In this document: in pieces, positions 1-38,707 of the stretch | Layout: each line of letters starts with the position of its first letter | Numbering within the stretch: position 1 is the stretch's first letter | Origin: an uncultured Frankiales bacterium | GTDB lineage: Bacteria > Actinomycetota > Actinomycetes > Mycobacteriales > SCTD01 | Assembly (NCBI GenBank): GCA_946479905.1 | Contig: CAMLIA010000017.1 | Coordinates: forward strand, 1-38,707 | DNA: 38,707 nucleotides | Direction: 5' to 3' | Notes under the pieces: model-generated | Database searches by the model: none | What the model was told of the DNA's origin: nothing | Seen by the model: only the letters and a program-made list of their open reading frames with translations | Translations under genes and position numbers: made by a program

Positions 1-100
1 GGCTCCCTTTTTTTCTCCCCGGCCTAACAAACGCGCAGGTCAGGGGCATGGTCGGCCGCTTCCTTGATCGTGTACGCAGAGTCATTTTTCGGAGGGTGTC

Positions 101-394
101 ATGGCCGATGAGGACGAGCGGGGACCGCTGGAGGCCACGACCCGCGCGGCCGTGGTCGCCCTCGGCGAGCTCGAGGGCATTCAGCGCCCGCTGGCCGAGC
201 TGGCGTTCGCGCTGGCGCAGCGGATGGACGCCGGAGCGAAGGGCATGGCGGCGTCGGCGATTGCCCGGGAGCTTCGAGAGACCCTTCGAGCGATGACGGA
301 GGCCGCCGATGTCAGCGACGCTGCTGCCGAACTCCTCGCCCAGCTCTCCGCCCCTGTCGTGTCCCCCGCGGTACGGGACACCGCGACGTCTTGA
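101..394 (+). CDS. Putative terminase small subunit (TerS)
   Basis: Short acidic, largely helical protein of 97 residues that sits directly before the large terminase gene and overlaps it by 86 bases in another frame. TerS proteins recognise the phage packaging site and hand DNA to TerL; they are poorly conserved, so the assignment rests on position, size and predicted helicity rather than on a motif. The ATG is preceded by a good ribosome binding site (GGAGGG at 91-96, four bases upstream). The 100 bases to the left hold no supported gene. An alternative is a small head-packaging accessory protein. I see no HNH endonuclease gene beside it, although many cos phages carry one there; it could lie beyond the window or be absent. 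Confidence 0.6.
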   Translation: MADEDERGPLEATTRAAVVALGELEGIQRPLAELAFALAQRMDAGAKGMAASAIARELRETLRAMTEAADVSDAAAELLAQLSAPVVSPAVRDTATS

Positions 395-1775
395 CCGGCC
401 GACGCTGGGCCCGAAGGTCGCGGAGGTCGCCCGGCTGCTCGGGATGCCGCTCATGCCGTGGCAGCAGCACGTCGTCGACGTCGCCCTCGAGGTCGACCCG
501 GACACCGGCCTGCTGGCCTACCGCGAGGTCGACTTGACCGTCCCCCGGCAGTCGGGGAAGACGTCGCTGATCCTCGGCGTGATGGTGCACCGTGCGCTGG
601 GGTTCGGGCAGCGCCAGAAGATCGTTTACACCGCGCAGACCCGCAACGACGCGCGGAAGAAGTGGGAGGACGACCACCTGGCAGTCCTGGACGCCTCGCC
701 GCTGCGGACGATGTACCAGGTCCGAAAGACCAACGGGAACGAAGCCATCAAGTGGTCGAACGGGTCGATGCACGGCATCACGTCCTCGACGGAGAAGGCC
801 GGCCACGGCGCCACGCTCGACCTGGCGGTGCTCGACGAGGCGTTCGCGCACGAGGACGCGCGGCTCGAGCAGGGCCTGTCGCCCACGATGATCACCCGGC
901 CGCAGCCGCAGCTGTGGGTGCCGTCGACGGCGGGCACGAAGCGGTCGGCGTACCTGCGGCAGAAGGTCGACACCGGCCGCGTGCGCGCCGAGCTCGGCCT
1001 CACCGAGTCGGTCGCCTACTTCGAGTGGTCCGCGCCAGCCGATGCCGACCCGGCGGACCCGGCGACGTGGCGGAACTGCATGCCGGCGCTCGGGCACACG
1101 ATCAACGAGGCGGCGATCCGCGCGGAGTTCGACCGGCTGCCGCTGGCGGAGTTCCGCCGGGCGTACCTGAATCAGTGGCCCGATGACGCGCCGGACGAGT
1201 GGCAGGTCATCGGCCGCGAACCGTGGATGGAGCTGGTCGACCCGGACTCCCAGCCGTCCGCGCCGCTGGCGTTCGCCATCGACATGACCCCGGACCGGTC
1301 CTACACCGCGATCGGGGTCGCCGGTCGCCGCGCGGACGGCCTGCTGCATGTGGAGGTCGCCGAGCACAAGCGCGGCGGCGGCTGGGTGGTCGAGCGGGTC
1401 AAGGAGATGCGGGACCGGTGGCGGCCGTGCGCGATCGTCGTGGACGGCGCGGGCCCGGCCGGGTCGCTGATCGCCCCGTTGGAAGCTGCGGGCATCGAGG
1501 TGATCAAGCCGACGGCGCGCGATGCGATCCAGGCGTGTGGGGCGTTCTACGACGCCGTCATGGACTCCGGCGAGCTGCGGCACCGCGACCAGGCCCCGCT
1601 GAATGCCGCGCTGTCGGGGGCGGCGCAGCGTCCGCTCGGGGACGGGTGGGCGTGGAACCGCCGGGGCCTGTCGGTCGACATCTCGCCGCTGGTGGCCGTC
1701 ACGAACGCCGCGTGGGGCCTGGCGACGCACGCGCATCTGAACCGGCCGCGCGACGTGGCCGCGAACATCTGGTGA
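309..1775 (+). CDS. Terminase large subunit (TerL)
   Basis: ATP-driven packaging motor and nuclease that fills the prohead with DNA. The 488-residue protein has a Walker A motif (PRQSGKT, residues 79-85) and a Walker B motif (LAVLDE, about 172-177). A C-terminal RNase H-like nuclease follows, with acidic residues at D325 (FAIDMTPD), D379 (IVVDGAG) and D457 (SVDIS), in the order expected for viral terminases. Length is typical of the HK97/phage-like terminase family. The annotated ATG lies inside the small-subunit gene; the first ~30 residues are Ser/Pro-rich and unconserved-looking, so the true start may be slightly downstream. The portal gene follows after 10 bases with a GGAG-type ribosome site. 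Confidence 0.95.
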   Translation: MSATLLPNSSPSSPPLSCPPRYGTPRRLDRPTLGPKVAEVARLLGMPLMPWQQHVVDVALEVDPDTGLLAYREVDLTVPRQSGKTSLILGVMVHRALGFGQRQKIVYTAQTRNDARKKWEDDHLAVLDASPLRTMYQVRKTNGNEAIKWSNGSMHGITSSTEKAGHGATLDLAVLDEAFAHEDARLEQGLSPTMITRPQPQLWVPSTAGTKRSAYLRQKVDTGRVRAELGLTESVAYFEWSAPADADPADPATWRNCMPALGHTINEAAIRAEFDRLPLAEFRRAYLNQWPDDAPDEWQVIGREPWMELVDPDSQPSAPLAFAIDMTPDRSYTAIGVAGRRADGLLHVEVAEHKRGGGWVVERVKEMRDRWRPCAIVVDGAGPAGSLIAPLEAAGIEVIKPTARDAIQACGAFYDAVMDSGELRHRDQAPLNAALSGAAQRPLGDGWAWNRRGLSVDISPLVAVTNAAWGLATHAHLNRPRDVAANIW

Positions 1776-1785
1776 AGGAGATCCC

Positions 1786-2949
1786 ATGAGGTGGTGGCCG
1801 TTCGGGCGCCGTACCGAGCGGCGCACGATCGCGTGGCAAGACGTGTGGGGGTCCGGCGCGGACGCCGAGCACCTGCGCGGCGACTCGATGAACGTGGCGC
1901 TGTCGCTGGTGCCGGTCTACGCCGCAACGCGGCTGATCGCCGACAGCGTCGCGTCGTTGCCGCTGGAGACCTACCGGCGCGCCGGCGACACCCGCACGCG
2001 GATCACCGACCCGGCGCTCATCGCCGACCCGACGGCGTTCGGAACGACCTTCGACTGGGTGCACCGCGCGGTGACGTCGCTGGCGCTGCGCGGTAACGCC
2101 TACGGCCTCGTCACGAGCACCGACCGGTCTGGTACGCCGTCGCGGATCGAATGGCTGCACCCGGACGAGGTCAGCATCGAGCAGGACGACACCGCGTATG
2201 CGCCGCGCTGGTACTGGCGTGGCCGGCTGCTGGAGTCCGCGGCGTTCGTCCACATCCCGGGCTTCACGCTGCCGGGGAAGGTGAAGGGCCTGTCACCGAT
2301 CGCGGCCTATAAGAACGCCGTCGAGATCGGCCTGTACGCCCAGCGGTTCGGCCGGGATTGGTTCGTCAACGGGTCCACGCCGGCGGCCGTGCTGGAGACC
2401 ACCGAAGAGGTCACCCAGGACCAGGCGAAGGTCATCAAGGACCGGTTCAAGAACGCCGCGAAGGGCCGCGAGCCGGTCGCGCTCGGCCTGGGCGTGACGT
2501 ACAAGCCGATCAGCGTGCCGGCCGAGGAGTCACAGTTCCTCGCGACGATCCGGGCGACGAAGACCGACATCGCGAACATCTACGGGATCCCGCCGGAGCT
2601 GATCGGCGGTGAGACCGGCTCGTCGATGACCTACGCCAACGTCGAGCAGCAGAAGATCATGCTGGTCACCTACGCGCTCCGGTCGTACCTGACGAAGATC
2701 GAGACCGCGGTGTCCCGGCTGCTGCCGCGCCCGCAGTACGTGCGGTTCAACGCCGATGCGGTGCTGCGCGCCGACACCAAGACCCGCTACGAGGCGCACC
2801 ACCTGGCGCTGACCGACGGGTGGAAGTCCAAGGACGAGGTCCGCGCCGAGGAAGACCTGCCGCCGCTGCCGAACGGCGAGGGGACCAAGTACGCGCCGAT
2901 TCTCCCGACCCAGCCCGCGAGGGTTCCGCCCGCAGGAGGCACGCAGTGA
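1786..2949 (+). CDS. HK97-family portal protein
   Basis: Forms the dodecameric ring at one capsid vertex through which DNA enters and leaves and to which the connector attaches. The 387-residue protein shows the usual phage portal pattern: an N-terminal segment with VPVYAATRLIADSVASLP, a central region with RGNAYGLV and an IEWLHPDEV turn, then IYGIPPELIGGE and the SSMTYANVEQQ helix near residue 280, all characteristic of the HK97 gp3-like family. The C terminus is short and Pro-rich. It starts with ATG 10 bases after terL, and its stop overlaps the GTG start of the protease gene by 4 bases, showing translational coupling. Confidence 0.95.
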   Translation: MRWWPFGRRTERRTIAWQDVWGSGADAEHLRGDSMNVALSLVPVYAATRLIADSVASLPLETYRRAGDTRTRITDPALIADPTAFGTTFDWVHRAVTSLALRGNAYGLVTSTDRSGTPSRIEWLHPDEVSIEQDDTAYAPRWYWRGRLLESAAFVHIPGFTLPGKVKGLSPIAAYKNAVEIGLYAQRFGRDWFVNGSTPAAVLETTEEVTQDQAKVIKDRFKNAAKGREPVALGLGVTYKPISVPAEESQFLATIRATKTDIANIYGIPPELIGGETGSSMTYANVEQQKIMLVTYALRSYLTKIETAVSRLLPRPQYVRFNADAVLRADTKTRYEAHHLALTDGWKSKDEVRAEEDLPPLPNGEGTKYAPILPTQPARVPPAGGTQ

Positions 2950-3716
2950 ACGACACCGAGCGCCGCTACACACGCGGCCTGGTCGAGGTGCGCGGCGACG
3001 GCCAGCGCAGCATCGGCGGCTACGCGGCCAAGTTCAACAAGCTGTCCCAGAACCTCGGCGGATTCGTCGAGCGGATCGACCCGGCGTTCTTCAACAAGTC
3101 CGCGGCCGACGGCTTCCCCGACGTCATGGCCCGCTACAACCACGACGACAACATGCTGCTGGGCACCACGGCCGGCGGCACCCTGCGCCTGCAGGTCGAC
3201 GGCACCGGCCTGGACTACACCGTCGACCCGCCCTCGCACCGCGCCGACGTGCTCGAGCTCATCGCCCGCGGCGACGTGAGGCAGTCCTCGTTCGCGTTCC
3301 GCGCGTTCGAGGAGGACTGGGGATTGACCGAGCAGGGCTTCCCGATGCGCACGCTGCTGTCGGGCCAGCTCGTCGACGTTGCGCCGGTGAACTCCCCGGC
3401 CTACCCCGACACCACGACGGGCCTGCGGTCCCTGGCCGTGCGCCTGGACGCCGACCCGGCCGAGGTGGAGCGGGCCGCTCGCGAGGGCGAGCTGCGCAAG
3501 TTCCTGTCCGGCCCGTCGCCGGTCGTGGTCGACCTCGGCGACGCCAAGCGCAGCGAACCCGCCGACGACAAGACACCCGCCGGAACCGGGCAGGGCGCCA
3601 CCCACCCGGTCCTGGCGCTGCGGCAGCGGCACGCCGCCCTCATGGAAAAGCGCCGTTCACCGCTGGAGCAGGGCGCCACCCACTCCGCACCATCCACCGC
3701 CGATCGAACGGAGTAG
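2946..3716 (+). CDS. HK97-family prohead (maturation) protease
   Basis: Serine protease that trims the capsid protein and scaffold during head maturation. The 256-residue protein has the family's catalytic landmarks: His66 in MARYNHDD and Ser114/115 in RQSSFAF, followed by the VDVAPVNSPAYPDTT strand. I chose the GTG at 2946 because it overlaps the portal stop (GTGA) and because the conserved fold begins at once (RGLVEVRGDG). A possible ATG further upstream would only add residues that are a shadow of the portal gene. The C-terminal ~90 residues are charged and low in complexity, as expected for a fused or disordered scaffold-like tail. The capsid gene follows 7 bases later. Confidence 0.93.
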   Translation: MNDTERRYTRGLVEVRGDGQRSIGGYAAKFNKLSQNLGGFVERIDPAFFNKSAADGFPDVMARYNHDDNMLLGTTAGGTLRLQVDGTGLDYTVDPPSHRADVLELIARGDVRQSSFAFRAFEEDWGLTEQGFPMRTLLSGQLVDVAPVNSPAYPDTTTGLRSLAVRLDADPAEVERAAREGELRKFLSGPSPVVVDLGDAKRSEPADDKTPAGTGQGATHPVLALRQRHAALMEKRRSPLEQGATHSAPSTADRTE

Positions 3717-3723
3717 GGGCACC

Positions 3724-4959
3724 ATGTCCACCTTCATCCAGCAGCTGCACGAGAAGCGCATGCGCGCCTGGGAGGGCGCCAAGGAGATCCTCGACCGAGC
3801 CGCCGCGGAGGGCCGCGACCTGACGGCCGAGGAAGACGCCGCGTACCTGCGCGCGAACGAGGACATCAACAGCCTCGACGAGCGCATCACCACGATGGTC
3901 GAGGCGCAGCGCAAGGCCAAGGAGGCCGAGGCGGCCTTCGCCGAACTGATCCGTACCGCGCCGACCGGCCCGGCCGGTGAGGAGCGCGGCAAGGAGCGCG
4001 GCGCCGAGCTGCGCGCGTGGCTGAAGGGCGAGACCGGCAAGCGCGCATTCGACGTGCGCCCGGACGGGCCGGTCGACTACCGGGCCACCATGCAGAAGAC
4101 CTCGACGCACGGCATCGAGACCGTCCCGACCAGCTTCTACAACCGGCTGATCGAGCACATGATCGAGGTGTCGGGTGTGCTGATGGCCGGCCCGACCGTG
4201 CTCACCACGGCGGGCGGCGAGGACCTGCAGATCCCGAAGACCACGGCGCACTCTTCGAGCGCGTCGATCGTCGCGGAGGCCGGGACGCTGTCGCAGAACG
4301 AGCCGACGTTCGGGCAGGTCACCCTGAACTCGTACAAGTACGGGTTCCTCATGAAGATCAGCCACGAGCTGATCAACGACACCGCCGTGGACCTGGAGGG
4401 CTACCTCTCGAGGCAGGCCGGCCGGGCGCTCGGCAACGGGTTCGGCGCGCACCTGGTCACCGGCACCGGATCGAGCCAGCCGAACGGCGTGCTCACCGCG
4501 GCGACCTCCGGGAAGACCGGCGCGACCGGTGTCGGTGGCGCCCCGTCCGCCGACGACCTGATCGACCTGTTCTACTCGGTGATCGCCCCGTACCGAAACA
4601 GCGCCTCGTGCGGGTGGCTGATGCGGGACGCAACCGTCGCGTCGATCCGGAAGCTGAAGGACTCCAACGGCGTGTACATCTGGCAGCCCGGTCTGCTGGC
4701 CGGCTCGCCCGACACGATCCTCGGTAAGCCGCTGCACACCGACCCGAACGTGCCCGCGGTCGCCACGTCGGCCAAGTCGGTCCTGTTCGGCGACTTCAGC
4801 CAGTACTTCGTCCGCCAGGTCGAGACGCTCCGCTTCGAGCGGTCCGACGACTTCGCTTTCGACTCCGACGTGGTCACCTACCGGGCGATCCTGCGCGGCG
4901 ACGGCGACCTCGTCGACACCACCGGCGCGATCAAGTACTTCACCGGCGCTGCGTCCTGA
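3724..4959 (+). CDS. Major capsid protein, HK97 fold
   Basis: Main shell protein, 411 residues. The first ~95 residues are a charged, helical delta/scaffold domain. The mature HK97 fold begins around MQKTSTHGIETVPTSFYN (about residue 120), and the prohead protease should cut just before it. Later landmarks are VLTTAGGEDLQIPKT, the LISxELINDTAVDLE-like helix (KISHELINDTAVD), the QPNGVLT loop, and a C-terminal IYWQPG/LLGKPLHTD-type segment, all usual for this family. It starts with ATG 7 bases after the protease gene. A strong hairpin directly downstream (4974-5000) may adjust the level of the downstream transcript relative to capsid mRNA. Confidence 0.95.
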   Translation: MSTFIQQLHEKRMRAWEGAKEILDRAAAEGRDLTAEEDAAYLRANEDINSLDERITTMVEAQRKAKEAEAAFAELIRTAPTGPAGEERGKERGAELRAWLKGETGKRAFDVRPDGPVDYRATMQKTSTHGIETVPTSFYNRLIEHMIEVSGVLMAGPTVLTTAGGEDLQIPKTTAHSSSASIVAEAGTLSQNEPTFGQVTLNSYKYGFLMKISHELINDTAVDLEGYLSRQAGRALGNGFGAHLVTGTGSSQPNGVLTAATSGKTGATGVGGAPSADDLIDLFYSVIAPYRNSASCGWLMRDATVASIRKLKDSNGVYIWQPGLLAGSPDTILGKPLHTDPNVPAVATSAKSVLFGDFSQYFVRQVETLRFERSDDFAFDSDVVTYRAILRGDGDLVDTTGAIKYFTGAAS

Positions 4960-4973
4960 TGACACTCACCACG

Positions 4974-5000
4974 GCCGGGGGCGGGCAGCCTGCCCCCGGC
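4974..5000 (+). terminator. Hairpin after capsid gene, possible attenuator
   Basis: A perfect 9-bp GC stem (GCCGGGGGC at 4974-4982 with GCCCCCGGC at 4992-5000, 9-base loop) lies 15 bases after the capsid stop codon. No T-run follows, so it may be a partial terminator, an RNA-stability element protecting capsid mRNA, or both. Its place argues that the next gene starts after it, at 5025. Confidence 0.5.
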
Positions 5001-5024
5001 TTCGTCACGAAAGGAGACGGAACC

Positions 5025-5222
5025 GTGCGCGTGAAGATGCGTCACCAGATTTCCGGCACCCGCGACGGCCAGGACTGGCCGGCGCCCGGAGAGGAGATCG
5101 ACCTGCCCGAGGACGAGGCCGTCTCGGTGCTGAACTCCGGCATGGCCGAGGCGATCGAGGACGCCGACGAGCCGGAGAAGGCCACCGCGCCGAAGCCGAC
5201 GACCCGGACGAAGAAGTCCTGA
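5025..5222 (+). CDS. Small protein between capsid and connector
   Basis: A 65-residue protein with a short beta-rich start (VRVKMRHQISGTRDG), an acidic middle and a Lys/Thr-rich end. I prefer the GTG at 5025 because it has a clear ribosome site (AAGGAG at 5011-5016) and lies beyond the hairpin at 4974-5000. An in-frame ATG at 4959 overlaps the capsid stop but would put the hairpin inside the coding sequence. Small proteins at this place in actinophages are often called head decoration or hypothetical proteins; no motif here allows a firm function. Confidence 0.6.
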   Translation: MRVKMRHQISGTRDGQDWPAPGEEIDLPEDEAVSVLNSGMAEAIEDADEPEKATAPKPTTRTKKS

Positions 5223-5226
5223 CGCC

Positions 5227-5829
5227 ATGACCGTCGTCAACGGCTACTGCTCGGTCGTCGACGTGCGTTCCCAGCTCGGGGACACCGGCGACAAGCTCGA
5301 CGAGGCGCTGATCGAGCGGGCGATCTCGGCGACCTCGAGGGCGGTCGAGCGGCACTGTGGGCGGCGGTTCTGGCAGGATCCGGCCCCGGTGACGCGGTTG
5401 TACTCCGCGGACTGCTCCGACCGCCTCGACGTCGACGACATCGCGACGAAGGACGGCGTGCTCGTCGAGGTCGACCGGGGCGGCGCGGGCGACTGGGTCG
5501 CGCTCGATGCGGCGGACTACCACCTGGAGCCGCTGAACGCCGACGCGGACGGCGGTGCCTACGCCTGGTGGACCATCGTCGTCGACACCGGGCCGGGCTT
5601 CCCGGTCTCCTCCCGGCCGCTGGTGCGCGCCACCGCGCGGTGGGGCTGGTCGCAGATTCCCGACCAGGTCGGCGAGGCGTCGCTGATCAAGTCCGTGTCG
5701 CTGTTCCGCCGCAAGGACGCCCCGTTCGGCGTGGCCGGGTTCGGTGACTTCGGTGTCGTCCGGCTGAGCCGGTTCGACCCCGACGTGCTCGAGCTGCTGC
5801 GCCCGCTGCGGAAGCCGGTGATCGCGTGA
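5227..5829 (+). CDS. Head-tail connector (gp6-like adaptor)
   Basis: A 200-residue protein with the typical head-tail adaptor opening: a helix (SVVDVRSQLG) and a second helix with ALIERAISATSRAVERHCGRR-like sequence, followed by a beta-rich centre (VTRLYSAD, LDVDDIAT, YHLEPLN) and a late helical part (ASLIKSVSLFRRKDAPFG). This matches gp6/gp15-type adaptors that dock beneath the portal and carry the stopper. It starts 4 bases after the preceding gene and overlaps the next one by 4 bases (GTGA). The family assignment rests on pattern and position. Confidence 0.75.
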   Translation: MTVVNGYCSVVDVRSQLGDTGDKLDEALIERAISATSRAVERHCGRRFWQDPAPVTRLYSADCSDRLDVDDIATKDGVLVEVDRGGAGDWVALDAADYHLEPLNADADGGAYAWWTIVVDTGPGFPVSSRPLVRATARWGWSQIPDQVGEASLIKSVSLFRRKDAPFGVAGFGDFGVVRLSRFDPDVLELLRPLRKPVIA

Positions 5830-6260
5830 GCACGCCGACGCTCGGTGAGCTGCGGGACGGCATCAAGGCCACGCTCGACACGGCGATCCCGGAGCTGACG
5901 GGCTACGACACGGTCCCGGACACGGTGAACCTGCCGTGCTACATCGTCATGCCGACCGGCGCGACCTTCCCGCAGACGAACGCGACGCCCGATGACGAGT
6001 GGACGTTCGACCTGCACGTCCTGGTCTCCCGCGGCGACACCGGGCTCGGCCAGGACCAGCTCGACGAGTTCATCTCCTCGGCCGGCTCGAACAGCATCCG
6101 CGAGGCTATCGACCGGTTCCCCGAGCTCGGCCTCGAAGACGGCAACGTGCGGGCCCGCATCGTCTCCATGGCCAACTACGGCGGCCAGTTCGAGGCAGCC
6201 GGCGTCGACCACATCGGCGCGACGCTGCGCCTGCTCGTCACGATCGAAGGACCGGGGTGA
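5826..6260 (+). CDS. Head-tail joining / tail terminator-like protein
   Basis: A 144-residue protein with an N-terminal helix (LGELRDGIKATLDTAIPELTGYD), then a beta-rich body with VPDTVNLPCYIVMPTGATF and WTFDLHVLVSRGDTG, and a helix around LDEFISSAGSNSIREAID. That alternating pattern and its place between connector and gp10-like genes suit a tail terminator or minor head-tail completion protein. These close the tail tube at the head-proximal end. It starts with GTG overlapping the previous stop. There is no catalytic motif. The exact role (stopper or terminator) is not settled by sequence alone. Confidence 0.55.
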   Translation: MSTPTLGELRDGIKATLDTAIPELTGYDTVPDTVNLPCYIVMPTGATFPQTNATPDDEWTFDLHVLVSRGDTGLGQDQLDEFISSAGSNSIREAIDRFPELGLEDGNVRARIVSMANYGGQFEAAGVDHIGATLRLLVTIEGPG

Positions 6261-6264
6261 CCGC

Positions 6265-6681
6265 ATGGCAGTCGATCGGAGTCAGCTGCAGGCGCTGATC
6301 CGCGACCTGGGCCAGGTGCCCCCGGCGATCCGGAAGGAACTCCGCCCGGTGGTGAAGCAGGCCGCTCAGCCGACCCTGGCGCGGATGAAGTCGAACGCCT
6401 CCTGGTCGACGCGGATCCCCGGCGCCATCACGATGCGCGCCGCGAACACGACCATCGGCGTGCGGTTCCGCGTCAACGCCGGTAGAGCCCCGCACGCGCG
6501 CCCGTATGAGAACGACGGCAACCAGGGCACCTTCCGCGCGCCGCTGTGGGGCGACCGCGAGCACTGGTACCCGCATCAGGCCCGCCCGTTCTTCTACCGC
6601 GCTGTCGAGGCGACCGCCGGCCAGGTCCGCGACGCGCTCGGTGACGCGGTCATGGACATCGCCGCACGGCACGGCTTGTGA
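6265..6681 (+). CDS. HK97 gp10-like head-tail / tail completion protein
   Basis: A 138-residue basic protein opening with a helix (SQLQALIRDLGQVP) and PPAIRKELRPVVKQAAQPTL, followed by a strand-rich segment and the late motif HQARPFFYRAVEATAGQV. The family usually ends with a similar ARPFLRPALE-type motif. HK97 gp10-like proteins join the head connector to the tail. I used ATG 6265 because nothing resembling the family lies upstream; a longer reading in the same frame would only shadow the previous gene. The stop lies 11 bases before the next chosen start. Confidence 0.7.
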   Translation: MAVDRSQLQALIRDLGQVPPAIRKELRPVVKQAAQPTLARMKSNASWSTRIPGAITMRAANTTIGVRFRVNAGRAPHARPYENDGNQGTFRAPLWGDREHWYPHQARPFFYRAVEATAGQVRDALGDAVMDIAARHGL

Positions 6682-6692
6682 GAGAGGACAGC

Positions 6693-7016
6693 ATGGCAAA
6701 CATCCCAACCCAGGTGATCGCCCAGACAGGCACGGTGATCACCTTCACGGCGGCCGCCGGCGGCGGCGACCAGTGCGCGACCGGCAGCGACGTGAAGCTG
6801 CTCGTCAAGAACGGGGACGCGTCCTCGCACACGGTCACGCTGGTCACGCCCGGCACGGTCGACGGTGATCTGGCCATCGCGGACCGTGCGGTGACGGTCG
6901 CGGCCGGCGCGACGGTGTGCGTGCCGGTCACGGATCGATACAGGGACCCGTCGACGGGCATGGCGTCGCTCACCTACGACGCGGTGACCTCGATGACCGT
7001 GGCGGTGATCCGCTGA
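6693..7016 (+). CDS. Small beta-rich structural protein of unknown role
   Basis: A 107-residue protein made of repeated short strands (VITFTAAAGGGDQ, VKLLVKNGDASSHTVTLVTP, ADRAVTVAAGATVCVPV). It looks like a compact immunoglobulin-like or jelly-roll beta sandwich, of the kind found as capsid decoration or tail-tube associated proteins in actinophages. I chose ATG 6693 because AGAGAGGA just upstream gives a ribosome site; a GTG at 6678 would add five residues. The gene overlaps its neighbour downstream by one base (TGATG). The late operon context supports a virion role, but nothing proves it. Confidence 0.6.
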   Translation: MANIPTQVIAQTGTVITFTAAAGGGDQCATGSDVKLLVKNGDASSHTVTLVTPGTVDGDLAIADRAVTVAAGATVCVPVTDRYRDPSTGMASLTYDAVTSMTVAVIR

Positions 7017-7228
7017 TGAACACGGTGAAGATCGTGCACCCGGAGGCGGGCGAGGCGGAGGTCCCGGCGTCGGCGGTGCCGCACTGGCGCGCTGCGGGCT
7101 GGGTTTCGGCCGACGAGGCGCGAGCCGATCAGGACCAGGCCGAACCGGATCCGGCCGACGGCCCACGGAAGAAGGAAGACAAGCCGAGCGGCCGGTCGCG
7201 TCGGCGTTCCAACGAGGAGAGTGAGTGA
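7016..7228 (+). CDS. Small charged protein of the tail region
   Basis: A 70-residue protein. It begins with a beta/turn segment (MNTVKIVHPEAGEAEVPASAVPHW) and a short helix, then becomes highly acidic and finally Lys/Arg-rich. The start resembles the small proteins found beside the major tail protein in many siphophages, in which a short VPxSAVxxWxxxGW segment is followed by a disordered tail; here it is VPASAVPHWRAAGW. It uses ATG in a TGATG overlap with the previous gene, and its stop overlaps the next ATG by one base. Function is unknown. Confidence 0.6.
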   Translation: MNTVKIVHPEAGEAEVPASAVPHWRAAGWVSADEARADQDQAEPDPADGPRKKEDKPSGRSRRRSNEESE

Positions 7229-7710
7229 TGGCGGCTACCCCGATCACGCGCACCGACCGGTTCTTCGCCAAGAGGCGCAGCCGGATCGTGTTCTGCGCGA
7301 CCCTGGCGAACAAGAACAGCCCGACCCGCAGCGAGATCAACGCCGGTACCGACCTGACCGGCGAAATCTCGCAGGTCAACGGGTTCAACACCACGTCGAA
7401 CCTCCTCGACGCCCCGGACTACGGTTCGCCGTTCACCAGCAAGACGCCCGGCGCGATCGAGGCCGCGGACTCGTCCTTTCAGTGCTACCAGGACAAGACG
7501 ACCCACGACATCCGGGAGCTGCTGCCGCGCGACACAACCGGCTTCGTGATCATCATGTGGGGCGGTGACGTCCCCGGCCAGCTGTGCGACGTCTTCCCGG
7601 TCACGGTCAGCTCGACGCCCAAGTCGCTGCCGGACAACGCCGCCGCGGACATCACGATCAACTTCGCGATCACGTCCGAGCCGGCCGAAGACGTGGTGAT
7701 CCCGGCGTGA
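7228..7710 (+). CDS. Major tail (tube) protein
   Basis: A 160-residue protein in the position of the tail tube subunit, just before the frameshifted chaperones and the tape measure. It has the usual features: a short charged N terminus, a GTDLTGEISQVNGFNTTSN segment, a TTHDIRELLPRDTTGFVIIMWGG strand-loop, and a final VTVSSTPKSLPDNAAADITI-type strand pair. Tube proteins polymerise as stacked hexamers around the tape measure. ATG 7228 is preceded by GAGGAG and overlaps the preceding stop by one base; a GTG three bases upstream is possible. Confidence 0.85.
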   Translation: MAATPITRTDRFFAKRRSRIVFCATLANKNSPTRSEINAGTDLTGEISQVNGFNTTSNLLDAPDYGSPFTSKTPGAIEAADSSFQCYQDKTTHDIRELLPRDTTGFVIIMWGGDVPGQLCDVFPVTVSSTPKSLPDNAAADITINFAITSEPAEDVVIPA

Positions 7711-8213
7711 GCAACACGAAGAAGGCGGGCCGGCGCGAGCGGCTGCTGGCCCGCAAACGCCCCACGGCCGTCTACCAGCTCGCGGTCGCCGACGACACCG
7801 AGGCGAAGGCCGAGCTGGAGGCCGCCAAGGACGCCCTCGAGGTGGCGAAGTTCCGGAAGGACGACAGCGCCGAGCAGGCGGTCGCCGACGCGGAGGAGCG
7901 CCTGGAGGCAGCCCGGGAGGCCGTCGAAGCCTGCTACGAGCCGGTGACGCTGGTGGCGATGCCGCCGACGGAGTTCGAGGCGCTCATCGCCGAACATCCG
8001 GCCCGCGAGGGCGAGGAGGAGGCGTGGAACTCCGACACCTTCCCCCGCGCGGTCTTCCTGGCCTGCGTGCAGTCCGGCGAGGACGACCCGACGGCCGAGG
8101 AGTGGGCCGAACTGGTCGACCGGAGCCTGTCCCAGGGTGAGCGCACGGCCCTGCTGATGGCGGCGCTGACGGTCAACGCCCGCTGGCCCTCAGGGACAGT
8201 CCCAAACGACTGA
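7707..8213 (+). CDS. Tail assembly chaperone, short form (G-like)
   Basis: The zero-frame product is 168 residues. It begins with a basic stretch, continues with a long Ala/Glu coiled-coil-like helix (EAKAELEAAKDALEVAKF, then DAEERLEAAREAVE), and then has a conserved-looking YEPVTLVAMPPTEFEAL segment and a helical end. In lambda-like tail assembly the short form (G) and the frameshifted form (GT) together load the tail tube protein onto the tape measure. The GTG start overlaps the major tail protein stop (GTGA). Just before its stop codon lies the slippery heptamer described separately. Confidence 0.85.
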   Translation: MSNTKKAGRRERLLARKRPTAVYQLAVADDTEAKAELEAAKDALEVAKFRKDDSAEQAVADAEERLEAAREAVEACYEPVTLVAMPPTEFEALIAEHPAREGEEEAWNSDTFPRAVFLACVQSGEDDPTAEEWAELVDRSLSQGERTALLMAALTVNARWPSGTVPND

Positions 8214-8548
8214 AGGCAGACCCGCAGCTCGAACTCGAGCTGGAGGTCTGCCGCGACTACAAGATCCCCCACAGCGAGTTCCTGCGCTGGGACCAGGACG
8301 ACCGCGACAAAGCGATCTGGTCGCATCTACGGGCTCGTCAGACGTGTTCGCAGTGCGGCACCCGCCCCGAGGAGTGGGACCCGGCTCAGGGCGGCGACCG
8401 CGCCGCCTACCACCCCGTGGTGAGGGTCTGCCGCGGCTGCCAGGAAGTCGAAGCCCGCATGGCCGCCGTGCCTGAAGAGCAGCGGGTCCGCGGCATGTTC
8501 GTCACCTTGATCCGAGAGGAGGACACGCAACATGGCGAATCGCCGTGA
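7707..8548 (+). CDS. Tail assembly chaperone, -1 frameshifted form (GT-like)
   Basis: Reading 7707-8207 in the zero frame and then continuing in the -1 frame from 8207 gives an open product of 280 residues that stops at 8546-8548, 17 bases into the tape measure gene. The 113-residue extension has no start of its own and carries two CxxC pairs (TCSQCGTRPEEWD and VCRGCQEVE; fusion residues about 214-217 and 242-245), a zinc-ribbon-like arrangement seen in many actinophage GT extensions. The second part also has a conserved-looking opening (VCRDYKIPHSEFLRW). The presence of an uninterrupted, well-formed domain in the -1 frame is strong evidence that the shift is used. Confidence 0.9.
8201..8252 (+). 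promoter_or_regulatory. -1 programmed frameshift signal
   Basis: Slippery heptamer CCCAAAC at 8201-8207 is in the right phase (zero-frame codons CCA AAC). A 7-base spacer follows, then a long stem-loop: GGCAGACC (8215-8222) pairs perfectly with GGTCTGCC (8245-8252), and inside it CAGCTCG (8225-8231) pairs with CGAGCTG (8236-8242) around an AACT loop. Heptamer, spacer length and strong downstream structure together are the standard -1 frameshift signal. The zero-frame stop codon (8211-8213) lies in and just after the spacer. Confidence 0.9.
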
Positions 8549-11500
8549 CCTCACGATCGGTATCGACGGTGACCCGCGCGGCCTCGACCGGGCGTTCGGG
8601 GACGCGACGGCCAAGGCCCGCACGTTCGACCGGGAGCTGGAGCGGCTGGAGCGCCAGCAGGCCGCACAGGAGAGGGCTTCCAGCCGGGCGGCCGAGGCGG
8701 TGCGCAAGCTCGGCACCGAGGAGGAGAAAGCCGCGCTTCAGGCCCGGAAGATGGGCTCGCAGGTGGAGGCGGCGTCCGACCGTGCCGAGCGTGCGCAGAA
8801 GCGCGCGGAGGCCGCCGCGAAGGCGTATGAGCGCGGGCTGATCAGCGAGGCCGCCGCCGCGGCGGCAGCTGCTCGCGCAGCGAAGGCGCTCGAGCAGGCG
8901 GAGATCAAGGCGGCTGAGGCTCAGCTGGCCGGGCGGGAGGCCGCCGAACGGATCGCGCGGGCGCACCGAGAGGCCCACAGGGCCGCCCAGGAGCAGGCGG
9001 AGCAGGAACGGCAGCTCGCCCGGGATGCGGTGCTGGCGTCGGCGGCTCAGCGGCTCGCGTCGCTGAAGGCCGCCGGCGCCGTCAAGGAACACAACGCGGT
9101 GATCCAGTCCCTGCGCGGCACCTTCGGCGACGTCGAGAAGATCGGCGGCACGGCGTTCCGCGAGATCGAGCAGGTCACCACCAAGGCAACCTCAGCAGTC
9201 GACGACTTCACCAAGAACATCAGCGTCCTCGGACAGTCCGGGCCCGCAGTCCTCGGGCCGCTGGCCGTGGCGATCCAGCTGCTGCCGACGCTGGCGACCG
9301 CGGCCGGCGGCGCCATGGCGCTCGGACTGGGCGGCGCGCTGTCGCTGATCGCCATCAAGGCCCAGGCCGGGAACGCCGACGTCCGGAACGCCTTCGGCGA
9401 CACCGCGAACTACATCAACCGGCAGTTCCAGCACATCTCGGCGCCCTTCCACGACGTGCTGCTGCACATGGCGAAGGACGCCGAGACGGCCTTCGATGGC
9501 TTGTCGCCCGCGCTGGAAGGCGCGTTCAGCGATATGGCGCCCTCCATCGACGATTTCGCCGCCAAACTCGCCGTTGGGCTGCAGGAACTCGACCCCGCGA
9601 TCAGCAGTATCGGCCGCGCTTTCTCGCAGACCCTTGATGATCTCGGCCCCGAGGTGGGCACGATCCTGCACAACATCAGCGCAGGCGTCGAGTCGATCAT
9701 GAACGGGGTCGCGGCCAACCCCGGCGCGCTGACCAAGTTCGTCGTGTTCTTCTCCGACCTGGTGCGATACGCCGGCGCCGCGATCGGATTCATGATCCGC
9801 TTCGCGGACGTCTTCAACACCATCTTCAAAATCGCGAACATGTTCGTCTTCGGGCCCCTCGGCATGCTGATCGGCGGCTTCCACGACATCGCGAAGGCCT
9901 TCGGCTCCGGCGGCGACGAGGCCACCGACTTCGCCGGCAACGTCCGCACCGCAGGGCAGGCGGCATCCGAGGCCAGAGGCGGAACCTCCGCCCTGGCCAA
10001 GGACATGCAGGTCCTCGAGGACCGGACAACGGGCGCAGACGCCAAGGTCAGCGCACTGACCGAACGGTTCCAGAAGCTGCTGGACCCGCAGCTGGCCGTG
10101 TTCGAGGACACCGCGAAACTCCGCGACGGCTTCAACGCCCTGGAGAAGGCGCTGAAGAAGTCCCACGGCGCGCTGGACAACCACAACCAGGCCGCCCGCG
10201 ACGCCAAGGGCGCGCTCGGCGACCAGGTCACATCGCTGAAGGCCTACGCCAACGACCTGCTGTCGTCCGGCGCGAACATCGAGAAGGTCCGCAAGAAGCT
10301 GCGGCCGTACATCGAAGACCTCTACAAGTCGGCCGGGGCGAACAAGCAGGCCCGATCCCTCGTCGACGGCTTCGTCAAGGCCCTCGGCCTGGTGCCACCG
10401 AAGAAGGGCACGAAGGTCTCGGTGGCCGGGGCGACCAAGGCGAAGAGTGAGCTCCAGGGCATCTCCGACGAGGCGATGAAGACGGAGAAGTACAGCAACC
10501 TGAAGTTCGTGCTGCACGCGCTGGACAAGGCCACCGGCGTCGCCCGGAAGGTCGGCGGCGTGCTGAAGACGTTCGCGCGCAACAACTACCGCGCGGTCTT
10601 GACCGCCAAGAGCGCGGTATCGGGGGCCGTCAGCGCGGCGACCGGCGCCTGCCGCACCTTCGCCCGGGGGAACTACCGCGCGCTCTTGACCGCGAAGAAC
10701 GCGGTCACGTCGGCGTTCAACGCGGTGATGTCGCTGGGGCGGCGCTGGGCGAGCCAGACCTTCAATGCCACGTTCGGCGTGATCAAGAAGCTGTTCAGCG
10801 CCGAAGGCGGCTACGTCGGCCCCGAGGCGCTCGGGTACGCCACCGGCGGCCCGGTCCAGCGGTTCCCGACCGGCGGGTCGGTGTCCGGGCCGGGCACGGC
10901 CACGAGCGACAGCATCCCGGCGATGCTGAGCAACGGTGAGTTCGTCGTGAACGCCGCACAGACGGCGCGGTTCCTGCCCCTGCTGGAGGCGATCAACAGC
11001 GGGTTGGCGCCCGGCCCGTCGACGGCCACGTTCGTCGCATCAGCCTCGGCCTCCTCCGCCGCTCCGCCGGCCACCGCGACGGCGGCCGGCGTGGCCGCCT
11101 CGTCGAACCCGCTGGACCTGGGCGGCGTCCTGCAGCAGTGGCAGGACGTCGTGAAGCCCGCGACGAAGTCCGACGTCAACAAGGCGATCAAGGACCGCCG
11201 CACGCAGGTCGACCAGCTGCGCAACGCCGAGGACGCCCTCGCCCGGGCCCGCAAGCGTCACGACCCGCGTGCCGTCGCGGCCGCCGAGCGGCGCGTCCGC
11301 AAGGAGCGCGAGGACCTGGCGGACGCGACGAAGAAGCTGAAGGACGTCGAAGCCCGCTACAACTACGCGCGCATGACGCCGGCGCAGCAGCTCGGCGCGG
11401 CGCTCGGGATGAGCATCCGGGACAACGCCGCGTTCCTGAGGAACCTGCAGACCCTGGCCGACCGCGGGTTCGGGCAGCTCGCCCAGCAGCTGCTGGCGAT

Positions 11501-12101
11501 GGGTGGCCCCGAGGCGCAGAAGATCGCCGCGTCCGCGGTGAAGCTGTCGAACTCCAAGCTGTCCGGCCTGCAGAAGCAGGTCGGGCAGGCCCAGCAGCAG
11601 CAGGACACGCTCTCGCACCTGAACGACATCCTCAGCGTCCGGTCGGCGATCAAGAACACCCGGGGCGGCATCTCGACCTGGACGGCGCTGCTGAACGCCA
11701 CCGGCCTGGATCCGGCGTCGCTCGCGGCCGCGGTGAAGCTGATCGCCGGTGACCTCGGCAAGACCGCGAGCGGCAAGGCGCTGCTGGCGGACATGCACGC
11801 GCACGGCTACGCGAAGGGCGGCCCGATCGTCGGGCCGGCCGGGATCGACCGTGTCCCGATGTGGGGCACGGCCGGGGAGTACGTCGTCAACGCCAAGCAG
11901 ACGGCGGCGTACCGGCCCCTGCTCGATGCCATCAACGCCGGAGCGGTCCGGGTCCCTGTCGCCTCGTCCATCCCGGTGCGAGGCGGCGATGGCGCGCGGG
12001 CGGGCGCGACCATCCACCAGACGTTCGCCACGCAGGAGATGAACGCCCAGCAGCTCGCCCGCGAAGCGGCCCGCGAGGCCGCCTGGCAGTTGAGGGGGTG
12101 A
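8532..12101 (+). CDS. Tape measure protein
   Basis: At 1189 residues the longest gene of the late operon, placed right after the chaperones. It sets tail length (very roughly 180 nm at 1.5 angstrom per residue) and helps DNA entry. Residues ~25-230 are Ala/Glu/Arg-rich coiled coil. Two hydrophobic stretches lie around 242-273 and 403-450. Residues ~680-692 and ~710-722 are a short internal repeat (FARNNYRAVLTAK and FARGNYRALLTAK). Near 757-825 and again near 1092-1138 there is a repeated module of the GGPIVGPG...DxxPxxLxxGEYVVNA type common in tape measures. ATG 8532 has GAGAGGAGG upstream. The gene overlaps the end of the frameshifted chaperone by 17 bases. Confidence 0.95.
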   Translation: MANRRDLTIGIDGDPRGLDRAFGDATAKARTFDRELERLERQQAAQERASSRAAEAVRKLGTEEEKAALQARKMGSQVEAASDRAERAQKRAEAAAKAYERGLISEAAAAAAAARAAKALEQAEIKAAEAQLAGREAAERIARAHREAHRAAQEQAEQERQLARDAVLASAAQRLASLKAAGAVKEHNAVIQSLRGTFGDVEKIGGTAFREIEQVTTKATSAVDDFTKNISVLGQSGPAVLGPLAVAIQLLPTLATAAGGAMALGLGGALSLIAIKAQAGNADVRNAFGDTANYINRQFQHISAPFHDVLLHMAKDAETAFDGLSPALEGAFSDMAPSIDDFAAKLAVGLQELDPAISSIGRAFSQTLDDLGPEVGTILHNISAGVESIMNGVAANPGALTKFVVFFSDLVRYAGAAIGFMIRFADVFNTIFKIANMFVFGPLGMLIGGFHDIAKAFGSGGDEATDFAGNVRTAGQAASEARGGTSALAKDMQVLEDRTTGADAKVSALTERFQKLLDPQLAVFEDTAKLRDGFNALEKALKKSHGALDNHNQAARDAKGALGDQVTSLKAYANDLLSSGANIEKVRKKLRPYIEDLYKSAGANKQARSLVDGFVKALGLVPPKKGTKVSVAGATKAKSELQGISDEAMKTEKYSNLKFVLHALDKATGVARKVGGVLKTFARNNYRAVLTAKSAVSGAVSAATGACRTFARGNYRALLTAKNAVTSAFNAVMSLGRRWASQTFNATFGVIKKLFSAEGGYVGPEALGYATGGPVQRFPTGGSVSGPGTATSDSIPAMLSNGEFVVNAAQTARFLPLLEAINSGLAPGPSTATFVASASASSAAPPATATAAGVAASSNPLDLGGVLQQWQDVVKPATKSDVNKAIKDRRTQVDQLRNAEDALARARKRHDPRAVAAAERRVRKEREDLADATKKLKDVEARYNYARMTPAQQLGAALGMSIRDNAAFLRNLQTLADRGFGQLAQQLLAMGGPEAQKIAASAVKLSNSKLSGLQKQVGQAQQQQDTLSHLNDILSVRSAIKNTRGGISTWTALLNATGLDPASLAAAVKLIAGDLGKTASGKALLADMHAHGYAKGGPIVGPAGIDRVPMWGTAGEYVVNAKQTAAYRPLLDAINAGAVRVPVASSIPVRGGDGARAGATIHQTFATQEMNAQQLAREAAREAAWQLRG

Positions 12102-12105
12102 CCGG

Positions 12106-13038
12106 GTGAGCATCCCCGCTGTCGAGCCGCCGATCAGCGGCGGCACGACCGGCTACCTGCCGGGCACGGACTTCGGCGGCCTGACCGGTGCCATCGACGA
12201 TGCGGCCGGCTCCGGCGTCGTCATCCCGCTCGGCCAGGTCGACGACGCCTACGTCCAGTGGCGGATGACCGATCTGACCGGTTGGGACGCGGCCGACCTG
12301 GAGGAGAACGCCGAGACCCGGACCGGCGCGGACGGCATGTTTGACGCCCCGAACTACTACGGCGGCCGCACGGTCCAGGTCAAGGGCCTCATCGTCGCGC
12401 CGGACGCAGTCACGCTCGAGGCCGCGATGTACCGGCTCGTTCAGGCGGTCCCGCCGCGGCGGCTCGTGACGGTCCGGTTCGATGAGGCGACACCGAAGTA
12501 CGTGATGGCGCGCCGCTCCGGTCGGCCGATGGTCGGCAAGGTCACCGACCGCACCGCCGAGTTCGACGTGTCGCTGCTCGCGCCGGACCCGCGGAAGTAC
12601 GCGGTCGATGCGACCTCGGTGACGCTGAGCATCGCGCAGCCCGCGGCCGGGCTTGCACCGCCGTGGACGGCGCCGGTCACGCTTCCGGCGCGTACCGGCG
12701 GGTCTGACACGGTGGTGGTCACCAACAGCGGGATCTACGAGACGCAGCCGCTGATCCGCATCGCCGGGCCCGGCCAGGACCTGCAGATCACCAACACCAC
12801 GACCGGCGCGTTCCTCGCCTACGACGTGCTCCTCGGCGCGACGGACTACCTGCTCGTCGACTGCCACGCCGGCGTCGCGCTGCTGAACGGCACCGCGCCG
12901 CGCTCACCGAGTCCGGGCAGCAGCGTCACCGAGCGGTTCGTGATCGTCCCCGGCGACAACCGACTGCAGCTCACCGGCACCGCCACTGACGTCGTCGTCG
13001 CGTCCGCCACCGTCCAGTTCAACTCCGCATGGGATTGA
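12106..13038 (+). CDS. Distal tail protein (Dit-like)
   Basis: A 310-residue minor tail protein directly after the tape measure. Its first half shows a Dit/phage-tail-family pattern: WRMTDLTGWDAADLEENAETRTGADG, the YGGRTVQVKGLIVAPD strand, and VPPRRLVTVRFDEATPKYVMARR, which in this family closes the hub ring. The second half is a beta-rich galectin-like region (VVVTNSGIYETQPLIRI, LTGTATDVVVASATVQF). Dit hexamers form the tail-tip hub on which the Tal protein and fibres sit. The GTG start follows the tape measure stop by 4 bases with a GGGGTGA ribosome site. Confidence 0.8.
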   Translation: MSIPAVEPPISGGTTGYLPGTDFGGLTGAIDDAAGSGVVIPLGQVDDAYVQWRMTDLTGWDAADLEENAETRTGADGMFDAPNYYGGRTVQVKGLIVAPDAVTLEAAMYRLVQAVPPRRLVTVRFDEATPKYVMARRSGRPMVGKVTDRTAEFDVSLLAPDPRKYAVDATSVTLSIAQPAAGLAPPWTAPVTLPARTGGSDTVVVTNSGIYETQPLIRIAGPGQDLQITNTTTGAFLAYDVLLGATDYLLVDCHAGVALLNGTAPRSPSPGSSVTERFVIVPGDNRLQLTGTATDVVVASATVQFNSAWD

Positions 13039-13045
13039 GGTACCG

Positions 13046-13993
13046 ATGGCCAACGTCGTAGCGGCCAACCCACCAGCGTGGATGGACGGCATCGCCGTCA
13101 ACGGCGCGCAGATGCGCGCCGAGGTCCTCGGCGCGATCCTGCCCACCGCCGGGATCGTCCGCGGCCTGAACGCCCAGGCGCTGCCGACACCGGCGATGAA
13201 GGTCCGGGTCCCGGCCGGGCTGTGCATGGTTTCCGACGGCCAGAACGGCTACTACCCGGTGCAGCTGGCGACGCAGACCGACCTGGACATCGCCGCGAGT
13301 TCCGCGACGCAGGGCCGCTACGACTCGGTGATCGCCGAGGTCGTCGACACCGGCGTCGCCGGGACCGCGCTGTACCGGTTCCGGATCATCACCGGGACCC
13401 CGGCGGCGAGCCCGACACCGCCGACCCTGCCGGCGGCGGACCAGCCGACCGCGTTCACGCTGCGGCTGGCGAACGTCTTCGTCCAGGCCAACGCGGAGAC
13501 GAACGGCTTCGTGCGCGCCCAGGACGTCGCCGTCGTCGCGCCGTCGGCGCTCGTCGTGCCTCGCCCCGTCGAGGTCGCGCAGACGGCCCTCATGGTCAAC
13601 ACCGACTTCAGCACCATCAACAGCTGGGCCGACTTCCCCTCGGGGAAGTGGGCGCCGCTGACGTTCACCGTGCCGCCGTCCGGACAGGTCTACGTCACCC
13701 TGTCCGCGAATGTGCAGGCGCACGACGGCACGACCTTCAGCACGACCTGGGCGTCCTGGCGCGGTACGGGCGGCGGCATCGCCACCGGCACCGCCTCCTC
13801 ACTCACCGACCCGCGGGGCGTCTCCGCCCGCAACGGGAGCCGCTGCTACGGCACCAAGCGCGTCCGCGTTACCGGCCTCACCCCCGGCGCGTCGGTGACC
13901 ATCACCCCGATCTACTTCGTCTCCGCCTCCGCCGGCGTCGACGCCAACACGCGCGTCGGCGAGGGCACGCTGATCGTCGAGCCGATCGCATGA
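13046..13993 (+). CDS. Minor tail protein, baseplate/receptor-binding type
   Basis: A 315-residue protein with two parts. The N-terminal ~180 residues (AGIVRGLNAQALPTPAMKVRVPAGLC, then GRYDSVIAEVVDTG and ALYRFRIITGTP) resemble the upper-baseplate/BppU-like or phage structural attachment module that links to the tail tip. The C-terminal part is a beta-sandwich with Thr/Ser/Gly-rich strands (PPSGQVYVTLSANVQAHDG, GASVTITPIYFVSASAGVD) suited to carbohydrate contact. It is co-translated with the next gene (ATGA overlap at 13990). The receptor-binding role is inferred from position and composition. Confidence 0.65.
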   Translation: MANVVAANPPAWMDGIAVNGAQMRAEVLGAILPTAGIVRGLNAQALPTPAMKVRVPAGLCMVSDGQNGYYPVQLATQTDLDIAASSATQGRYDSVIAEVVDTGVAGTALYRFRIITGTPAASPTPPTLPAADQPTAFTLRLANVFVQANAETNGFVRAQDVAVVAPSALVVPRPVEVAQTALMVNTDFSTINSWADFPSGKWAPLTFTVPPSGQVYVTLSANVQAHDGTTFSTTWASWRGTGGGIATGTASSLTDPRGVSARNGSRCYGTKRVRVTGLTPGASVTITPIYFVSASAGVDANTRVGEGTLIVEPIA

Positions 13994-15195
13994 CCGAGCC
14001 GCTGCTCGCCGCCGAGCTGCTCCAGCCGGTCCCGGTCTCCCGGCCCGGTCAGTGGCGGTACGCCCTGTACGACCTCCTCACGCGCAGGCAGATCGCCGAG
14101 CACATGCCGTTCACTGTCGAGCCCTTCGACCGGCAGCTCGGCGAGGCCGGCACCCTGACGGCCAGCCTGCCGACCGGCGACCCCGGCGTGCATTCCCTGG
14201 ACCCGTGGGGCCGGGCGGTGCAGCGCCGGACCTCGCTCGTGGTCCTCCGTGACGATGTCGTGGTCGGCGAGTACGTCATCTGGAATCGCCCCAGCTACAA
14301 GGCGTCAGAGAAGAAGATGACGCTGTCGTGCAGCGAGATCCGTTCGGTCCTCGACAAGCATCGGATTTTCCGCCCGGCGGACGGCTACGGGTCCCGCAAG
14401 ACGCTCGAGTTCGTCCAGGCCGACGCGTTCGATATCTTCCGGGCCCTTCTCGCCGATGCCCAGGCCGCCACCTACCAGGGGCTGCCGGTCGGCGACCTGG
14501 CGATCGAGATGGACCCGACGGTCCTGTCCGGCGTGCTCATCGACCGCCGTGACGTGCAGGACCAGGCGACTGCGTACCACGGCTACTCGATGGAGTACTA
14601 CGGGCCGCTGCTCGACGACCTCGCCGACACGGTGGGGTTCGAATGGCGCATCGACACCTTCATCGACGCGGACAACCAGCTGCGGCGCCGTCTCGTCCTG
14701 GGCTACCCGCACGTCGGCCGGGGCCCGGACGCCGAAAGCCTCACCCTCGAGTACCCCGGCACCATCGCCGACTACCAGGTCGATGACGACGGCGAATCGT
14801 CCGCGAACTACGTCGCGTCGATCGGTGCGGGCGAGGAAGAGGCCGCCATCTGGGGAGAGGCGTACAACGCCGCGGAGCTCCTGGCCGGCTATCCGCTCCT
14901 CGAAACGACGGCGAGCTACAAGGACGACACGAGCCCCGTGATCGCGGCCGGCCACGCCGCCGCGGAGCTGTCGCGCGTCAGCGGTGACGTGCAGCTGTGG
15001 AGCCTGGACCTCATCGGGTATCCGGCCGTGGCGCCCGGCGACTACGTGCGGATTCGGATCTGTGATGAGGCGCGCTGGCGCGGCTCGTCCGCGGTCCCGG
15101 TGGAGAAGTGGGTGCGGGTCGTCGGCATGAAGATCCAGCCCGCGCCGAAAGAGCGCACGACGTTGACGATCGAGGATCCGCGGGGGACGTCATGA
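13990..15195 (+). CDS. Minor tail protein, tail-tip/Tal-like (gp27-like fold)
   Basis: A 401-residue protein in the position of the tail-associated hub protein. It has an N-terminal beta domain (RYALYDLLTRRQIAEHMPFT, AGTLTASLPTGDP), a WNRPSYKASEKKMTLSCSEI strand pair common in Siphovirus ReqiPepy6-type/Tal-like proteins, then an alpha/beta region with LLDDLADTVGFEWRIDTF and a final strand region (APGDYVRIRICDE). Together these fit a gp27-like hub. The start is ATG at 13990 (overlap with the previous stop); longer in-frame readings are shadows. The next gene overlaps by 4 bases. Confidence 0.75.
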   Translation: MTEPLLAAELLQPVPVSRPGQWRYALYDLLTRRQIAEHMPFTVEPFDRQLGEAGTLTASLPTGDPGVHSLDPWGRAVQRRTSLVVLRDDVVVGEYVIWNRPSYKASEKKMTLSCSEIRSVLDKHRIFRPADGYGSRKTLEFVQADAFDIFRALLADAQAATYQGLPVGDLAIEMDPTVLSGVLIDRRDVQDQATAYHGYSMEYYGPLLDDLADTVGFEWRIDTFIDADNQLRRRLVLGYPHVGRGPDAESLTLEYPGTIADYQVDDDGESSANYVASIGAGEEEAAIWGEAYNAAELLAGYPLLETTASYKDDTSPVIAAGHAAAELSRVSGDVQLWSLDLIGYPAVAPGDYVRIRICDEARWRGSSAVPVEKWVRVVGMKIQPAPKERTTLTIEDPRGTS

Positions 15196-15902
15196 CCAGG
15201 CAGAACACGCGCCGAGACGAACGGCACGAGCAGAGGTGGAAGGCCGAGATCGAGCGCCGGCTGCGGAATCTGGAGACGAGCCCGCGCGCCGGGCACACCT
15301 CCGTCTCGCACGGCAAGTTCCTGATCCAGGACGGCTCCGGCGGGGCGCATCTCCTCCGCGCCGGGTACCTCGGTGACGACGACACCGGCGAGGTCCGCGG
15401 CATGTCCATGCACCGGCCGTCCGGCGAGTTCGTGTTCTCCACCTGGAGCGGCGCCGGCGGCGACACGGGCGGGTTCTGGGGCCTGTACGACAAGCAGACC
15501 AACCCGATCGTCTCCGACGACGTCGTGTCCGGCCAAGGCCTCGCGACCCCGTACATCGGCGCGCCCACCTTCGCCCCCGGCGACCGGTCGAAATGGCCGA
15601 GCGTCACCGCCTCGACGTACACCGATCAGTGGTACGGCGAGTGGTACAAGCAGCACCCCCGCCTCCAGGTCAGCGTCTGGACGCAGACCGATTCGGGCAC
15701 GTCTGGGGACGTCCAGGTGACCTGCAACGGCGCATCCGCGAGCGCGGCCGTCGGCAGCGCCGACAACGGCATCAAGCACCTCACCCTCACCGTGCCCGGC
15801 GCGCACCTGGCCTACCTCGAGGTCATCGTCTCGCTGCGCCGGACCGCCGGCACCGGGTTCATGGGCTGCTGGCCGATGGGCGTGTACGGCATCCAGTCCT
15901 GA
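15192..15902 (+). CDS. Minor tail protein
   Basis: A 236-residue protein starting with a very basic helix (DERHEQRWKAEIERRLRNLET), which is a common trimerising or anchoring opening of actinophage minor tail proteins, followed by a beta-rich body (SVSHGKFLIQDGSGGAHLLRAG) and a C-terminal beta-sandwich (RLQVSVWTQTDSGTSGDVQ, LAYLEVIVSLRRTAGTGFMG). Such proteins usually form part of the tail tip or a short fibre. It overlaps the previous stop (ATGA) and ends 44 bases before the fibre gene. The receptor or ligand is unknown. Confidence 0.65.
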   Translation: MTRQNTRRDERHEQRWKAEIERRLRNLETSPRAGHTSVSHGKFLIQDGSGGAHLLRAGYLGDDDTGEVRGMSMHRPSGEFVFSTWSGAGGDTGGFWGLYDKQTNPIVSDDVVSGQGLATPYIGAPTFAPGDRSKWPSVTASTYTDQWYGEWYKQHPRLQVSVWTQTDSGTSGDVQVTCNGASASAAVGSADNGIKHLTLTVPGAHLAYLEVIVSLRRTAGTGFMGCWPMGVYGIQS

Positions 15903-15946
15903 CGACGCACGCAGATCACCAACACCCCAAGGAGGGGCATCCTCGC

Positions 15947-17956
15947 ATGCGGATTTACAACCGCGGATTCCGTGCCGAGAACACCGCTGGTGGCCCGATC
16001 CCCGCCGCGCACGTCACCCTCTGGGACGCGCAGACCGGCGGCACGCAGATCATCAGCGGCATCGAGACCCTCGATGGCGTACCGATTCCCGGCGCCGTGC
16101 TGATCTGCGACGCGTGGGGATACGCCCCGTCGTTCCGCGACACCGCGGACCGGCCCGACATCTGGGCGATCGGCTCGGACACCGGCGTCATCCCCGGCGT
16201 CGAACGCGTCCACCTCGAGCCGGACGACACCGACCAGCGTGTGAGCGCCCTGGAGTCGACGGTGAACGGCCCGTCCGGCATCGACTCCCGCCTGTCGGCC
16301 GTCGAGGCCAGCCGAGGTCAGCCGTCAGGGATCGCCACGCTCGACGACACCGGGAAGGTCGACCCGGCTCAGCTGCCGCTCGCCGCGTCGACGTCTGCGC
16401 AGGTGAACGTCGCCGACTACGGGGCAACCGGCGACGGGGTCACCGACGACGCCCCAGCGATCCAGGCCGCGCTCGATGCGATCGCCGTGAACACGCCGGG
16501 GGCCCGGCTCGTGTTCCCGCCCGGCACGTATCTGGTGAACAGCGAGCTGGAGATCAAGTCGAGCATCCACCTCGACCTGAGTCAGGGCGCGACGATCAAG
16601 CGCGGGTCGTCGTCGATGCAGTACGTCCTGAAGAACTTCAACTCCTCCTACTCGCCGACCTTGTACGCCGGCCGGGGCCGGATCAGGATCACCGGCGGGG
16701 TCATCGACGCGGCCGGTGACGTGCTGACAGGGTCGGTGACGGCGCTCATCTTCGCCCACGCCGACAACGTCCGCGTCGAGAGCGTCACCTTCCGGAACGT
16801 GCGGGACTGGCATGCGATCGAGTTCAACTCGACGCAGAACGGCATCGCCCGCGACTGCGTCTTCGAGGGCTTCAACCCGGTTGCGGCGGGCCGGACGATC
16901 AGCGAGTCCGTGCAGCTCGACCTCGCGAAGGACTCGTCGGTGCTGCCCGGGATCGGTGCCGGCGCCTACGACAACACCCCGTGCAACAACATCATCGTCA
17001 CCGGCTGCACGACCCGCCCGTATGGTTCTCTCGGCGCGTTCGGCCGGCTCGTCGGGTCACATTCCTTCACCGACAACGTCTTCCACACGCGCGTCCGCGT
17101 GATCGGCAACTACGCGACCGGCTGCGCCGACTACGCCGTCCGCGCGTACAACTGGGTCGATGTGGTCGTCGCAGAGAACGAAATCGTCTCCTGCAACGGT
17201 GCGTTCATGGCGGACGTGCCGGTCGGTGCGACGGTCGGTCACGAGGGCTTCGTCTTCGCGGACAACATCTGCCGGAACCTCGGCGTGCAGAACGGCGGGG
17301 CCGCCGTCCTCGACTACGCCGTCCGCTTCGAGGGCACGGACACGGCCTCGCCGGTGCCGGTCCGCGAGGTGACCGTCAAGGGCAACGTTTTCAAGACGCT
17401 CGCGAGCCCGCAGGGCGCGGTCCGGTTCACGAACGTCGCCGACGTGATCTGCTCGGACAACACCGTCAAGGACGGCACCGGGGTCTCGACGCGCGGGTTC
17501 CACGCGGTCGGGTCGTCGCAGGGCACGTACACCGGCAACAAGGTCTCCAACGTCACCGGCATGGGCATTCAGGTCTACGACGGCGCGAACACGAACAGCG
17601 GCTTCTGCACCTTCACTGGGAACACGCTCGCGTTCACCGGCGACGCCGGGCTGCACATCAACTCCACCGCGCCGACCGTCACCGGCAACAACATCAACGG
17701 CGTGACCGGCGGTGCCTGCGGCATGGGCATCTGGAACAACGCCTCGAACGCCAGCGTCATCGGCAACAAGGTGGTCAAGGGCACCGGCACCACGACCAGC
17801 GGCATCGAGATCCGCAACTCGACGACGCTGATGGCCAACACCGTGCTCGGCGGCTGGACCGCCACCAGCACCGACACCGGCGCGTCCGGCCAGAACCTGT
17901 ACGTCAATGGCGGGTCCGTGTTCCCGACCACCCCTCGCACCTACAACAAGTGCTGA
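15947..17956 (+). CDS. Tail fibre with pectate-lyase-like beta-helix
   Basis: A 669-residue protein. The N-terminal ~150 residues attach to the tail: PIPAAHVTLWDAQTGGTQ, then SALESTVNGPSGIDSRLSAVE and the short ATLDDTGKVDPAQLP segment that often precedes fibre shafts. From about residue 152 a right-handed beta-helix begins with VADYGATGDGVTDDAPAI, the signature opening of the pectate lyase superfamily. Many short parallel-strand repeats follow (ITGGVID, VTVKGNVFK, VICSDNTVK, ASVIGNKVVK). Such fibres bind or cleave surface glycans, so this is the best candidate for the host-range determinant. The ATG has GGAGG 11 bases upstream. The catalytic residues cannot be fixed from sequence alone. Confidence 0.85.
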   Translation: MRIYNRGFRAENTAGGPIPAAHVTLWDAQTGGTQIISGIETLDGVPIPGAVLICDAWGYAPSFRDTADRPDIWAIGSDTGVIPGVERVHLEPDDTDQRVSALESTVNGPSGIDSRLSAVEASRGQPSGIATLDDTGKVDPAQLPLAASTSAQVNVADYGATGDGVTDDAPAIQAALDAIAVNTPGARLVFPPGTYLVNSELEIKSSIHLDLSQGATIKRGSSSMQYVLKNFNSSYSPTLYAGRGRIRITGGVIDAAGDVLTGSVTALIFAHADNVRVESVTFRNVRDWHAIEFNSTQNGIARDCVFEGFNPVAAGRTISESVQLDLAKDSSVLPGIGAGAYDNTPCNNIIVTGCTTRPYGSLGAFGRLVGSHSFTDNVFHTRVRVIGNYATGCADYAVRAYNWVDVVVAENEIVSCNGAFMADVPVGATVGHEGFVFADNICRNLGVQNGGAAVLDYAVRFEGTDTASPVPVREVTVKGNVFKTLASPQGAVRFTNVADVICSDNTVKDGTGVSTRGFHAVGSSQGTYTGNKVSNVTGMGIQVYDGANTNSGFCTFTGNTLAFTGDAGLHINSTAPTVTGNNINGVTGGACGMGIWNNASNASVIGNKVVKGTGTTTSGIEIRNSTTLMANTVLGGWTATSTDTGASGQNLYVNGGSVFPTTPRTYNKC

Positions 17957-17971
17957 GGGGCGCAACGCCCC
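17957..17971 (+). terminator. Short hairpin at end of tail-fibre gene
   Basis: A 6-bp GC stem (GGGGCG with CGCCCC, loop CAA) begins right after the fibre stop codon. There is no T-run, so termination, if any, is weak. It marks the boundary between the tail and lysis genes. Confidence 0.35.
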
Positions 17972-18068
17972 CGCTCCTTCCCGGCACGTCAGCGCGCTTC
18001 CCCTCATCCCGCCTGCCGGCCGAACACACGCACCAGAAGCCTTCTTGACCTGAAGAGATGGGGGTCTG

Positions 18069-18326
18069 ATGGGCGATGAACGGTCCCCGTCCGAACTGGG
18101 CCGCCTGGTCGACCGGCACGACGTCGAACTGCGGGAGTTCCGCCGGGACTACATCACCAAGGAGCTCGTGCTCACGATGCTCGGCGGCCTCACGGACCGG
18201 GTGCTGCGCCTGGAACAGGACAAGGCCAGCCGCCGCAACCTCCTGCTCGGCATCGCGGGAACGCTCGTCGGCGTCGCCGCGAGCTCGATCATCACCTGGC
18301 TGATCACGAAAGGCGGCGGCCATTGA
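18069..18326 (+). CDS. Small membrane protein, XhlA-like layout
   Basis: An 85-residue protein with an amphipathic helical/coiled-coil part (DRHDVELREFRRDYITKELV, VLRLEQDKASRR) and one C-terminal transmembrane helix (LLGIAGTLVGVAASSIITWLI) ending in a short polar tail. This layout is that of XhlA-type or other accessory holin proteins, which sit beside lysins. A GGGGG-type ribosome site lies just before ATG 18069. Its stop overlaps the next start (TTGA). It may act with the 90-residue two-helix protein encoded at 20563. The holin role is inferred. Confidence 0.55.
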   Translation: MGDERSPSELGRLVDRHDVELREFRRDYITKELVLTMLGGLTDRVLRLEQDKASRRNLLLGIAGTLVGVAASSIITWLITKGGGH

Positions 18327-18784
18327 CCAGGAATGAGGCCCTACGAGGCGGAGCAGCGTTCACCATCCCGGCCGCGCTGGTCATCGGCGCGTCCCTGGGC
18401 ACCCTGGCGCTGACCGGCCTCCACCACGGCGGGTACGGCGGAGAGATCGCGCAACCGGCCCCGGCCCCGACCGTCACGATGACGACACCGCCGGTCGGGG
18501 ACACCCCGGCGCCCAGGGCGTCGCGGAAGGCCCGGACCCACGAGGTGGTCGAGGCCGCACCGGCGGCCCGGCCAGTGGCGAGCACCGGGCACCGCACGGC
18601 GGCCGTCGGCGAGCGCCGCAGCGGCGGCAGGTCCAGCCCCTCGAGCAGCGTCCCGCGGCCGGCGCCCGGACCATCGACCAACCCGCCCGCGCAGCAGCCG
18701 CCCAGGGGCGGGCTGTCGGCGACGGTGCGGCTTCCGCTCGGCGTGCTGCCGAGCGTCGGAATCACGATCGGAGGATCGAAGTGA
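18323..18784 (+). CDS. Membrane-anchored Pro-rich protein of the lysis region
   Basis: A 153-residue protein with one N-terminal transmembrane helix (FTIPAALVIGASLGTLALTGL), followed by a Pro/Ala/Arg/Ser-rich, probably extended segment and a hydrophobic end. The TTG start overlaps the previous stop by 4 bases. It is placed between an XhlA-like protein and the lysin. The layout suits a periplasm-facing tether or a modulator of lysis, but I recognise no family. The reading frame is well supported by translational coupling to both neighbours. Confidence 0.5.
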   Translation: MTRNEALRGGAAFTIPAALVIGASLGTLALTGLHHGGYGGEIAQPAPAPTVTMTTPPVGDTPAPRASRKARTHEVVEAAPAARPVASTGHRTAAVGERRSGGRSSPSSSVPRPAPGPSTNPPAQQPPRGGLSATVRLPLGVLPSVGITIGGSK

Positions 18785-18936
18785 CCACCCCTGACGACGA
18801 CCCGCAGTGGTCGGAAGAGGAGATCGACGCGCGCCGTAACGACGCGCCCGCCCAGCAGCCGCCCGTGCTGCCCGGTATCGGGTCCGTCTCCCAGGACCCG
18901 GACCTGTTCCCCCTCGACGACGAGCAGGAGGGCTGA
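18781..18936 (+). CDS. Small acidic protein before the lysin
   Basis: A 51-residue protein, acidic and Pro-rich (TTPDDDPQWSEEEIDARR at the N terminus, ending in DPDLFPLDDEQEG). The GTG start overlaps the previous stop (GTGA), and it ends 2 bases before the lysin GTG, so it is clearly part of the translated chain. No domain is recognisable and there is no membrane segment. The coupling and clean frame make it a real gene rather than a chance reading frame. Function is unknown. Confidence 0.55.
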   Translation: MTTPDDDPQWSEEEIDARRNDAPAQQPPVLPGIGSVSQDPDLFPLDDEQEG

Positions 18937-18938
18937 CG

Positions 18939-19853
18939 GTGGGCACCGCAACCGGCATGATCCGGGTCGGCCGTGGCCTGCTCGGCGTACGGGAACACCC
19001 GATGGGCTCCAACCACGCCCCACCGGTCACCGATGAGTACGGCCTCGACGCGGCGTGGTGCGACATGAGCATCACGTATGAGGCCAACCACTCCGACAAC
19101 CTCGACGCGGTCGGCGGCCGGTTCGCCTACGTGCCCGCGCACGCCCAGTGGTTCCGCTCCCAGGGGCGGTTCCACGCCGGCACGAGCGGGATGCAGCCCG
19201 GCGACGTCGTCTTCTACAACTGGTCCGGCCGCAAGGGCACGACGGAATGCGACCACGTCGGCCTGTGCGAGCGCGTGCTCGGTGACGGCACGTTCTACGT
19301 GCTCGAGGGCAACCACGATGACCAGTTCGAGCGCGTCCACCGGGACGCGACCTACATCTCCGGCTACGGCCGCCCCGCCTACGACAGCACCCCCCAGGAG
19401 GACGACGTGCCGACCTACGTCAGCGTGTACAAGACCGACAAGTCCCGCCGCGAGGTCGTGGACGCGAACGAGTGGCAGACGGTCTACTTCGACCACAACG
19501 GCTCCGGCGGCGCCGAGCACCACCACGGCGACGGGGACTACCCGAGCATCGCGACCGGCCCGGCCGACTACACCGGCGACGTCACCCTCGTCATCGAGGG
19601 CCTGCCGGAGGGCACGCCGGGGCAGGCCCGGCCGCTGTACGTCAACGCCAAGACGAACGCGATCGAGAGCCGCGGGCAGAACATCACCGAGTTCCTCGGC
19701 AGCGCCGGGAAGACGTACGTGCGGGTGCCGCTGACCGGCTACGTCGGCGACGGGCAGAAGCTCCGCATCGAGGTCACGCACTTCGGCGCGGCCGAGGTGA
19801 AGCCGACCGTGACCGGCGGCGAGGTGCACCTGCAGGTCTGGGAGCGTAAGTGA
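18939..19853 (+). CDS. Endolysin, CHAP-type amidase/peptidase
   Basis: A 304-residue peptidoglycan hydrolase. Residues ~1-150 form a CHAP-like (NlpC/P60 superfamily) domain: Cys41 in AAWCDMSITYEA, His106 in CDHVGLCE, and a third polar position in LEGNH around 123-126, with the PGDVVFYNW segment typical of CHAP domains between them. Residues ~155-304 form a beta-rich C-terminal domain (YPSIATGPADYTGDVTLVIE, VRVPLTGYVGDGQKLRIE) that is probably the cell-wall-binding part. The GTG start has GAGGGCTGACG upstream. It cleaves host peptidoglycan at the end of the lytic cycle once holins open the membrane. Confidence 0.85.
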   Translation: MGTATGMIRVGRGLLGVREHPMGSNHAPPVTDEYGLDAAWCDMSITYEANHSDNLDAVGGRFAYVPAHAQWFRSQGRFHAGTSGMQPGDVVFYNWSGRKGTTECDHVGLCERVLGDGTFYVLEGNHDDQFERVHRDATYISGYGRPAYDSTPQEDDVPTYVSVYKTDKSRREVVDANEWQTVYFDHNGSGGAEHHHGDGDYPSIATGPADYTGDVTLVIEGLPEGTPGQARPLYVNAKTNAIESRGQNITEFLGSAGKTYVRVPLTGYVGDGQKLRIEVTHFGAAEVKPTVTGGEVHLQVWERK

Positions 19854-20560
19854 GCTGCAGGTTCCTGCGCGTGCTCCGCCCCAAGAGCGGCATCTACGTC
19901 GTCAATGAATCCACGCTCGTCACGGACACGGACGTGCGCGCGTGGACGGCGGCGTGTGCCCGGCAGATCCGCGAGCACGTCGCGCCGGCGTACGGCCGGG
20001 CGCCGGTTCGGGTGTCGTTCCTGTCGAGGACTTCGCACGCCCCGCGCGGCGCGTGGGTGCTCGTCGTCTTGGACGACGCCGACCAGGCCGGCGCGCTCGG
20101 CTACCACTCCGAGACCGCCGACGGGCGGGTGTACGGCCGGATCTTCGCCCGGCCGTGCCTGGACTACGGCGTGCCGGTGTCCACGACCGGCAGCCACGAG
20201 ATCGTCGAGACGTTCTGCGACCCGGACGTCGACCAGTGGCGCGACACCGGCCAGGGCTTCGCCGTGGCATACGAGGCCGCGGACCCCGTCGAGGGCGACA
20301 GCTACTCCATCGACGGGGTGCTCGTGTCCGACTTCGTGCTGCCCGCCTGGTACGGCGGGACGAACGGGGACGGGTCGACCCGGACCCGCTGGTGCACGGA
20401 GGCGGGGCCGCTGCAGCCCTTCGAGCTCGCACCGGGCGGCTACTACGTCAAGCGCCTGCCGGACGGGTCCGAAGAGCAGGTGTTCGGCAAGGCCGCGAAC
20501 CGCGGCTACATCGCCGCCAAGCGGCACCAGCTGGCGCGCACGCGCCGGAGAGGAATCTGA
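19850..20560 (+). CDS. Zincin-like putative metalloprotease of the lysis cassette
   Basis: A 236-residue protein translated in overlap with the lysin (GTGA). Its key feature is SHEIVETFCDPDVDQW at residues 115-130: an HE pair (H116, E117) followed by E120 and a DP pair (D124, P125). This H-E-x-x-E-x-x-x-D-P pattern resembles motifs of secreted zincin-like proteins more than the classical HExxH. Other landmarks are DGRVYGRIFARPCLDYG and YSIDGVLVSDFVLPAWYGG. There is no obvious signal peptide. A role in cell-wall or host-protein processing at lysis, or as a minor tail-associated protease, is inference; it may lack catalysis. Confidence 0.5.
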   Translation: MSCRFLRVLRPKSGIYVVNESTLVTDTDVRAWTAACARQIREHVAPAYGRAPVRVSFLSRTSHAPRGAWVLVVLDDADQAGALGYHSETADGRVYGRIFARPCLDYGVPVSTTGSHEIVETFCDPDVDQWRDTGQGFAVAYEAADPVEGDSYSIDGVLVSDFVLPAWYGGTNGDGSTRTRWCTEAGPLQPFELAPGGYYVKRLPDGSEEQVFGKAANRGYIAAKRHQLARTRRRGI

Positions 20561-20562
20561 CC

Positions 20563-20835
20563 ATGCCCAGATGGCTCAAGGTCCAGCCGGCCGCGGTCGG
20601 CTCGGCCGCTGCCGCGGTGTACGTCGCCGCGGCGATGCTCTACCGCGCGGTCATCGCGCACACCGGCGTGTTCGAGCCCGACGAGCTCGTGGCGGCGATC
20701 GCCGCGGTGTATGCGCTGTGGGCCCGAACCGTCGTGACGCCGCTGGCCCGGCCGCGAGACAAGGGCGGCCGGCCGCTCACGCTGCGGGCCACCGCAATGC
20801 CGGGAGAGCACTGGCCGCAGCCGGGCCAGATGTAG
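20563..20835 (+). CDS. Small two-helix membrane protein, holin candidate
   Basis: A 90-residue protein with two hydrophobic helices (VGSAAAAVYVAAAMLYRAVI and ELVAAIAAVYALWARTVV), separated by a short polar stretch, and a basic/polar end. Small size, two helices and the last position of the lysis cassette fit a class II holin. ATG 20563 has GAGAGGA upstream. The gene ends 25 bases before the strong terminator that closes the late operon. The other membrane proteins at 18069 and 18323 may share the holin role. Confidence 0.6.
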   Translation: MPRWLKVQPAAVGSAAAAVYVAAAMLYRAVIAHTGVFEPDELVAAIAAVYALWARTVVTPLARPRDKGGRPLTLRATAMPGEHWPQPGQM

Positions 20836-20860
20836 GCGGCTCGCACCGTCCAGCACGACG

Positions 20861-20896
20861 GCCCCCGGTTCCTCTTCGGAGGGACCGGGGGCTTTC
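20861..20896 (+). terminator. Intrinsic terminator closing the late operon
   Basis: A stem of about 12 bp (GCCCCCGGTTCC with GGGACCGGGGGC, one G-T pair, loop TCTTCGGA) is followed by TTTCGT. It sits between the end of the plus-strand late genes and the convergent minus-strand kinase gene, so it probably also stops the minus-strand transcript. Confidence 0.85.
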
Positions 20897-20910
20897 GTCA
20901 TACCCGGATG

Positions 20911-21726
20911 TCAACTAACGCCGGTCATCTGCCGGTATTGCGCCCACTGCCGCGTGACTACTGCATGCTCCAGCACCCACTCCGTGCTATCGCGCTCGCA
21001 CTGATCGCGCCAGCGTCGGGCAAGAGCCTCGGAGAAGGCGTCGATCTCGGCCGCGTCAGCACGGCTCCAGGACGGAAACTGGTCGATCCACGCCGCCGCG
21101 TCGGCCGGACTGTGCCCGGCTTTGAGCAGCCAGGGGATGACGAGACCGACCTCGACCCACGCTGCGCCGCGCGCAACGAAAGCCCAGTCCACAAGATGGA
21201 CGCGGCCATCTGGCGCAAGAAGCAGATTGTCCGGATTCACGTCTGTGTGAAGTAGCGTGTCGCCTGCCGTCGAGGTCACATCGACGCCGGTCGACTGCCA
21301 GCGGCGCTCTACACGGCTCTTCACTATGGGGGGGCAAGGCGTCCGCTGAAGCGACCGAATCGTCTTGGCGAGCGCAGACAGGTCTGGTGAACCTGGGGAG
21401 TAATCGGCATGGCGGCCGTCCACATGCTCAAATCCGAGGGCGAGCCACCCTCCGGCCTCCGCATGCCACAGAAGCCGGGGGGCGAACTCGCCGACATACG
21501 GGTTGATCGCCGCTTCCCAGCGCAGCGCCCGGACCTCGGCACCGTCCGTGTCCGGCGACGTTTTCCGCGCGGCCTTAACGAACACGCGCCCGTGCGCCGT
21601 GTGCAGCGTGGACGCGATGTGCGCGTGATTTCCTCGCGTGGCCGGTTGGATGTCGTGGATCAGACCGGTGCGGTCCTTGATGGCCGCCTGAAGACGTTCA
21701 GGCAGCTCGGTCCAGGCGATGCGCAT
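20911..21726 (-). CDS. APH/choline-kinase-fold phosphotransferase
   Basis: A 271-residue kinase of the aminoglycoside phosphotransferase fold. The invariant Lys is probably K51 (VFVKAA), with a helix Glu at E71. The catalytic loop is HTDVNPDNLLL (H160 to L170: D162 as base, N167 as metal ligand), and the magnesium Asp is D180 (HLVDWAF). The substrate cannot be read from sequence: it could be a small molecule, a lipid or a host protein. AGGAG lies four bases before ATG. It ends the minus-strand accessory cassette and faces the lysis genes. GC content looks somewhat lower than in the late genes. An aminoglycoside-resistance role is not supported by anything here. Confidence 0.85.
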   Translation of the reverse strand: MRIAWTELPERLQAAIKDRTGLIHDIQPATRGNHAHIASTLHTAHGRVFVKAARKTSPDTDGAEVRALRWEAAINPYVGEFAPRLLWHAEAGGWLALGFEHVDGRHADYSPGSPDLSALAKTIRSLQRTPCPPIVKSRVERRWQSTGVDVTSTAGDTLLHTDVNPDNLLLAPDGRVHLVDWAFVARGAAWVEVGLVIPWLLKAGHSPADAAAWIDQFPSWSRADAAEIDAFSEALARRWRDQCERDSTEWVLEHAVVTRQWAQYRQMTGVS

Positions 21727-21738
21727 GGGACTCCTAAG

Positions 21739-22245
21739 CTAGGAGAGCGGCGGCAGGATGGGCGGCGCGCAGCACGGCGGGCAGCAGCTCGTCGCGGTGG
21801 ACCAGAACTCCGGGTCCACACGGTAGCCCGTGGCGTACAGCGCCGGGAGAGTGTGCTCCAGCGCGTGGCCGGACCGCATCTCGGCGGTCAGGACCGGTCG
21901 GTGGTGGATGTACTCGCCCGCGATCTCCCGGCAGAACGGCACGTAGTCCTCGGTGTGCTCGATGAAGGCGTGCCACGCGGGGTCGACCGTGACGTCCGGG
22001 ACGACGCGGTAGCCCGCGCCGTCCGGCAGCATCATGGCCTTGGACTTGGCCTTGCGGGTGTCGGCGTACGCCTTGAGGAAGACGAGGGCCTGACCGAACA
22101 TGCGCTCGGCGTAGACCTGCGTCACCTCCATCTTCTTGGCGATGTGCGTGGTGACCTTCTCGAAGACCTCGGGCGAGACGAGTTCGCGCGGGTCCTTCGG
22201 GTCGGTCTGGGGCTGATGCAGAGGGTGTTCCGCCGTGATCGTCAC
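21739..22245 (-). CDS. GRDP-like protein with Cys/Pro-rich tail
   Basis: A 168-residue protein resembling the glycine-rich-domain-containing-protein-like (GRDP-like) family of actinobacteria. Its landmarks are a helical start (SPEVFEKVTTHIAKKMEV), then VDPAWHAFIEHTEDYVPFC and AGEYIHHRPV at residues ~88-118. The His and Cys residues there could bind a metal. The last 16 residues are unusual: four Cys and five Pro (SCCPPCCAPPILPP). I chose GTG 22245 because AAGGAG lies just upstream; a longer frame beginning about 280 bases earlier has no family support. The kinase gene follows after 12 bases, so both probably share one transcript. Function is unknown. Confidence 0.65.
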   Translation of the reverse strand: MTITAEHPLHQPQTDPKDPRELVSPEVFEKVTTHIAKKMEVTQVYAERMFGQALVFLKAYADTRKAKSKAMMLPDGAGYRVVPDVTVDPAWHAFIEHTEDYVPFCREIAGEYIHHRPVLTAEMRSGHALEHTLPALYATGYRVDPEFWSTATSCCPPCCAPPILPPLS

Positions 22246-22548
22246 GACTCTCCTTCGGGTTGATGCTGCGACTGACGTGAAACCGCTAAGGCCGCCTTTC
22301 TCTCGTTGGGTCGCCGGGCGGGATTCCCCGCCCCGCCCGGCGGCGTTGTCCCGGCCCGAACCCGACCGGGACGTCTCTGGGGGCCGCCCGGGGGAGCTGC
22401 TGGAGGCCTGCAAGCCTCGGCGCTCGGCCCCGGGGCGGCCCGTGGCCCGTGCGGCCGACACGGGGCCGGCCAGCCGCACGGGGATCTGGCGGACGCGCGG
22501 CGGCTGCGAGCTGGGGCGAGACTCCATCTCCGCGCCGCGCGCCCACGT
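22246..22548. other. 303-base intergenic region with strong hairpin
   Basis: I see no gene here with family support on either strand. Both strands are open in some frames only because of high GC. It holds a 10-bp GC hairpin (22313-22322 pairing with 22332-22341, 9-base loop), about 70 bases before the GTG of the GRDP-like gene in its direction of transcription. The hairpin may be part of a leader or a terminator of the upstream three-gene unit. No T-run follows on either strand. Confidence 0.4.
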
Positions 22549-22722
22549 CTACGTCGACCCGTCCAGACGGGCCTGCTCCTCGAGCATCGACTTCGCCTCG
22601 GCCGGGTGCCGGCGGGCCAGCCGCTCGAGCTCGGTCAGCTCCTGCGCGCGGGACATGCGCCCGACCGGGACGATCCCGTCGAGGAGCTCCCGGAACTCGC
22701 GCAGCTCCTGGTCGTAGCTCAC
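22549..22722 (-). CDS. Small helical protein of accessory cassette
   Basis: A 57-residue protein, almost entirely helical and highly charged (SYDQELREFRELLDGIVPVG, SRAQELTELERLARRHPAEA). It starts with GTG overlapping the stop of the preceding gene by 4 bases and is the last of three coupled genes. Short helical proteins of this kind are common partners of XRE regulators in Streptomyces, but no family is recognised here. A longer reading in the same frame upstream is a shadow of the neighbouring gene. Function unknown. Confidence 0.5.
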   Translation of the reverse strand: MSYDQELREFRELLDGIVPVGRMSRAQELTELERLARRHPAEAKSMLEEQARLDGST

Positions 22723-23015
22723 GCTGCCACCGCCAGTTCGGCCTCGCGGCAGGCGAACACCAGCCGCTGCGGGTCGGTGTCGAACAGGATCGGCGTCGCG
22801 GTGTCGAACCGGGCGATGGCCATGTACTCGCGCCGGTACCAGCACCACATCACCAGCCACTGCAAGCACAGGCCCTGGAGCTCGGCCAGATGCGCGGGGC
22901 TCGGATCGGCGGTGCAGGCCGGGATGTCCGCGGCCGTGTCCTCGATCACCAGCCGGCGCGCCGAGGCGGGGCGGCCGAACAGCCAGGCGAGCAGCGCGAG
23001 GAACCGGCGGCTCAC
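22719..23015 (-). CDS. Small protein of accessory cassette
   Basis: A 98-residue protein. It begins with a short hydrophobic, basic stretch (SRRFLALLAWLFGRPASARR), which could be a membrane anchor or signal, then has an aromatic, Trp/Cys/Met-rich centre (LQGLCLQWLVMWCWYRREYM) and a beta-like end with ATPILFDTDPQRLVFACREA. Both ends overlap neighbouring genes by 4 bases. The Trp/Cys-rich core and N-terminal hydrophobic segment are notable, but I recognise no family. Translation coupled to both neighbours supports it as a real gene. Confidence 0.5.
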   Translation of the reverse strand: MSRRFLALLAWLFGRPASARRLVIEDTAADIPACTADPSPAHLAELQGLCLQWLVMWCWYRREYMAIARFDTATPILFDTDPQRLVFACREAELAVAA

Positions 23016-23347
23016 GGCTCGATCCCGGCGACCTCGGCCACCTGGAGGACATTCGCGAGGCGGCGGGCCGCTTCATCGACGTCGTCGGCCGGCACCATCG
23101 GCTCGTACTCCGGGGGTGCGTCGTCGGTCGGCCCAGGCCACTGCCAGTGCCACCACAGGGCGCCCTGGTGCTCGCGGAGGACGATCGGCTGCCGCATCCG
23201 CCCGTCGCTGGGGTTGCGGACCTCGACGATGCCGTCCCGACTGACGGCGAGGTTGAGCCCTTGGCGCTCGAGCAGCGGGGCGAGTCGCAGGGCCGCCGTC
23301 TTCACGGCGTCGATCGGTGGTGAGTGATTCGTGTCCTGTGCGTGCAC
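23012..23347 (-). CDS. Small protein, first gene of the three-gene unit
   Basis: A 111-residue protein with an N-terminal helix (DAVKTAALRLAPLLERQGL), strands (NLAVSRDGIVEVRNPSDGR, QPIVLREHQGALWWHWQWPG), an acidic linker and a C-terminal helix (VDEAARRLANVLQVAEVAG). Proteins of this shape are frequent beside XRE/helical-repeat regulators in Streptomyces and are of unknown function. GTG 23347 has GGAGG 7 bases upstream. The gene begins about 130 bases beyond the regulator's stop, across an inverted repeat, and may be controlled by that regulator. Confidence 0.55.
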   Translation of the reverse strand: MHAQDTNHSPPIDAVKTAALRLAPLLERQGLNLAVSRDGIVEVRNPSDGRMRQPIVLREHQGALWWHWQWPGPTDDAPPEYEPMVPADDVDEAARRLANVLQVAEVAGIEP

Positions 23348-23420
23348 CTGATGCCTCCCGGTGTCCGCGTGTCCATCAGCTTGACCAGGACATTAGGGAG
23401 GCGAGTAGGACGCCGACAGG

Positions 23421-23474
23421 GACGAAACCCACCACCGCCAGCATGGCGTTTACCCGCCGATGGTGGGGTTCGTC
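23421..23474 (-). terminator. Long inverted repeat after XRE regulator gene
   Basis: Fourteen-base arms (23421-23434 and 23461-23474, one mismatch) flank a 26-base loop, ending directly at the stop codon of the XRE regulator. It could be a terminator for that gene, or an operator or RNA structure for the gene beginning at 23347. No clear T-run follows in the minus direction. Confidence 0.45.
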
Positions 23475-24692
23475 CTAGTGCGCGATCCCGAGGAAGTCGG
23501 CGAGAGCGAAGATGCCGCGAGGTGGCTTGGGCCGGTCGAGCAGCTGCCGGACGATCGCGACGGCCAGGCCGTGACGTCGCATCCAACCCGGCGCCAGCGC
23601 CCGGATCGTGCGGAGCGTCTCAACGGCGTCCGCGTCACGGTAGGTCTCGGTGCGCGCGTGGGCGACGTCGAGGAGGAAACGCACCTTCCACGACACCGGC
23701 GTCTTGCCCGACAGCGGCACCCGTTCGGCAAGGGTCAGGACGTTGCCCCAGTTGCCGGCCGCCGCCTCGACGGACACGGTCTGCATGGCGACCGAGGTCG
23801 GTCCGAAGACGGTAGTCCACCGGTCTGTCGAGTCGTCGCCGATCCGGTCGGCCGCGGCCCGTGCGACCGTCAGGAGCTCGCGGGCGTCGTCGTACCGCTG
23901 GTGCCGTGCGGCGGCCGTCAGCCCGGACAGCAGGAGGCCGCCGTACACCGCGACGTGGCCGGGCGGGGAGGTGCGGAAGCTGGGTTCGATGCCGTCCGCG
24001 GTGGCGACGGCGACGCGTTCGGAGTCGGCGAGTCGGCCGGTGCGCAGGAAGATCCACGAGACGCTGTTGGCGAGCATCGCGGGCATCAGGGGATCGCCGG
24101 ACTGCTCGGCCGCCGCCTGCGCGCGGTCGAGGCCGAGCAGGGCGAGGTCTTCGTGTCGGCTCTGAACCATCGTGTGCGCGCCGAGCTGGAGCGCCTTGGC
24201 GAGCACGCCGTGCGCCGCGGCGGCCGTGCCGTTCGTGTGCTCCCGGGCGGCCACGCGGGCCTCGGCGATCAGGTCAGGCAGGATCTCGCCCAGGGCGACG
24301 AAGTCGCCAGCGTGGTAGTTCCCCCACGCGTCCTCGATGCCGCGCCGCAGCGTCGGGACGTCCGGTGCCTCGTCTTCCTCGGGGTGGTCGACGCCGGGGG
24401 CGAAGTCGTGCACCGGCGCCAGGGCTTCACGGATGCGCGTGATGTTCGGATCCTGTCGGGCCGGTTCCTGCTCGGCCACCCCGAACAGCAGCGTGGACGT
24501 CTCGACACCGAGCGCGTTCGCCAGGGCATTCATGGTGGACACCCGCGCGGACTGCCGTTGCCCCTGCTCGAGCTTCCGGATGGTGTCGACGTTGACGCCG
24601 GAGTTCTCGGCGAGTTGTTCCTGCGTCTGGCCAGCGTAATTGCGGGCGACCTTCAGCCGGTCGCCGATGGTCATGTTGGGGCGAAGGTCCAT
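23475..24692 (-). CDS. XRE regulator with helical-repeat (TPR-like) C-terminal region
   Basis: A 405-residue regulator. Residues ~8-65 form an XRE helix-turn-helix (GDRLKVARNYAGQTQEQLAE, SGVNVDTIRKLEQGQRQ). The remaining ~330 residues are a chain of paired helices (for example LLTVARAAADRIGDD, GNWGNVLTLAERVPLSG, DADAVETLRTIRALAP) typical of TPR-containing XRE regulators of actinobacteria, some of which respond to peptides or partner proteins. A 24674 ATG is possible, but the longer start has an AAGGA site about 10 bases upstream. It probably controls the accessory cassette that follows it on the same strand. An inverted repeat lies just upstream at 24722-24757. Confidence 0.8.
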   Translation of the reverse strand: MDLRPNMTIGDRLKVARNYAGQTQEQLAENSGVNVDTIRKLEQGQRQSARVSTMNALANALGVETSTLLFGVAEQEPARQDPNITRIREALAPVHDFAPGVDHPEEDEAPDVPTLRRGIEDAWGNYHAGDFVALGEILPDLIAEARVAAREHTNGTAAAAHGVLAKALQLGAHTMVQSRHEDLALLGLDRAQAAAEQSGDPLMPAMLANSVSWIFLRTGRLADSERVAVATADGIEPSFRTSPPGHVAVYGGLLLSGLTAAARHQRYDDARELLTVARAAADRIGDDSTDRWTTVFGPTSVAMQTVSVEAAAGNWGNVLTLAERVPLSGKTPVSWKVRFLLDVAHARTETYRDADAVETLRTIRALAPGWMRRHGLAVAIVRQLLDRPKPPRGIFALADFLGIAH

Positions 24693-24721
24693 CGCCTATC
24701 CTTGCGTTGTTCCATCAGCTA

Positions 24722-24757
24722 CCGACCAGGCTACGCGCGCCCGCAAGGTCTGGTCGG
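24722..24757 (-). promoter_or_regulatory. Inverted repeat upstream of XRE regulator
   Basis: CCGACCAG (24722-24729) and CTGGTCGG (24750-24757) form 8-bp arms with a 20-base gap, about 30-65 bases upstream of the regulator's start. The placement suits an autoregulatory operator. No clear -35/-10 pair was found, so the promoter itself is not defined. Confidence 0.4.
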
Positions 24758-24764
24758 GGAACAC

Positions 24765-24801
24765 AAGACGCCCCGCCAGGTCGAATCCGGCGGGGCGTCT
24801 T
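24765..24801 (-). terminator. Strong terminator after minus-strand four-gene operon
   Basis: A 13-bp perfect stem (AAGACGCCCCGCC with GGCGGGGCGTCTT, 11-base loop) lies about 10 bases beyond the stop of the minus-strand gene ending at 24812. The end of the stem supplies TT in the minus direction; T-rich bases occur on both sides, so it may work both ways. It separates the four-gene unit from the XRE gene. Confidence 0.7.
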
Positions 24802-24811
24802 TGTCCTGCGG

Positions 24812-25003
24812 CTACTCGCTGCGGACGAGGTGCAGGTGCCGCTCGGGCGTCTCCTCGCGGTCCTGACGGGCGCTCAGCAATGCGTACTGGCGCCTCACCT
24901 CGTCCACGTCCAACCACGCGGCCATCAGCGTCTCAGCAATCGTCTCCTGCGCCTTCAACTGCCGCTGGAGACGGGCGACCGTGAGTTCGTCAGCGGTCTT
25001 CAC
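24812..25003 (-). CDS. Small helical protein, last gene of four-gene unit
   Basis: A 63-residue helical protein (ELTVARLQRQLKAQETIAET, DVDEVRRQYALLSARQDREE) with a charged end. It starts with GTG overlapping the previous stop by 4 bases and ends just before a terminator. No domain is recognised. The strict overlap and terminator position support it as a real gene. A coiled-coil interaction role with one of its neighbours is only a guess. Confidence 0.5.
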   Translation of the reverse strand: MKTADELTVARLQRQLKAQETIAETLMAAWLDVDEVRRQYALLSARQDREETPERHLHLVRSE

Positions 25004-25341
25004 TCGCCGGCCTCCTCACCACGCCCAATCCTCACCATCCGCCGCAGGTGCTCGGCGAGGTCCTCCGCCTCGTCGAGCGTGAGGTGGCCGCCCTGGTTGG
25101 TGTCGTTGCGGCCCAGCCAGATGCGCGGCTCACGCTCCCGGTGGTGCTGGAGGAGGTACAGCCGCATCTCCTCCGGCTCGCCGTCGAGGTCGAGCGGGTC
25201 GGCGGCCGTCAGCGTGACGGATGCGTCCGGTCCGGCGTGGCTGCGGTCCTCCGGGTGGTCGTCGTCGCGGTGCTCAACGCCGCGAAGGCACCAGTCCGGG
25301 CAACCTTCGGGCATCCAGTACGGCAGCCTGGTGGCGCTCAT
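25000..25341 (-). CDS. DUF6907-like small protein
   Basis: A 113-residue protein with a possible metal site near its N terminus (CPDWC at about residues 14-18, then several His and Asp residues through GVEHRDDDHPEDRSH), a beta-rich middle with LYLLQHHREREPRIWLG and a C-terminal helix (LTLDEAEDLAEHLRRMVRI). The CPxWC ... H pattern and the LTLDEAxxLAxxL end resemble the DUF6907 family, which is common in Streptomyces and its mobile elements. ATG overlaps the stop of the preceding gene. Its role is unknown. Confidence 0.55.
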   Translation of the reverse strand: MSATRLPYWMPEGCPDWCLRGVEHRDDDHPEDRSHAGPDASVTLTAADPLDLDGEPEEMRLYLLQHHREREPRIWLGRNDTNQGGHLTLDEAEDLAEHLRRMVRIGRGEEAGE

Positions 25342-25595
25342 GCTCCCGCCTCCTCGTCGATCAGCCGCGCGGCCTGCTCCTCGTCGAGCACTGCGGCCAT
25401 GACCTTCCGGTACTGCTCCACGTTGGAGTCACGGAGGCTGAACAGCGCGGCGGCGATGTGCGCCGTCTCCTGCGCCTCCGGTCCGTCCTCGCCGAGGTGG
25501 GCCAGGGCGTCCTTCAGGTAGTCGTCGAAGTGGGCGCTCATCTTCCTACCGAGGCGGGCGCACTTCTCCACCTGCGTGCGGTCGATCGCGTTCAC
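25338..25595 (-). CDS. Small helical protein, second gene of four-gene unit
   Basis: An 85-residue protein that is nearly all helix (DRTQVEKCARLGRKMSAHFD, PEAQETAHIAAALFSLRD, QYRKVMAAVLDEEQAARLID). Both ends overlap neighbouring genes by 4 bases. It starts with GTG. I recognise no family. It belongs to a compact operon read from the duplicated 60-bp leader, so it is probably expressed together with the DUF6907-like protein. Its role is unknown. Confidence 0.5.
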   Translation of the reverse strand: MNAIDRTQVEKCARLGRKMSAHFDDYLKDALAHLGEDGPEAQETAHIAAALFSLRDSNVEQYRKVMAAVLDEEQAARLIDEEAGA

Positions 25596-25918
25596 GCGCC
25601 GTACCTCCCGTAGCCCTCGGCGGGCATCTCGGCGAGCTTGCCACGCAGGTACTCGACGTGCCAGGTGACGTCCGCGTCGTCGCGGTCCAGGACGCCCCGC
25701 AGCATCACCAGGGCCTGCATGACCCGCCGGTCGAGGATCTCCCGGTACACCTCCTCGTCGCCCGCCGTGCGCGGGTAGGGGATGTCCAGCGCCTCGCGCA
25801 CGGCGGCGAGGGCGTCTCGCCAGTCCGGTGTGCCCGCGTCGCGGCGGCCGGCGAGGTATCCGGCCTGGTAGTTGGGACTCTGGGTGGAGTCGGGGGCTTC
25901 GCCGGTGGGCTTATCCAC
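25592..25918 (-). CDS. Small protein, first gene of four-gene unit
   Basis: A 108-residue protein with a disordered, polar start, a small helical motif (YQAGYLAGRRDAGTPDWRDA) that occurs in other phage and actinobacterial small proteins, and further helices (EEVYREILDRRVMQALVMLR, VEYLRGKLAEMPAE). GTG 25918 lies directly after the shared 60-bp leader, whose GGAGG gives the ribosome site. That leader, identical to the one before the gene at 27756, suggests co-regulation of the two units. No function can be assigned. Confidence 0.5.
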   Translation of the reverse strand: MDKPTGEAPDSTQSPNYQAGYLAGRRDAGTPDWRDALAAVREALDIPYPRTAGDEEVYREILDRRVMQALVMLRGVLDRDDADVTWHVEYLRGKLAEMPAEGYGRYGA

Positions 25919-25919
25919 A

Positions 25920-25979
25920 GTCGGACCTCCAGTGTCCGGTCAAGGCCTCGGCCGGCGTCTGCATCGCCGCGTCCGGGGC
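25920..25979 (-). repeat. 60-bp direct repeat, copy 1: leader of four-gene unit
   Basis: This 60-base stretch is identical to 27759-27818 with no mismatch. In the minus direction it ends with a CTGGAGGTCCGAC segment just before the start codon (GTG here, ATG in the other copy), so it is a shared leader with ribosome binding site. The sequence upstream differs between copies. It could hold a promoter, operator or RNA control element, or be the trace of a cassette duplication. Confidence 0.9.
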
Positions 25980-26006
25980 TGCTTTATGTCCAGGTAAGTC
26001 CTGGAT

Positions 26007-26083
26007 TTCGTATTACGGTACTCCGCCTCATGATCGATTCGCAAGATCAAAGGTCGAGCTAGATGCAATGATTCGTATTACGG
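26007..26083. promoter_or_regulatory. Two copies of a palindromic 12-mer upstream of RHH gene
   Basis: TTCGTATTACGG occurs at 26007-26018 and again at 26072-26083, 65 bases apart. Each contains the palindrome CGTA-T-TACG. They lie between divergent genes (minus start 25918, plus start 26102), with the second copy about 20 bases before the RHH gene. The layout suits an operator pair bound by the small RHH protein for autoregulation or for repression of both directions. Confidence 0.55.
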
Positions 26084-26101
26084 AAGCGTGTAGGAGGGTT
26101 C

Positions 26102-26257
26102 ATGGTGGAGAAACCGGTGCGCTCGGTGCGCATCCCGGACGGCCGATGGCAGGCCGTCAAGGACAAGGCCAAACGGGAGAACAAGACGGCCTCCGACGTC
26201 GTCAACGAGGCCCTCGAGGAGCACCTGGCCAAGGACGAACGCCGGAAGAAGAAGTAG
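26102..26257 (+). CDS. Ribbon-helix-helix (CopG/Arc-type) regulator
   Basis: A 51-residue protein: a strand (EKPVRSVRIPDGRW), then helices (WQAVKDKAKRENKT, then ASDVVNEALEEHLAK) and a Lys/Arg tail (DERRKKK). This is the size and order of ribbon-helix-helix DNA-binding proteins, which bind as dimers to short palindromes. A near-perfect ribosome site (AGGAGGG at 26092-26098) precedes the ATG by 3 bases. It is the only plus-strand gene between minus-strand units and may control them through the palindromic 12-mers just upstream. A small antitoxin is possible, but no toxin partner is visible next to it. Confidence 0.75.
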   Translation: MVEKPVRSVRIPDGRWQAVKDKAKRENKTASDVVNEALEEHLAKDERRKKK

Positions 26258-26299
26258 CCCCCAGACCGTGCGGCCTGGGAGCTACTCGCGGACGCCGGT

Positions 26300-27463
26300 C
26301 TACCGGCCGGCGACCCCGGCAGGTACGCCCAGCTCGGCGAGATCGGCGAGGTACGCCTGTACCTCCCTCGCCCGGTCCGTGCCGATGCGCAGCTGCTTCT
26401 TGATCGCGCGAATGCTCGGCACCTTCCCGGCGAGGACCTCCTCAGCGAAGACGCCCGCGGCGCGTACCTGGCACTCGTCGGCCTCAGGTACGCGTACCTC
26501 GTCGTCAGGTACACGGCCGTCCTCGTCGAGCCAGCGGACGAGGGACTCAGGGGTTCCCGGGAGCAGGTCATCGTCCAGGGGCCAGCCGAGCGCCGGATGG
26601 CTCGGCGGCACCCGGTACAGCGGCGAGGGCGCCGGCGCGGCCGGGACGGCCCACGGCGCGGCCGGTGACAGGTCGGCGAGCGCCGCCGCGTGGTACAGCA
26701 CGCCGAGCTGATCCACCAGCTCCTCCTGCCGATCCGGATCCGACGCCAGCCCGGCGTACTCCACCGCGGCCGCCATCACGCGGTCCAGACGACGCTCCGC
26801 CCAGCCGATGCGCCACGCCCGCACGCCGCGCGCCCGCAGGACCCGCAGCCGCTTCGCCGCGCGCGCGACACGATGCAGACGCCGGTGCACGTCGACGTCG
26901 GCCGCGGTACGGTCGGCCGGCTCCGCCAGGCCGAGCCAGACGAACAGCCGCTCGGGCGTGACCCGCCAGTGGATCGACCGGCCGGTGATCCGCCGCCGCT
27001 CGACGGCCATGCTGCGCTCCCACAGCCACGCGGCGACGAGCGGGGCGACGAGGCGGAACAGCACCTCGGCGAACGACCGCGCGTCGAGGGCGGACAGGGC
27101 CGCGGACAGGCCGGTGAGCGCCCACACGGCCGCCCCGTCGACCCCGGCCGTGTGCGTCGCCGACTCCGCGACGTTCCGGCGGGCCCGCAGCGCGGACGTG
27201 AACACCGAGACCTCGATGAACGCGAACAGCAGGGCACGCAGCAGCCCGGAGAAGTGCAGCGTGACGGAGAAGAACCGCCACATGCCCGTACCGGCCACCG
27301 TGGTCGCGATGACGGCCGCGACGACCGTGAGGACGTCCTCGGCCCGCCGGCCGCGCGTCAGCTTCCGGACGACGGCGAGGACCAGGACCAGAGCGACGGC
27401 CGCAGCGGCGAGGGCGTACCGGGCATGCGTCCCGGCCTGGTGGATGAGCTGCGACGTGTTCAC
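26300..27463 (-). CDS. SpdB/DUF2637-like membrane protein with C-terminal HTH
   Basis: A 387-residue protein. Four or five hydrophobic helices lie near 15-33, 43-61, 72-91, 112-126 and 131-149 (for example ALLFAFIEVSVFTSALRARR and LVAPLVAAWLWERSMAVERR). A charged region follows, and near the end is a winged-helix-like segment (VPSIRAIKKQLRIGTDRARE). The layout resembles spread/transfer-associated membrane proteins (SpdB, DUF2637-like) of actinobacterial integrative conjugative elements. GTG 27463 has GGAGG upstream and overlaps the previous stop. In a phage it may reflect exchange with such elements or a membrane-linked regulator. The conjugative role is not supported by neighbouring transfer genes. 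Confidence 0.55.
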   Translation of the reverse strand: MNTSQLIHQAGTHARYALAAAAVALVLVLAVVRKLTRGRRAEDVLTVVAAVIATTVAGTGMWRFFSVTLHFSGLLRALLFAFIEVSVFTSALRARRNVAESATHTAGVDGAAVWALTGLSAALSALDARSFAEVLFRLVAPLVAAWLWERSMAVERRRITGRSIHWRVTPERLFVWLGLAEPADRTAADVDVHRRLHRVARAAKRLRVLRARGVRAWRIGWAERRLDRVMAAAVEYAGLASDPDRQEELVDQLGVLYHAAALADLSPAAPWAVPAAPAPSPLYRVPPSHPALGWPLDDDLLPGTPESLVRWLDEDGRVPDDEVRVPEADECQVRAAGVFAEEVLAGKVPSIRAIKKQLRIGTDRAREVQAYLADLAELGVPAGVAGR

Positions 27464-27756
27464 GGGGTCACCTCCCGCGCGGCGGCCGTCGCCTCGTCGG
27501 CGATCTCCTTGGCGGCGAAGTGGATCATGCCCGCGCCGAGGGCGTACAGGTTGGTCGACCCGTCGGCCACCTCGCCGACCCGGTGACTCAGCCGGTACAT
27601 CACCGCGGAGATCAGCGAGTACTCGGCCTCGGTGAGCCGGCCCTCGCCGCGTCCGTAGACCGTGGCGTCGCGCAGCGCCGTCAGCGTCCGGCACGCCCAG
27701 TCAGGGATCGGAGGGTTGCCGCTCGTGGGCGGCGTCGTGCTCGTAGGATTCTGCAT
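27460..27756 (-). CDS. Small protein following duplicated leader
   Basis: A 98-residue protein with a disordered polar start, then helices (IPDWACRTLTALRDATVYGR, TEAEYSLISAVMYRLSHRVG, YALGAGMIHFAAKEIADEAT). I start it at ATG 27756 because the 60-bp leader copy with GGAGG ends just before it; an in-frame upstream start would translate the leader itself. It overlaps the next gene by 4 bases and is probably co-expressed with the membrane protein. The function is unknown. Confidence 0.5.
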   Translation of the reverse strand: MQNPTSTTPPTSGNPPIPDWACRTLTALRDATVYGRGEGRLTEAEYSLISAVMYRLSHRVGEVADGSTNLYALGAGMIHFAAKEIADEATAAAREVTP

Positions 27757-27758
27757 GG

Positions 27759-27818
27759 GTCGGACCTCCAGTGTCCGGTCAAGGCCTCGGCCGGCGTCTG
27801 CATCGCCGCGTCCGGGGC
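27759..27818 (-). repeat. 60-bp direct repeat, copy 2: leader of two-gene unit
   Basis: Identical in all 60 bases to 25920-25979. It leads into the gene starting at 27756 with the same ribosome site. The copies are 1839 bases apart and in the same orientation, bounding a segment with the RHH gene, the membrane protein and the 98-residue protein. Recombination between the copies could remove that segment. Confidence 0.9.
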
Positions 27819-27996
27819 CGTCTTCTTTCACGGGCTGTGGATCTCCGCTGCGGGCCGGTCAGGGGCCGGGCGCTGTGGGAAATCCGTGGGATGATCTTGC
27901 TTCTGAAGCCGTGTTAGGCCATGTGATCCCATGTGATTCCGAGGCTTTTACCTGGTCATATGGCTATATGTCCAGGCTGGGGGATTCGCTTGACTT

Positions 27997-28042
27997 CCCT
28001 GATAAGGATGAGGCCGGTGGTTCAAGTCCACCTAGGCCCACC
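27997..28042 (+). other. attP core: 3' half of a tRNA-Ile(GAU) gene
   Basis: This segment reads as the 3' half of a tRNA: anticodon loop CTGATAA (27999-28005, anticodon GAT), a 5-base variable region, a T stem and loop (GGTGG, TTCAAGT, CCACC at 28016-28032), the acceptor 3' strand TAGGCCC (28033-28039), then A and CC. No 5' half is present, so it is not a working tRNA gene. It is the usual core of a site-specific integration target; the host attB should be a tRNA-Ile(GAU) gene. Confidence 0.85.
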
Positions 28043-28046
28043 CAGG

Positions 28047-29690
28047 TCAGGCCCCCTTCCGGGGCCTGGAGCGGAGGAGGACAACCCCCTCCTGTGGGAA
28101 TTCTGTGGGACGATCTTCGGGTCGTCCCACTTTTTTGTGCCGCCAACGGGCCTGCAGGATCTCCTCCAGGACCGCCACCGGCGAGTGCGGGGACAGCTCA
28201 AGGCGAGCGTCGAGCGCCGCCTCCCACTGCTGCGTCAGGGCATCACGCAACTCCTCCCTCATCTCCGGCGTCACGTGCGAGTAGACGCCCCCGATCCCGC
28301 CCAGGATGTGCCCCAGCCGCTCGTGGGACAGCACCTCCGGCGTCCGCAGCTGCACCATCAGCGACTTGTGGCTGTGCCGCAGCCCGTGAGGCGTCAGGCC
28401 CCGCGCGATCGGCGTCCAGGACATCTCCGCGCGCTCCTGCGCCGCCCGGCCCCGCACCGGCACGCCCGGCCACGGCTCGGCCTTCAGCGGCACCGGCCGC
28501 GCCGCCCCGGCCGAGCGCTTCGGGAACCACCCGTCCGCCGCGGGCCGGAAGATCCACGTCTCGAACCCGGACCGGCGCCAGTGCAGCGCAGGCGCCGCCG
28601 TCGGCGCGCTGCGGCCCGCGAAGCCGAGCGCCGCGATTGCTTCCTCGACGCGCGCCCGCGTCGCGTCAGCGACCCGCTCAGGGCGGTTCAGCACGTTCGA
28701 CACCGTGCCGACCGACACGCCCGCCCGCTCGGCGACGGCACCGATCTTCACCGCGCTGCGCTCCCGGCCACGGCCCCGGAAGACGTAGGCGCTGCCGTGG
28801 CACGCGCACTTGGTCGGCGCCGTCCGCGTGAGGTGCGCCGAGATCAGGTCCGACAGGAACCGCGGCAGATCAACGTCCCGGTAGGAGTCGTCCTTCGGCG
28901 GGCAGGCGACGAACGTGCCGTCGTCCAGCTCGACGAGCTCGGACTCCACGCGGATCGTCGACAGCCGGAAGTACTGGGTCTCCAAGCCGGTGAGCTCCGC
29001 CCACCGCAGCCCGGTGTAGTACTTCGTCGTCACCATCACGAACTCGTCGTCGCGGCCCGACAGGATCGCAGCCCGCTCGGCCAGGAGGAGGGCACCGAGC
29101 GGGTTCGTGATGACCTTCTCCGCCGTGCGGTGCGCGGACCGGCCGGCCCGGCGGCCGCGGCCGCGGCGCTTGGTGACGGGGTTGTACTCGATGAGGCCCT
29201 GCCGGTTGGCCGTGCCGAGGATCCGGTCGACCTGGTGGCCGTCGACGGCGTCGGCCATGATCGTGTGCAGCAGCGTGCGCCAGCTCTTGATGCTGGACTC
29301 CTTGTAGCCGGCCTCGCGCTCTTCCCGTTCCCAGGAGTCGACGTCGCTGGGGAGGATGTCGGCAAGCGCCGAATCCTCGAACGCGGGCAGCAGGTGGTAC
29401 TCGATGCGCCGCCGGATGTTCTGCATCGTGGTCGGCGCCAGGTCCTGAACCGCATACCAGCGGTTCACCCACTCCCCGAACGTGATCCGCCCGCGCGCCG
29501 GGTCGTGGTACCGACCGCCACGGACCTTGGCCTCCTCGTCGCCGGCGGCCTTCTCCGCATCACGCTTCCGCTTGAACCGGACCGCCCGGCCCTGATCGTC
29601 CTTCAGCGTCGGCCACTTCCCGCCGCCGTCGCTGAACCGAGCGAGGTAGTAGGTGTTCGCGCCGCTACCGCGCTTCTCGGCATAGCCCAT
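28047..29690 (-). CDS. int: Tyrosine integrase with inserted LacI-type HTH
   Basis: A 547-residue site-specific recombinase next to attP. It has an N-terminal arm-binding part (residues 1-65), a core-binding SAM-like domain (~66-165), and a catalytic domain with R229 (GLRWAE), K266 (CPPKDDSY), H435 and R438 (TPHGLRHSH), H461 (LGHILGG) and nucleophile Y470 (GGVYSHV). Between the CHGSAYVFRGRG segment and the RRSGFETWIFRPAADGW segment, which are normally close together, lies an extra region (about residues 310-367) with a textbook LacI-type HTH at 313-357 (AERAGVSVGTVSNVLNRPER). The ATG follows the 571-residue regulator by 3 bases, so it is probably co-transcribed. The C terminus reads through the right attP arm and ends 5 bases from the tRNA core. 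Confidence 0.95.
   Translation of the reverse strand: MGYAEKRGSGANTYYLARFSDGGGKWPTLKDDQGRAVRFKRKRDAEKAAGDEEAKVRGGRYHDPARGRITFGEWVNRWYAVQDLAPTTMQNIRRRIEYHLLPAFEDSALADILPSDVDSWEREEREAGYKESSIKSWRTLLHTIMADAVDGHQVDRILGTANRQGLIEYNPVTKRRGRGRRAGRSAHRTAEKVITNPLGALLLAERAAILSGRDDEFVMVTTKYYTGLRWAELTGLETQYFRLSTIRVESELVELDDGTFVACPPKDDSYRDVDLPRFLSDLISAHLTRTAPTKCACHGSAYVFRGRGRERSAVKIGAVAERAGVSVGTVSNVLNRPERVADATRARVEEAIAALGFAGRSAPTAAPALHWRRSGFETWIFRPAADGWFPKRSAGAARPVPLKAEPWPGVPVRGRAAQERAEMSWTPIARGLTPHGLRHSHKSLMVQLRTPEVLSHERLGHILGGIGGVYSHVTPEMREELRDALTQQWEAALDARLELSPHSPVAVLEEILQARWRHKKVGRPEDRPTEFPQEGVVLLRSRPRKGA
28048..28068 (+). terminator. Hairpin just after attP core
   Basis: An 8-bp stem (CAGGCCCC with GGGGCCTG, loop CTTCC) lies 6 bases after the tRNA-like core on the plus strand, overlapping the integrase stop codon. 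In an integrated prophage it would stand right after the rebuilt tRNA and could help end its transcript. Confidence 0.6.
28105..28136 (+). terminator. Strong intrinsic terminator, plus-strand, within integrase 3' end
   Basis: A perfect 9-bp stem (GTGGGACGA with TCGTCCCAC, 8-base loop) is followed by six Ts on the plus strand. No plus-strand phage gene needs it; after integration it would stop transcription from the host tRNA-Ile gene. It also overlaps the right arm box GTGGGA (28105-28110) and is coding for the integrase C terminus on the minus strand. Confidence 0.8.
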
Positions 29691-29693
29691 CGC

Positions 29694-31409
29694 TTAATCC
29701 CCTGGATTGTCATCGCGAATTGGTACGCCCGCACCGTGGAGGAAGCTGTAGATCTGGCTTCTGGTGATACCGAGCTCATGCTTTATTTCCGGAACGCTTT
29801 TCCCGCTCTCATAGAGAGAAACTACTGCCTGTCGAGTTTCCCGATGCCGCTTTAGCGTTTCGTATTTATCGGCGCATTCGGAACAACTGTTTATCTCTTC
29901 AAGGATGGCTCGGGATTCTTCGTCGTTGTACTTCCCATCGAGTAGGCCAATGATGTCTGGGCGGTGTCCGCATCGGGTGGACTTCCATGGGCGCAGGCTC
30001 GCTCCTGGCTCACCTGGTAGTGGCTGAGTGGTCTCCGTGGTCAGATCTAGCATGTCACGTATTTCGGGCTCGGTCCGCTCTAGGACTGCGGCGATGAACG
30101 CGGTGTCCATGCCCTCCTGGTGCAGTTTGGCGGCGACGCGGATTTGCTGCCTGCGGGCGTCTATAACTTCATCGCGGAGAGCCCGAACCGCACGGCTTAC
30201 TTCCCCTGGGTTCATGCCTGCCACCCGACGGTGGTTGCGCGTAATACTCGTCACCAGCTGGGAGACCTGAGCCTCCACCGCGTCGGCGATGACGTGGAGA
30301 TCGTCTTTCGTCAGGGCTTGAATTGCTGCGAGAGTGATCGGGATACTCATGCTCACTTTTGCTACCCCGACCTTCATTGCGCCGCCAAGACGCCACAGGC
30401 TGACATCGCCGTCACCGATCTCCGCGACGAGTTCATCATGATCCGAATCTGTTCGGAACGTGGTGGGCAGACCCGAGTCCACCTGTGACTCTCTAGTGGC
30501 GCGTTCTTGCTCGACTTCTCGCTTCGCTTGCGTAAGCGCACTGCGAGCGAGCATTTCACGCCGCAGTGCCTCGTTGTAACGCTCACGAGCAGTAGCGAGC
30601 AGCGGATCGTCAGATCTGAGCGCCTCTTCCTCCAACCTTTGGAGATGTGCGCTTGCATCGGCGGCCACGGCCGAGGACATTTCAGCGTCCAGTTCGAGCG
30701 CCGAGATTCGTGCCGCGCTTGCGGATTGAAAAGGATCAAGGCTGCGTTCGTTCCGTCTTTGGCGAGCCAGTTGCAGTCGTCTGGCTGCGACGGTCTTACG
30801 CGCCGATTCGATTCGTCGTTGCGCCTCGCTTCGTACCTCGCGACTTTCTTCCGGGGGCCAAGCAGATTGAGCAAGAATCGCTGCTTCGACACCGATGCCT
30901 GTCGCCTTCAGCTCTGCCTCGGCCTCTGGTGATAGGTAGTCGCGTAGGTAATCGATAATGCGGGCAAGCTCAGGTCCTGGGGCGTGTGTCACCAGTGGAG
31001 CCAATAGCGCGCGATAAAGGTTGAAGTTGATTTCTTTGCCGGATCTGAGGGTTGCGTTAACGGCCCTGAGCGCTGATCCGACCCTCTTCGGGCTGTCGCC
31101 CTCTGCCGCGGTAGCGAATAGTCGGGCGATTGCTTGCAATAGCGGGCGTGCCACATCCAGGGGGAGCACTTCGCCGCCGTCGGCCAAGGTGCCATGGCCA
31201 AGGACATCGCCCCAGGACGAGGCGGGGAGCACGATGGCGAGGGTGTCCTCGATCGCGTGCTTGCTTCGTTCGGTGAGAGGCTTGCCGGCCTCCGCATTGC
31301 GGACTGTTCCCCGCGAGATGTTGGCAATGGCCGCTAGGTCCTCTTGTGTCAAGCCGAGGGCCTCACGCCGTTCGCGCAGGATGTCCTTGTCCTCAAACTC
31401 GCGGGTCAT
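29694..31409 (-). CDS. Large XRE regulator with several HTH segments, candidate immunity repressor
   Basis: A 571-residue protein of unusual layout. Residues ~9-57 form an XRE helix-turn-helix (LRERREALGLTQEDLAAIAN, ISRGTVRNAEAG). About 180-310 is a long charged coiled coil. Two more HTH-like segments follow: ~424-455 (KLHQEGMDTAFIAAVLERTE) and ~526-560 (VSLYESGKSVPEIKHELGIT). A possible zinc site is C480, H482, C509 and C512. GC content is visibly lower than in its neighbours, suggesting recent transfer. It diverges from the small XRE and excisionase-like genes, and the integrase follows by 3 bases. Position suggests a repressor, but the size is far beyond usual phage repressors; an anti-phage or sensory role is possible. 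Confidence 0.65.
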   Translation of the reverse strand: MTREFEDKDILRERREALGLTQEDLAAIANISRGTVRNAEAGKPLTERSKHAIEDTLAIVLPASSWGDVLGHGTLADGGEVLPLDVARPLLQAIARLFATAAEGDSPKRVGSALRAVNATLRSGKEINFNLYRALLAPLVTHAPGPELARIIDYLRDYLSPEAEAELKATGIGVEAAILAQSAWPPEESREVRSEAQRRIESARKTVAARRLQLARQRRNERSLDPFQSASAARISALELDAEMSSAVAADASAHLQRLEEEALRSDDPLLATARERYNEALRREMLARSALTQAKREVEQERATRESQVDSGLPTTFRTDSDHDELVAEIGDGDVSLWRLGGAMKVGVAKVSMSIPITLAAIQALTKDDLHVIADAVEAQVSQLVTSITRNHRRVAGMNPGEVSRAVRALRDEVIDARRQQIRVAAKLHQEGMDTAFIAAVLERTEPEIRDMLDLTTETTQPLPGEPGASLRPWKSTRCGHRPDIIGLLDGKYNDEESRAILEEINSCSECADKYETLKRHRETRQAVVSLYESGKSVPEIKHELGITRSQIYSFLHGAGVPIRDDNPGD

Positions 31410-31604
31410 CTACTTACCTCTCGGTGGCTACCTGGCACAGGGTATCGGCCTGATCTTCCCATCTAGCTGCGGTGTTGCCGAGCACGCTTGGCCAAGTTCA
31501 TGAGCAAGAGCATACCCGATAGCAGGTCAGTTGCGCGAGGATGCACAACGTTGTTTGGCCACTGATGGACATCCTGGTCAATGTCGGTGATACGATCATG
31601 TGCC
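31410..31604. promoter_or_regulatory. Divergent switch region between two XRE genes
   Basis: About 195 bases, lower in GC, hold divergent promoters for the 571-residue regulator (minus) and the 85-residue XRE protein (plus). On the plus strand TGGACA (31566-31571) and TACGAT (31591-31596) make a weak -35/-10 candidate (19-base spacer); the ATG at 31605 lies only 8 bases beyond, suggesting a leaderless message. No clear symmetric operators were found by eye. Confidence 0.4.
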
Positions 31605-31862
31605 ATGAGAGCAGCAGGGGGCATGCGCGGCTCCCGTGGTCCACGGATCAACGGGGTGGCCCTCCAGGCCCTACGCAAGGCAAGACAGGAATCGCTGGTT
31701 GCGCTGAGCACTCGGAGCGGCGTCGACCACAGCTACATCTCCCGGCTTGAGCGCGGAGAACGCCAGTACCCTGCCATCCGCATCACCTCCGCGCTCGCCG
31801 AAGCGCTCGACGTTCCGGTCGAGGCTTTGCTCGCCGTCGAGGACATCCGGGTGGCCAAATGA
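31605..31862 (+). CDS. Small XRE regulator, Cro-like
   Basis: An 85-residue DNA-binding protein with an XRE helix-turn-helix: LQALRKARQESLVALSTRSG then VDHSYISRLERGERQYP, with the helices ending around ALAEALDVPVEALLA. It is the first early gene to the right of the switch region and overlaps the excisionase-like gene by 4 bases, suggesting a Cro or early-regulator role. Start choice: ATG 31605 lies directly after a -10-like sequence (possible leaderless transcript); ATG 31623 would be preceded by a weak GGGGG site. An upstream ATG at 31581 seems unlikely because the promoter would lie inside. Confidence 0.8.
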   Translation: MRAAGGMRGSRGPRINGVALQALRKARQESLVALSTRSGVDHSYISRLERGERQYPAIRITSALAEALDVPVEALLAVEDIRVAK

Positions 31863-32161
31863 CCGCGATGATGCACAACGGAACTCTCCGCGTCCGTTCG
31901 ACCGAGGAAGCCGCCGCGCTGCTGCACTGCACGGAGTCCTGGCTGAAGGAGAAGGCACGCCGCCGGGAGATCCCGCACACGCTCATAGGTGGCCGGTACG
32001 GCTTCACCGACGAACACATCGCCGAGATCATCGCGCAGTTCGAGCGCCGTCCCGAAGACTCGCGACCCGCCGCCGCGCCGCGCCGCCGCATCGCGGGCAG
32101 CAGCCTGCCGGCCAGCGCCATGACGCTGCAGGCGCGGCGGCCGCGCCGGAGGTCGGCGTGA
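31859..32161 (+). CDS. xis: Excisionase-like (RDF) HTH protein
   Basis: A 100-residue protein with a MerR/excisionase-type helix-turn-helix (helix_turn_helix_17 pattern): STEEAAALLHCTESWLKEKA, then RRREIPHTLIGGRYGFTDEHIAEI. This is the usual layout of phage excisionases and recombination directionality factors, which bend attachment DNA and reverse the integrase reaction. The C terminus is Pro/Arg-rich and probably disordered. ATG overlaps the preceding stop (ATGA); it is thus expressed with the Cro-like gene and away from the integrase. Use of the symbol rests on family resemblance and context. Confidence 0.75.
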   Translation: MTAMMHNGTLRVRSTEEAAALLHCTESWLKEKARRREIPHTLIGGRYGFTDEHIAEIIAQFERRPEDSRPAAAPRRRIAGSSLPASAMTLQARRPRRRSA

Positions 32162-32556
32162 GCCGCGCGAAGGCCAAGGGCACCGCGTGGGAGAGCCGAA
32201 TCGTCGACGCCCTGCGCGCCGCCGGGTTCGCCCAGGCCGAGCGCCGCAGCCTGAACGGCGTAAGCGACCGCGGCGACATCGCCGGCGTCGTCGGCACCGT
32301 CATCGAGGCGAAGAACTGCGCGCGCACCGAACTCGCGACCTGGGTCGACGAAGCCGAGATCGAAGCCGCCAACGACGACGCACGGTACGGCGTCGTCTGG
32401 CACCACCGGCGCGGCCGGGCCGCGCCGGAAGGCGGGTTCGTCACCATGTCCGGCGCGGTGTTCCTGCGCCTCCTGGCCGACGCGCTCGGCATCGAGCTCG
32501 CCCCCGTCCGACAGCCGACCCCGGTCGCCGACGAGCCCGGCAGCGGCAAGACGTGA
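32158..32556 (+). CDS. Holliday-junction-resolvase-like nuclease (PD-(D/E)xK)
   Basis: A 132-residue protein with the layout of small archaeal-type/phage resolvase-like nucleases: E12 in KGTAWESRIVDAL, D40 in SDRGDIAGV and E50-x-K52 in VIEAKNC form the PD-(D/E)xK catalytic set. A second helix-strand part follows (DEAEIEAANDDARYGVVWHH). Such enzymes resolve branched replication and recombination intermediates or process packaging substrates. GTG 32158 overlaps the previous stop by 4 bases. The C terminus is disordered. A general branched-DNA nuclease is an alternative reading. Confidence 0.7.
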   Translation: MSRAKAKGTAWESRIVDALRAAGFAQAERRSLNGVSDRGDIAGVVGTVIEAKNCARTELATWVDEAEIEAANDDARYGVVWHHRRGRAAPEGGFVTMSGAVFLRLLADALGIELAPVRQPTPVADEPGSGKT

Positions 32557-32619
32557 GGACGCGACGTTAGCCACCCCCGCCTGGTCCACTCGCCTTACCC
32601 CCGGCTCCTGGAGGCCTGA

Positions 32620-33411
32620 ATGACCACCATCGACGACGTCGCCCCGACTCCCCTCGACATGGACATCGTCCGCGACGAGTTGCTGTGGGTCATCACCGAC
32701 GCCATCACCAACCACCCGCGCAGCCTCCAGAAGCGCATCGGGCCATCGGAGATCGGTATCCCGTGCGCCCGGCGGATCGGCTACAAGCTGGCCGGCGTCG
32801 AGCCGGTGAACGTCGGCCGGGTGCCGTGGAAGCCCACCATCGGCACGGCCGTGCACTCCTGGCTCGAAGAGGTCTTCAAGACCGTGAACACCCGGCTCGG
32901 GACCGAGACCTCCAACGGTCCGCGGTTCCTGCTCGAGCACAGGGTGAACATCGGCGAGATCCTCGGCGAGGCCATCACCGGCTCCTGCGACGTGTACGAC
33001 TCGGTGACCTTCACCGTCATCGACTGGAAGATCGTGGGTGCCGAGGCGCTCGCCAAGTACCGCGCGAACGGGCCCGGCGAGCAGTACCGCACGCAGGCGC
33101 ACGCCTACGGTCGCGGCTGGACGCGCCGGGGCCGCCGGGTCGACAACGTCGCCGTGTTCTTCCTCCCGCGCGACCGTGAGCTCGACAAGGCCCACTTCTG
33201 GCACGAGCGGTACGACGAGCAGGTGGCGATCGACGCCCTGACCCGCGTCGAGGGCATCGCCCAGCTCGTCAGCGCCGCCGGACCGGCCGCGCTGCCGCTC
33301 CTGCCCACCACTGAAGCCTGGTGCCGGTATTGCCCCCATTTCCTCCCGGCCAGTACCGACATCCCCACCGCCTGCCCCGGACACCCCGCGGCGGGCTCCA
33401 ACCCGGCCTGA
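32620..33411 (+). CDS. Cas4/RecB-like Fe-S nuclease
   Basis: A 263-residue nuclease of the PD-(D/E)xK superfamily, Cas4/AddB type. Nuclease residues: H79 (IGTAVHSWLEE), D124 (GSCDVYD), D135-x-K137 (VIDWKIV) and Q159 (QYRTQAHAY). Four Cys with Cas4-type spacing, one early (C49, GIPCARRIG) and three late (C235, C238 in AWCRYCPHF, and C252 in ACPGH), are likely to hold an iron-sulfur cluster. It is probably the exonuclease of the phage recombination/replication module with the OB-like protein and the helicase that follow. ATG 32620 has GGAGG upstream. No CRISPR array or Cas protein accompanies it. Confidence 0.85.
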   Translation: MTTIDDVAPTPLDMDIVRDELLWVITDAITNHPRSLQKRIGPSEIGIPCARRIGYKLAGVEPVNVGRVPWKPTIGTAVHSWLEEVFKTVNTRLGTETSNGPRFLLEHRVNIGEILGEAITGSCDVYDSVTFTVIDWKIVGAEALAKYRANGPGEQYRTQAHAYGRGWTRRGRRVDNVAVFFLPRDRELDKAHFWHERYDEQVAIDALTRVEGIAQLVSAAGPAALPLLPTTEAWCRYCPHFLPASTDIPTACPGHPAAGSNPA

Positions 33412-33438
33412 TCAGGCCCAACAGAGAGGTACACGACC

Positions 33439-33909
33439 ATGTCCGTTTGGGACGACCCGGAGATCCGCGCCGGTGGCGAGTTCGTGAAGTTCGAGAAGGT
33501 CGGCGACACCGTCTCCGGCACCGTCAGCGCCGTCCGGGCCCACAAGTTCGACGACGGCAAGGTGGCTCCGCAGATCCTGATGACCACCGACGACGGCGAG
33601 GAGCGCACCGTCACCGCCGGACAGGTCAGGCTGAAGGCGGCGCTCGCCGAGGAGCGGCCCGAGGCCGGCGACCACCTGACGATCACGCTCACGCAGATCG
33701 AGCAGCGCGCCGGCGGGAAGTCGCTGAAGCACTTCGAGGTGAAGGTCCGGCGCGGCGCGGCCACGGCGGCCACCACCGCGAGCGCCGCGCCGGCCGCCCC
33801 GGCGACGGGCACCGCCCCGGCCGCCGCTCCGTCCGGAGTCACCCCCGAGGCCCTCGCCGCGCTCGCGGCGCTGAGCCCCGAGCAGAAGGCCGCCCTCGGC
33901 ATCGCCTGA
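33439..33909 (+). CDS. Possible OB-fold ssDNA-binding protein
   Basis: A 156-residue protein whose first ~105 residues alternate short strands (FVKFEKVGDTVSGTVSAVRA, GKVAPQILMTTDDGEERTV, DHLTITLTQIEQRAGGKSLK), consistent with an OB-like barrel. An Ala/Thr/Pro-rich linker of ~35 residues follows, then a conserved-looking tail (TPEALAALAALSPEQKAALGI). Single-stranded-DNA-binding proteins of phages often combine an OB domain, a flexible linker and a short terminal peptide for partner binding. It lies between the Cas4-like nuclease and a helicase. The ssDNA-binding role is inferred, not shown by a specific motif. Confidence 0.55.
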   Translation: MSVWDDPEIRAGGEFVKFEKVGDTVSGTVSAVRAHKFDDGKVAPQILMTTDDGEERTVTAGQVRLKAALAEERPEAGDHLTITLTQIEQRAGGKSLKHFEVKVRRGAATAATTASAAPAAPATGTAPAAAPSGVTPEALAALAALSPEQKAALGIA

Positions 33910-34039
33910 CGAGACAGCCCCGGACCAGCGGCATCCGAGGTGCGAGCCCTCGGCGGGGCGCTACACCCCCACCTGACCTGACACGACCTGGCCCGACCTG
34001 GCTGCCCCCTGCTCGCATGCCTTCGGCTGGAGGACAGAT

Positions 34040-35374
34040 TTGAACGACACCGAACCGCTGACCTCCGCGCCGCCCGGGGCCACGCGCACCATCGATTGGA
34101 CGGCGCAGCAGCGGGAGGCCATCGACAAGGTCGTCGACTGGTATCACGACAGCGACCAGCAGGTGTTCCGCCTTTTCGGCTACGCCGGGACCGGCAAGAC
34201 GACCATCGCCAGCGCGACCGTCGACGAGCTCGGGCTCACCGGCCGCGCACTGTACGCCGCGTTCACCGGCAAGGCCGCGTTCGTGCTGCGCACCAAGGGC
34301 TGTGAGGGTGCCTCCACCATCCACTCCCTGATCTACCAGGCGAAGGAGAAGGCCCGAGCCGCCATCAACGAGCTGTACAAACAGCTCGAGCGCGAGTCAG
34401 ACCCGATGCGGCGCGACATGGTGCAGCGCACCATCGCCGCCGAGGAAGCCAAGCTCGCGATGCCGGACTGGATCCTCAACGAGGGCAGTGAGCTGGGCCA
34501 AGCGCCGCTGCTCGTCCTCGATGAGGTGTCCATGGTCGGGCACACCATGGCTGCCGATCTGCTGTCGTTCGGCACGAAGATGCTCGTCCTCGGCGACCCG
34601 GCGCAGCTCCCGCCCGTCGAAGGCGCCGGCTACTTCATCAACGCCAACCCCGACCACCTGCTGGACGAGATCCACCGGTCCGCGCTCGACTCACCCGTCA
34701 CCCGCCTGGCCACCGCCGTCCGCGGCGCCCCGCCCGGCGACCGGACGCTCGGCGTGCCCGGCCCGGACGGCGACTCCGGACGGCTCCTCCGGCTGTCCGG
34801 GCCCGACGAACTGCTCAGCTTCGACCAGGTCCTCGTCGGGACCAACGCCATGCGCTGGCGGTTCAACACGATGCTGCGGGCACTGCGCGGCCTCACCGGG
34901 AACATCCCACAGCCCGGCGACCGCATCATCATCCTCACCAACAACTCCGCTGCGGGCGTCTTCAACGGCCAGCAGCTCATCGTCGAGCAGGCCACCGTGA
35001 ACCCCGACTACAGCGACGTCATCCACCTGGCCACGGTCGACGACGAGGGCCAGAGCCGACAGATCGACGTGTGGGCCTCCGGCTTCGTCGACCTGGACGG
35101 CGAGAAGCTCGCCAAGCGCAACGGACGCGGCCGCATCATCGCCGCGACCTGGGGCCACGCCATCACCTGCCACAAGTCCCAGGGCTCCCAGTGGGACCGG
35201 GTCCTGGTCATCGACGAGTCCCACGTCTTCGCCCGCGGCGCCTACCGAGACCACGTCGAAGTGCTCGGCCCGGCCGGGGCGGAGCTGGAGGCGCACATCG
35301 CCGGGAAGCGCTGGCTGTACACCGCGATCACCCGGGCCGCGCAGCGCGTCGTCATCCTCGGCGGCGCCCGGTGA
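34040..35374 (+). CDS. RecD/Dda-like SF1 DNA helicase
   Basis: A 444-residue superfamily 1 helicase. Motif I is GYAGTGKTT (residues 47-55), motif Ia AAFTGKAA, motif II LLVLDEVSM, motif III GDPAQLPPVEGAG, and late motifs are TCHKSQGSQWDRVLVID and WLYTAITRA. The AAA_30/RecD-like core with a middle insertion fits Dda-type helicases that unwind in the 5'-to-3' direction in phage replication and recombination. The start is TTG 34040, preceded by GGAGG (34029-34033); a nearby alternative start has no ribosome site. It overlaps the primase gene by 4 bases (GTGA). Confidence 0.9.
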   Translation: MNDTEPLTSAPPGATRTIDWTAQQREAIDKVVDWYHDSDQQVFRLFGYAGTGKTTIASATVDELGLTGRALYAAFTGKAAFVLRTKGCEGASTIHSLIYQAKEKARAAINELYKQLERESDPMRRDMVQRTIAAEEAKLAMPDWILNEGSELGQAPLLVLDEVSMVGHTMAADLLSFGTKMLVLGDPAQLPPVEGAGYFINANPDHLLDEIHRSALDSPVTRLATAVRGAPPGDRTLGVPGPDGDSGRLLRLSGPDELLSFDQVLVGTNAMRWRFNTMLRALRGLTGNIPQPGDRIIILTNNSAAGVFNGQQLIVEQATVNPDYSDVIHLATVDDEGQSRQIDVWASGFVDLDGEKLAKRNGRGRIIAATWGHAITCHKSQGSQWDRVLVIDESHVFARGAYRDHVEVLGPAGAELEAHIAGKRWLYTAITRAAQRVVILGGAR

Positions 35375-37947
35375 CCCTCCACGTCCCCACCGTCGAAACC
35401 GACGCCGACCCCCTGGCCGCCGCCCTCGCCTACGCCAAGGCGGGCTGGTACGTCCTGCCCATCGACGCCGGCACGAAGAAGCCCGCCAGTGAGCTCGGCA
35501 AGGACTGGGGCGCGAAGTCCTCACGCGACGCCGACCAGCTCGCCGCATGGTTCGCCGGCACCGACTACGGCATCGGCCTGCACGTCGGCCGCTCCGGCGC
35601 GGTCGCCTTCGACGTCGACCACCCCGAGCAGATCCCCGAACCGCTCCAGCGCGCCATCACCGAATGCGACCCGCCCCACCAGCGCACGCGCCTCGGCACG
35701 AACCGCGGGCACTACCTGTTCACCTTCCGCGCCGGGCGCGTCCTCGGCAACGGCACCGGCCGTCTGGGCGGTGCCTGGGGCGAGGTTCGGGGCCGCGGCG
35801 GGCAGATCGTCGTCGCCCCCACACCGCACGCCGACGGAGGCCTCTACCACTGGGTGCACGCGGGCCCGGTGCCCGAGCTGCCCGCCTACGTGGACGAGCT
35901 GCTCGGCGACGCCACGCCCGGCATGGACGCCGCCACCGACGCCGAGGTGCGCACGTTCCTCACCGAGCACACCGACGCCACGCGGCCCGAACTGCTCGAC
36001 GGCTGGGTCACCACCTTCGAGGCCAAGGTCGCCGAAGGCGAATCCCGGCACATGCGGATGCTGTCGGTCGCGGCTGGCGCCTTCTGCGAGGCCCGCGCCG
36101 GATACTTCCCCGCCCGCGCCGCCATGGAGCGCCTGGAGGCCGCGTTCCTCGCCGCCGTCACCCGGGACCCGCTCCCGGGCAGTCAGCAGCGCGCCGCCCG
36201 CGGCAAGGGCATGGCCGCCTCCGAGTGGATGGGCATCTCCGCGTGGGCCGTCGCCCAGGCGAACGACGCCGACATCGCCGACATCCGCGCCCGGGTCGCC
36301 GAGAAGATGCCCGACGGCGACGACCTGTCCTGGATCCCCGGATACACCGAGGGCGGCGGCGCCGACCCAAAAGCCGAACATCCCCCCGCTGACCCGACCG
36401 GCTCAGCCCGGTTCTTCGACAAGCACGAGGGGCTGCTGGCCCTCCAACTCGCCAAAGCCGTGCTCAACCTCGGGCCCCTGACCTCAGGCGACGACGGAAG
36501 CCTGTACCGCTACGACGCGGGCGTGTGGCGCCGAGACGGCGAACGCGTCATCCGCGAACGCGTCGTCGAGCTCCTCGCCGACCGGTACCGCATGGCCTAC
36601 GCCTCGACCGTCGTCGACATGCTCCGCAGCCGCGAGCCGATGTTCGCCGGCGACCGGCAGGACGACCAGTACCTCAACCTGCCCAACGGCCTCCTCGACT
36701 GGCGCACCGGCGAACTTTGGCCGCACGACCCGGACGTGCCCAGCATGATCCGGCTCCCCATCGAATGGGACCCCGACGCCACCTGCCCGCAGATCGAGCA
36801 GTGGATGAGCGAGGTCTTCCCCGACGACGCGCGGGAGTTCATCGAAGAGGTCATCGGCTACGCCCTGCTGAACGACAACCCGCTCCACAAGGCGATCCTG
36901 CTGTTCGGCCGCGGACGCAACGGCAAGGGCACGTTCCTGCGGCTGCTGAAGGCGTTGATCGGCGACGCCAACATCTCCGCGGTCACCCCCCAGTCGCTGG
37001 ATGAGAACCGGTTCCGCGCGGCCGAGCTGTACGGCAAGCTCGCCAACCTCGTCGGCGACGTCGACCCCCGCATCTTCAAGGCTACCGAGACGTTCAAGCA
37101 GATCACCGGCGGCGACATGATCGTGGCCGAGCGCAAGTTCGGGCAGCCGTTCACGTTCTACTGCCGGGCCCTGATGGTCGCCGCGTTCAACGCCCTGCCC
37201 CGCTCGGCCGACACCTCCGACGGGTTCTTCTCCCGCTGGATCGTCGTTCCCTTCACCGGCTACTTCCCGCCCGGCGTCGCCGACCCGGGACGCGAAGACA
37301 AGATGCACGACGCGGCCGAACTGCGCGGCCTGCTCACCCTCGCCGTGCGCGGCCTCCAGCGGCTCATGGGCCGCCGCCGGTTCGACCTGCCGCCGTCGGT
37401 GCTTAAGGCCACCGCGGAGTTCCGGCGCACCGCCGACCCCGTCCGCGCGTGGCTCGACGAGTACGTGTCGGAGCTCAACGCCGAGTGGGTGCCGCGCACG
37501 CAGGTGTACCGCGCCTACGACAAGTGGGCCGAGGAGAACGGCTATGCCTCGATGGGGGCCGCCAGCTTCTACGAACGCATCGAAGCGGCCAGTAACGACC
37601 TGCCAACCCATCGCATCAGGGCGAGTAAACGCATGGGCACACGTGGCTACGCCTTCGACCCGCGAGAGGAGCCGAAGGGGCAGAACCGCGCCAAGCCAGG
37701 GGCAGGCAGCGAAAAAGCTGCCCCTAAGGAACCCGCAGGTCAAGCCAACGATGTGAGCGCAGCAGGGGCAGAAGGGGCAGCCTCTACCCACTTCTTCAAA
37801 TCGCACCCGCCTGCGCACGCAGGGGGAGTAAGTAGCGCGCCTGCCCCTCCTGCCCCTGCTGCCCCTATGGCCACCGCCACAGCCCTCGTCTGCTCCTGCG
37901 GCTGGGGACCCGGCGCCCTCGCCTGCCGATGCGGCGGTGCCCCATGA
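35371..37947 (+). CDS. Primase-polymerase / SF3 (D5-type) helicase fusion
   Basis: An 858-residue replication protein. Residues ~15-200 form a bifunctional primase/polymerase domain (ALAYAKAGWYVLPIDAGTKK; DxD catalytic pair D81 and D83 in FDVDHP; HYLFTFRAG; GGQIVVAPTPH). The middle is a linker. About 400-740 is a D5-N/SF3 helicase region with Walker A GRGRNGKGT (513-521) and a later SDGFFSRWIVVPF arginine-finger-like segment; this is the phage P4 alpha type layout. After ~770 the protein is low in complexity and ends with a small Cys pattern (CSCGWGPG and CRCGG). The GTG start overlaps the helicase stop. Eight octamers in the 3' end of the gene may be its origin-binding sites. Confidence 0.92.
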   Translation: MTLHVPTVETDADPLAAALAYAKAGWYVLPIDAGTKKPASELGKDWGAKSSRDADQLAAWFAGTDYGIGLHVGRSGAVAFDVDHPEQIPEPLQRAITECDPPHQRTRLGTNRGHYLFTFRAGRVLGNGTGRLGGAWGEVRGRGGQIVVAPTPHADGGLYHWVHAGPVPELPAYVDELLGDATPGMDAATDAEVRTFLTEHTDATRPELLDGWVTTFEAKVAEGESRHMRMLSVAAGAFCEARAGYFPARAAMERLEAAFLAAVTRDPLPGSQQRAARGKGMAASEWMGISAWAVAQANDADIADIRARVAEKMPDGDDLSWIPGYTEGGGADPKAEHPPADPTGSARFFDKHEGLLALQLAKAVLNLGPLTSGDDGSLYRYDAGVWRRDGERVIRERVVELLADRYRMAYASTVVDMLRSREPMFAGDRQDDQYLNLPNGLLDWRTGELWPHDPDVPSMIRLPIEWDPDATCPQIEQWMSEVFPDDAREFIEEVIGYALLNDNPLHKAILLFGRGRNGKGTFLRLLKALIGDANISAVTPQSLDENRFRAAELYGKLANLVGDVDPRIFKATETFKQITGGDMIVAERKFGQPFTFYCRALMVAAFNALPRSADTSDGFFSRWIVVPFTGYFPPGVADPGREDKMHDAAELRGLLTLAVRGLQRLMGRRRFDLPPSVLKATAEFRRTADPVRAWLDEYVSELNAEWVPRTQVYRAYDKWAEENGYASMGAASFYERIEAASNDLPTHRIRASKRMGTRGYAFDPREEPKGQNRAKPGAGSEKAAPKEPAGQANDVSAAGAEGAASTHFFKSHPPAHAGGVSSAPAPPAPAAPMATATALVCSCGWGPGALACRCGGAP
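37676..37866. repeat. Eight-copy octamer array, candidate replication origin
   Basis: AGGGGCAG occurs four times on the plus strand (37676, 37698, 37764, 37773) and four times inverted as CTGCCCCT (37718, 37841, 37850, 37859), eight copies in 191 bases. Neighbouring copies repeat at exact 9-base spacing (37764/37773 and 37841/37850/37859). One plus copy is in a different codon phase from the other three, so the repeat is not explained by protein sequence alone. A perfect 6-bp inverted repeat (37810-37823) lies between the two groups, and an A-rich centre (GAAAAAG) lies between copies 2 and 3. Confidence 0.75.
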
Positions 37948-38318
37948 CCCTGCCCGCCTGGCTCCAGCGCACCCTCGGCGACACCTACCGCTCCGTGCGC
38001 CTGCGGGTCTGCCGCCGCTGCAACGCACCCGTCCTCGCCGGCCTCGACGCCGACATCTGCGCCTTCGCCGTACAAGCCGACGTCGTGCCGCTCACACCCC
38101 TCGGCGAGGCCGTCGCGCTGCTGACCGGCCGCCGCACCTTCGACCTCGTCGGCTACGGCAGCGACAAGCGGCTGTACGCCCGCGAGGAGCACAACATCCA
38201 CACCACCCGCCGGTACCTCGTCTTCCCTGAGCACCGCTGCGGCGAATCCCTCGACGCCTACACCGACCCGACCCCCAGCACCACCCGGCAAAAGCTCCCG
38301 CCGGCCCCGCCCTATTAG
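37944..38318 (+). CDS. Small protein with CxxC motif near genome right end
   Basis: A 124-residue protein with CRRC near residue 28, probably one half of a small zinc site (VCRRCNAPVLAG), and HRC later (YLVFPEHRCGESLDAYTDP). The centre has TFDLVGYGSDKRLYAREEHN. ATG 37944 overlaps the primase stop by 4 bases. Small Cys-rich proteins of this sort are frequent after replication genes in actinophages and actinobacterial mobile elements. The role is unknown; a DNA-binding or transcription-linked function is only a guess. Confidence 0.55.
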   Translation: MTLPAWLQRTLGDTYRSVRLRVCRRCNAPVLAGLDADICAFAVQADVVPLTPLGEAVALLTGRRTFDLVGYGSDKRLYAREEHNIHTTRRYLVFPEHRCGESLDAYTDPTPSTTRQKLPPAPPY

Positions 38319-38334
38319 AACGAGGAGGAACCGA

Positions 38335-38472
38335 GTGACCGCCCAGACCATCGTCAACCTCGCCGTGGTCGCCGGCGTTGTCGCCGTCATCGTGACGGCG
38401 ATCATCGTGTCCGGCATGAACCGCCGCGCCGAGCTCCGCGCCCAGGCCGAGCGCCGCCGGGAGACGCCATGA
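38335..38472 (+). CDS. Small single-pass membrane protein
   Basis: A 45-residue protein with one transmembrane helix (VNLAVVAGVVAVIVTAIIVS) and a basic, helical end (NRRAELRAQAERRRETP). GTG 38335 has a strong ribosome site (GGAGG at 38324-38328). It overlaps the next gene by 4 bases. Short membrane proteins in the early region often act in host takeover or superinfection exclusion, but nothing here allows a specific claim. Confidence 0.5.
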   Translation: MTAQTIVNLAVVAGVVAVIVTAIIVSGMNRRAELRAQAERRRETP

Positions 38473-38612
38473 CGCCCAGAGACGTCGCATGGGTGCTCGT
38501 CGGATGGCAGGCCGCGATCTTCTTCCGGATGATCGCCGATCTGATCCTCGCCCAGCTCGATCAGCGCAGGGCACGCCGGCGGCGTGCCGCCGCGTCGACC
38601 CACACCTCATGA
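38469..38612 (+). CDS. Small membrane-associated protein at right end
   Basis: A 47-residue protein with a hydrophobic, Trp-containing helix (VAWVLVGWQAAIFFRMIADL) and an Arg-rich end (DQRRARRRRAAAS). The ATG overlaps the previous stop (ATGA), which supports coupling. A further 16-codon frame begins at 38609, again overlapping by 4 bases, but is too short to call a gene. No function is recognised. Confidence 0.45.
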   Translation: MTPRDVAWVLVGWQAAIFFRMIADLILAQLDQRRARRRRAAASTHTS

Positions 38613-38669
38613 GCGCGGGCCGGGCCCGTCGCGGCCCGGCCGCACCGACCGACCGATGACCCTCAGCCG

Positions 38670-38692
38670 GGGTACCCACGTTCCGGGTACCC
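38670..38692. promoter_or_regulatory. Tandem GGGTACCC palindromes near right end
   Basis: The perfect palindrome GGGTACCC occurs at 38670-38677 and 38685-38692, 15 bases apart, in the last 40 bases of the window. It lies between the last small early gene and the end of the sequence, upstream of the terminase region if the molecule is circular. It could be an operator for late transcription or part of the packaging/cos region. Confidence 0.35.
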
Positions 38693-38707
38693 GGGCGACC
38701 AGCAGCG

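Follow-up and report, generated by a model that had tools for sequence, protein, structure and literature searches.

A complete LacI-type helix-turn-helix (HTH) is nested in the catalytic domain of a tyrosine integrase encoded in the window, by which we mean the whole stretch of 38,707 nucleotides of Frankiales DNA analysed here, and this architecture is real, recurs among relatives and is maintained by selection. The integrase is encoded by an open frame of 547 amino acids on the minus strand (28047..29690), which was assigned from the frame itself, Pfam and homologues and in which no sign of a frame error was seen. The HTH comprises amino acids 315-357 (28620..28748, minus strand) with helices at 316-323, 327-335 and 342-355, is located between the catalytic lysine and the HxxR motif, and is supported by Pfam, PDB matches, the structure model and selection. 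The Pfam profile PF00356 (LacI) matches at amino acids 318-357 with 50.7 bits (cut-off 27; E 1.5e-13), in agreement with the original prediction of a LacI-type HTH in the catalytic domain. That the segment is a domain insertion and not a frameshift, as was also proposed, is borne out by the homologues and the tree as well as by structure models and selection.

The integrase starts with an arm-binding-like domain (amino acids 1-62; 29505..29690, minus strand), which presumably is AP2-like; it was recognised from its fold elements, two strands and one helix in the model, and from co-variation in relatives, and a Pfam match is absent there. A core-binding SAM-like domain with the segment following it (amino acids 66-190; 29121..29495, minus strand) was assigned from a structural match and from the profile PF14659, which matches at amino acids 70-120. 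The catalytic domain is split into a first part (amino acids 195-306; 28773..29108, minus strand), which contains R229, K266 and a CxCH motif (C295, C297, H298), and a second part (amino acids 370-500; 28191..28583, minus strand), which contains a helix at 373-386 as well as H435, R438, H461 and Y470; both assignments are based on alignment and model. All six catalytic residues are found where they had been predicted, and the set typical of tyrosine recombinases (R, K, H-x-x-R, H, Y) is complete. In a 120-row alignment of homologues, no change is seen at R229, K266, H461 or Y470, and at least 90% of the rows retain H435 and R438. The protein has both the catalytic-domain fold and the core-binding SAM-like domain; the model contains four strands (245-248, 251-254, 260-263, 271-274), and an extra hairpin around K266 is not clear. 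The catalytic profile PF00589 reaches 14.5 bits compared with a Pfam cut-off of 27.1. Residues C295, C297 and H298 (28797-28808) and H370 (28581-28583) are invariant in the 120 homologues and bracket the insertion site; they could form a zinc site that clamps the base of the loop.

The HTH resembles the headpieces of LacI, PurR, CytR and CcpA in fold and sequence. Its best PDB sequence match is the lac repressor headpiece, and NCBIfam models for LacI-type regulators match the integrase solely around the HTH (amino acids 311-395 at most). Modelled alone, the segment is predicted to fold as an HTH (pLDDT 77), as had been anticipated, and the first 40 of 50 Foldseek matches listed are LacI-family proteins with probabilities of 0.91 to 1.00, among them SghR, which we take to belong to this family. 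The lone HTH superimposes on the lac headpiece bound to DNA (1lcc) with a TMt of 0.70; no match of the Foldseek search reached an E-value of 0.001, the best being 8.6e-3. In LacI-family regulators, the headpiece is N-terminal, whereas it is internal in the integrase, and only the former possess a hinge helix and an effector domain. The sequence ARVEEAIAALGF, originally read as a hinge-helix-like end, forms helix three of the HTH in the model, and a low-confidence linker takes the place of the hinge: no hinge helix is modelled at amino acids 358-369, including the residues with a pLDDT below 50. No Pfam or NCBIfam match to a C-terminal effector-binding domain was found in the integrase, where the catalytic domain comes after the HTH. 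Since both hinge helix and effector domain are missing, the HTH protein is not a repressor.

Selection on the HTH was estimated from 40 pairs of relatives sharing no member, excluding L022, which has an early stop (63 amino acids), and L104, which has no HTH. The dN/dS ratio is 0.183 for the HTH, 0.162 for the AP2 part, 0.127 for the core-binding domain and 0.149 and 0.112 for the two catalytic parts, and 0.216 (amino acids 307-313) and 0.248 for the two linkers. By these codon comparisons, the HTH is under purifying selection near the level of the other integrase domains. Among 94 relatives, the residues equivalent to LacI S16, T19 and S21 are kept in 93 and N25 in 90; position 34 is Thr in 72 and Lys in 21, and position 31 is variable (Ala in 40, Thr in 30). 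In LacI, all six of these positions are DNA-backbone contacts; the exposed positions 36 and 40 vary freely, with an entropy above 2.6 bits. In 87 of the 94, LacI R22 is replaced by Asn, and LacI Q18 is replaced by Gly in 87/94 as well. The recognition-helix sequence TGTVSNV occurs in 116 of the 172 inserts matched by the search expression, from a set of 215 partly redundant proteins.

The insert lies between the equivalents of lambda Int T275 and R276, ahead of the helix S282-R287 according to the alignment, and is flanked by low-confidence linkers on both sides: amino acids 307-314 (28749..28772, minus strand; pLDDT below 50 at 309-312) and 358-369 (28584..28619, minus strand; pLDDT below 50 at 362-365). 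HTH-less relatives have a gap at this place, filled by only a few residues in P0092 and L104 and by a short unrelated stretch in P0071, L127, L138 and L141, and HTH-less outgroups are continuous across the site, as in MFLGPKGAHLSNSRF of L104. Residues S282, G283 and R287 of lambda Int presumably set its core specificity. The residues named in the literature passages instead are N99 and H329. In Tn1549 Int, helices I and J face the DNA, the catalytic domain sits in the outer major groove and N150 is the single base-reading residue (available passages of PMC5871717). Counting helices, the one that follows the insert corresponds to helix I.

At least 1791 proteins match the integrase at E ≤ 0.001 (at least 7994 candidates scored), and a search for relatives with the LacI HTH in the same place, as originally suggested, found PF00356 in 118 of the best 120 homologues, as read from the match table, far more than expected by chance. 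The GTDB r220 genome scan gave 275 relatives from 304 pattern matches, of which the best 80 were taken, and IMG/VR gave 15 relatives of 113. In 93 of these 95 loci, fetched with mostly HTH-containing queries, an open frame of at least 480 amino acids has a filled HTH region; the exceptions are L104 without the HTH and L022 with an early stop. Phylum-wide sampling gave 1 of 396 genomes at E 1e-60 (about three candidates scored per listed genome), the phages collection one weak match in 50,697 records, and a single-sequence scan of viral_contigs 0/3 relatives. In the order of G001, the genome closest to the window among those compared, 50 of 345 genomes match the HTH-less P0092, and the HTH is present in 6 of the 30 loci listed from this query (L128, L129, L131, L133, L136, L155). 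These matches indicate that HTH-less kin are common in this order, though the P0092 query favours them. A rooted tree of 66 rows, calculated by a quick method with an outgroup and leaving out the HTH residues, unites the HTH carriers in a clade (SH-aLRT 93) that also contains the HTH-less P0071 and P0092. It needs four HTH changes, one of which is an artefact of the split-frame fragment L133b. This topology, which comes with the quick method, a long branch for L103 and knowledge of P0071 and P0092 from protein records alone, fits one gain of the HTH in an actinobacterial lineage that comprises phages as well as integrated elements, followed by two losses; in the distant members L101 and L103, the HTH has diverged. 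A frame of 350 amino acids in G001, presumably a LacI-family regulator, is 68% identical to the integrase over amino acids 314-363, the best such frame in this genome, and a host LacI regulator may have been the donor.

The window is a phage: it encodes a tail tape measure protein (PHROGs), proteins with CHAP and pectate-lyase/beta-helix domains and a Prim-Pol/D5 primase. Its attP is unintegrated, and the tRNA gene is absent from the window. The products of recombination are visible in G001, which harbours a related prophage whose integrase is 96% identical and which lies between attL and attR, separated by about 38.2 kb. Other carriers include integrated elements: among ten proteins from L021, L027, L030, L050 and L074 that were checked for AICE genes, DUF3631, which corresponds to RepAM in the available text of PMC3218068, was found in L021 and L027, Prim-Pol in L027 and sub-cut-off FtsK in L021 and L030, and no such gene among the three proteins of L050 and L074. 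By their replication genes, at least L021 and L027 appear AICE-like. The gene preceding the integrase gene (29694-31409, minus strand) codes for a 571-amino-acid protein whose N-terminus has an Xre-type HTH and whose C-terminus gives another HTH-like match. The upstream genes of L013, whose integrase has the HTH, and of L138, whose integrase lacks it, are similar to each other.

The 3' part of tRNA-Ile(GAT), beginning at the anticodon stem, is reproduced exactly in the attP core (27996..28041, plus strand), which was delimited by both flanks of the G001 prophage. All further att features are given for the plus strand. Comparison with the arms of relatives identified left arm repeats (GTGGGAAATCCGTGGGATGATC; 27875..27896) and right arm repeats (GTGGGAATTCTGTGGGACGATC; 28094..28115), the latter within the integrase coding sequence. 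Near the place of the relatives' ACCAAC repeats, the window has 10-bp direct repeats (CCATGTGATc CCATGTGATt; 27919..27938), which are candidate sites for a recombination directionality factor (RDF) or the HTH. A left core-flanking motif (ACCTGGTCA; 27950..27958) overlaps the inverted repeat CCTGGTCATATGGCTATATGTCCAGG of the left attP arm (27951-27976), and a right core-flanking motif, CAGGTCAG (28043..28050), directly follows the tRNA end and is carried by the element. In the segment 28043-28115, the integrase stop codon (28047-28049) lies inside CAGGTCAG and the C-terminal codons overlap the right arm repeats.

A complete tRNA gene on the opposite strand within 250 bp of the integrase stop was found in 18 of the 95 loci (Pro(CGG) 12, Ile 2, His 2, Val(TAC) 1, Ala(CGC) 1), not counting the same-strand match of L098. 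A segment of 42 nt from the 3' half of tRNA-Pro(CGG) is present in two or more exact copies in 35 of 41 other HTH genomes, in one copy in four and in none in two; partial copies begin mostly at tRNA positions 28-33, in the anticodon loop. In tRNA-Pro elements, the layout of the left arm is fixed: A repeats (cTGGGAg..aTcTGGGAg) lie about 125-106 bp before the anticodon-loop block, beyond which come B repeats (ACCAAC-like, 10 bp apart), motif C (TGACCTGC or TGACCAGG) near -48 and a core-proximal ACCTCA. On the right side, CAGGTCAG or a similar sequence follows soon past the tRNA end in most of the listed tRNA genes, and a second A pair is present in the elements examined. In G001, CAGGTCAG is carried by the element, since the sequence behind attR lacks it. 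Streptomyces genomes contain a CAGGTCAG-like sequence behind other tRNA-like T-arms and some attR sites, and sequences of this kind may also be part of tRNA terminators. In L014, L027, L030, L048 and others, the restored tRNA gene is immediately followed by an inverted repeat (CAGGTCAGG...CCTGA) that the element brings along and that resembles a substitute transcription terminator; the hairpin of the window is not clearly stronger than shuffled sequences (z -1.2). Extra copies of the tRNA 3' half (G398:C3, G797:C29, G779:C34, G739:C69) suggest tandem elements at one tRNA gene, and some of these show a different arm layout (L117, L182, L192).

Co-variation of att motifs with parts of the protein was analysed in left arms, 42 of which were obtained from 44 attR stretches (17 + 27); the core expression gave no match in L121 and L122. 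Eight arms were excluded, namely L107, L108 and L111, whose integrase is on another contig or ambiguous, and L110, L117, L123, L182 and L192, which differ in arm layout and probably use an integrase of another type; L124-L126 and L161-L167 were examined but stand outside this set. Partial correlations were calculated for 33 of the remaining 34 elements, omitting L074, in which Xis was not found, and their permutations ignore relatedness. The 11 alignment columns that best track the arm type (GGGAGAA or GGGAGCC) all lie at amino acids 9-52 (34 elements), and the arm repeats have a partial correlation of 0.63 with the AP2 part compared with 0.21 with the HTH; the HTH was therefore rejected as the main reader of the arm repeats. 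In the arms L112-L120 and L168-L194, the switch between GGGAGAA and GGGAGCC goes together with the N-terminal domain far more than with the rest, as if this domain and the arm sites were swapped together as one module. Among the att-region blocks, the HTH ranks first of six protein parts for block B alone (0.33, 0 of 500 permutations; AP2 0.26, Xis 0.22). Elsewhere, the HTH partials are 0.24 for an adjoining inverted repeat and 0.11 for the core-proximal block, and for a far control 0.10, where the HTH again ranks first.

Reading of the core-flanking CAGGTCAG/CTGACCTG pair by the HTH was likewise rejected: the HTH partial correlation is 0.02, AGGTCAG is found behind the tRNA core of the HTH-less L127, L138 and L140, and CTGACCTG is present before the core in L162, L163 and L166, which were assigned to HTH-less integrases by genome, L166 being on another contig than its integrase. 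Motif C occurs in all six of these, A-like repeats in the HTH-less L132, L134 and L135, and the HTH-less L161 and L164 have less of the arm layout. The HTH does not account for the conserved attP motifs detected here. A role as tRNA selector was rejected as well, as the target tRNAs of carriers (tRNA-Ile, -Pro, -Val(TAC), -His and -Ala(CGC)) and HTH-less kin (Val(CAC), Val(TAC), Ala(CGC), Ala(TGC), His and Thr) overlap. That the HTH is a built-in Xis was rejected for the mapped tRNA-Pro elements, 33 of 34 of which have an Xis-like gene or motif upstream of the integrase gene; no such motif was found there in the window-like phage L012 or in L013, L017, L026, L093, L094, L097 and L106.

The favoured explanation is that an ancestral actinobacterial integrase gained the headpiece of a LacI-family regulator, probably once, in a surface loop before the catalytic helix that would face the outer core site. 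There, the headpiece would form an independent DNA-binding domain on a flexible tether, which acts next to the catalytic domain on the core and adds affinity, and perhaps modest specificity, to the DNA held in the recombination complex. Three DNA-binding units would thus be combined: the N-terminal domain on the arm repeats, the clamp of core-binding and catalytic domains on the core, and the HTH on a third stretch. We give even chances to this explanation as a whole, in which the HTH is an optional third module acting beside the core site. We infer the contact of the HTH with DNA in the intasome and its location, and its recognition helix would be exposed toward the DNA. That one chain has three specificities, for arm repeats, for the core and for a third site, att or core-flanking, that the LacI headpiece would read, is possible at somewhat less than even chances; if true, a repressor headpiece can be inserted into the catalytic domain of a recombinase and re-wire the intasome. 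An additional att contact had been part of the original prediction, and the position beside a putatively DNA-facing helix and the conserved contact residues are consistent with it; however, no DNA site for the HTH could be assigned from the att comparison, the clearest motif tracks the N-terminal domain, and two of the conserved attP motifs (A and C) are shared by some HTH-less kin. Moreover, the HTH is dispensable, as it is missing in P0071 and P0092. Their HTH-less position within the HTH clade and the divergence in L101 and L103 would also suit a neutral or decaying insertion without a role, but this is highly improbable given a dN/dS of 0.18, near that of the enzyme's own domains and below that of the linkers, and the presence of the HTH in 93 of 95 loci, although the queries were mostly HTH-containing.

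If the third module had a preferred site, the ACCAAC repeats with 10-bp spacing in the P arm (block B) would be a candidate, and the HTH might read them to help build the complex or set its direction. The first rank of the HTH for block B, the recurrence of the repeats in HTH elements at tRNA-Pro, tRNA-Val and partly tRNA-His, and their absence from the HTH-less attP arms L161-L166 point in this direction; however, this reading is unlikely, since the correlation is modest with kinship uncontrolled, the HTH has partials elsewhere including the far control, and the window has the HTH but different repeats. HTH-less elements have other Xis-like proteins where these were seen, and block B may instead represent Xis sites because Xis-like genes are located upstream of the integrase gene in 33/34 elements. 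LacI-family regulators bind palindromes as dimers. The second role originally proposed, that the integrase doubles as a regulator, would place the HTH on an operator of the int/xis or lysogeny promoter or on host operators and would account for a LacI headpiece sequence with conserved contact residues and for its similarity to the putative G001 regulator, but a single headpiece on a flexible loop without hinge helix and effector domain makes this improbable, and a word count upstream of the integrase gene, largely apparent coding sequence, gave no clear motif for an operator. A domain tethered within the catalytic region, as modelled, could also be mainly a protein-interaction or steric element that, for instance, slows recombination or meets Xis or a tetramer partner; the conservation of S16, T19, S21 and N25 next to several variable exposed positions speaks against this and leaves it quite improbable.

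A close system is provided by the complex tyrosine recombinases with arm-binding, core-binding and catalytic domains, of which the IntTn916 subgroup includes the pSAM2 cluster in the available parts of the survey by Smyshlyaev et al. 2021 (PMC8138268); in contrast to these, the integrase of the window has a LacI-type HTH nested in the catalytic domain. In the main text of this survey, as available, the terms 'LacI' and 'helix-turn-helix' are absent and 'HTH' appears twice, in a passage on excisionase profiles. Lambda Int is heterobivalent (available passages of PMC4880445), whereas the integrase of the window has a further unit of DNA-binding type. Like the beta-hairpin of Tn1549 and Tn916 and the integron insertion, as far as the available descriptions go, the nested HTH is a lineage-specific addition to the catalytic domain of the kind that matters for recombination. 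Unlike the beta-hairpin of Tn1549 and the integron insertion, which is small in size, it is a complete transplanted DNA-binding domain. No description of an integrase with a nested LacI-type HTH was found in the open-licence PMC literature searched, including the available text of PMC3218068, PMC9513070 and PMC8138268; that of PMC3218068 mentions a LacI regulator a single time, in the legend of a figure on Frankia AICEs.

A transcription-factor headpiece is thus nested in the catalytic domain of a recombinase, kept by selection and absent from close kin, and because of these kin, pairs with and without the HTH exist in nature for functional testing. Searches for prophages and AICEs based on PF00589 may miss some of these integrases because the interrupted catalytic domain falls under the Pfam cut-off. 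Furthermore, counts of regulators may be inflated by integrases named as LacI-family regulators: many of the listed homologues are called 'LacI family DNA-binding transcriptional regulator' by NCBI, and near full-length relatives on two plasmids are annotated as LacI-family regulators.
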